From Nitrospirota bacterium (GTDB taxonomy: Bacteria; Nitrospirota; UBA9217): 54,317 nucleotides of DNA. Positions 1 to 54,317 of the stretch are shown in pieces (the first letter of the stretch is position 1; each line of letters starts with the position of its first letter). A program made the translations under genes and the position numbers. The notes below the pieces were generated by a model, which was not told the DNA's origin, ran no database searches, and was given only the letters and a program-made list of their open reading frames with translations. The stretch spans positions 1 through 54,317 of the forward strand of contig JAGVOT010000132.1 in NCBI GenBank assembly GCA_020052615.1, written 5' to 3'.

Positions 1-1003
1 GCTCCTTGGGATCGGCGAGCAGCTCATTCTCCAGCGCCTTGTCCTCGTCTTCCGTAGCGCCGCGCTTGCGCGTGCCCGCGATGGGCCGCAGGTCGATCCT
101 GCCTTCCTCGAGGCGCACCATCACTTCGGGCGAAGCCCCCACCACCGTCGTATCGCCACAGCGCAGGAAATACATATAGGGCGACGGATTGATCAGCCGG
201 AGCGCCCGGTAGATCTCAAAGGGCTCCGCCTTGATGGCACGCTCGAACCGCTGGGATGGGACCACCTGGAAGATATCGCCTGCCCTGATGTACTCCTTGG
301 CCTTGAGCACCGCCTCTTCGTACTGCGGCTGGGTGAAGTTGGACTTGAGCTGCCCTGCCTTTGTCTTGCGTCGCCTTCCGCCTGACGCCTGACGCCTTCG
401 GGATCTTTTCAACTTCTTCACGATCGCTTCGATCTTCGCCACTGCCGCCTTGTAGGCCGCGGCGACCGAGCCGCCGTTCACGTGGGCGTTCGAGACCACC
501 TTGATGCGGTGCGTGACCGTATCGAAGATAACCAGCGTGTCGGTGATCATGAAAAGGACGTCCGGCGTGTCCAGCCCGGGCTTTTTCCGGTCCGGCAGCT
601 GCTCGAAGAAGCGGACCACGTCATAGCCCATGAAGCCCACGCCGCCGCCGTAGAACCGCGGGAGAGCGGGGTCCGGCACCGGCCGGTACTCGGCAAGGAT
701 GTCGCGGACGGCCTCCAGGGGATCATGCTCGAAGGCGCGCGTCTCCTTCTTGCCGTGCCGGATGACTTCGACGGTCCTGCCGAAGCTCCGGACCACGACC
801 TCGGGGCGGCTCCCCAAAAAGGAGTACCGCGCCCACTTCTCGCCGCCCTCGACGGACTCCAGCAGGAAGGAATACTTGCCGTCGTCGATCTTCAGGAACG
901 CCGAGACCGGGGTCTCCATATCGGCGAGGATCTCCCGGTACACGGGGATCAGGTTCCCCTGTTTTGCTTTTTGTTTGAACTCTTCGAGAGTCGGATGGAT
1001 CAT
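1..1003 (-). CDS. trpE: Anthranilate synthase component I (partial, runs off left edge)
   Basis: The large subunit of anthranilate synthase converts chorismate to anthranilate in the first step of tryptophan synthesis, with TrpG supplying ammonia. The translation starts MIHPTLEEFKQ and contains the chorismate-binding-fold motifs IRAGDIFQVVPSQR and DLRPIAGTRKRG. It is cut by the window edge after about 334 codons; family members are about 490-500 residues. The ATG at 1003 follows AAGGGG by four bases and lies about 22 nt downstream of a good sigma-70 promoter. An unusual very basic stretch (KKLKRSRRRQASGGRRRKTK) fills the linker between the N-terminal domain and the catalytic domain, and is encoded by an iterated DNA motif at about 366-404. 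PabB is the alternative, but the N-terminal region favours TrpE. Confidence 0.9.
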   Translation of the reverse strand, partial: MIHPTLEEFKQKAKQGNLIPVYREILADMETPVSAFLKIDDGKYSFLLESVEGGEKWARYSFLGSRPEVVVRSFGRTVEVIRHGKKETRAFEHDPLEAVRDILAEYRPVPDPALPRFYGGGVGFMGYDVVRFFEQLPDRKKPGLDTPDVLFMITDTLVIFDTVTHRIKVVSNAHVNGGSVAAAYKAAVAKIEAIVKKLKRSRRRQASGGRRRKTKAGQLKSNFTQPQYEEAVLKAKEYIRAGDIFQVVPSQRFERAIKAEPFEIYRALRLINPSPYMYFLRCGDTTVVGASPEVMVRLEEGRIDLRPIAGTRKRGATEDEDKALENELLADPKE

Positions 1004-1031
1004 AAAACCCCTTGCTAATAAAAGAGTTTTT

Positions 1032-1060
1032 ACTATACCAAAAGGGCGAAAGGACTGCAA
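1032..1060 (-). promoter_or_regulatory. Sigma-70-type promoter of trpE
   Basis: On the minus strand the -35 TTGCAG (1055-1060) and -10 TATAGT (1032-1037) are separated by exactly 17 bp, with a TG one base before the -10. Transcription should start near 1025, leaving a leader of about 22 nt, too short for a Trp attenuator. Confidence 0.65.
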
Positions 1061-1296
1061 TCAGAAAAACCGGGCCGCGAAACGCGCCAATTCTGGATTA
1101 CTCGCTTGCCATTTTTTTACAATTGTAATACTCTTTTCTCCATGAACAAACCTGCGGCCCAACCTGGCAGCCCCTGCCCGACCGAGGTCCTGACCCTCAG
1201 CGGCCACTTCGAGGCACTCGGTTGAAGACATGTACAACATGGCGGGCAACGCCGAGGCGCGCAACACAGGAAGATGTAGGATTGTGGAGGCTAAAG

Positions 1297-1952
1297 ATGG
1301 ACTTTGATGCTTGGACGCTCATTATTAACTCACTCTTGATTATTACCGGCTGGTTTATTTCAGCACGCTGGGCAATAAAGCAAGTCAATATTGCACACCA
1401 TAAAAACCGCGAGCTTCAAAATGAGCTTTTACAGCAGGCTATGAAAGACAACCTTTACAAGGTATTCATATCGCTGTACTCGGATATCATGGAGTCAATC
1501 AATTGTTTTATGCTATCAATGCAGTTGGTCTCAATATGAGCTGCGATGAGCGTAAGCCAGATGAAAGTATTGTATTCGGCTGGCGAGATTCGATGAACAA
1601 GGTAAATGATGGTTATGCAGCATTAGGAAAGCACGTCGATAAATTAGAAATATGGCTTGATGCATCAGGTGAATTCATTTCAAGCTCGAATGTTGTATCC
1701 AACCTTATCAAGGACTATAAACATAATTTTACAACTGTGAATAAAAGTGCGAGCTGGATTGTGTTGCAAGCAAACTCAGCAGGAATACGTAAAAACAATA
1801 GACCGGACACAAAACGTTATGAGGTTGCCAGCAAGCCTGTATTGGATGCCCTTGATAGTCTCAAACTCCAACTGAAAGAAAGCGCTAAATTAGCTCAAAG
1901 ATACTTGTTTACACGTGAAGAGGTTAAACTCACAGAGATAAATAGGGTCTGA
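1297..1952 (+). pseudogene. Membrane-anchored protein of unknown function, frameshifted
   Basis: The ATG at 1297 follows GGAGG (1286-1290). The first frame encodes one N-terminal transmembrane helix (about residues 7-25, TLIINSLLIITGWF) and a charged helical region, then stops at 1539. The region overlapping in the next frame (open from about 1503) continues with about 145 helical residues to a stop at 1952. A single -1 shift near 1503-1539 would join both into one protein of about 215 residues. I see no clear slippery heptamer, so this is more likely a mutation or sequencing indel than programmed shifting. Base composition is much more AT-rich than in flanking genes, which suggests acquisition by transfer. 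I recognise no family. Confidence 0.55.
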
Positions 1953-1980
1953 CTTAAACAGACTTAAACAGACTTAAACA
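1951..1980. repeat. Three tandem copies of a 10-bp unit
   Basis: GACTTAAACA occurs three times head to tail immediately after the stop of the frameshifted membrane gene. It lies at the junction between that AT-rich gene and the restriction-modification relic, so it may mark a recombination scar. Confidence 0.85.
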
Positions 1981-2024
1981 AATTTATTCTCAGTTCCGAC
2001 CACGAAAGCAGCCCTCAGCGCTAA

Positions 2025-2117
2025 ATCGACGCCACCGACCGGCAGATCGATCAGTTGGTGTATGAGTTGTATGGGTTGACGGCGGAAGAGACCAAGATCG
2101 TGGTAGTGCAAAAATGA
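2025..2117 (+). pseudogene. C-terminal relic of a restriction-modification (N6-methylase-type) gene
   Basis: A short open stretch encodes IDATDRQIDQLVYELYGLT and then AEETKIVV before a stop at 2115-2117. The pattern D-x-x-IDxLVYELYGLTxEE-IxIV near a stop is familiar as the C-terminal tail of Eco57I/type IIG-like and related adenine methylase-restriction proteins. No start codon, catalytic motif (NPPY) or upstream body remains, and an in-frame TAA directly precedes it at 2022-2024. I infer a deletion remnant of a defence gene that once lay here. Identification rests on one short motif. Confidence 0.5.
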
Positions 2118-2167
2118 GATTTTGTGTGGTAAGATGTACGTACCTTGACGGCAAGGAGGTATAGGAT

Positions 2168-2383
2168 ATGTTCGAGAGAATAACATTCGACCCTAAGATC
2201 ATGGGGGGGCGGGCCTGCATTCGCGGGATGCGCATCCCGGTTTCCGTAATCATGGGCCAGATCGCCCATGGTGCATCCGTGGAAGAGGTGTTGGCCGATT
2301 ATCCTGATCTGGAACGCGCCGACGTCCAGCAGGCCCTGGAATACGCCGCATGGTTGACCCAGGAAGAAGTATCCACCGTATAG
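2168..2383 (+). CDS. DUF433 family antitoxin-like protein
   Basis: This 71-residue protein matches DUF433: MFERITFDPKIMGGRACIRG opens the typical motif (I-x-x-DP-x-x-x-GG-x-x-x-I-x-G-x-R-I), followed by the helix-turn-helix-like segment VEEVLADYPDLERADVQQAL. DUF433 proteins are commonly antitoxins of PIN-like toxins and probably repress their own operon through the N-terminal DNA-binding region. A strong Shine-Dalgarno sequence (AAGGAGG) lies eight bases before the ATG. The toxin gene starts three bases after its stop, so the two are translated from one message. Confidence 0.88.
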   Translation: MFERITFDPKIMGGRACIRGMRIPVSVIMGQIAHGASVEEVLADYPDLERADVQQALEYAAWLTQEEVSTV

Positions 2384-2386
2384 AGA

Positions 2387-2761
2387 ATGCATATGCGATT
2401 TCTGGCGGACATGGGCGTTTCCCTGAGGGTTGTCCAGTGGCTTCGCTCCGGAGGACATGATGCGACGCACCTTCGCGACGAAGGACTGCAGCGCATGCCG
2501 AACGGAGACATCTTTGAAAAAGCAGCCGCCGAGCACCGCATTATCATTACCTTTGATCTCGACTTTGGTGAGATCGTGGCGCTTGCCGGCGGGCGCTCAG
2601 TCAGCGTTATCTTGTTCAGGCTGCACAATGCCCGAACGCCGCATGTCATCGACCGGCCGAAAGCTGTGCTGGAAGAATCACAGAAGTCTCTTGAGAATGG
2701 TGCTATTGTCGTCGTGGAAGAAGCCCGCCACCGCGTTCGTCGTTTCCCGTTCGCCATCTGA
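2387..2761 (+). CDS. DUF5615 family PIN-like toxin
   Basis: This 124-residue protein has the DUF5615 (Mut7-C-related PIN-like) pattern: RFLADMGVS at the N-terminus with the first acidic residue, then HDATHLRDEGLQ, then the central IITFDLDFGEI that carries the clustered acidic residues expected at a nuclease metal site. It is the presumed RNase toxin partner of the DUF433 protein upstream. ATG codons at 2387 and 2393 both give the MRFLAD start; the second matches family starts better. All expected acidic positions appear intact, so the module is likely functional. RNase activity is inferred from the family. Confidence 0.85.
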   Translation: MHMRFLADMGVSLRVVQWLRSGGHDATHLRDEGLQRMPNGDIFEKAAAEHRIIITFDLDFGEIVALAGGRSVSVILFRLHNARTPHVIDRPKAVLEESQKSLENGAIVVVEEARHRVRRFPFAI

Positions 2762-2799
2762 ACTATGCGCTGTCAGTTGAATCCTTAACGTAGCTGCAT

Positions 2800-2828
2800 A
2801 AAAAAGGCAGGCCAATTGGCCTGCCTTT
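2800..2828 (-). terminator. Intrinsic terminator downstream of parE, probably bidirectional
   Basis: An 8-bp GC-rich stem (GGCAGGCC / GGCCTGCC) with an AATT loop is extended by A/T pairs and followed on the minus strand by six T. On the plus strand the run is only TTTG, so it is weaker for the convergent toxin-antitoxin operon. Confidence 0.85.
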
Positions 2829-2873
2829 GTCGTTTCTTCCCTGCTCACCGCCGGACTACTTTCCACCCGCCCT

Positions 2874-4769
2874 CTATATATCCAGCTCCGCGTACTCCGC
2901 CCGCTCCTGGATGAACTTGAACCGGGCCTTGGGGTCCTTGCCCATAAGCCGGTCGAAGGTGTCGCCGGTCGCCTTGTGGTCCAGCACCTGGACCTTCATG
3001 AGCGAGCGGGTATTGGGGTTCATGGTGGTCTCTTTGAGGGTCTCGGGGTTCATTTCGCCCAATCCCTTGAAGCGGCCGACGTCATACTTCCTGCCGTTCA
3101 GCTTTGCCAGGATCTTTTCCTTCTCCATCTCGTCCATGGCATAGAAGACCTCCTTGCCCGCCTCGATGCGGTAGAGCGGCGGCATGGCGAGGAACACGTG
3201 GCCCTTGTTGATGAGCTCGGGCATGTAGCGGTAGATGAAGGTGAGCAGCAGCACGCTGATGTGCGCGCCGTCCACGTCCGCGTCGGTCATGAGGATCACG
3301 CGGTTGTACCGGAGCTTGGCGAGGTCGAAGTGGGCGCCCACGCCGCAGCCGAGCGTTGCCAGCAGGTTCTTGATCTCGTTGTTCGACTGGATGCGCTCCA
3401 GCGACGCCACCTGCTCCACGTTCAGGATCTTGCCGCGGAGCGACAGCACGGCCTGGGTCTTCCGGTCCCGCGCCATCTTGGCCGAGCCGCCGGCCGAATC
3501 GCCTTCCACGATGAAGAGCTCCGACTCTTCGACCTTGTTGGACGAACAGTCGGCCAGCTTTCCGGGCAGGTTCAGCTTGAGCGACGACAGTTTCCGCGTG
3601 ACGCTGTCCTTGGCCGCGCGCGACGCCATGCGCGCCTCGGATGCCAGCAGCACGCGCTTCACCACGGCATCTGCCATGGTGGGGTTCGCGAGCAGGTATG
3701 CCTCGCAGGCGTTCTTGACCGAGTTCTCGATGGGCGTGGATATCTCGGGATTGTTCAGCTTCTCCTTGGTCTGCCCCTGGAACTGGGGGTTCCTGACCAG
3801 GATGCTCACGATGCCGTAGAGGCCCTCGTATACGTCCTCGGGCGCGATGGTCTTGATGTTCTTGGGAATGAGGTTCTTGCGCTCGGCGTAGGCCCTGACC
3901 GCCTTGGTAAGCCCGGACCGCACCGCCAGTTCGTGGGTCCCGCCGTCGGAGGTGTTGATGGAGTTCGCGTAGGAGTGGATCTCCATATCCGTGGCCAGGG
4001 TCCAGTGGAAGGCGCACTCGATCTTGAAGTCGTCCTCCTTCTCAAAGTAGAAGGGCTCTGCGTTCACGACCGTGGTGCCCGCAACGATCCGCTTGATGTA
4101 GTCCTGGATGCCGTTGTCGTACTTGAAGGTGACCGGTTTCTCTCCGTCCCGGGCGTTCTCGATGGTGATCTTGAGGCCCTTGTTCAGGAAGGCCTTGCTC
4201 TCGGTGACGTCGAGGATGGTCTTGGCGTTGAAGGTGGTCTTGGAAAAGATGTCCGTGTCCGGCTTGAAATAGATCTCCGTGCCGTGGGCCTTGGTGGGCT
4301 TCCCCTTTTTGAGATTGCCCTTGGGCTTGCCGCGCGAGAAATCCTGGGTCCACTCGTAGCCGTCGCGCCACACCTTTGCGGCGAAGACCTCGGCAAGGGC
4401 GTTCACGACCGACGCTCCCACGCCGTGGAGGCCTCCGGAAGACCGGTAGGCCGTATGGTCGAACTTGCCGCCCGCGTGAAGCGTGCAGAGGATGGTCTCG
4501 ATCGCCGGCCGCTTCGTCTTCGGGTGGATGTCAACGGGAATGCCGCGGCCGTTGTCCGTCACGGTCACACCGCCGTCCTTCTCGATCCTGAGGGTGATGG
4601 CGGTGCAGTAGCCGTTCAGCGCCTCGTCGACGGCGTTGTCCAGCACCTCCCACACGAGATGATGGAGCCCCCGGGAATCGGTCGAGCCGATGTACATGGC
4701 CGGCCGTTTGCGGACCGGTTCCAGTCCTTCGAGCACGGTGATGTCTTTTGCGGTATACGTAGCTGCCAA
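2874..4769 (-). CDS. parE: Type IIA DNA topoisomerase subunit B (ParE/GyrB-like)
   Basis: This is the ATPase/TOPRIM subunit that captures and passes DNA duplexes with a GyrA/ParC partner, which is not in the window. The GHKL ATPase motifs (DNAVDEAL, DNGRGIPV, GGLHGVGASVVN), the TOPRIM motifs EGDSAGG and DADVDGAHI, and the C-terminal block ending RLMGKDPKARFKFIQ are present. At 631 residues it is the short form without the large gamma-proteobacterial GyrB insert. I choose a TTG start at 4769 because GGGAGGAA lies six bases upstream and the protein then opens LAATYTAKDITVLEGLEPVR, as homologues do. A farther in-frame ATG at 4910 lies upstream of the likely transcription start. ParE versus GyrB cannot be settled from this sequence alone. 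Confidence 0.88.
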   Translation of the reverse strand: MAATYTAKDITVLEGLEPVRKRPAMYIGSTDSRGLHHLVWEVLDNAVDEALNGYCTAITLRIEKDGGVTVTDNGRGIPVDIHPKTKRPAIETILCTLHAGGKFDHTAYRSSGGLHGVGASVVNALAEVFAAKVWRDGYEWTQDFSRGKPKGNLKKGKPTKAHGTEIYFKPDTDIFSKTTFNAKTILDVTESKAFLNKGLKITIENARDGEKPVTFKYDNGIQDYIKRIVAGTTVVNAEPFYFEKEDDFKIECAFHWTLATDMEIHSYANSINTSDGGTHELAVRSGLTKAVRAYAERKNLIPKNIKTIAPEDVYEGLYGIVSILVRNPQFQGQTKEKLNNPEISTPIENSVKNACEAYLLANPTMADAVVKRVLLASEARMASRAAKDSVTRKLSSLKLNLPGKLADCSSNKVEESELFIVEGDSAGGSAKMARDRKTQAVLSLRGKILNVEQVASLERIQSNNEIKNLLATLGCGVGAHFDLAKLRYNRVILMTDADVDGAHISVLLLTFIYRYMPELINKGHVFLAMPPLYRIEAGKEVFYAMDEMEKEKILAKLNGRKYDVGRFKGLGEMNPETLKETTMNPNTRSLMKVQVLDHKATGDTFDRLMGKDPKARFKFIQERAEYAELDI

Positions 4770-4851
4770 ATCAGTTCCTCCCGGGAAACACTCATAAATC
4801 ACAGGATTCGCTGCGGACTCCAGGTTCAGGAGACTGTTATTGACGTTAATC

Positions 4852-4884
4852 CCCGTGTCTCCGTGTCCCCGCGTCCCCGCGTCA
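4852..4884. repeat. Iterated octamer in the parE leader
   Basis: Four imperfect 8-bp units (CCGTGTCT, CCGTGTCC, CCGCGTCC, CCGCGTCA) run in tandem inside the predicted parE 5' untranslated region. It belongs to the same style of short iterated motif seen in several other gaps of this window. Confidence 0.7.
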
Positions 4885-4898
4885 GGTTTTCGGCGCAG

Positions 4899-4927
4899 AT
4901 TATAAATCATGGGCCGGGATAAAGCAA
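4899..4927 (-). promoter_or_regulatory. Sigma-70-type promoter of parE
   Basis: On the minus strand, -35 TTGCTT (4922-4927) and a perfect -10 TATAAT (4899-4904) are spaced 17 bp. The predicted start near 4892 leaves a leader of about 120 nt to the TTG start and excludes the longer reading from 4910. Confidence 0.65.
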
Positions 4928-4954
4928 TATGTAGTTTCCCGACGGGCTGGACGA

Positions 4955-5873
4955 TCAGAAGAACTGGACGATGTATTTCACCGCGAGAAACAGGATAGCG
5001 ATGGCAACGATGAGCTTTATGAGATACTGCGGCAAATATTTCTGGGTCTTCGCACCGAGGTACATACCCGCGAATCCACCGATGCCCAAGAGGAGCCCCA
5101 GCGGCCAGTCAGGCGGTGAAAAAGAGCGCCCCTGCAACCGAGGTGATGAACGTTGCCATCAGCGTGGCGCCGGCGACGGTGTAGACCGGCAACTGGAAGA
5201 AGGCCACGCAGAAGGGCGCTATGACAGCGCCGCCGATGATCCCGACGACAAAGGCGAGTGAGAACATGCCGACCGTGTTGAAGGAAAAACGCTCGCCCCA
5301 GAACTCGTACTCGACCCTCCTGAGCGATACGCTGATCGTTCTTACCACGGCTTCCGCGGGGATGCCTGCCGCGATCTTCGAATGCTGTTCCTTCCGGATC
5401 TCCGCGGCCTGCGCTTTGAACTTTTCCTCAAGGGCCTTTGCGCCTGCTGATCGTTCTCTGTTCCCGCCGAAGAGGTCCCTGAAGAGCCTGATGCCGATAT
5501 ACAGCAGCACTCAGCCGACAAAGAGCTTGAACGTCTTCGAATCGGGAAGGAACAGGACCCGGAGATAGTATCCGATGAACACACCCGGCAGCGTACCGGC
5601 GATGACCACCCAGGTGAGCGGCCATGCCATGCGTCCTTCCTTAATATAGCGGTACACGCCGCCGGGGATGGCGACGATGTTGAAGACGTGGTTGGTCCCG
5701 CTCACGGACGGGACGGTATAGTTGAGGACGCTCATCTGAAAGGGGAGAAGAATAAATGCGCCTGAGATGCCGCCCATGGAGGTGAAGAAGGAGATGACCA
5801 GCGAGACCAGGGGCGGGAGAAGAACATTCGTCGTGACCCCGGATACGGGAAAGGTCATTGTCGGGAAGTCCAC
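4955..5873 (-). pseudogene. TauE/SafE family permease, interrupted by in-frame TGA and a frameshift
   Basis: TauE/SafE (TSUP) proteins are polytopic membrane carriers linked to sulfite, sulfoacetate or other anion export. Reading from a GTG at 5873 (AGGTGA just upstream), the protein shows the N-terminal half (GGISGAFILLPFQ, PSVSGTNHVFNIVAIPGG) up to KTFKLFVG. It then meets an in-frame TGA at 5511-5513, after which VLLYIGIRLFRDLFGG continues in the same frame. Near 5109-5137 the frame shifts: GATLMATFITSVAGALFF is followed in another frame by PPDWPLGLLLGIGGFAGMYLG. Homologues usually have about 10-15 extra residues at that junction, so a deletion or assembly collapse is likely. The TGA could be decay, error or recoding; I see no convincing SECIS hairpin after it. 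Confidence 0.75.
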
Positions 5874-5973
5874 AGAGTCACCTCGATATTGGCTGAAGAA
5901 AAGCCCGGCCCTCATGATAGGGTCGGCCTTGATTATATTCCCGAACAAACGCCAAGTCAACGACGACAAGGAA

Positions 5974-6084
5974 CTAAGGCATCGGCAAGCGCAGCACCAT
6001 GCCGTCGCCGAAGATGATATTGTCGATATGCCCCGCAGCCTTGTTTGTCCGTGAGACAAGGTGAACGTGGATCGCATTCTCCAT
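5974..6084 (-). CDS. Possible small protein, 36 residues, unknown
   Basis: A short reading frame starting MENAIHVHLVSRTNKAAG and ending VLRLPMP is preceded by a good Shine-Dalgarno sequence (GAGGAAGG, about six bases before the ATG). It lies 100 bp upstream of the TauE-like gene in the same direction and could be a leader or accessory small protein. I recognise no family. Apart from this, the 303-bp gap 5874-6176 shows nothing else I can support. Confidence 0.35.
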   Translation of the reverse strand: MENAIHVHLVSRTNKAAGHIDNIIFGDGMVLRLPMP

Positions 6085-6176
6085 GGCCGATCCTTCCTCG
6101 ATCGCAGGTGCCCCAAAAGTGACAGGCGCAGATACTAGCGCAGTGTTTGCTCCTTACTCGCGCCGCATGACATGCT

Positions 6177-7397
6177 CTATTCCGACCGCAGCGCATGGAT
6201 CGGATCGAGCTCCGCGGCCTTCCTGGCCGGATAGATGCCAAAGAACAGACCGATGCCCGCGGAGAACAGGAAGGCGATGAGGACGGACGGCATCGAGACA
6301 CTCGTCGGGAGCCCTGTCGTCCAGCCGACGATCAACGAGCCCGCGATACCGAGGCCAGCGCCGAGGACCCCGCCCGCAATGCCGAGCACGAGCGCCTCCA
6401 GCAGGAATTGGAGCAGGACATCCTTCTTCCGCGCGCCGAGGGCCCTGCGGAGGCCGATCTCTTTTACCCGCTCCTTGAGCGAAATGAGCATGATCGCGAG
6501 AATGCCCACGCCGCCGACCAGGAGCGAAACCGCGGCGATCCCGCCCAGAAGGAGGGTGAAGGTCACGGAGGTCTCCTGTTCCGCCCGCAGGATGTCCAAC
6601 TGGTTCTGGATGCTGAAGTCGTCGTCCCTGCCCGGTTTCACATGATGGCGCTCGCGGAGGATCGACGCGATATCGGCTGCCGCCCTGTCCATAAGCGCGA
6701 CATCGCGGGCGGCGATATACATGCTGTTCACGTACGTAACGTTCATCAGCCGGTGCATGACCGTGGTGATCGGAACAAGGACCTGATCGTCGTCATCCTG
6801 GCCTATGGCGTTCACCCCTTTTTCTTCGAGAATGCCGATGATCTCGAAAGGAACGTTGTTGATGCGTATCGTCTCGCCGACGGCCGGCCGGTCCCCGAAG
6901 AGGTTGCGGACGACGGTCCTGCCGAGCACGGCGACCCGCGCCGAGGCCTTGACCTCTTCGTCCGTAAAAAAGCGCCCCCGGCCGGGCCGGAAGTTCCGTA
7001 TGTCGGAGAACTCCGGTGTCGTCCCCGAAACGACGGTGTTGGCGCTCGCCTCTTCGTATTTCACGAGGAACTTCTTCCCCTGGAACGGGGCCGTGCGCGC
7101 GATCGCCGCGGATTCCGCGGCCAGCGCCTCGGCATCGCGCACCGTGAGCGTCGTGATGTTCCCGGTCTGCCGCGGCCTGCCGGCGATGACGCGCACTTTG
7201 CCTGCGGTGACGATGATGAGGTTCGTCCCGAGGCCCTGGATCTTTTTCAGGACCGCTTCCTGCGCCCCCCTGCCGATGGCCACCATCAGGACGACGGCGG
7301 AAACGCCGATCACGATCCCGATCACGGCAAGGGCCGTGCGCATCTTGTGGACGCCCAGGGTCTTGAGGGCGATCTTTGTGCCTTTAAGTAATTTCAT
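6177..7397 (-). CDS. MacB/FtsX-type ABC transporter permease (second of a pair)
   Basis: This 406-residue inner-membrane protein has one N-terminal transmembrane helix (ALAVIGIVIGVSAVVLMVAIG), a large periplasmic MacB_PCD domain (about residues 55-260), and three C-terminal helices including ILAIMLISLKERVKEIGLRRALGARK, the conserved FtsX/MacB coupling loop. It lacks the ATPase domain fused in E. coli MacB; the ATPase is encoded separately at 8797-9477. Start at 7397 gives the usual MKLLKGTKIALKTLG opening. It is the last gene of the efflux operon, separated from the first permease by 182 bp that hold inverted and iterated repeats. It probably forms a heterodimer with the other permease. Substrate unknown. 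Confidence 0.88.
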   Translation of the reverse strand: MKLLKGTKIALKTLGVHKMRTALAVIGIVIGVSAVVLMVAIGRGAQEAVLKKIQGLGTNLIIVTAGKVRVIAGRPRQTGNITTLTVRDAEALAAESAAIARTAPFQGKKFLVKYEEASANTVVSGTTPEFSDIRNFRPGRGRFFTDEEVKASARVAVLGRTVVRNLFGDRPAVGETIRINNVPFEIIGILEEKGVNAIGQDDDDQVLVPITTVMHRLMNVTYVNSMYIAARDVALMDRAAADIASILRERHHVKPGRDDDFSIQNQLDILRAEQETSVTFTLLLGGIAAVSLLVGGVGILAIMLISLKERVKEIGLRRALGARKKDVLLQFLLEALVLGIAGGVLGAGLGIAGSLIVGWTTGLPTSVSMPSVLIAFLFSAGIGLFFGIYPARKAAELDPIHALRSE

Positions 7398-7411
7398 TAT
7401 ATAGTAACCAC

Positions 7412-7492
7412 CGAGGACACAGCGTTCACAGAAGAAAAGCAACAAGCACGCATCTGTTTTGTAAGCCCCTCTCTGTACGCTCTGTCCCCTCG
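7412..7492. repeat. Paired inverted arms in the gap between the two permease genes
   Basis: CGAGGACACAGCGTTCACAG (7412-7431) and CTGTACGCTCTGTCCCCTCG (7473-7492) are imperfect inverted complements, able to form a hairpin of about 20 bp with a few mismatches around a loop of about 40 nt. No poly-T follows, so it does not look like a simple terminator. Confidence 0.6.
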
Positions 7493-7548
7493 CATAGACA
7501 TGCCTACTTTTGGCTGTGGCAGATTGTAATTGTATTTAGATTTTACTC

Positions 7549-7577
7549 CGAACTCCGCACTCCGCACTTCGCACTCG
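7549..7577. repeat. Iterated TCCGCAC-type motif
   Basis: Three to four imperfect copies of a 7-8 bp CTCCGCAC unit run in tandem just downstream of the first permease gene. A second run of the same unit lies at 9513-9540, just upstream of the ATPase gene. Confidence 0.65.
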
Positions 7578-7579
7578 AC

Positions 7580-8797
7580 TCATCCTTTCAGTGCCACCAC
7601 CGGATCCATCTCCGCCGCCTTCGTCGCCGGATGGATGCCGGCGAGTATGCCGACCATGGCCGAGAAGACGAAGCCGAGTACGAAGGGCTCCCATGACGGC
7701 AGGGCGGCCATTTTCCCCTTGCTCATGATGGGGAGCAGCACGGAAACGACAAGCCCGACCACCACGCCGATGAGACCGCCCATGACGGTGATGAGGGACG
7801 ATTCGATCAGGAACTGGCTCCGGACGTCTTGCTTTCGCGCGCCCAGCGCTCTGCGCAGGCCGATCTCCTTCACCCGCTCGCCGACCGATATCAGCATGAT
7901 GTTCATGACCACGAGTCCTCCGACGGCAAGCGAGATGAGCGACACCAGCCCGAGGAACAGGTTGAGCGTGCCCATCATGCCTTTTGCCATCTTGCTGACC
8001 GACGATGCACCCCGCACGCGGAAGTCTTCGGGAAAACCTGCCTGGATGCGGTGCCGGTCCGTGAGCAGGGCCGCCACGTCGCTCTCGATCTTCTCCACCT
8101 GGTTCGGATCAGCTGCGGCGATCCGGATCAGGCTGACATAGGGCGTGTTGAACACCCGTCGTGCCGCCGTGGTGTAGGGGACGATGATGCGGCTGTCCAT
8201 GTCCATGCCCATGGGGCTCGTGCCCCGGGGCCCCAGCACGCCGACGACCTTGAAGTTCACGTTCTCGATCCTGATGTTCGTGCCGATGGGGTCGGCGTCG
8301 CCGTACAGTTCCCTGACCACGGTCTTCCCGAGCACGGCGACCCTGGCCATGCTTCCCATGTCCTCTTCGGTGAAATAGTCGCCGCTCTCGACGGGCCATT
8401 CCCAGGCGTCGCCGTAGTTCGTGGTCCCGCCGTAGATCACCGTATTGGTGTTGTTGTCCTCGTACTTCACGGTCCGGCCGACGCGGATCAGCGCGGTATC
8501 CATTGACCGGATGCCCTTGACCTCCTGCAGGATGGCCTGGGAATCCTCGAGCGTGAGCGTGTTGACCTTTTCATCGGGAGGCCCCATCACCTTGCCGCCG
8601 CCGGCGAATATGAGCACCGCGTTGGCCCCGAAGTTCTGGATGCTTTTCATCACCTTTGCGCTTGCGCCTTTTCCCACCGAGACGATCACGGTGAGCGTGG
8701 TTATGCCGATGATGATGCCGAGCATCATCAGGAACGTCCTCATTTTGTTCATGCCGATCGCCTTCAAGGCGAGTCTGACGGTCTTTGCCTGTTTCAT
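7580..8797 (-). CDS. MacB/FtsX-type ABC transporter permease (first of a pair)
   Basis: This 405-residue permease opens MKQAKTVRLALKAIGMNKMR, has an N-terminal helix (TFLMMLGIIIGITTLTVIVSVG), a periplasmic MacB_PCD-type domain, and three C-terminal helices with the signature MLISVGERVKEIGLRRALGARK. Its ATG overlaps the stop of the ATPase gene (TAATG), so the two are translationally coupled. With the adaptor and TolC encoded upstream it should form a tripartite mechanotransmission pump of the MacAB-TolC type, here with two different permease subunits. Substrates of this type include macrolides, peptides, lipids and heme precursors; nothing here decides between them. Confidence 0.9.
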   Translation of the reverse strand: MKQAKTVRLALKAIGMNKMRTFLMMLGIIIGITTLTVIVSVGKGASAKVMKSIQNFGANAVLIFAGGGKVMGPPDEKVNTLTLEDSQAILQEVKGIRSMDTALIRVGRTVKYEDNNTNTVIYGGTTNYGDAWEWPVESGDYFTEEDMGSMARVAVLGKTVVRELYGDADPIGTNIRIENVNFKVVGVLGPRGTSPMGMDMDSRIIVPYTTAARRVFNTPYVSLIRIAAADPNQVEKIESDVAALLTDRHRIQAGFPEDFRVRGASSVSKMAKGMMGTLNLFLGLVSLISLAVGGLVVMNIMLISVGERVKEIGLRRALGARKQDVRSQFLIESSLITVMGGLIGVVVGLVVSVLLPIMSKGKMAALPSWEPFVLGFVFSAMVGILAGIHPATKAAEMDPVVALKG

Positions 8798-9477
8798 TAT
8801 GCGGCCCTCCTGTCGTCGCTCACGATCCTGCCGTCGCGCATTTTGATGACGCGGCCCGCCCGCTGGGCGATCTCGTCGGAGTGCGTGACCATGATGATGG
8901 TCCTGCCGTCCTTGTGGAGCTTGTCGAAGATGGACATGACCTCGGTGCTCGACGCAGTATCGAGGTTGCCCGTTGGCTCATCGGCCAGCAGGATGCTCGG
9001 GTCGTTCACCAGCGAACGCGCGATGGCGACGCGCTGCTGCTGTCCTCCGGAAAGCTCGCCCGGCACGTGGTGCATGCGGTCGCCGAGCCCGACCTCGTCG
9101 AGCGCCGCCCCGGCGCGGGCGTCCATATCCGTCTCGTCGGTGCTGTAAATGAGCGGCAGCTGGACGTTCTCGAGCGCCGTGGTGCGGGGCAGGAGATGGA
9201 ACGACTGGAACACGAACCCGATCTTCTTGTTCCGGACCGACGACAGGCTGTCATCGTCCATCTTCTCGACCTCGATCCCGTCCAGGCGGTATTCACCCGT
9301 GCTCGGCCGGTCCAGGCAGCCGATGATGTTCATGAGCGTGCTCTTGCCCATGCCGGACGGCGCCATGATGGCAACGTACTCGCCCTTTTCGATCCTGAGC
9401 GAGACGCCCTGGAGCACGTTGACCTCCATGCCCCCGTTCTTCCGATACGTCTTGGTGATGTCCTTCAGCTCGATCAT
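8797..9477 (-). CDS. MacB/LolD-type ABC transporter ATP-binding protein
   Basis: This 226-residue nucleotide-binding subunit has Walker A (GMGKSTLMNIIG), the signature LSGGQQQRVAIARSLV, Walker B (LLADEPTG) and the switch histidine in MVTHSDE. I chose the ATG at 9477 (MIELKDITKTYRK) with GGGAGGA about ten bases upstream; the longer reading adds residues encoded by an iterated repeat. It powers the two permeases encoded next and is coupled to the first by a TAATG overlap. The length and motifs match the MacB/LolD/FtsE (MJ0796-type) subfamily. Confidence 0.93.
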   Translation of the reverse strand: MIELKDITKTYRKNGGMEVNVLQGVSLRIEKGEYVAIMAPSGMGKSTLMNIIGCLDRPSTGEYRLDGIEVEKMDDDSLSSVRNKKIGFVFQSFHLLPRTTALENVQLPLIYSTDETDMDARAGAALDEVGLGDRMHHVPGELSGGQQQRVAIARSLVNDPSILLADEPTGNLDTASSTEVMSIFDKLHKDGRTIIMVTHSDEIAQRAGRVIKMRDGRIVSDDRRAA

Positions 9478-9512
9478 GCTCTTTATCCTCCCATTGAGAT
9501 CAAAGATTTTAA

Positions 9513-9540
9513 TTCCGTATTCCGCACTCCGCACTCCGCA
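9513..9540. repeat. Iterated TCCGCAC-type motif between adaptor and ATPase genes
   Basis: Units TCCGTAT, TCCGCAC, TCCGCAC and TCCGCAC run in tandem in the 63-bp gap, closely matching the run at 7549-7577. They flank the ATPase and first permease genes on both sides. Confidence 0.65.
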
Positions 9541-10617
9541 CTATTTTTTCCCGTTTCCCTCTGCCATCATCACCACGTCGCCTTCTTTCAGACCGGACGT
9601 TATCTCGAGATAGGCTCCTTCCTTCCATCCGGTTTTGACCTCGCTGCGGGTCGCCTTCCCGTCCTTGCCCTGCAGCATCACGTATTTCCTGCCGCCTTCA
9701 CGCACGACCGCGGCGCCCGGCACCGCGAGGACGCCTTTTTTCTTCTTGAGGGTGACCGTCACGTTCGCCGTCATGTCGGGCTTGAGCTTTCCCTCGGAAT
9801 TCTCGATGCTGATCAGCGTAATATAATTGACGACGTTCTCCTGCAGGACGGCCCGGGGATAGACGGCCGTCACCTTGCCCTTGAAATCGCGGTCCGTAAA
9901 GGTATCGACCGTGAAAAGCGCCTCCTGTCCCACGCCGATCTTGCCGACGTCGGTTTCGTCGATATAGGCGTTCACTTCCAGCTTGTTCAGATCGATGATC
10001 GTGATAAAGGTCGGGGCGCTCAGGCCGGCGGCAACGGTCTCCCCCTGCTGCGTCGTCACGGACGCGATGGTCCCGCCGATGGGCGCCTTGATCGTGGCAT
10101 AGGAAAGCTGCGCCTTTGCGTAGTCCTGGTCCGCCTTGGCCTTTGCGACCCGGGCCCTGGCGACATCGAATGCGTTCTGCAGGACATCGATGCTCTGCTG
10201 GGTCACATAGCCCGCCTGCGCAAGCGGCTTGTCCCGTTCGAGGTCGCTCTTCGCCTTGTCGAACGAGGCCGACGCCTCCAGATAGGCCGCCTCGGCCTGG
10301 TCCACCCGCGCCTTCAGGTCATCCTGTTCGAGCCGCACGAGCACCTGGTCCTTCTTCACCCGGTCCCCGATGTTGGCGTACAGATGCTCCACCCTGCCGG
10401 TGATCCGCGCCCCGACCTTCACCTCGGCGCCGACCTTGGGCTTGATGATGCCCGTCGCCTGGACGAGCGAGCCCAGGTCGCGCTTCTCGACGACAGCCGT
10501 CGTGAACGCGGTCTCTCCCTTGTCGCCGCTTGTCCTCGAATGGGCGACGAAAGCGGCAGCGGCGACCGCGATGACCGCGCATGCGGCCGCGATGCCGATC
10601 TTCTTTCTGTTGTTCAC
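9541..10617 (-). CDS. MacA/HlyD-family periplasmic adaptor protein
   Basis: This 358-residue membrane fusion protein links the ABC pump to TolC. It has an N-terminal membrane anchor (IGIAAACAVIAVAAAAFVA), a split lipoyl/barrel-sandwich domain (KVGARITGRVEHLYANIGDR before and APIGGTIASVTTQQGETV after), an alpha-hairpin of about 85 residues between them, a beta-barrel, and a membrane-proximal C-terminal domain. It starts with GTG two bases after the tolC stop, with AAGGAGG well placed inside the end of tolC, so expression is coupled to tolC. The C-terminal segment SGLKEGDVVMMAEG is typical of MacA-like adaptors. Confidence 0.92.
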   Translation of the reverse strand: MNNRKKIGIAAACAVIAVAAAAFVAHSRTSGDKGETAFTTAVVEKRDLGSLVQATGIIKPKVGAEVKVGARITGRVEHLYANIGDRVKKDQVLVRLEQDDLKARVDQAEAAYLEASASFDKAKSDLERDKPLAQAGYVTQQSIDVLQNAFDVARARVAKAKADQDYAKAQLSYATIKAPIGGTIASVTTQQGETVAAGLSAPTFITIIDLNKLEVNAYIDETDVGKIGVGQEALFTVDTFTDRDFKGKVTAVYPRAVLQENVVNYITLISIENSEGKLKPDMTANVTVTLKKKKGVLAVPGAAVVREGGRKYVMLQGKDGKATRSEVKTGWKEGAYLEITSGLKEGDVVMMAEGNGKK

Positions 10618-10619
10618 GT

Positions 10620-11999
10620 CTATCCTCCTTGCCTTTCGTTCGTTGCAAACCGTTTTCCCGTGACGCGATCAAGACGCGCCGAAGCGGACTGGTAATCGCC
10701 GACAGCGCGCACATAGGCGGCCTTTGCCTGGGTCAGGTCGGTCTCGGCGGTCAGCACTTCGATGTAGGTGGCTTTGCCCCGTTTGTAGAACTCCACGACC
10801 GCCTTGTATGACTCATCCTGGGCCTCGATCAGTCTTTTGGAGGAACGGATGGACGCGAGCGCCGTGCGAAGGTCGCCCAGGGCCTGGCTCAGATCGACCC
10901 GCACCTGGTCCCGAATTCCCTTATCGCTCCATTCGACTTCCCGGTAGCGCGCGCGGGCCTTTGCCACCTGCGCTCGGGTAATGCCCCCCTCGAACAATGA
11001 CCACTCCAAAAAGACTCCTGCCATCCATTCATCGCCGGTTTGTTTGAAGCCTATGTCCCGTTCCCGGTAGCCGTAACTCCCTTGCAGGCTGATCTCCGGC
11101 AGATACGATCCCGTTGCCGCATCTATGGACAATCTGGCCTGTTCTTTGAATTGAGCGCTCTTTTTGAGGTCGGGATTGTTCTCGAGCATCTGCGCGAGCA
11201 GGACCTCATCGGCTTCCGGTTCCGCGAATGTCTCCGGCAAGCCATCAGCAATGTCTGCCTGCGCATCGACACCGACCCCGATCGTCTTTTTCAGGATCAA
11301 TTCGCTGATCCGCAGGGCTTCGCGGACCTGCACAAGGCTTCTCTCGGCATCGAGGAGCTGCGCCTCGGCTTTGAGAGACTCGATGCGTGTAGCCTTTCCC
11401 GCTTTCTGATAGCTGTCGGTCAATTTGAAGAACGCTTCTCGCTGGGACCGAGAGCTCTCCCCGACCCGAAGAAATTCGCGCGCTTCAAGCACCCGGTAAT
11501 AGGCCTGACTCACCGTATAGACGGTATCCAGCCGTGCAGCCTCGGCGGAGTTCCTCTGTGCGTCGGCGGCCTTCGATGCAGCACGGCCGCTGTACCGGAT
11601 CCTCCCGCCATCATACAGAAGCTGCTTCAGCTTGACCTGGCCGAGCGCCTCCTCGGTATACCGCATGGTCACCTGAACGCCGACCCGGTCAGGGTTCACC
11701 CTGGTGTAGTAGGCATTTGCCGTGATCTTCGGGTACAGCCCCGATGCTGCGATGTGGTACTCATTCTCGAGCTCCGTGATCTTCTCCTGCTCGATCCGGA
11801 GACCCGGGTTATTCTTGAAAGCCAGTTCGATGCATTGATCGAGGGTCAGAGTCTTTGCGTCTTCACCAACAGGCGGTGCGCCGGCATGGTCCTGGGACGG
11901 CGATTGCTCCGGGAGATCGGCGGTGTAAGCGGAACCGGCCTGAAAAAACGTCATCAGGAGCAGAACAACAGAAGCGAATAGCATGTTCAACCGTAGCAT
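10620..11999 (-). CDS. TolC family outer-membrane efflux protein
   Basis: This 459-residue outer-membrane channel has a signal peptide (MLRLNMLFASVVLLLMTFF...AGSAYTA) and the repeated TolC/OEP helical hairpins: the segment starting LTLDQCIELAFKNNPGLRI, and the second repeat around EAQDESYKAVVEFYKRGKATYIEVL. I chose the ATG at 11999 over the in-frame 12077 start: the extra residues are not signal-like, and the ECF-type promoter at 12085-12115 predicts transcription beginning near 12078. It heads the pump operon tolC-adaptor-ATPase-permease-permease, and its own promoter should place it under the ECF sigma factor encoded upstream. Confidence 0.9.
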   Translation of the reverse strand: MLRLNMLFASVVLLLMTFFQAGSAYTADLPEQSPSQDHAGAPPVGEDAKTLTLDQCIELAFKNNPGLRIEQEKITELENEYHIAASGLYPKITANAYYTRVNPDRVGVQVTMRYTEEALGQVKLKQLLYDGGRIRYSGRAASKAADAQRNSAEAARLDTVYTVSQAYYRVLEAREFLRVGESSRSQREAFFKLTDSYQKAGKATRIESLKAEAQLLDAERSLVQVREALRISELILKKTIGVGVDAQADIADGLPETFAEPEADEVLLAQMLENNPDLKKSAQFKEQARLSIDAATGSYLPEISLQGSYGYRERDIGFKQTGDEWMAGVFLEWSLFEGGITRAQVAKARARYREVEWSDKGIRDQVRVDLSQALGDLRTALASIRSSKRLIEAQDESYKAVVEFYKRGKATYIEVLTAETDLTQAKAAYVRAVGDYQSASARLDRVTGKRFATNERQGG

Positions 12000-12394
12000 G
12001 AATTTTTCTCTTATCCTTTCATCTGCCCTTGCGCGGGCGGATATGGCCGTCACTGCCTGTGGCAATATCGCTGTCACTTCTCTATGATTAAACGGCTATG
12101 TTCCGATTTTGTTCCGTAGTTTTTTTCGCACCGAAGATCTTCTCAGCCGATATCGGCAAAAAAGATCGCGCCATGGGTGAAACCTGCCGAACTGCCGGAA
12201 TAATGGTCGTGGGGGGTGGGGCAAGAGAATAGTGCGGACGGAGTTCGGGACGGTGAAAAGAGCAAATCAGAAGTCAGGAATCAGAAGAAAAACCCCGGCA
12301 AGCCACTCCCGGCCCCTGGCTCCTGACGACCGGCCCTGCGCGTACGACGTACGAAATGAGACATGATACCGGATCGCTGTTTTCGGAAAGAGAA
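12000..12394. other. Gap between the Spy-like gene and tolC
   Basis: This 395-bp gap holds the ECF-type promoter at 12085-12115. It also holds an iterated element at about 12264-12330 (units like ATCAGAAGTCAGGA followed by an inverted TCCTGAC). A small palindrome CGTACGACGTACG lies near 12340-12353. I see no gene and no strong terminator, so read-through from the sigma/anti-sigma transcript into tolC is possible. Confidence 0.6.
12085..12115 (-). promoter_or_regulatory. ECF-sigma-type promoter of the tolC-macAB-like operon
   Basis: On the minus strand, -35 GGAAC starts the block GGAACAAAATC and a -10 lies in CGTTTAATCA, with 16 bp between GGAAC and CGTTTA. The same two blocks at identical spacing occur at 13343-13373 before the anti-sigma gene. 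The intervening 10 bp differ, which argues for conserved promoter elements rather than a simple duplication. The -35 GGAAC is characteristic of ECF sigma factors. Confidence 0.75.
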
Positions 12395-12883
12395 TTACAT
12401 CTGCCCCTTCCCGGGAGGGCAGGCGGCCTGACCGCTTCCCGTCATGTTCCGTTCGATGAGCTCGAGGAATTTCCGCTGCTGGTCGGCGTCGAGCGACGCT
12501 TTTATCTTGAGCATATGGCCGGCGATCATTCGCTGCATCATTTCCTGTTTTCCGCTTATTCCCCTGATCGCGGCGTCGATCGCCTTCCTGTCGGGATCCT
12601 GATGCCCCATGATCGCCACCAGGTCTTTTCTCGTTGCGTCTATCTCCTGCCTGCGTTTGTCTACCTCCGCCCGAAAGATCATTGCGTCCTTTTTCAGTGC
12701 GGCCATCTGTTCGGGCTTCAGCGACAGCTCTTCGAACAGGAAGCGGTCCTTCTCCATGACCTTGCCGAAGGGTGACACCCACATTCGTGACTGCGCGTAA
12801 TAGCGGTATCCGGCAGTGGCGAACACCGACAGGTTCAGGATCAGGGATGCGGCAAGGACGAATTTGAGAACGTTACTTTTCAT
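12395..12883 (-). CDS. Spy/CpxP-like periplasmic stress protein
   Basis: This 162-residue protein has an N-terminal membrane segment (VLKFVLAASLILNLSVFATA) followed by a helical periplasmic domain of the metal-resistance/Spy-CpxP type: FEELSLKPEQMAALKKDAMI, then a second LDADQQRKFLELIERN block carrying the LTxxQ-like pattern. Family members chaperone unfolded envelope proteins or bind metal and tune a stress regulator. Its start overlaps the anti-sigma gene by 11 bases, so it may modulate the anti-sigma or act as a sensor for the ECF system. The C-terminus has one cysteine (QAACPPGK). The sensing role is inferred from position. Confidence 0.8.
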   Translation of the reverse strand: MKSNVLKFVLAASLILNLSVFATAGYRYYAQSRMWVSPFGKVMEKDRFLFEELSLKPEQMAALKKDAMIFRAEVDKRRQEIDATRKDLVAIMGHQDPDRKAIDAAIRGISGKQEMMQRMIAGHMLKIKASLDADQQRKFLELIERNMTGSGQAACPPGKGQM

Positions 12884-13328
12884 TTCCCGCCTCCATCAGG
12901 GCAAGGTAAGCGCCGCCCAGCGAGCCGGGAGGAGCAGCTTCGAAAAGATCGAGGGAAAGGGAGGCGGTCATATTCACGGCCATCCGGCCGGGAACACCGT
13001 TCGTCATGGCGTTTCCCGCGAGAATGCCCAGGGTTACGACAACGAGCAGGACGGCGGCTTCGGCGAACCTGACGAAGAGCGGTGCAAAATACCACGGCGC
13101 TTTCTTTTTCTCCAGTTCCGCGGCCCGTGCGAGCACCCTCGTGGAGAATCCATAGGGAGCCTGGTGGCTCTGGACCGCTGAAAAGGCCGAATGCAGCGCC
13201 CGCAGTTCCTCAAGCTTCTGCGCACAGCGGCTGCAGCCCCGTGCGTGGGCTTCGAAAGCGATTGTTTCGTCTGCGCCCATTTCTTTATCAAGGTAGGGCG
13301 AGACAAGATTTGACTTTGAACAGCTCAT
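12873..13328 (-). CDS. Zinc-finger (zf-HC2) anti-sigma factor, membrane anchored
   Basis: This 151-residue protein has the N-terminal anti-sigma zinc-binding motif (FEAHARGCSRCAQKL, H-x3-C-x2-C) and one transmembrane helix at about residues 90-107 (AAVLLVVVTLGILAGNA), with a short periplasmic tail. It should hold the adjacent ECF sigma factor inactive and release it on an envelope signal. It is preceded by AGGAGAG and by an ECF-type promoter in the 3' end of the sigma gene, so its synthesis probably rises when the sigma factor is active. The downstream Spy-like gene overlaps its end. Confidence 0.88.
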   Translation of the reverse strand: MSCSKSNLVSPYLDKEMGADETIAFEAHARGCSRCAQKLEELRALHSAFSAVQSHQAPYGFSTRVLARAAELEKKKAPWYFAPLFVRFAEAAVLLVVVTLGILAGNAMTNGVPGRMAVNMTASLSLDLFEAAPPGSLGGAYLALMEAGNEK

Positions 13329-13342
13329 TTCTCTCTCCTATC

Positions 13343-13373
13343 TGATTAAACGATCTACTGGGGATTTTGTTCC
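13343..13373 (-). promoter_or_regulatory. ECF-sigma-type promoter of the anti-sigma gene
   Basis: The minus strand carries GGAACAAAATC, ten bases, then CGTTTAATCA, identical in both blocks and spacing to the tolC promoter at 12085-12115. The -35 lies inside the last sense codons of the sigma gene (R-E-Q codons), and the -10 lies after its stop. Transcription should start about 8-10 nt before the anti-sigma start codon. Confidence 0.75.
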
Positions 13374-13939
13374 CTGAATTTTTTCATTACCTTTTGCAGT
13401 TCCTCCCGCGCCCGGGCAATGCGGGATTTGACCGTTCCCATTGAAATAGCAAGGCTATCGGCGATCTCCTCATAGGACAGTCCCTCTATCTCCTTGAGGA
13501 TGATGATCGCCCGCAGTTTCGGAGACAGTTTTCCGAGGCCCTCCTGAAGAGCGCGGTCCGTCTGTTTTGACTGGTAAAGTCTCTCGGGGGAGGGCGCTTC
13601 CGAGGCGCGGTCGTGGACGAGTCCCTCCCCCTCTCCGGAAGGGCCGAAGAGAGATTCAAAGACGGGCTTTCTCAAGTGATCGAGGCAGGTGTTGGCCGCA
13701 ATGCGGTACAGCCACGTGTAGAGTGATGCATCGGGCTGGAACCGGGGCAGAGCCTGGTAGGCTTTCAGGAACACCTCCTGTGCAGCGTCCTCGGCATCGT
13801 GGGCATTGCCGAGCATATGCCTGCACAGGCTGTAGATCTTATCCTGGTATTTGAGGACGATAGCCTCGAACGCAGACGGATCGCCTTCCTTGAACCTGTT
13901 TATGTGACTGATATCGTCGTCGTTTCGCACGGTCATCAT
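13355..13939 (-). CDS. ECF RNA polymerase sigma factor (RpoE-like)
   Basis: This 194-residue sigma-70 family ECF factor has region 2 (FEAIVLKYQDKIYSLCRHML, DAEDAAQEVFLKAYQALPRF, TWLYRIAANTCLDHLRK) and region 4 (LSPKLRAIIILKEIEGLSYE, then IADSLAISMGTVKSRIARAR). Start codons at 13939 and 13936 are both possible; neither has a clear Shine-Dalgarno sequence. It lies 75 bp after the glycosyltransferase gene in the same direction and is probably transcribed with it. I find no copy of the GGAAC-N16-CGTTTAA promoter upstream of it. It is expected to read the two such promoters at 13343 and 12085. Confidence 0.93.
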   Translation of the reverse strand: MMTVRNDDDISHINRFKEGDPSAFEAIVLKYQDKIYSLCRHMLGNAHDAEDAAQEVFLKAYQALPRFQPDASLYTWLYRIAANTCLDHLRKPVFESLFGPSGEGEGLVHDRASEAPSPERLYQSKQTDRALQEGLGKLSPKLRAIIILKEIEGLSYEEIADSLAISMGTVKSRIARAREELQKVMKKFREQNPQ

Positions 13940-14014
13940 GATACAGGATACTCAGGGTTTATTCCATAGGCATGTGGCGGGACGAGTGGGTTTCATTTCC
14001 CGCCGGCGCACTGA

Positions 14015-15271
14015 TCACTTCCGGTATCGTTCCTCAATAAGCGATATTGCCCGCTTCACACCGTCTTCCCGACAAATCCGTTCACCGATCGCCTGTGCCC
14101 GCGCACGCATTTCCGGAGATGCCAGCGTGCTTTTTATGGCGCGTGAAAGAATGGATGCCGTGATGGTCCTGCGGTGCAGAAGCCGGGGTGCGATGCCGGC
14201 ACGATGAAGCACGCCGCCCCAGAAGGCCTGGTCCGTCGCATGTTCGACCACGATCGAGGGACACCCCGCACGGGAAGCGGCATGGGACGTTCCGGCCCCG
14301 CCATGGTGCACTACTGCAGCGCACCGGGGGAACACCATCTGGTGCTCCACCTGATGGAGATACAAGACATCGGCCGGCCCCGGACCAGCGGGGTTCCCGC
14401 CTGTCTGAATGATGGCGCGGCATTCCGCCAGCCCTGCAGCCTCCCTGAACAGCCGCGTTGTCTCTTCGGACGAAGGGTCGGCCGCGCCCATGCTCCCGAT
14501 GGTCATGTACACCGGTGGCGGACCCGCCTCGAGGAACCTTCTGAGCAGCTCCGGGAGCTGCGGCTGTTCCCCATGCCCGGGAAGTTCGAATGATCCGCAT
14601 TGCTGAATAGTATCGCTCCAATCGGGCGGGGCAGGGACCAGCGTTGGGCTCGACGCGACAAGGTTGAGCCGGGGCGACAGAAAGGCTTCCCCCGTGACGT
14701 TCCTGAGCTGAGGAAGACCCTCGGCTCGCCGCATGGTATTGATCCGGGGCAGGAACATCTTGTTCATCACAATTCCGCCGATCTTCCAGAACAGGGAGTT
14801 CAGGGCTCTGCCGAGGGCAGGCACACCCGGGGGCGAGTACGATGACGAGGGAAGCAGCGGCGCGAGGAATACGGCAACACGGGGCTTACCGGCAAGCTCC
14901 GCCGCGATCGTAAGGGGATAGCAGAGAAAGTGGCCGATGACCAGATCGCTGTCCACGCAGAGCCGCTTCGCTTCCCGCAGCATATCAGGAGCCGCGGGTT
15001 CAAAGAGGTCGGCCAGGATACGGTTGACCTGCCGCAGGATGTTCGTCTCGTTGACCAGGACCTCCCCCGTATGCTTCGCACTATAAGGAGGAATGCGTCC
15101 GGCGTGGATCACCGGCACGCCTACGGCTGCACCGCGGGCGCCGTGATCCTTGCCCGTCACATCGGTTACCACCAGGGTCACGTCGTGCCCGGCGCCCCGC
15201 AAACCGGCAGCCAGCGCCAGGAACGGCCTCACGTCCCCTTCGGAACCCCACGTCTGTATGCCGATCTTCAT
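14015..15271 (-). CDS. GT1-family glycosyltransferase (UGT-like)
   Basis: This 418-residue GT-B enzyme opens MKIGIQTWGSEGDVRPFLALA, the N-terminal fold of the sterol/macrolide/rhamnosyl UGT-like group. The C-terminal donor site is seen in CAAVVHHGGAGTSHAASRAG followed by PSIVVEHATDQAFW, the degenerate PSPG box. Such enzymes move a sugar from a nucleotide donor to a small lipophilic acceptor such as a sterol, macrolide or lipid. The ATG at 15271 lies about 30 nt after a predicted transcription start. The gene precedes the ECF sigma gene by 75 bp, so glycosylation may belong to the same envelope-stress response, but the acceptor is unknown. Confidence 0.82.
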   Translation of the reverse strand: MKIGIQTWGSEGDVRPFLALAAGLRGAGHDVTLVVTDVTGKDHGARGAAVGVPVIHAGRIPPYSAKHTGEVLVNETNILRQVNRILADLFEPAAPDMLREAKRLCVDSDLVIGHFLCYPLTIAAELAGKPRVAVFLAPLLPSSSYSPPGVPALGRALNSLFWKIGGIVMNKMFLPRINTMRRAEGLPQLRNVTGEAFLSPRLNLVASSPTLVPAPPDWSDTIQQCGSFELPGHGEQPQLPELLRRFLEAGPPPVYMTIGSMGAADPSSEETTRLFREAAGLAECRAIIQTGGNPAGPGPADVLYLHQVEHQMVFPRCAAVVHHGGAGTSHAASRAGCPSIVVEHATDQAFWGGVLHRAGIAPRLLHRRTITASILSRAIKSTLASPEMRARAQAIGERICREDGVKRAISLIEERYRK

Positions 15272-15308
15272 AGATTTATTCTCTGCCTGCGTGCGGAAGC
15301 TGCGCTCG

Positions 15309-15337
15309 ATTATCAGACAAGGGCCAGGGAGAGTCAA
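15309..15337 (-). promoter_or_regulatory. Sigma-70-type promoter of the glycosyltransferase gene
   Basis: On the minus strand, -35 TTGACT (15332-15337) and -10 GATAAT (15309-15314) are separated by 17 bp, with predicted start near 15302. It may also drive the downstream ECF sigma gene. Confidence 0.65.
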
Positions 15338-15370
15338 GGTGAAATTGTCAGGAGAAGGAACGCAGGCAGT

Positions 15371-15400
15371 ACGGTAGGAATGAGAACGGTAGGAATGAGA
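15371..15400. repeat. Two tandem copies of a 15-bp unit
   Basis: ACGGTAGGAATGAGA is repeated exactly twice between the end of msrA and the glycosyltransferase promoter. No role is evident. Confidence 0.85.
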
Positions 15401-15433
15401 CCCTCAAGAGTGCGCTGGAAATCCGCCGGGCAG

Positions 15434-16252
15434 TTACCGGGTCGGAAGCGGGCAACCCTGCCCACCCGTGCGTCGCTGCACCAGTTCGGTCAATGCCTGT
15501 TTACTGGCAGCGGATAGCCCCAGACTGCCGATCTCCCGCATAAGCGCTTCGTACGAACCCTCGCCTCCCAGATAGCCGTTCAGGCGTGCAGCAGCAGTCG
15601 AGGCCATGAACTCTCCGGATAAAGGATAGATCCTGCGGAGCTCTTCCAGGAACTCAGGGTATTGCCGGAGCGAGTGCTTTTGGTGATAGTCCTCGGCAAG
15701 AGTGAACCCCGGGTACGGCACGATCTCAGTATACACGGTCCCGTTGAGGTTTCTCGTTATCCTGGCCTTCGTCTCCTCGGCAAGCTTTCTCTGTTCCTCG
15801 GTATGATAGAAGATGATGGATGCATACTGACGGGACCATGACCTGCGCAACGGATCCTGACCTGTCCAGAAAACTTTGAGCAACTCCTCGTAGGTTGTCC
15901 TGGCAGGGTCATAGTCTATCTGGACCGTCTCGGTGTGGTCGCCAAGATCGCGGTAGGTCGGGTCCTTCTTTGTACCACCGGCATAGCCGACCCGCGTTCT
16001 GACCACGCCGGGCAGACTCCCGAACCGGGAGTCGGGCCCCCAGAATCAGCCCATGGCGAATGTGGCCGTTTTCAGACTTCCCGGCACGATCTCATCGATC
16101 TGCGGTTTTCCGACCATTGTTCCGCCGGGTGTAATATGGCTTTTCATTGAAGACCTCCCCTCACCGGATAGAAGATGCAACGCAACTCCTGCCGAGAGAA
16201 CGAACATCAGCACAGCCAGGGCGATCCCGCTGTTCGAGCGTGTTCTTCCCAT
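15434..16252 (-). CDS. msrA: Selenocysteine-containing peptide methionine sulfoxide reductase A
   Basis: MsrA reduces methionine-S-sulfoxide. Reading through an in-frame TGA at 16046-16048 gives TATFAMG-U-FWGPDSRFG then LPGVVRTRVGYAGG, so UGA sits exactly at the catalytic cysteine of the family motif GCFWG. Sequence on both sides stays in one frame and is well conserved: the segments DHTETVQIDYDP and EDYHQKHSLRQYP, then a C-terminal resolving cysteine in GQGCPLP. A perfect 7-bp hairpin with a GGUUC loop begins shortly after the UGA (separate entry), as expected of a bacterial SECIS. The full product is 272 residues with an N-terminal membrane segment (IALAVLMFVLSAGVALHLL). It begins six bases after msrB. 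Decay is unlikely given no other damage. SelB/SelA/selC are not in the window. Confidence 0.87.
16010..16039 (-). promoter_or_regulatory. Candidate bacterial SECIS element in msrA
   Basis: In the mRNA, GGGC (16039-16036), CC, GACUCCC (16033-16027), loop GGUUC (16026-16022), GGGAGUC (16021-16015), U, GCCC (16013-16010) form a two-part hairpin with a small internal bulge. The apical loop starts 20 nt after the UGA and begins with GG, within the known bSECIS range of about 16-37 nt. All of it is translated as PDSRFGSLP. Confidence 0.75.
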
Positions 16253-16258
16253 AGGCCC

Positions 16259-16810
16259 CTACTTCCCCGCGGGCAGGAACTTCAAGGCCGCCGAGTTCAT
16301 GCAGTACCGCTTGCCCGTGGGTTTCGGTCCGTCGTTGAACACGTGTCCCAGGTGGGCGTCGCACCGCGCACAGAGCACTTCGACCCGCTCCATGAACCAG
16401 GACCGGTCCGTCTCGGTCCTGACGTTATGCTCCGAGATGGGCTCCCAGAAGCTGGGCCATCCCGTGCCGGATTCGAACTTCGTGTCCGACCGGAAAAGAT
16501 CCGTGCCGCAGCCGATGCACTGGTAGATACCCCGGTCCTTGGTCGAAGCGTATCTGCCGCTGAACGCCGGTTCGGTGCCTTTCTTCCTGGTGATCTTGAA
16601 CTCCTCAGGCGAAAGGAGCTTCCTCCATTCTTCGTCGGTCTTCACGACCCGCTCCAATTCCTCTGCCTTGTTTGTCCGGTGGTCATAGATCAGGATCTTG
16701 CCCGCAGGCTGCATGGCTGTCTCCTTCCCGAAGGCATCCCCTGAGCCGTTGGTCCGCCATGGCCAGAGCAGCAGACCCAGGAACCCCACGATGAACGATT
16801 GCCGTGTCAT
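16259..16810 (-). CDS. msrB: Peptide methionine sulfoxide reductase B, exported
   Basis: MsrB reduces methionine-R-sulfoxide, complementing MsrA. The 183-residue protein has a signal-like N-terminus (SFIVGFLGLLLWPW), the zinc-binding pairs CIGC and CARC, the conserved segment SGTGWPSFW, and the catalytic cysteine in KRYCMNSAALKF. Unlike the neighbouring MsrA it keeps cysteine (not UGA) at the active site. The stop lies six bases before the msrA start, so the two form an operon behind the promoter at 16866. Both have export signals, so the pair probably repairs oxidised periplasmic or membrane proteins. Confidence 0.93.
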   Translation of the reverse strand: MTRQSFIVGFLGLLLWPWRTNGSGDAFGKETAMQPAGKILIYDHRTNKAEELERVVKTDEEWRKLLSPEEFKITRKKGTEPAFSGRYASTKDRGIYQCIGCGTDLFRSDTKFESGTGWPSFWEPISEHNVRTETDRSWFMERVEVLCARCDAHLGHVFNDGPKPTGKRYCMNSAALKFLPAGK

Positions 16811-16865
16811 ATGAATCCCTCCTGTTACATTCGCTGCATTGTTCCCGCGCCAATGCTTCTTTGAT

Positions 16866-16894
16866 ACTATCCAACTTTAAACGGATTTAGGCAA
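16866..16894 (-). promoter_or_regulatory. Sigma-70-type promoter of msrB-msrA
   Basis: On the minus strand, -35 TTGCCT (16889-16894) and -10 GATAGT (16866-16871) have a 17-bp spacer; predicted start is about 50 nt before the msrB ATG. Confidence 0.55.
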
Positions 16895-17068
16895 GGGAAA
16901 ATACAGGACCAGGATCGTCCGTGAAGGACCATTTGGACACAGAAGATGCGGATCACTACGGGACAAAGGCGGAGGATACGAGCAGGTACGAAAATAAGGA
17001 TGCGAAGCAGCCGCTAACGAGCCGATTTTCGGGATTTTCTCTGCGTCCGGGCGCGGAATGCGAAGGTT

Positions 17069-17908
17069 CTACAACGCGATCTCCATGTCCGGTTCGAGGG
17101 CAAAACACCTGAGCTTCGCCTTCCTGTCCCTGGCGATGCGGCGGCAGTCGGCAACGATCTCGTCCTGCGCGGCGTCGGTGCGGTCCTGGTTGTGATGGAA
17201 CAGGCCGAACTGCTTTGCCTTGGCGTCCATCGCCAGCCGCAGGGCGTCGGTATAGGTGGAATGCCCCCACCCTTTCGTCATCGCATACTGCTCCGGCGTG
17301 TATTCAGCATCATGGACAAGCAGTTCGGCTCCCTCGGCGAACCGGAGGTAGTCGTCGTAGTCGCGGCCTCCATGGTGTTTGTGCGCCAGTTCGTTGTCCG
17401 TCAGGAAGACAAAGCTCTTGCCGTCCTCCACGAACTTGTAGCCGATCCCCAGGTTGGGGTGGTTCAGGGGAATGGACGTTATCGTGAGGGGTCCGATCGT
17501 GAAGCCGTCCTCGCAGACCGAGTGGGACGTGATCTCGGCCTGGAGCAGTCCGTAGTCCACGGGAAAATAAGGCGCGACCATGGTATTGCCGACCATCGCT
17601 TTGACGGACTCCTGCGCATAAGGGCAGCCGTACATCCTGATCACCGTCCCCTTCATATAGATGGGTTTGAAAAAGGGAAAGCCCATGAGGTGGTCCCAAT
17701 GCGCGTGGGTGAACAGGATGCTGACATCGCGTTCGTTCGAGGCGATGAGCTTGTTCCCGAGCCTCCGCATGCCGGTGCCCGCATCGAGGATGATGATGTC
17801 GTTGTTCTTGCTCCGGACCTCCATGCAGGTCGTGTCGCCGCCGTATTTCACATAGTGTTTGCCCGACACCGCGATGGAGCCTCTGGCCCCCCAGCAGGTG
17901 ATCTTCAT
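17069..17908 (-). CDS. Metallo-beta-lactamase-fold hydrolase (PhnP/RNase Z-like group)
   Basis: This 279-residue protein opens MKITCWGARGSIAVSGKHYV, the hallmark of a cytosolic MBL-fold group related to PhnP and cyclic phosphodiesterases. Metal-binding motifs are ILFTHAHWDHLMG (HxHxDH), the histidine in SIPLNHPN, the aspartate in ELLVHDAEY and a C-terminal GLFHHNQ histidine. It probably hydrolyses a phosphodiester or similar substrate using two metal ions. The ATG is preceded by CGGAGG and stands about 38 nt after a good promoter. It is monocistronic as far as I can see. The exact substrate is not decided by the sequence. Confidence 0.85.
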   Translation of the reverse strand: MKITCWGARGSIAVSGKHYVKYGGDTTCMEVRSKNNDIIILDAGTGMRRLGNKLIASNERDVSILFTHAHWDHLMGFPFFKPIYMKGTVIRMYGCPYAQESVKAMVGNTMVAPYFPVDYGLLQAEITSHSVCEDGFTIGPLTITSIPLNHPNLGIGYKFVEDGKSFVFLTDNELAHKHHGGRDYDDYLRFAEGAELLVHDAEYTPEQYAMTKGWGHSTYTDALRLAMDAKAKQFGLFHHNQDRTDAAQDEIVADCRRIARDRKAKLRCFALEPDMEIAL

Positions 17909-17952
17909 TCGTATTCAGCCTCCGTTCCCGATAGTGGCCGGCTCAGTGCGTT

Positions 17953-17981
17953 ACTATAGCAGACAGGAAATGTCCGGTCAA
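17953..17981 (-). promoter_or_regulatory. Sigma-70-type promoter of the MBL-fold hydrolase gene
   Basis: On the minus strand, -35 TTGACC (17976-17981) and -10 TATAGT (17953-17958) are 17 bp apart, with TG just before the -10. This is one of the best sigma-70 matches in the window. Confidence 0.72.
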
Positions 17982-18035
17982 TAAGACCGAAGTCCTTTTT
18001 CCCGCGTAAAATGGCCTGATCTCTGCGTCCCCGGC

Positions 18036-18599
18036 CTACTGCTCGCCCCACTGCCCATGGAAGCAGATCTCCTGCATCGTTTTGCGGGGAGGGCCGTCCT
18101 TGCTCTCTCCCGCCGGATAGCCGAGCGGAAAAAGCCCCACGACCCGCACGTTCTGGGGAATGTTCAGGATGCCCTTCACCTTCACTTCATCATAGACACC
18201 TACGAATACCGAGCCCAGCCCCTGGCCCCGGGCGGCAAGCATCAGGTTCTGGGCCGCGATCCCCGAGTCCACCAGGTAGTAGCTCTGGCCCCAGAGCACG
18301 CCCGACTGCGACGGCTCGGCGCAGAGAACAATGACCACCGGCGCCTCGGCAAGGGCCTTCTTCGATGGGTTCGCCTTGTACCCCTTGGGCGCAAAGAAGG
18401 ACTCGACGTAGGACAGATCGCTCAAGGTCTCCTTGATGGTCTTGTCCTTCACCACCACCAGGCGCCAGCACTGCATATTCGCCCACGACGGCGCCATGCG
18501 AACCGCCTCAAGCACGGTCTGGAGCTTGTCGTCCTCCACCGGCTTGTCCAAATATTTCCGGACGCTCCTCCGGGTCTTTATCGCTTCGAACAGGTCCAT
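18036..18599 (-). CDS. Nitroreductase family FMN oxidoreductase
   Basis: This 187-residue protein starts [20 protein letters not shown], the typical FMN-phosphate-binding opening of the nitroreductase family, continues with [19 protein letters not shown], and ends with the segment [12 protein letters not shown]. Such enzymes reduce nitroaromatics, quinones or flavins using NAD(P)H as homodimers. I chose the ATG at 18599 because AAGGAGGG lies six bases upstream; the longer reading has no family support. The specific substrate cannot be told. Its neighbours give no clear functional link. Confidence 0.88.
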
Positions 18600-19025
18600 A
18601 GGTTCCCTCCTTGGGCTTCCGATCCCGAGAATCAGCTCACTCCTGAATACCCACCGGGCTCCTCGCAAACGCGGGCAGCCTGTTCACCAGACGCCCTCGA
18701 ACGATCTCCCGCTAAAACGGCTCATGGGTGGAGCAGGTAACCAAGGCAGATCGTCCCATGACGGCTTTGGGAGACACCTTGTATGTAACCGTACTACAGA
18801 TATCGGGATAAATCAAGGGACGACATTGGGACCGGTCCTGTCTTTCCCGTTGGAGAGGCATCGGCACAGCGCTCGAAAGAATGTAGGACTTTTTATTACA
18901 GGACATTTTTTATTGGCTGGGATTATTTTTATTATTCCTTGACAGGGCGTCGACGAAAAACTTATCATATGTTCATACGTGTGCCGAATACCAGGTGGAA
19001 ATTCACCCCCGAGGAGTACCCCGGC
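18600..19025. other. Intergenic region between nitroreductase and porin genes (divergent)
   Basis: This 426-bp region separates two divergent genes. It holds the porin promoter at 18939-18968 with an AT-rich stretch (about 18905-18935) upstream that could act as an UP element. The 18700-18790 part has several short complementary segments but matches no riboswitch consensus I know; I looked for c-di-GMP (GEMM) and cobalamin motifs and did not find them. Confidence 0.5.
18939..18968 (+). promoter_or_regulatory. Sigma-70-type promoter of the porin-cytochrome pair
   Basis: A consensus -35 TTGACA (18939-18944) is followed after 18 bp by -10 TATCAT (18963-18968). The region upstream is T/A-rich. 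Predicted start near 18976 gives a leader of about 50 nt. Confidence 0.68.
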
Positions 19026-20339
19026 ATGAATTTTCTGAGCTTGGCAGTTCTGCTGTACATCCTGCTGTCCTTGCCCTTCACTGCTCTTGCCGTTGACCTT
19101 TCGGGGCAGTCCCGCACCTATCTTCAGACCCGTGAACTGACGGACGGCACCCGGCTCACCCCGCTGTACGAATACCTCAACATCCGGACGGACAATCTCG
19201 GCAACGATGCGGTCTCGTTCACCGCGGGCGGTTGGTACCGCTACTACCTCCAGAGCACGGATTTCGATGACAAGGACACGGGAGATCTCCAGTACGCCTA
19301 CCTGACGATCAGGAAGGCCTCGTCGAACGCCTATCTCAACATCGGTCGCGTCCTCGTCAATGAAGGGGCCATCTCCTCGCAGCTGGACGGCGCCTCCGCG
19401 CGGACCGACCTGCGGGGCGGGTTCACCGCGGGGGCCTTCGGAGGCACTCCCCTCGAGACCGACCCGGACACGCGCAGCGGCGATTCGGTCTATGGCGGAC
19501 GGCTCGCCCACAGCATTCCCGGCATTTACACCATCGGCGTTTCCTATCTGAAGGAGCGGAACGACGGCAATGACTTCCGAAAGGAGGAAGGCATCGACGT
19601 CTGGCTCCGGCCGCTCAGCAAGCTCGAGCTCATGGGAACCTCATCATACAATGCAGAGAGCAGGGACTGGATGCAGCACCAGTATCATGCCGGGCTCGGC
19701 CCCTTCGCGTGGCTCCGTCTGAACCTCGATGCATCGAAGACCTGGTATAGGGAATTCTTCGCGTCGGTCAACAACACACAAAGCATCCTCATGAGCGCCT
19801 TCTCGTTCACGAACATCGATCCGGACGAGGTCGTCACCATGACCGGAGGCAGCGTCGTTGTGGCGGCAGGCGGGTCGTTCACCATCGTCGTGGATTACCG
19901 GAACTATGACTACCAGGTCCTGAACGGCTCGGCAACCTATAGCGGGGGCAGCGTCGCGTACGCGGGGAACGGCATCGGCGCCGGGGCCGCCCTGCACCGC
20001 ATGAACGGACCGTCGGCAGACCTGCGGTATGACGAGCAACGGGTATATGTGTTCAAGAAAATATCCAAAGCGGACGTGACGCTTGATGTCGTCCACGTCG
20101 CCTACGATCAGGCGATCAACAACGTTTCGGATGCGTGGTCCGGAAGCGCCGCGTTCGGATACAGCTTTACCCCCCAGGTCCGCGTCGTGGCTGACGCGGA
20201 ATACGCGAAGGACCCGGACTATGACCGTGACGTGCGCGGGATGCTGACCCTGCTGTACAGCTTTGATCTTTCCATGGCCGCGACAACCGCGCCAAAGCCG
20301 GCGCCCAAGCCGCAGACCCGGAAAAAGACGACACGCTGA
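19026..20339 (+). CDS. Outer-membrane beta-barrel protein (porin-like)
   Basis: This 437-residue protein has a signal peptide (MNFLSLAVLLYILLSLPFTALA) followed by alternating amphipathic strands rich in Tyr, Gly and Asn typical of a beta-barrel, e.g. VSFTAGGWYRYYLQ and YAYLTIRKASSNAYLNIG. It ends with LTLLYSFDLSMA and then a Pro/Lys-rich periplasmic or surface tail (KPAPKPQTRKK). The ATG at 19026 has GAGGAG about nine bases upstream. The pentaheme lipoprotein cytochrome gene begins 26 bp after its stop, so the pair is probably an outer-membrane electron conduit in the porin-cytochrome style. I do not recognise it as MtrB/PioB; the name is structural only. Confidence 0.72.
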   Translation: MNFLSLAVLLYILLSLPFTALAVDLSGQSRTYLQTRELTDGTRLTPLYEYLNIRTDNLGNDAVSFTAGGWYRYYLQSTDFDDKDTGDLQYAYLTIRKASSNAYLNIGRVLVNEGAISSQLDGASARTDLRGGFTAGAFGGTPLETDPDTRSGDSVYGGRLAHSIPGIYTIGVSYLKERNDGNDFRKEEGIDVWLRPLSKLELMGTSSYNAESRDWMQHQYHAGLGPFAWLRLNLDASKTWYREFFASVNNTQSILMSAFSFTNIDPDEVVTMTGGSVVVAAGGSFTIVVDYRNYDYQVLNGSATYSGGSVAYAGNGIGAGAALHRMNGPSADLRYDEQRVYVFKKISKADVTLDVVHVAYDQAINNVSDAWSGSAAFGYSFTPQVRVVADAEYAKDPDYDRDVRGMLTLLYSFDLSMAATTAPKPAPKPQTRKKTTR

Positions 20340-20365
20340 CCGGGACCGGTCACAGAGGAGCCATC

Positions 20366-20809
20366 ATGAAAGCATCCACCCGTTCGATCACCTTGAGCCT
20401 CGCAGGAGTGATATGTGCAATTGTCTTCATCGCCTGCGCAACCCACCAGAGCATGGCAAAGAAGCATCCCATGGACGTACCAGGCATGCCCGTCTGCAGC
20501 ACCTGCCATACCGACGGACGCGCCGCACTCGATCACAACACGGATTTCATCACGCGGCACAAGTTCTATGCAGGCCAGCAGAGGACGACCTGCGACCTCT
20601 GCCACGCGCCGTCCTTCTGCTCCGACTGCCATGCGCACAAGGAAGAGCTCAAACCCTCGGACAAGTACAAGGACGCCCCGCAGCGATCCATGCCGCACCG
20701 CGGGGACTACCTGAACCAGCACAAGATCGACGGGAAACTGAACCCAGCATCGTGCTTTCCCTGCCATGGCCGTCAGAACAATGAGAAGTGCAAGGTATGC
20801 CACCGATAA
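20366..20809 (+). CDS. Pentaheme c-type cytochrome lipoprotein
   Basis: This 147-residue protein has a lipoprotein signal (SLAGVICAIVFIAC, lipobox cysteine near residue 24) and five CxxCH heme-binding motifs: CSTCH, CDLCH, CSDCH, CFPCH and CKVCH. Histidines between the motifs can serve as second axial ligands. It should be secreted, lipid-anchored in the outer membrane and carry electrons, possibly to or through the beta-barrel encoded just upstream. Export and heme attachment would need a Ccm system located elsewhere. The gene ends with a CHR tail. Direction of electron flow is not visible. Confidence 0.88.
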   Translation: MKASTRSITLSLAGVICAIVFIACATHQSMAKKHPMDVPGMPVCSTCHTDGRAALDHNTDFITRHKFYAGQQRTTCDLCHAPSFCSDCHAHKEELKPSDKYKDAPQRSMPHRGDYLNQHKIDGKLNPASCFPCHGRQNNEKCKVCHR

Positions 20810-21177
20810 CAGGTTTTGGACGTCCACTCTCTTTATCGCTCTCTTTTCCATAATCTTAACCACATGAGTACAGTGGAGCCCCCACGGCCAGGAGCCGGTG
20901 GCTCCCTATAGGAACGCGACCTCCCGCGAATTCCGCATTCCTCCCCCGGAGGGGGCCGGGGGATTCCAATTCGCAGAGATTGAATTCATTTACGAAAAAC
21001 GAGAGGAAATACAGCTTACTAAACTGTTTTCTGCAAGGTTATGTTTATATCTGCAAAGAACGATTTTCGTGGTAAATAATAATATTTTAGTGATATACTA
21101 TGCTTGTACTATGCTCTGCGTCCTCCCGGCCTGTGGATAACGCCTCGGCCGGAGGCGGATCGGAGGAAGCACACGAC
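20810..21177. other. Intergenic region before the GAF-GGDEF gene
   Basis: This 368-bp region starts with two GC-rich hairpins: one about 20874-20904 (GGAG..CTCC with an inner CCAC/GTGG stem) and one about 20942-20954 (CCCCC GGA GGGGG). Neither has a T-run, so they are at best weak terminators for the cytochrome operon. An AT-rich stretch from 20990 to 21100 follows, with an extended -10 (TGATATACT) at 21091-21099 that could drive the GGDEF gene; no good -35 accompanies it. Confidence 0.5.
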
Positions 21178-22266
21178 ATGACCGCTCTTCGTGACTATAA
21201 ACCGCTCTTCTACAGCAAGCTTACCGAGACCCACCTTTTCAGCGAGGTCGGTAGGATCATTGCCTCCGAACTGGAATCCGCGGAATTGATCCGGAAGATC
21301 ATCGCCACCATCGGCAAGTCCATCTGCTTTGAGGACGCCTCGGTCTACATCGTCAAGAAGGACCTTACCGGTCTGGAACCGATCTTTTTTCTCGATCCCG
21401 CGCTCAGGAGCAGGATGTCCCAGGCCATCTTCTTCGACAACGGCGCGCCGGGCGAGATCGCGGCTACCGGCGAGCCGCTCTTCCTGGCCGACAGTTCGTC
21501 TCATGACACGTTTTTTCATCATCCTGACGAGAAGCAAAGACCGGGAAGCTATATCGGCATACCGCTCATGAACGACACAAGCATCGTCGGCGTGATGGGG
21601 TTCAGCCACAGCAAGCAGGCGGCGTTCACCGTGGATGAGTTCGACATTCTCCGCACCCTGTCCCATACGATCTCCGCGGGCCTCGAAAAGGCCGAGCTCT
21701 TCATGAAAACGCTCGAGATCGCTCGGTCCGACGAACTTACCGGCTTGTTCAACTACCGGGTTCTGCTGGAAAAGCTCGGACAGGAGTTTGGCCGGCAGGT
21801 GCGCACGGGCAGGGAACTCTCATTCATCATGATCGATATCGACAACTTCAAACGCGTCAATGACCGCTACGGACATCTGGAAGGCAGCAGGGTCCTCGCG
21901 CAACTGGGAGCGCTCCTGCGCGACACGTTCAGAACGGGCAGTACGGACAGCTGTTTCCGATATGGTGGTGAGGAGTTTTCCATCCTGCTCGCCGAGACCG
22001 GTATCGATAAGGCCCTGGAGATAGCCGAGCGGCTGCGAAGATCGATCGAAGAGTACCCCTTTACCCTCAAGGCACTGCATCCCGACGAGGTCCTGACGGT
22101 GAGCCTCGGGGTCACCACCAGGCAAAAAGGCGACAACAAAACCATCCCTCAGCTGATCCAGGAAGCGGATGTGGCCCTCTACAGATCCAAAACAACGGGC
22201 AAGAACCGGGTCACCGGCTACAGCACGGGGATGAGCATGCCGGGGGCGGTTCCTCTCGCTCAATAA
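21178..22266 (+). CDS. GAF-GGDEF diguanylate cyclase
   Basis: This 362-residue cytoplasmic protein has a GAF sensor domain (about residues 20-175, e.g. CFEDASVYIVKKDLTGL, SYIGIPLMNDTSIVGVMGFS) followed by a GGDEF domain (about residues 185-350). The latter has DELTGLFNYR, IDIDNFKRVNDRYGH and the active-site RYGGEEFSILL. It should make cyclic di-GMP from two GTP under control of a ligand or redox state sensed by GAF. The inhibitory I-site (RxxD five residues before GGEEF) is absent: the arginine position is glycine. I chose the ATG at 21178 because GGAGGAA lies about eight bases upstream. No membrane segment. Confidence 0.92.
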   Translation: MTALRDYKPLFYSKLTETHLFSEVGRIIASELESAELIRKIIATIGKSICFEDASVYIVKKDLTGLEPIFFLDPALRSRMSQAIFFDNGAPGEIAATGEPLFLADSSSHDTFFHHPDEKQRPGSYIGIPLMNDTSIVGVMGFSHSKQAAFTVDEFDILRTLSHTISAGLEKAELFMKTLEIARSDELTGLFNYRVLLEKLGQEFGRQVRTGRELSFIMIDIDNFKRVNDRYGHLEGSRVLAQLGALLRDTFRTGSTDSCFRYGGEEFSILLAETGIDKALEIAERLRRSIEEYPFTLKALHPDEVLTVSLGVTTRQKGDNKTIPQLIQEADVALYRSKTTGKNRVTGYSTGMSMPGAVPLAQ

Positions 22267-22364
22267 CAAGTCCCCCCATCACAGAACCAGTATCTTTTCC
22301 AGACGATTGGCTCATGCAGCCTGTCAGATATTCCCCTTGGCGACAAGCAGGGATCACCAACACG

Positions 22365-22394
22365 AAAGGCCTGTCATCGCTGACAGGCCTTTTT
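22365..22394 (+). terminator. Intrinsic terminator of the GAF-GGDEF gene
   Basis: A 12-bp perfect stem (AAAGGCCTGTCA / TGACAGGCCTTT) with a TCGC loop is followed by a T-run on the plus strand. It lies between two convergent genes and may partly serve ychF too. Confidence 0.88.
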
Positions 22395-22419
22395 CCGTTC
22401 TCCAGTTCATTCCCGGCTG

Positions 22420-23514
22420 CTACACATTGAACCGGAACAGCATGATATCCCCGTCCTTCACCACGTATTCCTTGCCTTCCGAGCGCAGCAGTCCGGCCGC
22501 TTTCACCGCCTGTTCGGTCTTCAGCGTCATCAGGTCGTCGTAGTGGAACACCTCGGCACGGATGAACCCCTTCTCGAAGTCCGTGTGGATCTTGCCCGCA
22601 GCCTGGGGCGCCTTCGTCCCCTTGGTAATGGTCCAGGCGCGGACCTCCTTCTCGCCGGCCGTGAAATAGGTGATGAGGCCGAGGAGCTCGTATCCGGCGC
22701 GGATCATCCGGTCGAGGCCCGACTCCTTGAGCCCCATGCCGGACAGGTATTCCTTCCGCTCCTCCAGCGGGAGTTGGGCGATCTCGCCTTCCACCTGGCC
22801 GGAGATGACCACGACACCGGCCCCTTCCTCGGCTGCGATCTTCTTCACCGCATCCACATAGGCATTCGGCTTGTCCACCATGTCCTCCGCCACGTTCGCC
22901 ACGTAGAGCACCGGCTTGGAGGAAAGCAGGGCATAGCTCCGGAGCCACACAAGCTCGTCGTCGGAATGCGCCCCCCGCCGGATGGGCTCGCCCTTCGCCA
23001 GCATCTCCTTCAGCCTCCGCATGAACTCCACTTCGTCGGCGGTCTTCCTGTCGCCGGTCTTGACCAGCTTCTCGGCCTTGAAAAGCCGCTTCTCGATGGC
23101 ATCGAGGTCCGCGAGCATAAGCTCGGCCTCAATGACCTCGATATCGGCCTTCGGATCGACCTTTCCGGCGACATGGATCACGTTGGGGTCTTCAAAGCAG
23201 CGCACCACATGGGCGATGGCGTCAACCTCGCGGATGTTGGCAAGGAACTTGTTGCCCAGGCCCTCGCCCTGCGCGGCGCCCTTCACCAGACCCGCGATAT
23301 CCACGAATTCCATGGTCGTCGGCGTCAGCTTCCTGGGCTGATAGATCGCGGCAAGTTTGTCGAGCCGCTCGTCAGGCATGTCTACCACACCCACATTGGG
23401 GTCGATGGTGGTAAAGGGATAGTTCGACGCCTGCGCGCCGGCCGAGGTCAGCGCATTGAAGATGGTGGACTTGCCGACGTTCGGCAGGCCGACGATACCG
23501 CAGTTGAAACCCAT
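22420..23514 (-). CDS. ychF: Redox-regulated ATPase YchF (Obg-like)
   Basis: This 364-residue P-loop protein of the Obg/YchF family has G1 GLPNVGKSTIFNALTSAGAQ, G3 FVDIAGLVKGAAQGEGLGNK, the YchF-specific coiled insertion, and a C-terminal TGS domain (YFTAGEKEVRAWTITKGTKA through VVKDGDIMLFRFNV). YchF binds ATP rather than GTP and interacts with ribosomes. Length and termini match the family exactly. It lies just downstream of pth, as in many bacteria, but an intrinsic terminator separates them. Confidence 0.97.
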   Translation of the reverse strand: MGFNCGIVGLPNVGKSTIFNALTSAGAQASNYPFTTIDPNVGVVDMPDERLDKLAAIYQPRKLTPTTMEFVDIAGLVKGAAQGEGLGNKFLANIREVDAIAHVVRCFEDPNVIHVAGKVDPKADIEVIEAELMLADLDAIEKRLFKAEKLVKTGDRKTADEVEFMRRLKEMLAKGEPIRRGAHSDDELVWLRSYALLSSKPVLYVANVAEDMVDKPNAYVDAVKKIAAEEGAGVVVISGQVEGEIAQLPLEERKEYLSGMGLKESGLDRMIRAGYELLGLITYFTAGEKEVRAWTITKGTKAPQAAGKIHTDFEKGFIRAEVFHYDDLMTLKTEQAVKAAGLLRSEGKEYVVKDGDIMLFRFNV

Positions 23515-23641
23515 GAGTGCTCCTTAATGAATGCCGCGAATCAACCAAGACACGAAGCGGACCAGGACGTGCAATTCTTTGCGCTCTCGCTGAGAAGCGC
23601 CTGCTTTCGGCCGTGCCTGAGTGGTCGAAATGGTTGTCAAT

Positions 23642-23677
23642 AAAAAACCCGGAGCCGTGAATATGATGCGCTCCGGG
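23642..23677 (-). terminator. Intrinsic terminator downstream of pth
   Basis: On the minus strand CCCGGAGC and GCTCCGGG form an 8-bp stem around a 14-nt loop, followed by six T. It ends the prs-rplY-pth transcript. Confidence 0.85.
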
Positions 23678-23690
23678 ATCGACGTCATCG

Positions 23691-24254
23691 TTACTTCTTA
23701 TTGAACGCGTTCATGGCCTTGGTCAGGCCGTCCCGTACGATTGTCTGCACCGCATCGGCTGCCTTCGTCATCGCCTCCGCTGCCGTCCGCTGTTCCCCCG
23801 GAAGGAAGGGGCTCAAGACGTAATCGGCTGCGTCGAAACCGGGTGCCGGCCTGCCGACCCCCACGCGTACCCGGATGAACTCCGGGGACCCCAGGTGGTC
23901 GATGATCGACCGGAGGCCGTTGTGACCGCCGTGGCCACCGCCGATCTTGACCCGCACCGTTCCGAGGGGAAGGTCCAATTCGTCGTGCACCACGATAAGG
24001 TCGGCGATCTCAGCCGTCGTGTACCGGAGGGCCGCCCCGATCGAGCGGCCGCTTTCGTTCATGAAGGTCTGGGGCTTTACGAGAAGTGTTTCCTCGCCGT
24101 CGATCCTGCCCCTGCCGATGACGGCCTGATATTTCTCCCCCGATAAATCAAAACGCAGGCGTCTGGCGAGTTCATCGACCGCCATGAAGCCTGCGTTGTG
24201 ACGGGTATGCTCATACTTTCTGCCCGGGTTGCCGAGCCCGATGACGATCTTCAT
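23691..24254 (-). CDS. pth: Peptidyl-tRNA hydrolase
   Basis: This 187-residue enzyme releases peptides from prematurely dropped peptidyl-tRNA. Motifs include MKIVIGLGNPGRKYEHTRHN with the catalytic His (HNAGF), TFMNESGRSIG, VVHDELDLPLG, and GGHGGHNGLRSI. It follows rplY by 28 bp in the common prs-rplY-pth operon and is followed by a terminator. Length and termini match the family. Confidence 0.97.
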   Translation of the reverse strand: MKIVIGLGNPGRKYEHTRHNAGFMAVDELARRLRFDLSGEKYQAVIGRGRIDGEETLLVKPQTFMNESGRSIGAALRYTTAEIADLIVVHDELDLPLGTVRVKIGGGHGGHNGLRSIIDHLGSPEFIRVRVGVGRPAPGFDAADYVLSPFLPGEQRTAAEAMTKAADAVQTIVRDGLTKAMNAFNKK

Positions 24255-24282
24255 GCAGGGTCCCCGGTCCTACGCTGCACAG

Positions 24283-25026
24283 CTACTTCTTGGGAGCTGC
24301 TTCCTTCTTGGGGGCTTCCTTGGCGGGAGCGGCCTCCTTGCCCTTGGCGCCAGCGGCCGGAGCGGCCTCTGCTTCGCCTTCCTTCTTCTTGCCCACGACC
24401 TCGGGCTCGCCCGCCTCGCCCTCAGCCGGCGCAGCTGCCAGCATCTGCTCGAGCTTCGCCTCGGAGATCGGCGGCTGGATCGTCGCCACGGTGGAATCGC
24501 CGTCGGTCAGGATGCGAACGCCCTCGGGCGCCGTGATATCACGCACGTGGAGCGACTCGTTTACCTTGAGGTTGGTGATGTTGACCTCGATGTTGTCGGG
24601 GATATTGGCCGGCAGGCATTCGACCTCGAGCGTCCGCTGACCGTACTGGAAGATACCGCCTTCCTTGACGCCGATTGACGTGCCCGTGATGTGCACGGCC
24701 ACCTGGATCTTCACCTTCTCGTTCATGGCAACTTCCATGAGGTCAAGGTGCATCAACGCGCCGCTGCGCGGGTCCACCTGGTAGTCCTTGATGAGGGCCA
24801 TGCGATCGCCGGCTTCTTTTGCCCCTTCGAGCTTGAGGTTGATGAGGGCGTGCTCGCCGCCCTCGATATTGAGGATCTTCGTCACGTCCTTGTTCACCAT
24901 CGAAATGGGCGTGGACTTGCCATGGCTGTACAGGACCGCCGGCACCCGCTTCTCCCGCCGAAGCCCCCGCGCCACACCCTTGCCCGCCTTTTCTCTTACC
25001 TGTGCTGTCAATGCTACCCGTTCCAT
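24283..25026 (-). CDS. rplY: 50S ribosomal protein L25/general stress protein Ctc (TL5 type)
   Basis: This 247-residue protein binds 5S rRNA. It has an N-terminal L25 domain (MERVALTAQVREKAGKGVAR through LIKDYQVDPRSGALMHLDLM), a C-terminal TL5/CTC beta domain (about residues 100-190), and then an unusual 40-50 residue Ala/Lys/Glu-rich low-complexity tail. It lies between prs and pth, the standard arrangement. The tail is probably disordered. Confidence 0.96.
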   Translation of the reverse strand: MERVALTAQVREKAGKGVARGLRREKRVPAVLYSHGKSTPISMVNKDVTKILNIEGGEHALINLKLEGAKEAGDRMALIKDYQVDPRSGALMHLDLMEVAMNEKVKIQVAVHITGTSIGVKEGGIFQYGQRTLEVECLPANIPDNIEVNITNLKVNESLHVRDITAPEGVRILTDGDSTVATIQPPISEAKLEQMLAAAPAEGEAGEPEVVGKKKEGEAEAAPAAGAKGKEAAPAKEAPKKEAAPKK

Positions 25027-25113
25027 GTTTCCTCCAGTACTGTTTCCGCTGATTATTTATAACACCCATGAAGCCCGGAGCTGCATCACTCCGCACCCCG
25101 TAATGCTTTCTCG

Positions 25114-26064
25114 TTACACGAACAGCGAACTGAGCGATGTTTCTTCGTGGATCCGGTTCATCGCCTCGGCAAGGAGCGGAGCGACGGAGAGGACCGTCAG
25201 TTTTCCGCACTCCTTCCGTTTGCTGTCCAGGGCAATGGTGTTCGTGACGATGATCTCGTCAAGCGCCGAATCGTTGATCCGCTGGATGGCCGGCCCGGAC
25301 AGCACTGCGTGGGTGCAGGCCGCCATGACGGTGCCCGCCCCCGCGTTCTTGAGCGCCGTCACACCCTCGGTCAGGGTGCCCGCCGTGTCCACCATATCGT
25401 CAAGGAGGAGGCAGTCATGCCCCTTCACGTCGCCGATGATATGCATCACCTGCGCAACGTTCGCCTTCTCCCGCCGTTTGTCGATGATCGCAAGCGACGC
25501 GTTCAGCCGTTTGGCAAAAGCCCGGGTCCGCTCCACGCCGCCCGCATCGGGAGAGACCAGGGTGAGGTTCTTGAACTGTTTGGAACGCAGATAGTCCAGG
25601 AGCACCGACGCGGCGAACAGGTTGTCCACGGGGATATTGAAGAAGCCCTGGATCTGCCCCGCGTGGAGGTCGATGGTCAGCACTCGGTTCGCCCCGGCCG
25701 TCGTGATCAGGTCCGCGACAAGCTTGGCCGTGATCGGCACCCGGGGCTGGACCTTCCGGTCCTGCCGGCTGTACCCGTAATAAGGCAGCACCGCCGTGAT
25801 CCGGGACGCCGAGGCACGCTTGAGCGCGTCGATCATGATGAGCAGTTCCATCATGTTCCGGTTGACCGGATTCGCCGTGGGCTGCACCACGAACACGTCG
25901 CAGCCGCGCACGTTATCCAGGATCTGGACATTGATCTCGCCGTCGCTGAAGCGGGTCACGTCGGCTTTCGCGAGAGGGATATTCATCCGTTCGCAGATCT
26001 CGCTGGCCAGGCCCGGGTTCGCGTTGCCGGTAAATATCTTGATGCCCTGCTTTGCTTTGACCAT
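25114..26064 (-). CDS. prs: Ribose-phosphate pyrophosphokinase
   Basis: This 316-residue enzyme makes PRPP from ribose 5-phosphate and ATP. It shows the N-terminal [20 protein letters not shown], the flexible-loop segment [14 protein letters not shown], the FNIPVDNL segment and the PRPP-binding loop [17 protein letters not shown]. Family length matches. It is transcribed downstream of tRNA-Gln and upstream of rplY, with no terminator between these. Confidence 0.97.
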
Positions 26065-26106
26065 CGTTCCCTCTCGACGCGTCCTGCGTCACGGATGACT
26101 CTGAAA

Positions 26107-26180
26107 TGGTTCGGGGACAGGGAGTCGAACCCCGATTCAAGGCTTCAAAGGCCTCTGTCCTACCATTAGACGATCCCCGA
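26107..26180 (-). tRNA. tRNA-Gln (anticodon TTG)
   Basis: On the minus strand a 74-nt cloverleaf is read from TCGGGGATCGTCTAATGG. The 7-bp acceptor stem TCGGGGA/TCCCCGA, anticodon stem GAGGC/GCCTT with loop CTTTGAA (anticodon TTG), T-arm with GGTTCGACT, and an encoded CCA end are all present. It sits between a terminator for spoVG and the prs gene. Confidence 0.97.
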
Positions 26181-26199
26181 GCGTTGCGGAGAAAATATG

Positions 26200-26224
26200 A
26201 AAAGGATAGGCAGGAGGCCTATCC
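26200..26224 (-). terminator. Intrinsic terminator downstream of spoVG
   Basis: GGATAGGC and GCCTATCC form a perfect 8-bp stem with a 5-nt loop; on the minus strand it is followed by TTTTCATATTTT. It lies between spoVG and tRNA-Gln. Confidence 0.75.
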
Positions 26225-26267
26225 TCTCAGGTCTGATCCAGAATCGGCGGATCGCTTGGCAACGGCG

Positions 26268-26579
26268 TTACTCCTGGCTGGTCTCGGGTGCTTTGTCCGG
26301 CCGCTCCGGCCGTTTGGTCGGGTTTGCCAGTTCGCGCTCGTACTCGGCCAGGACCTTTTTCTCTATTATCTGGCGCGTCTCGCTGTTCAGCGGATGGGCA
26401 ATGTCCTTGAATGTTCCGTCCTTCATCTTCCGGCTCGGCATGGCAACAAAGAGCCCCGTATTGCCGTTGATTACGCGGAGGTCCCTGATCAGGAACACGC
26501 TGTCGATCGTGATGGTGGCATAGGCCTTCAGGCGCTCTTCGTTGGCAACCGGAAATACCCTGACTTCCGTGATCTCCAT
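26268..26579 (-). CDS. spoVG: SpoVG family RNA/DNA-binding regulator
   Basis: This 103-residue protein matches SpoVG: MEITEVRVFPVANEERLKAY, ATITIDSVFLIRDLRVING, and FVAMPSRKMKDGTFKDIAHP. The C-terminal tail is longer and Pro/Glu-rich. SpoVG-type proteins bind nucleic acid and regulate gene expression in both sporulating and non-sporulating bacteria. It follows ispE by 56 bp, an arrangement also found elsewhere. Confidence 0.95.
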   Translation of the reverse strand: MEITEVRVFPVANEERLKAYATITIDSVFLIRDLRVINGNTGLFVAMPSRKMKDGTFKDIAHPLNSETRQIIEKKVLAEYERELANPTKRPERPDKAPETSQE

Positions 26580-26635
26580 GCGCGCTCCCCCACAGCATGA
26601 TCGTCGGTGCGTGGTCTGACTCCGGGGTCGCCCTG

Positions 26636-27511
26636 TCAGGGCGCTGATTCCAAATATTCTTTATAAGGCGATCCGGTCAGGATCTCTGCCGGATAGAGGT
26701 GCCACCCTTTCGTATGAAGTGCTTGCGTCGCCGCGCGGCAGGCCGCCTCGGTGTCAAAGATCCCGAACACCGTAGGTCCGCTGCCGCTCATGCATGCCCC
26801 GAGCGCTCTTGAATCGATCAGGGACCTCTCCATCTCCGCGATGACCGGGTGGGCTGTGGCCGTAACCGTTTCGAGGTCGTTATGAAGCGATCGGGCGATC
26901 TGGCTGACTTTTAGCCCTGCAATATTAGTACAATCACCTTTTTTTGTCAACCCAAAATTCAGGTTTTTATAGACCCAGGCGGTGGAGGTTTCGAACCCCG
27001 GATTCACCAGCAAAACCCAGAACTTAGGCGGCGAAGGCAGGCTCGTCAGCAGCTCTCCCCGCCCCTTTGCCAGGGCTGTCGGCCCAAAGAGGAAAAAAGG
27101 GACATCCATGCCCAGCCGGGTGCCGATCTCCGCGAGTTGTTCCCGGCCAATCCTCGTCCTCAGCAACCGGTTGCAGGCGACAAGCACCGCAGCCGCGTCG
27201 CTGCTCCCTCCGCCCAGGCCCGCGGCAACGGGAATGTTCTTTCTGATCTCGATGGCAATGCCGGACGGGTTCCCGGACAGGTCCAGCATCTCCCGGGCGG
27301 CCCGGTAGGCGATGTTCCCCGTGCCGGCGGGAATGGCCGTGTTGTCGCAAGTGACCGTAATACCGCTGTCGATGAGCCTGACCGTGACCTCGTCATAGAG
27401 CCCCACGGCCTGCATCACCATTTCGACCTCGTGGTATCCGTCGGGCCTTTTGCCCAGCACCGACAGGCAGAGATTGATCTTTGCCGGGGCCCGCAGGGCC
27501 AGTTCGTTCAT
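26636..27511 (-). CDS. ispE: 4-diphosphocytidyl-2-C-methyl-D-erythritol kinase
   Basis: This 291-residue GHMP kinase phosphorylates CDP-methylerythritol in the non-mevalonate isoprenoid pathway. Motifs include LRAPAKINLCLSVLGKRPDG, the ATP-binding loop PVAAGLGGGSSDAAAVL, and the C-terminal ALGACMSGSGPTVFGIF. Its ATG overlaps the stop of the LolB-like gene (ATGA), so they are translationally coupled. Confidence 0.96.
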   Translation of the reverse strand: MNELALRAPAKINLCLSVLGKRPDGYHEVEMVMQAVGLYDEVTVRLIDSGITVTCDNTAIPAGTGNIAYRAAREMLDLSGNPSGIAIEIRKNIPVAAGLGGGSSDAAAVLVACNRLLRTRIGREQLAEIGTRLGMDVPFFLFGPTALAKGRGELLTSLPSPPKFWVLLVNPGFETSTAWVYKNLNFGLTKKGDCTNIAGLKVSQIARSLHNDLETVTATAHPVIAEMERSLIDSRALGACMSGSGPTVFGIFDTEAACRAATQALHTKGWHLYPAEILTGSPYKEYLESAP

Positions 27512-28284
27512 ATGCCTGCCCCCTCGATGCCCAGAACGAAGGCGCCGTCCTCGACCGCGACGTTCCTTTCCACGTCCTCATAAACCACCGTGACGGACAT
27601 ATTCCGATCGGGACTGTTTATGAGTATCCACGTCGGATCGGGAAACGCCTGGTTCACTCCTTCTTTCAGGTACGCAAAGGCGCTGCGAAAAACGAGCCGC
27701 TTACCGACGTACAGTTCTATAGCATCTATCCGCAGATCGCCGTTCGCACCGCCTTTGGGTTCGATCGTTACCCGCCATCGCTGATCATCATGACGGAAAT
27801 CAGCGATGCACCATCCGGCCTGCGCGCAGCCTGCCGTGGCCAGTGCATTATCAGGAATGCCCGGTATGTTGCCGGACAGGATCGAACAGAGGTCAGTTGG
27901 CGACAGGGGGACGCCGATGATCCGCTCAAGACCGAATTGCCCCACCGTCATCGGTTCGGACTCACCCGCCTTCCGGGCACGCACGTCCTTCCCGTCCCAT
28001 ACCAGCGAGAAGAGCGATTCTCCCATCGGGCCATATCCTTCGACCCGGAGCTTATCGAACCGCTGCTGAATGATGGCGACGCTCTCATAGGCGCGCTTCT
28101 TGCCTTTGCGCTCCATCTCCACGCGGGCAACGGCCTTCATACCCACAAAGGATTGGCGTCGCTCCTGCAAGGCCCTAACGATGGGACCGGCGGGAACGTC
28201 ATGCAGGGGGACTTCCGGAGGAGCGGCGAAGCACGCGGACAGGAGGAGGGAAATGACAGCACTGAGGAGAACTCGGATCTTCAC
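27508..28284 (-). CDS. LolB-like/DUF4292 outer-membrane lipoprotein
   Basis: This 258-residue protein has a lipoprotein signal peptide with lipobox LLSAC (cysteine at about residue 18) and a LolB-like half-barrel region: VGMKAVARVEMERKGKKRAY, then LRVEGYGPMGESLFSLVWDG. It is probably an outer-membrane lipoprotein that accepts lipoproteins or lipids. Both ends overlap neighbouring genes by four bases (ATGA), so it is cotranscribed with the TPR lipoprotein and ispE. LolB often precedes ispE in Gram-negative genomes, which supports the call, but sequence similarity is loose. Confidence 0.7.
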   Translation of the reverse strand: MKIRVLLSAVISLLLSACFAAPPEVPLHDVPAGPIVRALQERRQSFVGMKAVARVEMERKGKKRAYESVAIIQQRFDKLRVEGYGPMGESLFSLVWDGKDVRARKAGESEPMTVGQFGLERIIGVPLSPTDLCSILSGNIPGIPDNALATAGCAQAGWCIADFRHDDQRWRVTIEPKGGANGDLRIDAIELYVGKRLVFRSAFAYLKEGVNQAFPDPTWILINSPDRNMSVTVVYEDVERNVAVEDGAFVLGIEGAGI

Positions 28285-30050
28285 GGCTTCTCTTTTTTCT
28301 TTTCTCTTTTGTCTTTCTTCGCAGGCTGATCAGGCTTCACTACAAGATCAGGGTCGCCGAAGCCGGTCGTACGGTACTTGTCCCGGAGCTTCTGGTTCTT
28401 GGGATCGAGTTCGAGGGAGCGGATCCACTGCTCCTTGACCTTTTCCTTTTTCCCGAGCTTCAGGAGGATATCGCCGTAGTGCTCGCGCATGACCGGGTCG
28501 TCGTCGGACTTGCTGATCGCCCGGGTCATGACCTCCAGGGCCTCCTTGTACATTCCCTTCTGGTAATAGGCCCAGGCAAGGCTGTCCAGGATGTACCCGT
28601 TGTCCTGCTTGATGAGGAGCGCGCGCTTGATGAGGCTGACGGCCTCGTCAAGGTGTTCGCCTGCCTCGGCATAGGTGTAACCAAGGTAGTTCAGGGCATC
28701 GGCATGATCAGGCTTGATCTCCAGGGCCTTCTTGAGGGATGCGATCATCTCATCCCGCTTACCCTGCTTTTCGTACGCCACGGCCAGCGTGAAGTACAGG
28801 TCCTCCTGGTCCGGCGCCATTTCGATGCCCTTCTTGAGGACCACAACGGCTTCGGGATACTGATCAAGGTCCAGGTGAGCGTTGGCAAGATACAGGTACA
28901 GCTCCGGCTTTCCCGGCTGGTCTTTGACCGCCTTCTTGAGCAGCGGCACCGCTTCCTTCACCCGTCCCTGCTGGGAATAGATATAGGCGATCTGGAGAAC
29001 GGAGTCCATGTCGTCGGGAGCGATCTCGAGGACCGCGGCATATTCCTTGAGCGCCTCATCGTACTGCTCCAGGGCGATGAAGACGGTCCCCAGGTACTGA
29101 TGGACCCTGATGTTCTCCGGCATGGCGAGGGAAGCGATGCGGAACGCTTCGACGGCTTCGGAGTACTGCTGTTTCTCAACATAGATAAGGCCCATCTTGA
29201 CATAGGCGTCATAGTTCTGCGCATCAGCGGCGACCAGTTTCCGGAACTGCTCAAGCGCCTCGTCAAGGGAGTTCTCCTGGATGTACAGCTGGGCGACGCG
29301 CTGACGAAGTTCGGTGTTGTGGGGATTCAGGGCAAGGGACCGCTTGTAGGAGGCGATGGCGTCCTTGGGTCTTCCCGTGATCTCATAGACCACGCCGAGA
29401 CCCGTATGGGCCGGCTCGAAATCCTCCCGCACCGCGATCGCCCGTTTGAACTCCGCCACGGCCTCGGGATACAGTTTCCGCTCGGTGGAGATGCGGCCCA
29501 GGTAGTACGGCGCCATGAGCGATCCGGGATTTCTCTTATCCAATGCCCGGAACGCCTCAATCGCTTCGTCGTAGCGCTTCAGCGACGCGTAGAGCGACCC
29601 GAGATAGATATAGGCATCCTCCTCTTCGGGGTCGAGGGCAATGACCTTTTTATACAGTTCGAGAGCCTCGGCGAACCGCTTCTTTCCGGTGTTGAGCCCC
29701 GCCAGCAGCATGAGGGTCTCGGTGTTCTCAGGGTCGATGTCAGCCGCCTTCTGCGCGTAGACGGCCGCATCATCCGCCTTTCCCCGGCGCAGGGACAGCG
29801 ACGCCAGTGCGAGGGCGATATCAGCGGACTGGGGATCCAGGCGGAAGGCTGTTTCATATTCCTGCTGGGCGGGGTCCAGCGCCCCTTCCTGCTCGAGCAT
29901 CCCGCCCTTCATGAAATGATAATAGGCATCAGCCTGTTTCTGCGATTCCTCGCTGATGCCGCCAAGAGACACCTCCGGCATCTTTGCGGCCGGAGCAATG
30001 CACGAACCGGCGAAGAGCGCCAGGACAGGGATCATGAGGTATTTTTTCAT
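28281..30050 (-). CDS. TPR-repeat lipoprotein
   Basis: This 589-residue protein has a lipoprotein signal (MKKYLMIPVLALFAGSC, cysteine at residue 17) followed by about fourteen tetratricopeptide repeats from residue 40 to 560 (e.g. AYIYLGSLYASLKRYDEAIE, DALNYLGYTYAEAGEHLDEA) and a highly basic/acidic C-terminal tail (KKDKREKKKEKP). It should be a lipid-anchored scaffold for protein-protein contacts in the envelope. The ATG lies just seven bases downstream of a predicted -10, so the message may be leaderless. No Shine-Dalgarno sequence is visible. It heads the operon with the LolB-like gene and ispE. Confidence 0.88.
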   Translation of the reverse strand: MKKYLMIPVLALFAGSCIAPAAKMPEVSLGGISEESQKQADAYYHFMKGGMLEQEGALDPAQQEYETAFRLDPQSADIALALASLSLRRGKADDAAVYAQKAADIDPENTETLMLLAGLNTGKKRFAEALELYKKVIALDPEEEDAYIYLGSLYASLKRYDEAIEAFRALDKRNPGSLMAPYYLGRISTERKLYPEAVAEFKRAIAVREDFEPAHTGLGVVYEITGRPKDAIASYKRSLALNPHNTELRQRVAQLYIQENSLDEALEQFRKLVAADAQNYDAYVKMGLIYVEKQQYSEAVEAFRIASLAMPENIRVHQYLGTVFIALEQYDEALKEYAAVLEIAPDDMDSVLQIAYIYSQQGRVKEAVPLLKKAVKDQPGKPELYLYLANAHLDLDQYPEAVVVLKKGIEMAPDQEDLYFTLAVAYEKQGKRDEMIASLKKALEIKPDHADALNYLGYTYAEAGEHLDEAVSLIKRALLIKQDNGYILDSLAWAYYQKGMYKEALEVMTRAISKSDDDPVMREHYGDILLKLGKKEKVKEQWIRSLELDPKNQKLRDKYRTTGFGDPDLVVKPDQPAKKDKREKKKEKP

Positions 30051-30056
30051 GGTAGT

Positions 30057-30085
30057 AGTCTAGAGTACGGAACTGGTTGTGTCAA
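30057..30085 (-). promoter_or_regulatory. Sigma-70-type promoter of the TPR-LolB-ispE operon
   Basis: On the minus strand, consensus -35 TTGACA (30080-30085) and -10 TAGACT (30057-30062) are separated by 17 bp. The start should fall at or next to the A of the ATG at 30050, suggesting a leaderless transcript. Confidence 0.55.
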
Positions 30086-30217
30086 CCCCGTTGTTGCGGA
30101 AACGCATGTTCCCGGAAGCCTATCGATCCATATTGCCGCCCCGAATGAAGTGCGTTTGCAGCCTTGGTTGGCGCCGAAAAAGCCCGGCCTTTCCGCGGGA
30201 ACGGGCAACAACGGGGT
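30085..30217. repeat. Pair of 13-bp inverted repeats
   Basis: ACCCCGTTGTTGC (30085-30097) and its exact complement GCAACAACGGGGT (30205-30217) bracket about 107 bp that contain no recognisable gene. It could be a remnant of a small mobile element or a structured RNA. Confidence 0.6.
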
Positions 30218-30300
30218 CAAGGCAAAAGTGGACCGGTCAAGAGCAATAGGTCATCAGGATGAGGGGAAGATCATGAGCGGCACCTCGCCTGCCGTCGCAT

Positions 30301-31077
30301 CTATGCTCTGCCCTTCAAGAGCGCCCTGACCTTCTCAAGGCTCGGCTCGATATCGTCCGCGTCGTGGGCCTCGATGGTATAGACCGGCTTCGCGCCGTGC
30401 TGCGCAATGAGCCGGAAGAACCGGGCGAAGTCGATGGTGCCTTTACCCAGGGCCCAGTGGGAATCTTCGCCTCCCCTGTTGTCGTGGAGATGCACCTCGA
30501 CAAGATGCTTCCCCAGCCTTTCGAACCACGCCTCCATGGTCACCGTGGAAAAGAGGTTGAAATGTCCTGTATCGAAACAGAACCCGAAATTCCGATCTCC
30601 GATCCGCTCGATGAGCAGGGCAAGCGCCTCAGGGTCCTCGTCGAAGACGTTCTCAACGGCCACGCGCATGCCGTGGATCTTCCCGGCCGTCTCCATCACG
30701 CGGGGCCAGGTTTCCATGCTGTTCTCAAGCCAGAGGTCCTTCTTGCCGGCGTATCGCCACCGGTCGTAGGCCGCATGGAACACCACCGCGCGGGGTTTGA
30801 GCACCGACGCAATGGCCAGGAGCTGTTTGAAGCGCACAAGCGTCGCCGACCGGACCATGGGGTCCACGGCGCCGGGATTCAGGTCCATGAACGGCGCATG
30901 GAGCGTCAGGGCGGGATGCCAGTCCAGGTTGTCCAGCAACACCTCGAGATCGGCGCGCTCAAGCTGTCCCAGGACCGACGCGGGCATATAGATCTCGAGG
31001 TCATACCTCCTCTTCCGGACAAGGGCAAGATAATCGCGCAGATGCCCGTAAGGGATATGGATATGGACGGATTCCAT
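30301..31077 (-). CDS. Sugar phosphate isomerase/epimerase-like TIM-barrel protein
   Basis: This 258-residue protein has the AP-endonuclease-family-2/xylose-isomerase-like TIM-barrel fold. Metal-ligand segments are ALTLHAPFMDLNPG, AVVFHAAYD, MRVAVENVFDEDP, FCFDTGHFNLF and LVEVHLHDNRGGEDSHWALG, followed by the conserved GKGTIDFARFF. It may isomerise or epimerise a sugar derivative; the substrate cannot be told. The start follows the FmdB gene stop by six bases, so the two are cotranscribed. Confidence 0.82.
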   Translation of the reverse strand: MESVHIHIPYGHLRDYLALVRKRRYDLEIYMPASVLGQLERADLEVLLDNLDWHPALTLHAPFMDLNPGAVDPMVRSATLVRFKQLLAIASVLKPRAVVFHAAYDRWRYAGKKDLWLENSMETWPRVMETAGKIHGMRVAVENVFDEDPEALALLIERIGDRNFGFCFDTGHFNLFSTVTMEAWFERLGKHLVEVHLHDNRGGEDSHWALGKGTIDFARFFRLIAQHGAKPVYTIEAHDADDIEPSLEKVRALLKGRA

Positions 31078-31083
31078 CAGGAC

Positions 31084-31377
31084 TCAGCTCTTTGCAGGGC
31101 AGGCGCCGGACGGACAACCTCCGGAGGGGCAGGCAGGAGCAGTGGTCTCCGGTTTCGCCGCGGGCTTCTCCGATTCAGCAGCGCTCTTCCGTTCGGCGGA
31201 GGGATAGTCGGACGTGTACCACCCGCCGCCCTTCAGCACGAACGCCGTCGGCGAGAGGACCTTTCTGACGCCGGTCGCGCCGCATAGCGTGCACTCGGTC
31301 AGCAGGGGATCGCTGAATTTCCGGATGAGCTCAAAGCGGCCTCCGCAGGAGCCGCATTCATATTCATAGACGGGCAT
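31084..31377 (-). CDS. FmdB-family zinc ribbon protein
   Basis: This 97-residue protein has the FmdB-type zinc ribbon: MPVYEYECGSCGGRFELIRK with CGSC, then LTECTLCGATGVRKVLSPTA with CTLC. The C-terminus is low-complexity with a Cys-rich end (CPSGGCPSGACP), frequent in this family. Its function is not known; FmdB was once linked to regulation of amidase genes. The ATG at 31377 is preceded by GAGGAGG. Confidence 0.9.
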   Translation of the reverse strand: MPVYEYECGSCGGRFELIRKFSDPLLTECTLCGATGVRKVLSPTAFVLKGGGWYTSDYPSAERKSAAESEKPAAKPETTAPACPSGGCPSGACPAKS

Positions 31378-31575
31378 GGATCTGGACCTCCTCAACGATA
31401 CGCGATATTACTATTTCAGGGTGTGTATATTAAACAAAAGTCGGAAGAAAAACAAGCAGTTTCTGACCGGAACCAGCGGCGAACGATAACAGGACAAGTG
31501 ACAAGCAGACCGGTTTATGCTACAGTAATTATAAATTATACATTTTCCATCATTCTACCAGACAAGGGGATCGTT

Positions 31576-32067
31576 ATGCTGACCGGAAAAGAAGACCTGC
31601 TGCAGGCCCTCGTGGAAGCCTATATCATGGAAAAGGGCACGAAAGAGTTCTATGGCCAGGCCGCGTCTAAGTCGGGCTCGGCAGAAGCGAAGAAGAGCTT
31701 CGCCGACCTGGCCGCATGGGAAAACAAGCACATGACCTACATCCAGTCCCTCTATCAATCGATCCTTGATGACCGGGAGTTGGAGGAGTTCAACACATTC
31801 AGTAAAAAGGCGCCGGCAACGGTCTCCGAGGGCGGAATGCCGGTGAAAGACCTCGAAAAAAGGATCGAGAAATATGCGGTCAAGAACGAAGGGGACGCCC
31901 TCTCCCTCGCCATGAATATCGAAGCAAAGGCATATAATTTTTACAAAGGGCTTGCCGCAAAAGCGCAGGACGACCAGGCAAAGGTCATCTTCGAGGAGCT
32001 GATGGCGCAGGAGACCAAACACCTGGAACAGCTCAATGTCATGAAGAATAAGATCGCCTCGAAGTAA
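31576..32067 (+). CDS. Rubrerythrin-like/ferritin-like diiron protein
   Basis: This 163-residue protein is a four-helix ferritin-like domain. Ligand motifs occur as EKGTKEFYGQA and AAWENKHMTYI in the first half and MNIEAKAYNFYKG and MAQETKHLEQL in the second, each half giving a Glu and an E-x-x-H. It lacks the C-terminal rubredoxin domain of full rubrerythrin. Such proteins reduce peroxide or handle iron in anaerobes under oxidative stress. I chose the ATG at 31576 (MLTGKEDLLQALVEAYIMEK), with AAGGGGA upstream; the longer reading has no family support. Confidence 0.85.
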   Translation: MLTGKEDLLQALVEAYIMEKGTKEFYGQAASKSGSAEAKKSFADLAAWENKHMTYIQSLYQSILDDRELEEFNTFSKKAPATVSEGGMPVKDLEKRIEKYAVKNEGDALSLAMNIEAKAYNFYKGLAAKAQDDQAKVIFEELMAQETKHLEQLNVMKNKIASK

Positions 32068-32097
32068 TTTTTCCGGGATCAGAACCGATCGCCCAAC

Positions 32098-32127
32098 ACG
32101 CCGGCAAGCAGGTAAGCATGCCGGCGT
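32098..32127 (+). terminator. Possible terminator hairpin after the rubrerythrin-like gene
   Basis: ACGCCGGC and GCCGGCGT form a perfect 8-bp stem with a 14-nt loop 30 bp after the stop. No T-run follows, so termination is uncertain. Confidence 0.4.
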
Positions 32128-32137
32128 CATCATTTCC

Positions 32138-32824
32138 ATGATATCTTACTGTTCGAAAACCATAGGCGCGCTATGCCTGGCGGTCGTCCTTGCCGCCATT
32201 CCCGCTGCCTGTACGCCGGGCCATGCAAATACGCGGACCGGGCAGGTCGTGGTCTCGGCCGTGTTCGACGGCGACACCATCGTCGTGGTTCTGGGCGGAG
32301 GGGAGGTCACGGTCCGCCTCATCGGCGTCGACACGCCCGAGACCGGAAGGCCGGACACGCCGGTCCAGTTCTATGGTCCCGAGGCCTCGGACTTCACGCG
32401 CCGCGCGCTCCTGGGCAAGCAGGTGCTGCTGGAGTTCGAGCCTCCCGGCCGTCCCGGCGGTGCAACGGACAAGTACGGCAGGACCCTCGCCTATGTCATT
32501 GCCGGGGACGGGACGAACTTTAATCTGGAGCTGGTGCGGCTGGGCTGCGGCAGGGTCTATACGAAGTATCCTTTCCAATACCAGCATGCCTTTGAGAAAG
32601 CTGAGCGAGCGGCCCGCAAGGCCGGCCTCGGCATGTGGGACAAGAACAAGCGGGCGGCGTGGTCAGACCCGGGACAGAGGGGAACGATCATCGGGAACAC
32701 CCGGTCCCGCATCTACCACCTTCCCGGCCAGGAGGGATATGACCGGGTGCGGGAAAAGAACCGGATCTATTTCCCGACGGAAGAAGAGGCGCAGAAGGCG
32801 GGATTCCGGAAGGCGAGGAACTGA
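32138..32824 (+). CDS. Secreted thermonuclease-family (SNase) lipoprotein
   Basis: This 228-residue protein has a signal peptide with a lipobox-like PAAC (cysteine near residue 25) and an SNase domain: VVVSAVFDGDTIVVVLGGGE, then VRLIGVDTPETGRPDTPVQF with the catalytic Asp and Arg/Glu positions, then GRTLAYVIAGDG. A C-terminal segment (residues about 180-228, NTRSRIYHLPGQEGYDRVRE through EEEAQKAGFRKAR) resembles the small Ada-type metal-binding module found in related nucleases, but the expected cysteine positions are not cysteine. It may degrade extracellular nucleic acid. Confidence 0.85.
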   Translation: MISYCSKTIGALCLAVVLAAIPAACTPGHANTRTGQVVVSAVFDGDTIVVVLGGGEVTVRLIGVDTPETGRPDTPVQFYGPEASDFTRRALLGKQVLLEFEPPGRPGGATDKYGRTLAYVIAGDGTNFNLELVRLGCGRVYTKYPFQYQHAFEKAERAARKAGLGMWDKNKRAAWSDPGQRGTIIGNTRSRIYHLPGQEGYDRVREKNRIYFPTEEEAQKAGFRKARN

Positions 32825-33050
32825 CGGACACGAAAACAAAAAGCAGAGGAACAATCTTTGACACAGAAAAAACGGATAAGAATCGGATAAAATCGGATTT
32901 TGTCAGAAATATATTCACCCTGTAGTGAAAGTCTTGCGTACTGGTTCGTCGAGCATTATCCGCCTTTATCAGGTACGTTAATCCGCTTCTTCAGTGTCCA
33001 AATGTTCTTTCACTGATAAAACTGCCTGCAATGATGATCGTACAAAATAC

Positions 33051-34076
33051 ATGATCGACCTCAAAGAACTTACACCCGACGAAATTGACCGGCTCTGCGT
33101 TCACCAGCTCGGCCAGAAGCCCGGACAGGGCCACCGCGTTGCAGTACAGCTCTTCCGGAAGCGCATGGACGATATCGATGGGATGACCGATCTGAACAGG
33201 CCGTTCCGGGAGCTCCTGAAACGACGGTGTACGATCACGAGGCTCGTCGCTGACCGCAGCGAGATCGCCGAAGACGGGACCACAAAGCTGCTCTACCGGC
33301 TGGGAGACGGCAACTCCATTGAAGGGGTCCTCATCCCCGGCCGGGGCCGTCTTACCCTCTGCATTTCAACCCAGGTCGGCTGCGCGTCAGGCTGCCGGTT
33401 CTGCCTTACGGGCGCCGGCGGATTGGTGAGAAACCTGACGCCCGGGGAGATGGTGAACCAGTTCTTCGCGGCGGCACGTTTCGCCGGCGAACGTCCGGTC
33501 ACCAACATCGTGCTGATGGGCACCGGCGAACCGCTCGGCAATTATGACGCCGTGATAAGATTCATCAGGGCGGCGACCGACCGTCGCGGACTCGGTTTCT
33601 CGCCGAAGAAAGTGACCCTGTCCACCTGCGGGCTGGCCCCCATGATCGAACGTCTGGCCGATGACAATATCGCGGTGAGCCTTGCGGTTTCATTGAACGC
33701 GACGACCGACGCGGTCCGGGACCGGATCATGCCGGTGAACAAGGCCTACCCCATCGAACGTCTCATGCAGGCAGTGCGGTATTATGGGGATAAGACCGGA
33801 CGGTCCGTAACGATCGAATATGTGCTGTTCAAAGGATTGAACGATTCCGACAGCGATGCCACACGGCTCGGGGAATTGCTTCAGGGGATTGCGTGCATGA
33901 TCAACATCCTGCTGTTCAACCCCTTCCCCGGCAGCGAGTTCCAAAGGCCTGACGAGGAGCGGGCCTACGCCTTCAGGAACCTGCTGCTCAGGAGCGGCCA
34001 CGTTGCCGTGGTCAGAAGCAGCATGGGCAGGGACATCTCGGCCGCATGTGGGCAGCTAAGGGCGCAGGCGAAATGA
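33051..34076 (+). CDS. rlmN: 23S rRNA (adenine(2503)-C(2))-methyltransferase
   Basis: This radical SAM enzyme methylates A2503 of 23S rRNA and A37 of some tRNAs. It has the CxxxCxxC cluster in STQVGCASGCRFCLTGAGGL, the segment NIVLMGTGEPLGNYDAVIRF, and the C-terminal reactive cysteine near DISAACGQL. From the ATG at 33051 it is 341 residues, the usual length. A GTG start at 32994 would add 19 residues of unclear value. No Shine-Dalgarno sequence is evident at either start. The T-run of the convergent gene's terminator begins within its stop codon. Confidence 0.94.
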   Translation: MIDLKELTPDEIDRLCVHQLGQKPGQGHRVAVQLFRKRMDDIDGMTDLNRPFRELLKRRCTITRLVADRSEIAEDGTTKLLYRLGDGNSIEGVLIPGRGRLTLCISTQVGCASGCRFCLTGAGGLVRNLTPGEMVNQFFAAARFAGERPVTNIVLMGTGEPLGNYDAVIRFIRAATDRRGLGFSPKKVTLSTCGLAPMIERLADDNIAVSLAVSLNATTDAVRDRIMPVNKAYPIERLMQAVRYYGDKTGRSVTIEYVLFKGLNDSDSDATRLGELLQGIACMINILLFNPFPGSEFQRPDEERAYAFRNLLLRSGHVAVVRSSMGRDISAACGQLRAQAK

Positions 34077-34097
34077 AAAAAGCAGCCCGAAGGCTGC
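34076..34097 (-). terminator. Intrinsic terminator of the small secreted protein gene
   Basis: On the minus strand GCAGCC and GGCTGC form a tight stem with a TTCG tetraloop and are followed by six T. It overlaps the rlmN stop codon, so rlmN and this gene end back to back. Confidence 0.88.
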
Positions 34098-34125
34098 CCC
34101 GATCTTGGAACAGGTTGTCTGGATA

Positions 34126-34596
34126 TCAAATCTTGGTACCAGTGATATTTATCGGCACCGTACAGGCGGGCAAGTCAAGACAGGTGATCGTTCCCGATCC
34201 TGAGTAGCTCGTACCAGCTCCATTGATCGTAACCGAGTAGCTTACAGACATGTCACTGCACGGGGCGATCGGAAAGCGGTCTCCCGAATAGGTGACAGCA
34301 TACCCGCTGATCGTTGCATTCACAGCTGCGCCAGCGCCGGCCCGCTCGTCATACACCGAGATCGTATTGCCGCTTTGGGCCAGGATGTGCAGCACAAACG
34401 GATCTGTTACCCCGATCCCCACTCCACATGAATTCACTGCAGATACCACATCCGTCTGGTTCCATCGCGTTCCCGCCAGGTTCGTGAAGGCAGGCGGCGA
34501 CAACGGCGCGGCTCCTCCCCCTCCTCCTCCGCAGGAGCACAAAGAACCCACAGCGAGCAGTACGACCAGCCATACGAATCCAACACTGACCCTCAT
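34126..34596 (-). CDS. Small secreted lipoprotein of unknown function
   Basis: This 156-residue protein has a lipoprotein signal (VGFVWLVVLLAVGSLCSC) followed by a Gly-rich spacer (CGGGGGGAAPL) and a mature part with four cysteines and beta-rich, Thr/Ser-rich sequence (TISGYAVTYSGDRFPIAPCS). The start at 34596 has AAGGAGG eight bases upstream; the ATG at 34602 is too close to that site. No family recognised. Lies alone between two terminators, likely a monocistronic transcript. Confidence 0.65.
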   Translation of the reverse strand: MRVSVGFVWLVVLLAVGSLCSCGGGGGGAAPLSPPAFTNLAGTRWNQTDVVSAVNSCGVGIGVTDPFVLHILAQSGNTISVYDERAGAGAAVNATISGYAVTYSGDRFPIAPCSDMSVSYSVTINGAGTSYSGSGTITCLDLPACTVPINITGTKI

Positions 34597-34730
34597 GACC
34601 ATGCCCTCCTTAGGAATAAGAATACCTGCTTGTATGAGTATAACAGAACACGCAATATTGTTCTGCACCTTAAGGATCGCCGATTCATTGTCCTGTGCAA
34701 CTTCCTGGTAAACGCAGAAGGGATCAGAAA

Positions 34731-34757
34731 TAAAAAAGGCGGCCTATTGGCCGCCTT
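34731..34757 (-). terminator. Intrinsic terminator of the PEGA-like gene
   Basis: AAGGCGGCC and GGCCGCCTT form a 9-bp stem with an AATA loop; on the minus strand it runs into six T. It ends the gene at 34784. Confidence 0.9.
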
Positions 34758-34783
34758 ATGATGTGCTTGTGTCCTTATCTAGA

Positions 34784-35743
34784 TCAGAATTCCGGAACCT
34801 TCCCGCCGGCGTCAGTGATCGCCTTTACCAGATCTGCCCGCCGGATGATGAAGGAGGTCTTGTTCCAGCTCATCACATACCGTTCGATCGAGCTCTGAGC
34901 TGTTGGGCCGCCTTCGGCAGAATATGCCAGACGCTTGCAGTCCCCGTTCAGACAGAGGTCGATTTCCACTTTGCTGGTCCCCGCCGGTGTCACACCGGTA
35001 AAAACGGTCTCTTTCCACCGGATCAGGAACGCATCGCGCTTTCCGCTCTCATCGATATAGAAGAACCGCCCGTTCCAGTCCCGGTAACAGGTCCCCTCTT
35101 CACACAGCAGCAGGTTCTGCTTGGAGCGGTAGAGCTTGCCGGAGACGCTCTTGCTGTCGTTGAAGTTCGTTACGCTCTTCGTGTTGGTCTTCGGGGTGAC
35201 CTTCATATCAGTGGCCCCGACGTCCTCAACGTTGACCCGGATGATGCTCAGGTACACGTCGCGCCGCTCCTCCTCGGGGCTTTTATGCGGTTTGGGGACC
35301 GCGACGACGACCTTCTTCTGCTCGGGTTTCTTCTTTTCCTCGGACTTGGCGTGGGCGGCCTCTTCCTTTTTCTTCCGCTCAGCTTCAGCCTTGCGTTCCG
35401 CCTCGGCCCGCTTTGCGGCCTCTTCCCGGGCGATGTCCTTAAGGTCGACTATGCGGCTTTCATCGAACCGCGCTTCCAACATCATCGTCTCATTCGGCTT
35501 GAGCGTGAACTGGCCGCTCACGGTCTGACCGCCCTGGCGAACGGTTATGAAGTGTTCCCCCGGAAGAACGTCCTCAATAAAGATATCCGCATCACCCATG
35601 TACGCATTATCAATATAGACCCGACCACCTACCAGAGAACTCCGGACGTCGATGTTGCCGAATTCGTTTTTTTCCTGCGCTGCGGCAACTCCTGCCGACA
35701 GCAGGATCAGCGCCAGCGCAACGGCCATCTTCTTCATTTGCAT
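34784..35743 (-). CDS. Secreted PEGA-domain-like protein with coiled-coil linker
   Basis: This 319-residue protein has a signal peptide (KKMAVALALILLSAGVAAAQ), a short PEGA-like domain (residues about 22-95, e.g. SSLVGGRVYIDNAYMGDADI, VLPGEHFITVRQGGQTV), and a highly charged Ala/Glu/Lys helix (about residues 105-150). A C-terminal domain contains two cysteine pairs (LLLCEEGTCYRDWNG, IDLCLNGDCKRLAY). It is probably periplasmic or surface exposed. The start at 35743 follows GGGGGAA. The C-terminal domain is unrecognised. Confidence 0.7.
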   Translation of the reverse strand: MQMKKMAVALALILLSAGVAAAQEKNEFGNIDVRSSLVGGRVYIDNAYMGDADIFIEDVLPGEHFITVRQGGQTVSGQFTLKPNETMMLEARFDESRIVDLKDIAREEAAKRAEAERKAEAERKKKEEAAHAKSEEKKKPEQKKVVVAVPKPHKSPEEERRDVYLSIIRVNVEDVGATDMKVTPKTNTKSVTNFNDSKSVSGKLYRSKQNLLLCEEGTCYRDWNGRFFYIDESGKRDAFLIRWKETVFTGVTPAGTSKVEIDLCLNGDCKRLAYSAEGGPTAQSSIERYVMSWNKTSFIIRRADLVKAITDAGGKVPEF

Positions 35744-36003
35744 CGCTTCCCCCTGATCGTTCATTAACCACACCATTCAAAATATAGCAGGTAAGAAAAA
35801 AAAATCAAGGTACATTCACGGTTTTTTGGAGGGAGCCGCGAAGACATAAAGTTGCATGACTATGAAATGAGAGCCGCAATACGTTGTATTACCTGCGATA
35901 TGACCCCGTTCGCCCTTCAGGGTGCCGCTCCATCACCAGAAAGAATGACGGTGTGTTGTGCGGCACAACAGATCGCGGGAAGCTCGGGTTCGAGGAACAG
36001 GCC

Positions 36004-36960
36004 TCACGCTCCCGATCGGAGGAGATCAATGGTGTCCTGCATGTCCGGAGGAGGAGGCGCGATAAAGGTCAGCGGAGTCCCGGTCACGGGATGGAGCAGG
36101 GAAAGCGATTCGGCGTGAAGCATCTGCCGGCCAAAGGACAGGCCTCCGATCTTCGCGGCCTTCGCCCCCCCGTAGACCCGGTCGCCCAGGACGGGATACC
36201 CCAGGTGCGCCATGTGCACGCGGATCTGGTGGGTGCGCCCTGTTTTGATCTCCACTTCAACGAGCGTCGTTTGCTTGAATCGTTCCTTGACCTTGAAGAG
36301 AGACACAGCCTCGCGCGGCGATGCCGTGTGCACGCTGATCTTCTTCCGCTCCTTCACATGCCTGCCGATGGCCGTATCGATGGTGCCCGAACCCTTCTTG
36401 ATGGTCCCGGCGACGAGGGCGATATATTTTTTCTGCACCACCCGGTCCTTGAACTGCCGGGTCAGCGCCTTGAGCGCCTGCTCCGTCCTTGCCACGACCA
36501 TGACGCCCGAGGTGTCCTTGTCCAGGCGGTGCACGATGCCCGCCCGTTCCCGATCGCTCCCCGCGCCCTCCGCGTTCACCTTCCCCGATGAGGGAAGACT
36601 CCCATAGTGAAAGAGCAGCGCGTTCACCAGCGTGCCGGTGTAGTTCCCGGGCGCGGGATGGACGACCAGGCCCGGCGGCTTGTTCAGCACCACCATGTGG
36701 TCATCCTCGAAGATGACATGGAGCGGGATGTTCTCGGGCAGGACCTCGCGTACCTTCCGTTCGGGGAGCTCCAGCGTCACCGTGTCGCCGACCCTGACCC
36801 TGTAGCCGGGTTTCTCGGGCTTCCCGTTGACCAGCGCGAGCCCATCTTTGATGAGCGTCTGGATGCGGTTCCGCGAACTGTACGCCTCGTGATGCTGGAT
36901 GAACAGGTCGAGGCGCTTACCGGTGTGGCTGTCGGTGACGGTGAGGGTTTTGGGGGGCAT
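36004..36960 (-). CDS. rluD: RluA-family 23S rRNA pseudouridine synthase (RluD-like)
   Basis: This 318-residue enzyme has an N-terminal S4 RNA-binding domain (about residues 12-75, IQTLIKDGLALVNGKPEKPG) and the RluA catalytic domain with NKPPGLVVHPAPGN, the catalytic aspartate in GIVHRLDKDTSGVMVVA, GRTHQIRVHMAHLGYPVLGD and the C-terminal FGRQMLHAESLS motif. It likely modifies U1911, U1915 and U1917 of helix 69, though RluA/RluC specificity is not excluded. It lies downstream of ileS-lspA-lgt in the same direction; this cluster is widespread. Confidence 0.92.
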   Translation of the reverse strand: MPPKTLTVTDSHTGKRLDLFIQHHEAYSSRNRIQTLIKDGLALVNGKPEKPGYRVRVGDTVTLELPERKVREVLPENIPLHVIFEDDHMVVLNKPPGLVVHPAPGNYTGTLVNALLFHYGSLPSSGKVNAEGAGSDRERAGIVHRLDKDTSGVMVVARTEQALKALTRQFKDRVVQKKYIALVAGTIKKGSGTIDTAIGRHVKERKKISVHTASPREAVSLFKVKERFKQTTLVEVEIKTGRTHQIRVHMAHLGYPVLGDRVYGGAKAAKIGGLSFGRQMLHAESLSLLHPVTGTPLTFIAPPPPDMQDTIDLLRSGA

Positions 36961-36990
36961 GGGGGTCCAGGTTGCTGTTGGGACCGAATT

Positions 36991-37818
36991 TTACCCTTTT
37001 TTCTTATCCGCGACCGTCATCTCGTCCCTGCCGAGCCTCCCCAGCCGCCAGAGCATGAACAGAGAGACAAAGAACATCGCGATAGAAACGATCTGGGACG
37101 TTGATATGGCGCCGCCGAAGTAGACGCCCCGTTCCGTGTCGCCGCGGAAGAACTCGACGATGAAGCGGAGGATGGAATAGAGCGCGGGATAGACCCAGAA
37201 CACCTGGCCGTCGAACTTCCGGTAGCGGTACAGGGTGAACAGGATGAGAAAGTTCACGAACTCGCCCCCCGCCTCGAACAACTGGGTCGGGTAGAGCGCG
37301 ACGCCGAGCGGCGCCAGGGAATGGGTGTCCGAAAAGGTGATACACAGATCGCCGGAGCAGGGAGAACCGTAGCAGCACCCGGCGAAGAAGCACCCGAACC
37401 GACCGAACATGTGTCCCAGGGCTATGTAAGGCGCGACAATGTCGGCGGTCTTCCAGAGCGGGAGCTCGTGTTTCCGCAGGTACCACATGCCGACGGCGAC
37501 CGCCCCGATCAATCCTCCGTAGAACACCAGCCCGCCCTTCCAGATGGCGAAGACCTCGAGCCAGTTCCGCTGGAACTCCTGGAGATTGACCAGCACGTAG
37601 AACAGCCGGGACCCGACGATGGCCGCGAGCAGGAGATAGACGCCCATGTCCATGATGCGGTCGGGATCGATGCCTTCCTTCTTCGCCTGCCGCGAGGCAA
37701 GCCAGATGCTGACCAGGAAACCGATGCCGATCATCAGGCCATAGAGCCGGATGGGAATGGGCCCGAGCACCCAGTTGCCGAGCTCGATCTTCGGTATTTC
37801 AAACAGGATGGGATGCAT
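36991..37818 (-). CDS. lgt: Prolipoprotein diacylglyceryl transferase
   Basis: This 275-residue integral membrane enzyme adds diacylglycerol to the lipobox cysteine of prolipoproteins. It shows several transmembrane helices, the segment GGLVFYGGLIGAVAVGMWYL, and the signature ALGHMFGRFGCFFAGCCYGS, followed by LAPLGVALYPTQLFEAG and FRGDTERG. It sits 230 bp downstream of lspA, which encodes the next enzyme of lipoprotein maturation, and serves the several lipoproteins encoded in this window. Confidence 0.96.
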   Translation of the reverse strand: MHPILFEIPKIELGNWVLGPIPIRLYGLMIGIGFLVSIWLASRQAKKEGIDPDRIMDMGVYLLLAAIVGSRLFYVLVNLQEFQRNWLEVFAIWKGGLVFYGGLIGAVAVGMWYLRKHELPLWKTADIVAPYIALGHMFGRFGCFFAGCCYGSPCSGDLCITFSDTHSLAPLGVALYPTQLFEAGGEFVNFLILFTLYRYRKFDGQVFWVYPALYSILRFIVEFFRGDTERGVYFGGAISTSQIVSIAMFFVSLFMLWRLGRLGRDEMTVADKKKG

Positions 37819-37871
37819 GGATCACCTTTTCATTTTGACACGGATGGGCACAGAAAGATCAAGAATCATAA

Positions 37872-38057
37872 ACACGAATGCCACGAATGATACGAATGGC
37901 ACGAATGAAATGCGTAAGAGAACAAAACATCCTGAAAAAAAAGCATTTGAACACGGAATAGTCGGATCAACTGCTGATACTGGCAGATAAATTTTATCAG
38001 TGTCAACTGCCTTTTTCAGAGTTATTCGTGTAATTCGTCAAATTCGTGTCATTCGTG
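37872..38057. repeat. Paired inverted arrays between lspA and lgt
   Basis: Left arm (37872-37907) has four near-copies of an ACGAATG unit; right arm (38023-38057) has four of the complementary ATTCGT(G) unit. Together they could form a long imperfect hairpin with a loop of about 115 nt. The right arm runs over the lspA stop codon (38049-38051), so the last residues of LspA (DHE) are encoded by repeat units. Confidence 0.75.
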
Positions 38058-38567
38058 ATCAAGCCGTTGCTGTTCCTCTGCATCCCCTGCGGTCCGCTTT
38101 TTCGGCAGCAACATGTCGATGGCCAGGAGCCCCACGCCGATGGAGATCGCAGAATCAGCGATATTGAAGGTAGGCCAATGGAACGATCGGTAGTACCAGT
38201 CGATGAAATCCACCACATCACCGAACCGCAGCCGGTCGATGAGGTTCCCAACGGCCCCGCCGGCGATGAGCGCGAACGCCATGAGCTGCAGGCGATCACG
38301 GGCCTGGCGAACGAGGGCGGCGATCACCGCCAGGGCGACGATCGAGACCGTGACAAAAAAGATGCTCCGCCACATGCCGTGGGCGCCCGCCAGAAACCCG
38401 AATGCGGCGCCGGGATTCCGGACATAGGTGAGATCGAAAAAACCGGGGATGACCGGAACGCTTTCGTGCAGCCTGAACCGCCGGACGACCAGGTGCTTCG
38501 TGAGCTGGTCCAGAAAGAGGACCGCCGCGATGATGGCCGAGAACCAGGTGTACTTATTCTTCATCAT
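38049..38567 (-). CDS. lspA: Lipoprotein signal peptidase II
   Basis: This 172-residue aspartic protease cleaves signal peptides of diacylglyceryl-modified prolipoproteins. It has four transmembrane helices and the catalytic blocks GGAVGNLIDRLRFGDVVDFI and FNIADSAISIGVGLL with the two active-site aspartates. Lies between ileS and lgt. The C-terminal DHE end runs into an intergenic repeat array and may be a recent extension. Confidence 0.96.
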   Translation of the reverse strand: MMKNKYTWFSAIIAAVLFLDQLTKHLVVRRFRLHESVPVIPGFFDLTYVRNPGAAFGFLAGAHGMWRSIFFVTVSIVALAVIAALVRQARDRLQLMAFALIAGGAVGNLIDRLRFGDVVDFIDWYYRSFHWPTFNIADSAISIGVGLLAIDMLLPKKRTAGDAEEQQRLDHE

Positions 38568-38600
38568 TCTCCTAAATCCAACATCCGCCGCGGAGGCACT

Positions 38601-38706
38601 GAGACACAGAGAAGATCTTGAATTAAAATCTCAAATGACATGCAATGACCGAAGCTCGCGCTCATTTCGCATCTCGTATTCCTCTGTGCACTCTGTGTCT
38701 CTGTGG
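38601..38706. repeat. Paired inverted arms between ileS and lspA
   Basis: GAGACACAGAG (38601-38611) is the exact complement of CTCTGTGTCTC (38691-38701), and the right arm is an iteration of a CTCTGTG unit over 38691-38706. It has the same style as the arrays in the neighbouring gaps. Confidence 0.7.
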
Positions 38707-38712
38707 CTGATC

Positions 38713-41499
38713 TTAAACAAGATTTCCCGCGCATCTTCCGCAGATCTCCGGGTGTTCCTTCACCGTTCCGATGGTCGTGCTGTACATCCAGCAGCGGGCG
38801 CATTTCCCGCCCTTCGCCTGGGCCGCGGTGATCTTCAGACCTTTGATCGTATCGCTGTCGAAGGCGTCGGCAGGCGCCTCGGATTCCTTCGCCAGTTCGG
38901 CATACGATACGATGAAAATGAAGGGAAGGTCGTCGCGGTATCGGGCAAGGAGCTCATGGAGGCCCGGCTCCGCATAGAGCGTCACGGACGCATCAAGCGA
39001 ATGGCCGATCTTCTTGTCCTTCCTGAGCCCCTCGAGCACCTTGGCGGCCTCGCCGCGCACGGCGAGGAGCTTGTCCCACCGCGCCTCGAGCCCGTCATCG
39101 ATATACCGGTCCTCGGCCTTCGGAAAGTCCGCGAGGAACACGCTGGGCAGGCTTTTCTCTCCCGGCATATACGCCCAGACCTCGTCGGCGGTGAACGAGA
39201 GCACCGGCGCCATGAGCCTTACCAGCGTCGACAGTATCCTGCACATGGCCGTCTGTCCTGAACGCCGCTCGGGCGATGAGGCCTTTGCCGTGTACAGGCG
39301 GTCCTTCAAAATATCGAGATAGAACGCGCTCATATCGACGGCGCAGAAGTTGTGGACCGAGTGGAACACGATGTGGAACTCGAACTCGTCGTAGGCTTTC
39401 CCCACCCGCTGCACCAGTCTCTGGAGACGATGCAAAGCCCAGCGGTCGATCTCCAGGAGCTTGTCGTCGGGGACGGGGTCCCTTGTCGGATCGAAGTCCG
39501 ACAGGTTGCCCAGCAGATACCGGCTGGTGTTCCGGATCCTCCGATAGGCCTCTGCGAGGTGCGCCAGGATCTCCGGGGAGATGCGGATGTCGTCGCGGTA
39601 GTCGGCGGCCGAGACCCAGAGCCGGAGCACTTCGGCGCCGTACTTGTCGATGACCTCCTGGGGCGCCACCACGTTGCCCGATGACTTGCTCATCTTCTTG
39701 CCCGAACCGTCCACGGTAAAGCCATGGGTCAGCACAGTGCGGTACGGCGACGTGCCCGTTGTCCCGACCGAGGCGAGGAGCGACGACTGGAACCATCCCC
39801 GGTGCTGGTCGCTTCCCTCGAGGTACAGGTCCGCGGGCCAGGAAAGCTCCTTGCGCTCCTTGAGCACGGCGGCCTGGGAGACGCCCGAATCGAACCAGAC
39901 GTCGAGGATGTCCATCTCCTTCTCGAAGTCCTTCTTGCCGCATTTCCTGCACGACGTGCCGGCAGGCATCAGTTCGGCAGGCGACTTCGTGAACCAGACG
40001 TCGGCGCCTTCCTTCGAGACGATGTCCGCCACATGGTCGACGATCGTCTTGTCGAGGAGCAGCGTGTGGCAGTCCTTGCAGGTGAACGCCACGATGGGAA
40101 CACCCCATGCACGCTGGCGCGAGATGCACCAGTCGGGACGGTCCTGGACCATGGAGAGGAACCGGTCCTTGCCCCATCCGGGGACCCAGGTCACGGCATT
40201 CGCGTTCTCGACGACCTTCTTCAAAAGGTCGTTCGTCTTCATGGAGATGAACCACTGCTCCGTGGCCCGGAAGATGACCGGGTTCTTGCAGCGCCAGCAA
40301 TGCGGGTAGGAGTGGGAAAGCTTCTCGTTGGCGAGCAGGACGCCCTTTTCCTGCAGGAGGCCGATGACCCCCTTGTTCGCCTTGTGCACGTGCTCGCCCA
40401 CGAAGACGCCGGCTTCCTTGGTGAACCGCGCCTTGTGGTCGACCGGCGCATAGACGTCCAGACCGTACCGGAGGCCGGCCTCGTAGTCTTCCTGGCCGTG
40501 GCCGGGAGCGGTATGGACGACGCCCGTACCCGCCTCGAGGGTCACATGCTCGCCGAGGATCACCAGGGACTCCCGGTCGATGAAGGGGTGGCGGGCCTTG
40601 AGCCCTTCCAGCTTCTTTCCCTTGAACTTTTCGAGTACGGCGTGAGAGGTCATGCCGAACTTCTGCATCGACTGTGCAAGCAGCGCCTCGGCAACGATCA
40701 GCACGTCATTGTTCCCGATATCGACGGCGACATAGTCGAACTGGGGATGGAGCGCCACGGCCAGGTTCGACACGAGCGTCCAGGGCGTGGTGGTCCAGAT
40801 CACGATCGAGACGGTCTTCCCGGAAAGAGAAGGCAGCGCCTTATCGACGTCGGGCAGGGAGAACTTGACCGAGATGGAAGGCGATTCGTGGTCGCCGTAT
40901 TCCACCTCCGCCTCGGCGAGGGCCGTCTCGCAGGACCCGCACCAGTACACCGGCTTCTTGCCTTTGTAGACGCCTCCGGTGCCCACGAACTTTCCGAGCT
41001 CGCGAACAATGGCCGACTCGTAGGCGTAGTTCATGGTGAGGTAGGGATCGTCCCAGTCGCCGAACACGCCGAGCCGCTTGAACTCATCGCGCTGGATATC
41101 GATGAACTTCTCGGCGTATTCGCGGCAGAGCTTCCGGATCTCAGTCTGCGACATCGTTTCCTTCTTCGAGCCCAGGTTTTTGAGCACCTGGTGCTCGATG
41201 GGGAGTCCGTGGCAGTCCCAGCCGGGGACATAGGGCGACGAGAATCCGCACATCGATTTGTATTTGACGATGATGTCCTTGAGCGTTTTGTTCAGCGCAT
41301 GGCCGATGTGGATGTGGCCGTTGGCATAGGGCGGCCCGTCATGGAGGATGTAGCTCTGCCTGCCCTTGTTCCGTTCCTGGATCAGGCGGTAGGTCCCCTG
41401 CTCCTGCCACCGGCTGATGGTGCGGGGCTCGAGGTCCTTCAGGTTCGCCTTCATGGGAAAGTCGGTCTTCGGCAGATTCAGGGTCGTTTTATAGTCCAT
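38713..41499 (-). CDS. ileS: Isoleucyl-tRNA synthetase
   Basis: This 928-residue class I synthetase charges tRNA-Ile. It has HIGH in PYANGHIHIGHAL, the editing domain (CP1) from about residue 180 to 400, KMSKS in GSGKKMSKSSGNVVAPQEV, the anticodon-binding domain and a C-terminal zinc finger (GGKCARCWMYS and HPEICGRCAGN). Length and termini match the bacterial family. It leads the ileS-lspA-lgt-rluD cluster. Confidence 0.98.
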   Translation of the reverse strand: MDYKTTLNLPKTDFPMKANLKDLEPRTISRWQEQGTYRLIQERNKGRQSYILHDGPPYANGHIHIGHALNKTLKDIIVKYKSMCGFSSPYVPGWDCHGLPIEHQVLKNLGSKKETMSQTEIRKLCREYAEKFIDIQRDEFKRLGVFGDWDDPYLTMNYAYESAIVRELGKFVGTGGVYKGKKPVYWCGSCETALAEAEVEYGDHESPSISVKFSLPDVDKALPSLSGKTVSIVIWTTTPWTLVSNLAVALHPQFDYVAVDIGNNDVLIVAEALLAQSMQKFGMTSHAVLEKFKGKKLEGLKARHPFIDRESLVILGEHVTLEAGTGVVHTAPGHGQEDYEAGLRYGLDVYAPVDHKARFTKEAGVFVGEHVHKANKGVIGLLQEKGVLLANEKLSHSYPHCWRCKNPVIFRATEQWFISMKTNDLLKKVVENANAVTWVPGWGKDRFLSMVQDRPDWCISRQRAWGVPIVAFTCKDCHTLLLDKTIVDHVADIVSKEGADVWFTKSPAELMPAGTSCRKCGKKDFEKEMDILDVWFDSGVSQAAVLKERKELSWPADLYLEGSDQHRGWFQSSLLASVGTTGTSPYRTVLTHGFTVDGSGKKMSKSSGNVVAPQEVIDKYGAEVLRLWVSAADYRDDIRISPEILAHLAEAYRRIRNTSRYLLGNLSDFDPTRDPVPDDKLLEIDRWALHRLQRLVQRVGKAYDEFEFHIVFHSVHNFCAVDMSAFYLDILKDRLYTAKASSPERRSGQTAMCRILSTLVRLMAPVLSFTADEVWAYMPGEKSLPSVFLADFPKAEDRYIDDGLEARWDKLLAVRGEAAKVLEGLRKDKKIGHSLDASVTLYAEPGLHELLARYRDDLPFIFIVSYAELAKESEAPADAFDSDTIKGLKITAAQAKGGKCARCWMYSTTIGTVKEHPEICGRCAGNLV

Positions 41500-41513
41500 A
41501 GTTGTCTTTTCCT

Positions 41514-41640
41514 AAGTCCACAGCGTATGTAACCACGGGCAGCTTCGCTGCACACGGTAAAATACGAAACAGCAATTCAGGATCTCATCTGTGTTCATCC
41601 GTGTGTTCCGCGCAGCGGAACCCGTGGTTGCAATGGACTT
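41514..41640. repeat. Long imperfect palindrome between mrcA and ileS
   Basis: Outer arms AAGTCCA (41514-41520) and TGGACTT (41634-41640) and inner arms AACCACGGG (41531-41539) and CCCGTGGTT (41621-41629) are exact complements in nested order, giving a hairpin with roughly 80-nt loop. There is no T-run at the base. Confidence 0.7.
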
Positions 41641-41681
41641 GCTCTTTGCTAATTCCGCAATCCGAAGTCCGCAATTGTATG

Positions 41682-44162
41682 TCAGTCTTCCGCCTCTTCG
41701 GCCTTCTTTTTGATGAGCGTGAAATCGCCCTCGCCCTGGTCAAGCATATAGAACTGGCCCGCCTTGGGACCGCCCTTGGTCTGGGCATATTGCGTGGGCT
41801 CGGTGCCCTTGCGGAACACATCGTCAACGGCATCGGCCGCGTCTTCCCGGGCGAGCAATCCCGTCTCCGGATCGATCCTGGCCGACACCACCTCGTCGGG
41901 CACCGGAAAATCATCGGCGGGCTTGTCCGCCAGGGCCTTGGCCATCACGCCGACCCATATGGGGAGTGCGGAACGCGCGCCGGTCTCTCTGTCTCCCAGG
42001 GAGGCCGTGGCGTTGTCATAGCCCACCCAGACACCGGTTACGATGTTCGGGCTGTACCCCACGAACCAGGCGTCCACGTAGTTGTTGGTGGTCCCGGTCT
42101 TGCCGGCCAGCGGTTTGTTCAGTCCTTTTGCGCCCCTTCCCGTCCCGTCATCCACCACGCTCTTGAGCAGGCTCGTCACCAGGTATGCCGTGACAATGTC
42201 CACGGACTCCTGGGGCCGGGGATCATATCCTTCGAGCATGTTGCCCTTTCCGTCGACAATGCTCTTGATCAGTATCGGCTCGGACCGGATGCCCTGCGAA
42301 GCGAAGGTCGCGTAGGCGGAGGTGAGCTCGAGGGGCGTCACGACCGAAGAGCCGAGCGCGGAGGTGTAGTCCTCGTTGATGGGGCTCGTGATGCCGGCCT
42401 TCCGCGCGAAGGTCACGGCCCGGGACAGGCCGATGTCCTCCAGCAGCCGCACGGTGACGGCGTTCCGTGAGAGCGCGAGGGCCGTGCGCATCCGCATCGG
42501 CCCCAGGAAGCGCTCATCATAGTTCTCCGGCTTCCACCCCTTGTCCTGTTCGGTCTTTTCGTGGATCACCGGCAGGTCCATCAGGATGCTGGCAGGCGTG
42601 TATTTATAATTGTCTCCATCCTTCGCTTCCAGCGCCGCTCCGTAAATGAAGGGTTTGAAGGCGGAACCCGGCTGGCGCCTGGCATCGGTCGCGTGGTTGA
42701 ACCCGCCTTCGACGAAATCGTACCCCCCGACCATGGCGCGGACATAGCCCGTATAGGGTTCGAGGACGACCACGGCCCCTTCCACCAGGGGCGTCTGGTC
42801 CAGCAGGAACGAAGCGGTCTGCTTCTTCCTGTCATAGTCCTTGAACCGGACCTTGACGATGTCGCCGGGCTGTATGATCTCGGACGGGGCCTTGAACTCG
42901 TCGGGATCGTCCTTGTGCTTCTTCGGCTTGATGAGCGCCCAGGCCATGTCGTCCTGCAGGATGTATCCCACCATCCCGCGTCCCTTGACCGTGAGATAGT
43001 AGTCGCCCACGGCGAGCACGTGGCCGTTGAACACCTCGCCCGGCTTCACCACCACCCGGAGCGAGCCCAAACGGGCGGCTGCGGGCTTCACCTCTTTGTG
43101 GCCGACCCGGCCGCGGAAGCCCTGCCGTTTGTCCAGGGCGCGAAGGCCGTCCTTGAGCGAGGCCACCGCTGCGCGCTGCAGGTCGAGGTCGATGGAGAGA
43201 TAGACCTTGATGCCGCCGTGGTAGAGCTTTTCCTCGCCGTACTTGCCCAGGATGTATTTGCGGATATGATCGACGATATGCGGCGCCGGCTCCTCCTGGG
43301 ACCTCAGGTTCTCGAGGTTCAGGGGCTGGTTGTAGATCTGCACGGACTGCGCCTCGGTAAGATAGCCCTCGTCCACCATCCGTTTGAGGACCTGGGACTG
43401 CCGCAGCTTCGTCAGGTCGATATCGCTGTAGGGCGAGTAGACCATGGGCGATTTCGGCAGGCCCGCCAGGAGCGCTGACTCCGCCTGGTTGATGTTCGCG
43501 ATGTCCTTGCCGAAATAGGTCTTGGCGGCCATCTGCACGCCGTAGGCGCCGTGGCCGAAATAGATCTTGTTGAGGTAGAGCTCGAGGATCTCGTCCTTCG
43601 AGATCTCCTTCTCGAGCCGCCTGGCCAGGATGATCTCCCGGATCTTCCTGACGAAGCTCCGTTCCGGCGTGAGGAAGACCACCTTGGTAAGCTGCTGGGT
43701 GATGGTGCTGCCGCCCTGGCTCACCCGCATCCTGATGATGTTCTTGAGCGCCGCGCGCAGGATGCCGCGATAGTCGATGCCCGCATGCTGGTAAAAACGC
43801 GGGTCCTCGGTGGCCAGGATCGCGTTCTTCATGTGCTGGGGGATCCTCTGGAGGGGGACATGCACGCCCTTTTCTATCCTGACCTGGCCCAGCACCCGGC
43901 CGTCCTCGGCATAGATCGTCGTGCCCAGCGACGGCTTGTAGTCCTTGAGCGATTCCACCGTCGGCAGGTTGAAGGACAGGATGAAGAACAGGAGGACGAC
44001 GAACAGGACCCCTGCGAGGAAACAGGCCGCGAGTATCTTCAGCGCCTTCAGGAAGGTCAGCGCCCTGAGCCACGGGAACACCCGGCCCTGCCAGAGCGTT
44101 TTGAGAAAACTCCAAAGATTCGTTACGAACGAATGCAATAGTTCAAGCATGCGCTGTTTCAT
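41682..44162 (-). CDS. mrcA: Class A penicillin-binding protein 1A (bifunctional)
   Basis: This 826-residue protein polymerises and cross-links peptidoglycan. It has one N-terminal transmembrane helix (about residues 43-70), a GT51 glycosyltransferase domain (ILATEDPRFYQHAGIDYRGI, GGSTITQQLTKVVFL, EILELYLNKIYFG), an OB-like insert (about residues 380-460), and a transpeptidase domain with SxxK (RQPGSAFKPFIYG), SxN (ALSRNAVTVRLL) and KTG (LAGKTGTTNNYVDAWFVGYS). The OB-like insert identifies PBP1A rather than PBP1B. Its promoter lies about 210 bp upstream, leaving a palindrome-rich leader. Confidence 0.95.
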   Translation of the reverse strand: MKQRMLELLHSFVTNLWSFLKTLWQGRVFPWLRALTFLKALKILAACFLAGVLFVVLLFFILSFNLPTVESLKDYKPSLGTTIYAEDGRVLGQVRIEKGVHVPLQRIPQHMKNAILATEDPRFYQHAGIDYRGILRAALKNIIRMRVSQGGSTITQQLTKVVFLTPERSFVRKIREIILARRLEKEISKDEILELYLNKIYFGHGAYGVQMAAKTYFGKDIANINQAESALLAGLPKSPMVYSPYSDIDLTKLRQSQVLKRMVDEGYLTEAQSVQIYNQPLNLENLRSQEEPAPHIVDHIRKYILGKYGEEKLYHGGIKVYLSIDLDLQRAAVASLKDGLRALDKRQGFRGRVGHKEVKPAAARLGSLRVVVKPGEVFNGHVLAVGDYYLTVKGRGMVGYILQDDMAWALIKPKKHKDDPDEFKAPSEIIQPGDIVKVRFKDYDRKKQTASFLLDQTPLVEGAVVVLEPYTGYVRAMVGGYDFVEGGFNHATDARRQPGSAFKPFIYGAALEAKDGDNYKYTPASILMDLPVIHEKTEQDKGWKPENYDERFLGPMRMRTALALSRNAVTVRLLEDIGLSRAVTFARKAGITSPINEDYTSALGSSVVTPLELTSAYATFASQGIRSEPILIKSIVDGKGNMLEGYDPRPQESVDIVTAYLVTSLLKSVVDDGTGRGAKGLNKPLAGKTGTTNNYVDAWFVGYSPNIVTGVWVGYDNATASLGDRETGARSALPIWVGVMAKALADKPADDFPVPDEVVSARIDPETGLLAREDAADAVDDVFRKGTEPTQYAQTKGGPKAGQFYMLDQGEGDFTLIKKKAEEAED

Positions 44163-44226
44163 GAATTACCTTGTTCCTGCTTTCTATCGGATAATGAGTA
44201 CGAAGAGAGGGGGTAACGCCTGATTT

Positions 44227-44317
44227 GAAGCTCCCCGCAAAAAAACTTCATGGAGCTTCGATACTCAAGGAAGTTCGTTGTTCTAATCGCCCGCTGACCC
44301 CGCGGCAAGCTGCGGGG
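44227..44317. repeat. Two REP-like palindromes in the mrcA leader
   Basis: GAAGCTCC (44227-44234) pairs with GGAGCTTC (44252-44259) around a 17-nt loop. CCCCGC pairs with GCGGGG (44298-44317) around an 8-nt loop. The closeness of the two GC-rich palindromes is typical of repetitive extragenic palindromic elements. Confidence 0.6.
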
Positions 44318-44370
44318 AATGCGCTCGCTCCTGGATTTTTCAAGCGCTTTTCCTCGAAAAGGTGAAGCGT

Positions 44371-44399
44371 ATAATAACATCGAACCAGCGGAAAATCAA
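44371..44399 (-). promoter_or_regulatory. Sigma-70-type promoter of mrcA
   Basis: On the minus strand, -35 TTGATT (44394-44399) and -10 TATTAT (44371-44376) are spaced 17 bp, predicting a leader of about 200 nt. Confidence 0.5.
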
Positions 44400-44444
44400 A
44401 CGAAAAGTATGTTCACCGTCGTACCTCGGCGGGGCAGTACGGGG

Positions 44445-44473
44445 TGAACAAGGACCGGGAATTCTGCTATCAT
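44445..44473 (+). promoter_or_regulatory. Sigma-70-type promoter of the polytopic membrane protein gene
   Basis: -35 TGAACA (44445-44450), 17-bp spacer, and an extended -10 TGC-TATCAT (44468-44473). Predicted start is about 60 nt before the ATG at 44539. Confidence 0.5.
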
Positions 44474-44538
44474 TATGATGTTGATGATGTTGCGGCTGTG
44501 ATGCCGCGGATGCGGGCAGCCATGCCAGGCGGGGGTCA

Positions 44539-45495
44539 ATGGAGAAGGTCTGGGAGATAAAGGACCCTGATGCATACCTGCGGGGGAAGAAGACCCGCTC
44601 CGGCTCGAGACCCGCCCCGGCCGAGCAGAAAGACCCGGCCAAGGCATACAACCTCTCCATGTTCTACTGGGGAGGAGGTCAGCTCTATAACGACCAACTC
44701 GTCAAAGGCGCGGCATTCCTGGTGTCCATGCTCCTGGTCACGGCCGGGATCGTACTATTCGCCATCTACAGCGGGGAACTGCTCCAGTTCCTTCGAGAAC
44801 AGAGGATATCACTGTCCGGCGTGTTTCTGGGCGGAGAGGTCCTGCTGTTCTGCATTATCCTCTTCTGGGTCTCGAACGCGGCCGATGCCTACCGGCGGGC
44901 CGCCAGAACGCGCACGACCCGATTCAGGGGCGTGATCAGCCGCGTCAAGCCCCTGCTCGGGTCGCTGATGGTCCCCGGCTGGGGGCAATTCCTGAACGGT
45001 CAGCCGATCAAAGGAAGCCTCTTCTCAGGTCTTGCCGTGATCGGCGTCTTTTCCCTCCTCTCGGTCGTCCTCACCTACCGCGCCTGGCCGCTGCTCGACG
45101 CATCGGACACCCGCTTCGTCGTGGAAGGGATCGCCGCGGTCTGTCTGCTCCTCTGTCCGCTGGCGCCTCTGCTCTGGGCCCTCGGCGCTTATGATGCCCT
45201 CAAGGTGAGCAACGACGAACTTTTAAAGGAACCGCTCTGGGAGCGGATCAAGGCCGCCTACTACCGCGGCCGGACCCAGGGGATCGTGCGAGGGATATTC
45301 CCCCAGATCAAAGGGACCTTCATGCTCGTCTTCCTCCTCGCCTTCCTGGTGATCGTGGTCCATTACTGGTTCCCTGCCGATTTTTACGCAAAACAGCTTT
45401 TATCTGAGCAGACGCTGCTCAGGGACCGCGGCATGACCCTTATCCCCGAACTGATCGACAGACTGCTGGCAGTGATGGCGGACAGGGGGGGATGA
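44539..45495 (+). CDS. Polytopic membrane protein with TM2/DUF5683-like repeats
   Basis: This 318-residue protein has six or so transmembrane helices. Two related elements occur: MFYWGGGQLYNDQLVKGAAF at about residue 41 and LMVPGWGQFLNGQPIKGSLF at about residue 145, each followed by a hydrophobic helix. This G-x-GQ-x-(Y/N)-x-x-x-x-KG pattern resembles the TM2/DUF5683 turn. The protein ends with a long helix and a periplasmic or cytosolic tail (LSEQTLLRDRGMTLIPELID). Function is unknown. The gene stands alone, divergent from mrcA. Confidence 0.72.
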   Translation: MEKVWEIKDPDAYLRGKKTRSGSRPAPAEQKDPAKAYNLSMFYWGGGQLYNDQLVKGAAFLVSMLLVTAGIVLFAIYSGELLQFLREQRISLSGVFLGGEVLLFCIILFWVSNAADAYRRAARTRTTRFRGVISRVKPLLGSLMVPGWGQFLNGQPIKGSLFSGLAVIGVFSLLSVVLTYRAWPLLDASDTRFVVEGIAAVCLLLCPLAPLLWALGAYDALKVSNDELLKEPLWERIKAAYYRGRTQGIVRGIFPQIKGTFMLVFLLAFLVIVVHYWFPADFYAKQLLSEQTLLRDRGMTLIPELIDRLLAVMADRGG

Positions 45496-45530
45496 AAGAG
45501 GGCTGAACTGACGCGGGGAAAAAAAAGGAA

Positions 45531-45559
45531 AAGGCCGGCAGAATATCTTGCAGGCCTTT
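45531..45559. terminator. Weak terminator-like hairpin between convergent genes
   Basis: AAGGCC and GGCCTT with an inner GCA/TGC pair and one mismatch form a stem of about 9 bp. Its T-run is only TTT on the plus strand. It lies between two convergent genes. The rest of the 291-bp gap 45496-45786 shows nothing. Confidence 0.4.
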
Positions 45560-45786
45560 CGGTTTGTGCTCAATTCATGACGGACTGGCGGTGACAAAAT
45601 AATACCTTGCCTTCAACAGGCACAACGGCTCGCCGGTGAAAGAATAAAGAGGAGCAATCTCCCCCGGTTCACCACAAAATCGATAACGCCGGTGCCGTGG
45701 GTCTGCTTCAGCATCCGTCCCTTGGAGAATGTCAATCTTGAAAAATTTTACTCCAGTGGGTGCTAGTGGAGGCTCCAGTACCACCA

Positions 45787-48700
45787 TTACCATTTACCAG
45801 TAATCGGCAAATCGCCACTTATGCCAAACGTGTACGTACCGTCGGCGCCTGCCTCCCACACACGGTTGCCGTTCAGATCGAGATACCATTTGCCATTCCC
45901 ACGAAATATGCCTATGTCCGCAACCCCATCGAGGTTCCAATCTCCGGCGACAGGCACATCGCCAGTAATGCCAAACTTGTACGTACCGTCAACACCTGCA
46001 TCCCATACACGGTTGCCGTTTAGATCGAGATGCCAATTGCCACCTGCACGAAATACGCCTACGTCCGTGATCCCATCGCCGTTCCAATCTCCTGTGACAG
46101 GAGCATCACCAGATATGCCAAACCGTAACGAGCTATCGACATCCGCCTCCCAAACATGATTGCCGTTCTGATCTAGATACCAGTAGCCACTCGCGCGAAA
46201 AACGCCTATGTCCGTAATCCCATCGCCGTTCCAATCTCCTGTAATAGGAACATCACCAGTCATGCCGAACTTGAACTCAACATCGAGGTCCGGATTCCAA
46301 AGTCCGTCCCCGTTTATATCCAGCCGCCACATGCCGTTACCGACGAAAGCGCCGACTTCAGACACGCCATCGCCATCCCAGTCGCCAGTTACCGGCGTGC
46401 TGGTAAAAGACGTATATAGCGTGTCTACGCCGTCCCATATGTAGTTGCCATTCAGATCGAGGTACCAGCTGCTGTTGCTACTTCGGTAGACGCCGATCTT
46501 GTCCGGCTCGACGAATCGGGCCTGGAGGGTCTTGTCGCCGTCCATGGTGATGTCGCACGTGCCCGTTCCGGTACACGCTCCGGACCAGCCGACGAAGTTC
46601 CAACCTGCGTCCGAGGTGGCCGTCAAGGTCACAGGCAGGCCTGCGGTGAAGGCCGCGCCGCAGGTCGAGCCGCAGGCGATTCCGGCAGGAGCGCTGGTGA
46701 TGGTCCCATTGCCCCGTTTGGTCACCGTGAGACTGTGCTGGACCAGGATAATATAATTATTCAGCACAATCGAACTCACGCTTCCATCAGCATCGGTTAC
46801 CCTGAGCTTCACCGAATAAATTCCCGGGGTGTTATAGATATGCGATGGATTTACCTCAGTCGAATCGACAATTCCGTCATTTTCAAAATCCCATTCATAA
46901 GTCAAGGGCTGATCGTAACCCGTCGATGAATTCGTAAATGTTACCGTGAGCGGTGCTAGACCGGCCGTCGGAGCTCCCGTAAAATCGGCAATCGGCATTG
47001 TATCGGAAATGAACGCGGCGGTCGCTGTTTCGCCGGTCGCTCCTTGATCATCCGTTACCCTGAGTTTGATCGTATAGGTGCCTTGCTGGGCATAGGTATG
47101 AGTAATCACGGGAGTTACCGTGCTGTATTCGTAAGTTCCGTCATTGTTGACATCCCATTGATACAGTATAATCGTGCCGTCCGGATCGCTCGATCCTGAG
47201 CCGTTGATAGTCATTGTCTGTCCCTCGCTGGCAGCATAGGGGCCGTCGAGGATTGCCAAAGGCGGACTGTCGATACTGTAAGCGACCGGTATTGCTACAA
47301 GGGATTCATTCGGATCATTGGAACGGATCTCAATCTGGCCGTAATATGTACCGAAGTTCATCCCCGTGCCGTTCACGGCAACCTTGATTCCTGCCGATGT
47401 TCCGGGGGCGAGGTTGAGAGAACCTCTGTCCACGGAAAGCCAGGGCTGGTTGCTGGTAATGCTCGTTGCGACAAGCGCACTGTCTCCATCATTGTATAGG
47501 GTCGCGATTTTTTGCGCGGCGTATTTCAATTCAGCAGACCCGAAGCGGTTGGAAACCAATGAGTAGCTCTGCGCCGGATGAGGGACAGCGGTTCCCGTCA
47601 CCCTCACGGTCCAGGTTCCGGCAGCCGGGCTGGCGACAAATACCTGCTCGACATTATTAACGTGATCCGGCCCGGTCGTCGCAGGAGCAGCGGGGTTTGC
47701 CGGATCCAGTTTCCAGGGTAGATATTGCGCGCCTTGCGGACTGACCAGGACCAGATCGAGGTCGTTTATCAGCTCCGATGCGCTGTTGGGAGATCCCGGC
47801 GCATCGTCCCATGCGAGAGTTACTTTGAGTTCGGTGATGCCTTGCGGTACCTCTATTGTGTACGTGTTGATCTCACCCGTATTGTTTATTGCTCCTTCAA
47901 AAAGGGCTCTATCTTTAATAATATCCACCGCGCTCTTGGCGTCTATGACGCCGAACCCGGTCTTATAATCCGGACCGGGATTTTCAAGATCGCGGGCCGT
48001 ATGGATCAATGTTCCCTTTACCGTCGAAGGCAGCGGATCAGCGCTAAAGGCTGTTCTGAATTGCTCGATCATCAGGGCGGTTATTCCCGATACGGTCGGC
48101 GCCGCCATTGAGGTGCCGCACCACCCGTGGCCGCCGTAGATATCTCCCGGCATGGTCGAATGAATATAGCCCTCGCCGCCTGCTTCACATCCCGGCGCCA
48201 CCAGATCGGGCTTTATCCTGCCGTCATCGACAGGCCCCCAGCTGCTGAAGGAGGTCATGGTATTGTTATCGGAATTGACCGCGCCCACGGTAATGATATT
48301 TTTCCCCGTAGCAGGAGACGCAATAGTGCTATACCCGCCCCTTGCCGGAATGCCGCAATCGGTACGGTTGCGCTCATTCCCGGCGGAGAAGACGACGTTA
48401 ACGGGTTTGCCGAATCCTCCTCGCACGATGGCATCGTATTCACCCTCTGTCAGAGTATAGTCGCCAAAGAAGCTACAGTTATTGCTATCCACGAGATACC
48501 CCCAGGAATTCTGGGAGATGTCGATCCAGTGGTTATTGACGGCAGGTTCGTGCTCGGCAACGGCATCGGTCCACTCATAGGAGACGATCCGTGCATCAGG
48601 CGCCATACCCTTCCACTGATTGGCGCTGCCGCTTAAAAGAGCGCTCAGGGTCCCGGCGCCGCTTGCGGTCCCGGCAACATGGGTCGCATGTAATCCGATT

Positions 48701-51048
48701 TCCGCGGAATCGCCGTAAACCACCCTGCTCCCGAAGTCATCGTGCGTCGCATCCACATGTCCGCCGTCCCAAATGCCTATGACCACATTGGACCCATCGA
48801 GGCTGTACGGAGAATCCTGAACAACATTCACCCCGGTGTCTTCCCGGATGCCGTCATTGTGTTCAATCGGTGTCGGGGATACCTCTTCTATCCACTGGAC
48901 CGCGTCTTCATCGGCAAGGCCGGCGATCGAACTTGCGGGTACGGATACCGTCATCACATTCAACAGCTTGGACGTGTTCACGACGGACCCGCTATGCATA
49001 GCCAAGATCTGACCGGCAGCATCGGGGAGAACGTTCTTGAAGAACTGAATGCGAAGATTTACCGTCCCATTCTTGTTGATCGCATGGGGAGCTACCCCCC
49101 GTTCTTGAATTACCGATGAGATTTTATCCTGGGCTGAAATAACGCCTGCCCACCGAACGAGCGGCACGGCGATAAGCCCTGATGCCTTTGCCGAGGTCAC
49201 GCTCGCGATCCAGGCATGGTTCGGGACATAGGAGAGCAATTCTATTCCGGCCTCTTTGAGGGTCTTCTTTTCCGCATCGGTAGGCGTCTTTTCCAATTGG
49301 ACGAGGACATGGATTTTTTCTTTCTTCAGTTTTTTCGCTTTATCGGCAACGTCCTTCTGCGCCTGAGCTTCATGTTTAACAGGAGTAAATTTCTTCGATT
49401 TCAATTTGATCTCGTAATTCAGCTTGTTTGAAACAGCTTCCTGCGAAACGGTGACCTGAGGCTGGATGCCGGCGGTCAATAAGCTCATGCCAGAGAGGCC
49501 TTCGCCCCCCGGCAATCCGATAAAACTGAGCGATCCGGGAGACACGCGCATATCAGGGTCGCCAATGCGGTTCAGCGCAAAATCGACGCCGGCTGTTGTT
49601 CCTCCGTCTGTGACATTGATTATTTGCCTGCCGTCCTTATACCCGCTCTTTGATGCCGAAACCACGATCTCGCCGGCAGGAACGTTGACCAAGGTATAAT
49701 TGCCGTTTGCATCGGTCAAGCTCGACCGTGCTCCGTCCGAGACGCTCGCCCCCGCGACGGGATGAGTCCCGTCCGTTACCATTCCGGATACGACACCGGT
49801 CGGATGTATCACGGAAACAGCGATCAGCTGCTGGGGCGGATGATAATTCGTCATGTTGACGGCATCTATCTTGATCGTGTATACCCCGGCCGTCACGGGC
49901 AGACCGCCATTGTCGGTCCCATCCCAGATATCCGTATTTCTATCGGTGAGCCTGGTGGCGCCGGCGAGCAGGCTCTTTACGAGATTACTATTGTTGTCGT
50001 AAATGGTGATCGTGATCCTTGCCGGTTCGGGAATAGTGTAGTGTATCGCTGTCGTGTCCTGAATGCCGTCTCCGTCCGGAGAAAACGGACTGGGTGCTGC
50101 ATAGACGTCCTTGAGATAGGTCGTGACGTCATATACCTGGACACGGTTGGTATTCGAATCGACCACATGCATTCTGTGCTCGTTGTCCAGGAAAATCTTC
50201 TGAGGGGTGAGAAATTCCGTATAAACGCCGAATGAATTGAGATAATTCCCGCTGCCATCGAACCGTTGAACGCGATGGTTTTCCGTGTCGGCGACGAATA
50301 TATTTCCCTCGTTATCGACTACTACGTCGCGGGGATAGCTGAATTGACCGGCGGCGGCCCCATAGGAGCCGAAATACATTAAAACTGCCCCATTCGGGCC
50401 GAATTTCACTACGCGATGATTATAGGTATCGGCAACGTAAACATTTCCCGCACCGTCGAGACCGAAGCCGTAGGGGCCTTTCAGCGATGAGCTCCCGCCG
50501 ATATTGCTTACCCAGCCGCCGGAAGGAGCGAACTTGGATATCCTGTTATTCCCGGAATCACAGACATACACATTCCCGCTGCCGTCTATCGCGATGTCCC
50601 TCGGCAGGTTGAACTGGCCGTTTCCGCTTCCCGGTGATCCGAATTTGGATACAAAGGTAAAGTTGTTTCCGCTGATATTGAATTTCTGAACCCGGTTGTT
50701 TGCCGTGTCAGCTACATACAGGTTGCCGTTATTGTCCAATGCAACGCCCTGGGGGAACAGGAACTCGCCGTCCGCGCTGCCTTGTGCCCCGAAGGCGCCA
50801 AGAAGTTGTCCAAGGCGGTTGAACTTCTTGATCTTGCTGTTGCCGGTATCGGCGATGTAAATATCTCCGGTCGCCCCGTCCACGGCAACCGCATAAGGAT
50901 TCTTAAAGTCTCCGCTCCCTTCACCATAGGTACCGAAGGTCATAAGCTGGGGATATGCCGCGACATTCGCCCAGGCATGCGTGCAGAAGAGCACGAACGC
51001 GGCAAAGATATTCAGAGTCCTTACGATGCTTTTATGAGCTGTGGCCAT
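45787..51048 (-). CDS. Giant secreted multidomain subtilisin-family protease with NHL, PKD and FG-GAP-like repeats
   Basis: This 1753-residue protein has a signal peptide (TLNIFAAFVLFCTHAWA) and then about six NHL repeats (residues 35-310, each with NLYVADTANNRVQKF-type motif). A FlgD-like Ig domain follows (about 318-415), then a carboxypeptidase-regulatory-like domain (about 420-500), two inhibitor-like prosegments (about 555-735), and an S8 peptidase domain. Its catalytic residues are Asp in IGIWDGGHVD (about 759), His in LHATHVAGTASG (about 788) and Ser in GTSMAAPTVSG (about 978). Then follow two PKD domains (about 1260-1440), a Bacterial-repeat/InlB-B-like domain (about 1440-1515) and five 49-residue GDWNGDG-type repeats. 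It is probably surface-associated or released. No C-terminal sorting signal is seen. Confidence 0.88.
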   Translation of the reverse strand: MATAHKSIVRTLNIFAAFVLFCTHAWANVAAYPQLMTFGTYGEGSGDFKNPYAVAVDGATGDIYIADTGNSKIKKFNRLGQLLGAFGAQGSADGEFLFPQGVALDNNGNLYVADTANNRVQKFNISGNNFTFVSKFGSPGSGNGQFNLPRDIAIDGSGNVYVCDSGNNRISKFAPSGGWVSNIGGSSSLKGPYGFGLDGAGNVYVADTYNHRVVKFGPNGAVLMYFGSYGAAAGQFSYPRDVVVDNEGNIFVADTENHRVQRFDGSGNYLNSFGVYTEFLTPQKIFLDNEHRMHVVDSNTNRVQVYDVTTYLKDVYAAPSPFSPDGDGIQDTTAIHYTIPEPARITITIYDNNSNLVKSLLAGATRLTDRNTDIWDGTDNGGLPVTAGVYTIKIDAVNMTNYHPPQQLIAVSVIHPTGVVSGMVTDGTHPVAGASVSDGARSSLTDANGNYTLVNVPAGEIVVSASKSGYKDGRQIINVTDGGTTAGVDFALNRIGDPDMRVSPGSLSFIGLPGGEGLSGMSLLTAGIQPQVTVSQEAVSNKLNYEIKLKSKKFTPVKHEAQAQKDVADKAKKLKKEKIHVLVQLEKTPTDAEKKTLKEAGIELLSYVPNHAWIASVTSAKASGLIAVPLVRWAGVISAQDKISSVIQERGVAPHAINKNGTVNLRIQFFKNVLPDAAGQILAMHSGSVVNTSKLLNVMTVSVPASSIAGLADEDAVQWIEEVSPTPIEHNDGIREDTGVNVVQDSPYSLDGSNVVIGIWDGGHVDATHDDFGSRVVYGDSAEIGLHATHVAGTASGAGTLSALLSGSANQWKGMAPDARIVSYEWTDAVAEHEPAVNNHWIDISQNSWGYLVDSNNCSFFGDYTLTEGEYDAIVRGGFGKPVNVVFSAGNERNRTDCGIPARGGYSTIASPATGKNIITVGAVNSDNNTMTSFSSWGPVDDGRIKPDLVAPGCEAGGEGYIHSTMPGDIYGGHGWCGTSMAAPTVSGITALMIEQFRTAFSADPLPSTVKGTLIHTARDLENPGPDYKTGFGVIDAKSAVDIIKDRALFEGAINNTGEINTYTIEVPQGITELKVTLAWDDAPGSPNSASELINDLDLVLVSPQGAQYLPWKLDPANPAAPATTGPDHVNNVEQVFVASPAAGTWTVRVTGTAVPHPAQSYSLVSNRFGSAELKYAAQKIATLYNDGDSALVATSITSNQPWLSVDRGSLNLAPGTSAGIKVAVNGTGMNFGTYYGQIEIRSNDPNESLVAIPVAYSIDSPPLAILDGPYAASEGQTMTINGSGSSDPDGTIILYQWDVNNDGTYEYSTVTPVITHTYAQQGTYTIKLRVTDDQGATGETATAAFISDTMPIADFTGAPTAGLAPLTVTFTNSSTGYDQPLTYEWDFENDGIVDSTEVNPSHIYNTPGIYSVKLRVTDADGSVSSIVLNNYIILVQHSLTVTKRGNGTITSAPAGIACGSTCGAAFTAGLPVTLTATSDAGWNFVGWSGACTGTGTCDITMDGDKTLQARFVEPDKIGVYRSSNSSWYLDLNGNYIWDGVDTLYTSFTSTPVTGDWDGDGVSEVGAFVGNGMWRLDINGDGLWNPDLDVEFKFGMTGDVPITGDWNGDGITDIGVFRASGYWYLDQNGNHVWEADVDSSLRFGISGDAPVTGDWNGDGITDVGVFRAGGNWHLDLNGNRVWDAGVDGTYKFGITGDVPVAGDWNLDGVADIGIFRGNGKWYLDLNGNRVWEAGADGTYTFGISGDLPITGKW
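45790..46500 (-). repeat. Tandem 147-bp (49-residue) repeats in the 3' end of the subtilase gene
   Basis: The CCAATCTCC-type landmark recurs at 45937, 46084, 46231 and 46378, exactly 147 bp apart. Each unit encodes a GDWNGDG-x-(T/A)DIGVFR...WYLDxNGN segment of FG-GAP/VCBS style. The four to five units differ at many silent and some coding sites, so the array is old rather than freshly amplified. Confidence 0.85.
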
Positions 51049-51086
51049 AGTAGATCGCCCCTTTGAGTTACCTGAGTTTCCTTATT

Positions 51087-51638
51087 TCATTTTTGTATTG
51101 ATTTTTCGATCTTGCCCAGCACCTTTAAAACTGTTGCCTCCAACTCCGCCCGGTCCCCCTCCGTGTCGACTATTGCGACTACGGAAAAAACGATCTTGTC
51201 CCGCACCAGCACGATCGTCTCTTTGCTCTGAACCAGGGATATCCAGGATTTATCGTCTTCTTTCTGCCAGGTAAAGGAACCCTCCTGGAAGGGCTGCTTT
51301 GAGGCCGTCATGAAGAGGAAAACCGCTTCTGCCGCCTCTTCCGGTGTCTCGAAGCTTCCGTAAGACACCTGCAGTTCCCTGCCTTGCGGAGACGTCCATA
51401 CCTGCCGGACCCCGAGCGCTGCCCGCAGCTCGCCGTCTTTCGGAGCCATGCGCCAGGTCTGCATGCTTTGAGCGGACAATTGATAGCCCGACATGTCCGA
51501 AACGGAGAGCAGATAAGGCTCTGAGTTAACGACGGCTGTGGGTTGAAACCTCTGGGCTTGTTCGCCGAAAGAAGCGGAAGTCGCAACGCCTATCATCGTT
51601 ACCGCGATAATACAACCCAGTAGAATCCTCTTTGACAT
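51087..51638 (-). CDS. Secreted protein of unknown function
   Basis: This 183-residue protein has a signal peptide (ILLGCIIAVTMIGVATSASFG) and a mature beta-rich domain with motifs LSVSDMSGYQLSAQSMQTWR and REGLQVSYGSFETPEEAAEA-like segments. No family recognised. Its ATG follows GGGAGAG. The giant subtilase gene begins 38 bp after it in the same direction, so the two may form an operon and this protein may work with the protease (for example as a chaperone or inhibitor). That role is a guess from position. Confidence 0.6.
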   Translation of the reverse strand: MSKRILLGCIIAVTMIGVATSASFGEQAQRFQPTAVVNSEPYLLSVSDMSGYQLSAQSMQTWRMAPKDGELRAALGVRQVWTSPQGRELQVSYGSFETPEEAAEAVFLFMTASKQPFQEGSFTWQKEDDKSWISLVQSKETIVLVRDKIVFSVVAIVDTEGDRAELEATVLKVLGKIEKSIQK

Positions 51639-51741
51639 CTCAACTCTCCCTTTACCCCGTTATATGATTTGTTGTCTAACGAGGTTTACGCTGCTTTCTA
51701 TCGAGCAGGGCGCTGAACTTCACTTAAACGCCACGTGCTAC

Positions 51742-52662
51742 TTACTTGTTTTTTGCCTTTCCCCGGAGCTCTGTGATTTTCTCTTTATATTTTTCACGAT
51801 CCATTAATTCAAAGATATCTGCCGCGTCTTTGTACAGTTTCTTCTCTTCTAAGACTGAGGCAAAATACCCTTTTTGCCTGAGCGACAATTTCGCATAGTC
51901 ACCATTGGTGGCTTCTTTAACCATATTCAAGCCACTTTCTATATTACCTCGGCTAATTTCCCCAGCGCCCCGATAGAATTTTTCATCTCGTTTTATCAAA
52001 TCGCTTACTTCCGCGGCTTCTTTTTCGAATCCGCTATTTATCAAACGTTCCGCTAACCTCTCTTTTGCGTGACTGGCTCTGCCCTCACCAGCCAAACGAT
52101 CCGCAGCATTCAAAACGAGTACTATACCTTCCTTGACTCTCCCTTCATCTATTAAATCAAGCCCTCTCGGATACATAATTTCAGGATTGTTTGGATCAAT
52201 TTCAAATAGCTTACGCATAATCTGTCTACTTTCTTCAGTTTCTGGCTCTATAGAATTCCAATACTGAAGATATGCTTCTGGTCTATTTGGTGCTATTTCC
52301 ATTGCCTTTTTAGCAACTCGTCTCGCCTTATTTAAATACATGTCTTGACGTTCTAGATTTCCTACCTGCGATCCTATGTAGACAATCCCGTATGCCTGAT
52401 AGGCTTTTGAAAGACTTACATATGCATCATAATATGAAGGGTCTAATTTGATTGCTTCTTCAAGCTTTCTAATTCCTAATTCATGTTTCTCTTGAGAGCG
52501 ACCAACGCTATCCACTGCCGTCAGGGGACGCGCCTCTTTATGAAGCATTATTGCCTCTGAATTTGTACTTTGAGCGTAAATATTAGATAACAAGTTTATG
52601 ATGATCAAATTAATCAGCAGAACTATTATTACTTTCCTATACTTCATCTGTTTATCCTCCAA
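51742..52662 (-). CDS. TPR-repeat protein, exported
   Basis: This 306-residue protein has an N-terminal hydrophobic signal or anchor (VIIVLLINLIIINLLSNIYA) followed by loosely conserved TPR-like helices (IRKLEEAIKLDPSYYDAYVS, EAPNRPEAYLQYW-like). It is AT-rich compared with the rest of the window, as is the gene upstream of it, which suggests that both belong to an acquired segment. It starts three bases after the end of the M15-like gene, so they are probably cotranscribed. The partner of the repeats is unknown. Confidence 0.68.
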   Translation of the reverse strand: MEDKQMKYRKVIIVLLINLIIINLLSNIYAQSTNSEAIMLHKEARPLTAVDSVGRSQEKHELGIRKLEEAIKLDPSYYDAYVSLSKAYQAYGIVYIGSQVGNLERQDMYLNKARRVAKKAMEIAPNRPEAYLQYWNSIEPETEESRQIMRKLFEIDPNNPEIMYPRGLDLIDEGRVKEGIVLVLNAADRLAGEGRASHAKERLAERLINSGFEKEAAEVSDLIKRDEKFYRGAGEISRGNIESGLNMVKEATNGDYAKLSLRQKGYFASVLEEKKLYKDAADIFELMDREKYKEKITELRGKAKNK

Positions 52663-52665
52663 AGA

Positions 52666-54237
52666 CTAATTTCTCTCTGCGTGGATGTGATCAACTCGAT
52701 TGTCATTACATGGATGAGGTATTGAACCTTCCTCTGCAAGCACATTGCTGATGCCGACGATCCTTTGTGCCGCAGTTTTCAGGATGCAATTTTGCTCAGC
52801 TTTCGACACGCCTGGAACACCGAGAATTTTCAAATCAACTGCATCGCCATATTGATGTCTGCTCGTAGGCGTAGTACTTCCAACCGCTTCATTCCTTTCT
52901 GGATTTCTCCAGGAGCTATTTAACTGAAGTCTGAAATGTGTGCCTCTATATACTTGTGTTTGGGCAATACCATCGCCCCCGTCAACAATAACGTCGATCT
53001 CTTGACCATTTTCTATAATCGTGCCGTATGTGTCATCGCATGAATATATATCAGGTGAAGGATAACACGGCGGCGTATCCAATACCGGTGTCCCAATCGT
53101 ATTAATATTTACTGGCGCTGGTCTGACAATTACCGTATTGGGAACGGTCGACCCCGGCAGTACTACCTGCACATCATCGCTCAGGAGCCTATTGTACTCG
53201 TCCTGAATGGCTTGCGCCAGCTGAGCCGGGTTCCCCAATATGAGACTATAAGCCAGCCGTGGTGATCCAGGCACATTAATAACATCGTCACGTGTAAAAT
53301 CCCCGAAGCCCTGTATTTCACGCAAAGCAGTTCTGGTCGGCTCTGTTATACCATGATTTACGTATTCTTGTATTATAGTATCCTTTTGATCTTGTGTAAT
53401 AGTGTTAGCATCTGATTTGTTGCCCAATCGTGCGGTAATTCGATAAGACAATGCAGTACTTCTACGATACCGGATATCGCTGGGATTTTCTGTCCCCGGT
53501 GTATAATCTGGATGTTCCGGAGGAGCTGGAAAAAACAGCAGTAATTGTCCCCGCATATCAGCAGGGTCTGCGTCTCTTATCCTCCCTGATACTAATTCTC
53601 CGTTGGCCGCTGTTACCTCCCATGCAATATCTGTCGCACTCCCGTGGAAATTATATGCAGCCCGTGCAAGGATCGAGGAAGTCGACAGGAACGAGAAGTT
53701 TGTCGCAAATGTCGCATCGAGAGGATCTTGATTATCAGGCGGTGCTGTGATCTCTACCCTGTCACAGCCGGTGATTCGAATACTCTGCGGCTCGACTGTT
53801 TCAGCATACGGACCGGTAACCTCCGTGACCATAAGGTAAAGTTTTGTATCATACAATCCGTCCGGAGCGCATTTATCCGAGCTCTTGTATTTTCCATTCC
53901 AGCTAAAATAAGGGGGACTTAGAGGATTCCATTCCGATGCCGTGTAAACCACTTCGCCTGTATCGGATTTTTTTATTTCCAGATAGACACTTGCAAGGCT
54001 ACGCTGCAAGAGACTATATTTATATCCAATGACGTGGTTGTCCGTTGAAGCATGCGTGGTAAAAGTATTTCCAATACTCATTGTTTCTGAGCTAAAATCT
54101 ATAGTGTACTTATTTGAGTTAGTTGGTGTAATGATTTCTATTATACCCTGGCCTATTGTTCCGGTCACTTCGTTGCTCACTCCGCTTTCATTCCCCGCCG
54201 AATCCACCGCGGTAACAACATTGTGCACGCCAGGAGT
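52666..54237 (-). CDS. M15-peptidase-like multidomain protein, 5' end disrupted
   Basis: The open frame of about 520 residues begins in the middle of an Ig/Fn3-like domain (TPGVHNVVTAVDSAGNESG) directly after a TAA at 54238-54240. It has no signal peptide or start of its own beyond a GTG (54226-54228). Further on come a second beta domain and a C-terminal M15-type region: SRHQYGDAVDLKI carries the H-x3-G-x-A-x-D pattern and HIHAERN carries the HxH. This suggests a zinc D-Ala-D-Ala peptidase-like fold. I infer that the gene is truncated or interrupted at its 5' end near 54240. Downstream cotranscription with the TPR gene is likely. Confidence 0.55.
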   Translation of the reverse strand, partial: TPGVHNVVTAVDSAGNESGVSNEVTGTIGQGIIEIITPTNSNKYTIDFSSETMSIGNTFTTHASTDNHVIGYKYSLLQRSLASVYLEIKKSDTGEVVYTASEWNPLSPPYFSWNGKYKSSDKCAPDGLYDTKLYLMVTEVTGPYAETVEPQSIRITGCDRVEITAPPDNQDPLDATFATNFSFLSTSSILARAAYNFHGSATDIAWEVTAANGELVSGRIRDADPADMRGQLLLFFPAPPEHPDYTPGTENPSDIRYRRSTALSYRITARLGNKSDANTITQDQKDTIIQEYVNHGITEPTRTALREIQGFGDFTRDDVINVPGSPRLAYSLILGNPAQLAQAIQDEYNRLLSDDVQVVLPGSTVPNTVIVRPAPVNINTIGTPVLDTPPCYPSPDIYSCDDTYGTIIENGQEIDVIVDGGDGIAQTQVYRGTHFRLQLNSSWRNPERNEAVGSTTPTSRHQYGDAVDLKILGVPGVSKAEQNCILKTAAQRIVGISNVLAEEGSIPHPCNDNRVDHIHAERN

Positions 54238-54280
54238 TTATGATACCAAAATCAGCAAAAATAGGGTGACACTTTTCCGT

Positions 54281-54295
54281 TTACCGTAACGGTAA
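54281..54295. repeat. Palindrome near the right edge
   Basis: TTACCGTAACGGTAA is a 15-bp near-perfect palindrome centred on one base. It lies about 45 bp beyond the point where the M15-like coding sequence stops making sense, so it could mark the end of an inserted element. Confidence 0.5.
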
Positions 54296-54317
54296 TAAAG
54301 CCCTTCAGCCTCAGCCA

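Follow-up and report, generated by a model that had tools for sequence, protein, structure and literature searches.

The window (the whole 54,317-nucleotide stretch of a Nitrospirota genome analysed here) carries an msrA gene whose in-frame UGA codon almost certainly codes for the active-site selenocysteine of a methionine sulfoxide reductase A; that selenocysteine is inserted there in vivo is what we infer from comparison of sequences. For the whole account, in which the product is a CoMsrA-type selenoprotein with selenocysteine at residue 69 (Sec69), a membrane location and a route of recycling, we estimate a probability of about 0.92. The sequence-only reading of this gene as a selenoprotein is supported by the selenocysteine machinery of the genome, by 33 homologues with TGA at the same codon, by a conserved hairpin and by the family match. 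The enzyme family itself is known. What appears to be new, as judged from the sequence, is an exported form with a cysteine in its tail, and our search of the literature found no description of an exported Sec-MsrA form with its own tail cysteine.

Reading frame and catalytic codon

A single frame on the minus strand runs through 273 codons from the ATG at 16252 to the TAA at 15434, corresponding to a protein of 272 amino acids. Its sole interruption is a TGA at 16046-16048 (tca on the plus strand), which falls at residue 69, the position of the catalytic cysteine in the family motif GCFWG, so that the motif indeed reads G-UGA-FWG, as proposed before. When the UGA was read as C for scoring, the readthrough product matched the Pfam PMSR profile (PF01625) with 138 bits against a cut-off of 23.7, and TIGR00401 with 112.3 bits against a cut-off of 108.1. 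The PF01625 match, which delimits the catalytic domain (residues 62-196; 15665-16069, minus strand), extends across the UGA, and the assignment of both sides to one MsrA frame thus holds. The downstream piece by itself reached only 79 bits. Under translation table 11 the gene is divided into pieces of 68 and 190 amino acids, which bears out the expectation that automatic annotation would split it; UGA-containing msrA genes of this kind come out as two fragments in ordinary gene calling.

MsrA homologues were drawn from the named genomes and about 300 relatives, and in each the codon in the alignment column of residue 69 was inspected directly. This codon was TGA in 33 distinct sequences, one of them from genome G002 of the same genus (67% identity), and TGC or TGT in many others, so the alignment suggested earlier favours the selenoprotein. 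According to the record titles, the TGA forms come from Nitrospirota, Desulfobacterota, Planctomycetota, Actinomycetota, Synergistota, Rokuibacteriota and other phyla; most of the sources are metagenome bins, which can be mislabelled. The view that selenocysteine MsrA is uncommon does not survive this survey, since the family is fairly widespread across many phyla. In one TGA form (L112:1513-2163, genome G151) a stop directly behind NGYLG cuts off the C-terminal tail and additional stops follow; a decaying tail or a frameshift may be the cause.

The hairpin downstream of the UGA

A bacterial SECIS-type hairpin lies at 16015-16033 on the minus strand (GACUCCC-GGUUC-GGGAGUC). Its 7-bp stem starts 12 nt past the UGA and its loop, GGUUC at 16022-16026, starts 19 nt past it, confirming the GG-starting loop that had been noted in the sequence at this distance. 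In the folding check proposed with it, the single-sequence fold was unremarkable relative to dinucleotide shuffles (z -0.91), and the Rfam search returned no SECIS match at msrA. As the fold of the single sequence is not significant, the evidence for the hairpin is comparative.

The region 3' of the UGA is ungapped among the homologues, so nucleotide positions correspond exactly, and pairing of positions 16-22 with 28-34 (counted from the T of TGA) around a 5-nt loop could be scored against a null that replaced codons by synonyms, sampled according to the codon usage of the gene concerned. The 33 TGA genes formed 3.88 of the 4 inner pairs on average, compared with 2.17 expected, and had a mean hairpin energy of -10.4 kcal/mol, compared with -2.7 kcal/mol in the synonymous shuffles (median p 0.0025); these sequences are related, which makes the shuffle p-values non-independent and inflates the tests. 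The 20 cysteine homologues, nearly all of the same clade, formed 1.40 of the 4 inner pairs where 1.76 were expected (median p 0.60). Compensatory changes were found at pair 19-31 (U-A to G-C in four TGA sequences) and at pair 23-27 (G-C to A-U in three), and the covariation score was 0.105, compared with 0.061 in shuffles, none of 500 being as high. Overall pairing amounted to 82% and fell to 62% or less when the partner strand was slid. The two outermost pairs are poorly kept and often unformed among the TGA homologues; given this, and the inflation of the shuffle tests by relatedness, the strongest line of evidence is the contrast between TGA genes, in which the hairpin is kept, and cysteine genes, in which it is absent.

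Family, fold and the tail cysteine

Both profile matches and the structural model indicate that the protein is a member of the two-domain CoMsrA-type selenoprotein family. Behind the catalytic domain, a C-terminal helical domain (15473-15658, minus strand) was delimited by profile search, AlphaFold model and fold match; residues 215-249 score 25.3 bits (cut-off 23.7) with PF20939, 'Selenoprotein methionine sulfoxide reductase A, helical domain'. The best PDB sequence matches were the C. oremlandii MsrA entries 4u66 and 4lwj (E 3.5e-52). The AlphaFold model (mean pLDDT 89, with low confidence in the tail around Cys267) gave 4lwj as its best fold match, over both domains, with a TM score of 0.89 on the target. 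The fold alignment gives 44% identity in 201 columns, and the two proteins share the selenocysteine in GUFWG and the pair of domains. In a phylogenetic tree, the helical-domain proteins (33 with selenocysteine and 19 with cysteine) make up one fully supported side, separate from ordinary MsrA. Three changes between selenocysteine and cysteine are required, two of them forced by starred branches; since the root was not inferred, gains of selenocysteine are indistinguishable from losses.

CoMsrA of Clostridium/Alkaliphilus oremlandii is a protein of 209 amino acids that lacks cysteine altogether and whose N-terminus is already that of the catalytic domain (PMC4333827); it is recycled by glutaredoxin, not by thioredoxin (PMC4333827, PMC4479559). 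The protein described here differs in its N-terminal segment, a predicted membrane anchor or signal, in the position of its gene after msrB, and in Cys267 (15452-15454, minus strand), a candidate resolving cysteine identified by homologue alignment. This residue sits 198 positions past the selenocysteine in a CPxP-like tail, C-terminal to the helical domain, and makes the protein a variant of the CoMsrA type rather than a strict 1-Cys enzyme. A tail cysteine occurs in 16 of the 18 Nitrospirota TGA forms and in 21 of all 33, a subgroup having extra cysteines at +165 and +190. It is also present in two Pontibacter cysteine-form proteins, and thus is not restricted to selenocysteine forms.

Probable export and the neighbouring msrB

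Residues 8-28 (16169-16231, minus strand) form a hydrophobic helix in the AlphaFold model and on comparison with homologues, which may be a signal anchor or a signal peptide. A hydrophobic N-terminal segment was present in 27 of 33 TGA forms and in 2 of 19 cysteine forms (start codons having been chosen mechanically), and a few of the TGA forms have lipobox-like motifs at the N-terminus. It is therefore likely, as had been supposed, that the MsrA is membrane-anchored or exported, though the segment in this genome is followed by no clear cleavage site.

Upstream of msrA, the stop codon of msrB (16259-16810, minus strand; profile searches and motif) is separated from the msrA ATG by 6 nt. Its product has a hydrophobic N-terminus, both CxxC pairs and a catalytic cysteine (RYCMN), and is the cysteine-type partner that the sequence-only reading had described. 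An obligate msrB-msrA operon was rejected, because msrB adjoins msrA in only about 10 of the 33 TGA loci; other neighbours are unrelated (for example HisF-like, aldolase, PilZ and Usp genes). A scan of the region for sigma-70 promoters was uninformative. Immediately downstream of msrA, at 14015-15337 of the window on the minus strand, lies a gene for a UGT/Rgt-type glycosyltransferase that scores well under the Rgt cut-off.

PilB of Neisseria is an exported cysteine-type MsrA/MsrB system. It resembles the pair described here in that MsrA and MsrB are encoded together and, if the predicted export holds, in repairing both isomers of methionine sulfoxide outside the cytoplasm. The pair described here differs in having separate genes, selenocysteine in place of cysteine, and a helical domain instead of fused domains.

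Selenocysteine machinery and an exported glutaredoxin

Absence of the selenocysteine machinery would have argued against the selenoprotein, but the source genome (4.0 Mb, 98% complete) encodes all of it: profile searches found selA (613 bits) and selB (384 bits) adjoining each other on contig C96 and a selenocysteine-type selD (362 bits) on C59, and tRNA-Sec (score 64) is on C50. SelD itself has selenocysteine in CGUAAK, by an in-frame TGA followed by a hairpin (L145:2884-3936 on C59, plus strand). Among the Nitrospirota relatives with TGA-MsrA, selA was present in 13 of 13 and tRNA-Sec above the cut-off in 9 of 12. The Rfam search gave no tRNA-Sec in G259, G273 and G277 despite their TGA-MsrA and selA; gaps or limits of the search may account for this and are the only explanation that we offer, G273 being a single contig. 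Another relative, G008, has two selA genes (G008:C71:1919-3295 and G008:C42:9278-10666).

A glutaredoxin screen of the genome revealed two further TGA genes. One encodes a UXX-star family 1 selenoprotein with UPYT (L217:1471-1790 on C121, plus strand; 106 bits, NCBIfam cut-off 72). The other (L214:1360-1737 on C37, plus strand, TGA at L214:1525-1527) encodes a UPYC glutaredoxin with a clear signal peptide ending in ALA-GP, MPQSTGTVRNALWVILFGLLLNWSSAALA-GPR...SWUPYC. Glutaredoxin is normally cytosolic, which makes this exported selenoprotein a plausible partner of the presumably exported Sec-MsrA, and by analogy we regard it as a candidate reductant of that enzyme. A clostridial pair of Sec-glutaredoxin and Sec-MsrA was reportedly described by Kim et al. 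in 2011 under the heading 'Tandem use of selenocysteine', as cited in PMC4333827. The likeness is that a UPYC Sec-glutaredoxin and a Sec-MsrA occur in one genome, so that the two may form a periplasmic version of that pair; the difference is that both proteins appear exported here, and the clostridial ones are not known to us to carry export signals. Electrons might reach the outside through two DsbD/CcdA-type membrane proteins of the genome. Scanning the collected loci by motif gave no further convincing exported Sec-glutaredoxin.

Alternative readings of the UGA codon

The split under table 11 is the sole point in favour of a pseudogene, or of a sequencing error at a TGC or TGT codon, and this reading is refuted by the comparative data. 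TGA stands at the same codon in 33 sequences with frames intact on both sides, and structural constraint at synonymous sites is confined to the TGA forms; an error in a single assembly cannot account for sequences that include one from another genome of the genus, and the reading has virtually no chance of being correct. Leaky near-cognate read-through with tryptophan, or regulated termination, giving a protein that lacks selenium, has nothing specific in its favour and is extremely improbable too: the UGA occupies the invariant catalytic cysteine position, at which tryptophan is expected from established MsrA enzymology to leave the enzyme inactive, and the genome has the full selenocysteine machinery.

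A separate problem is posed by a second tRNA with the UCA anticodon, found alongside the normal tRNA-Sec by ARAGORN and Rfam (L002:1500-1597, G000:C130:47996-48093, plus strand). It scores above the tRNA-Sec cut-off and has an encoded CCA. A counterpart in G002 (L161/L168) shows 95% identity, the same upstream gene end and a compensatory acceptor pair. In G001, a genome of the same genus, neither the tRNA nor TGA-MsrA is present. In its 8-bp acceptor stem, 4-bp T stem and U73 the tRNA resembles selC* tRNA-Cys, and it is a potential opal suppressor. The selC* class (Mukai et al. 2017) has been reported in Nitrospirae among others, some members with the UCA anticodon (review PMC7609411); it is described with a bulged A51a, of which this tRNA shows no clear sign. 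These features would fit a reading in which UGA is translated as cysteine, always or when selenium is short, and a Cys-MsrA is made. We consider it very unlikely, because the ordinary tRNA-Sec was the only one found in most of the TGA-MsrA genomes examined, the gene having the same hairpin in several of them, because the conserved hairpin marks the use of SelB, and because this genome encodes standard selenoproteins in SelD and the UXX-star protein. Moreover, the searches of the genome revealed no second SelB above the cut-off and only one full CysRS. Insertion of some cysteine at the msrA UGA through this tRNA is possible. A broader proposal, in which Sec-MsrA, Cys-MsrB and the exported Sec-glutaredoxin would constitute a periplasmic repair system whose UGA codons are filled with cysteine by the selC*-type tRNA under selenium shortage, seems very unlikely.

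Proposed mechanism and significance

In the selenoprotein reading that we prefer, SelB bound to the downstream hairpin would deliver Sec-tRNA-Sec to the UGA, and Sec69 would be the catalytic residue. The N-terminal segment would hold the enzyme in or beyond the inner membrane, where it would reduce methionine-S-sulfoxide, the R isomer being left to the probably co-transcribed Cys-MsrB. Oxidised selenocysteine would probably be resolved by Cys267, by the exported UPYC glutaredoxin, or by both.

The Sec-MsrA characterised in PMC4333827 and PMC4479559 is one clostridial enzyme, free of cysteine and dependent on glutaredoxin. A clade of Sec-MsrA, mostly with predicted export and mostly bearing a tail cysteine, poses a testable question: is oxidised selenocysteine outside the cytoplasm recycled by way of a Sec-Cys bond within the protein, or does an exported Sec-glutaredoxin do this? 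With a second UCA tRNA in the same genome, the choice between cysteine and selenocysteine at UGA can be tested directly as well; if cysteine were indeed inserted, one gene would give either a fast selenocysteine enzyme or a slower cysteine enzyme, depending on the supply of selenium.
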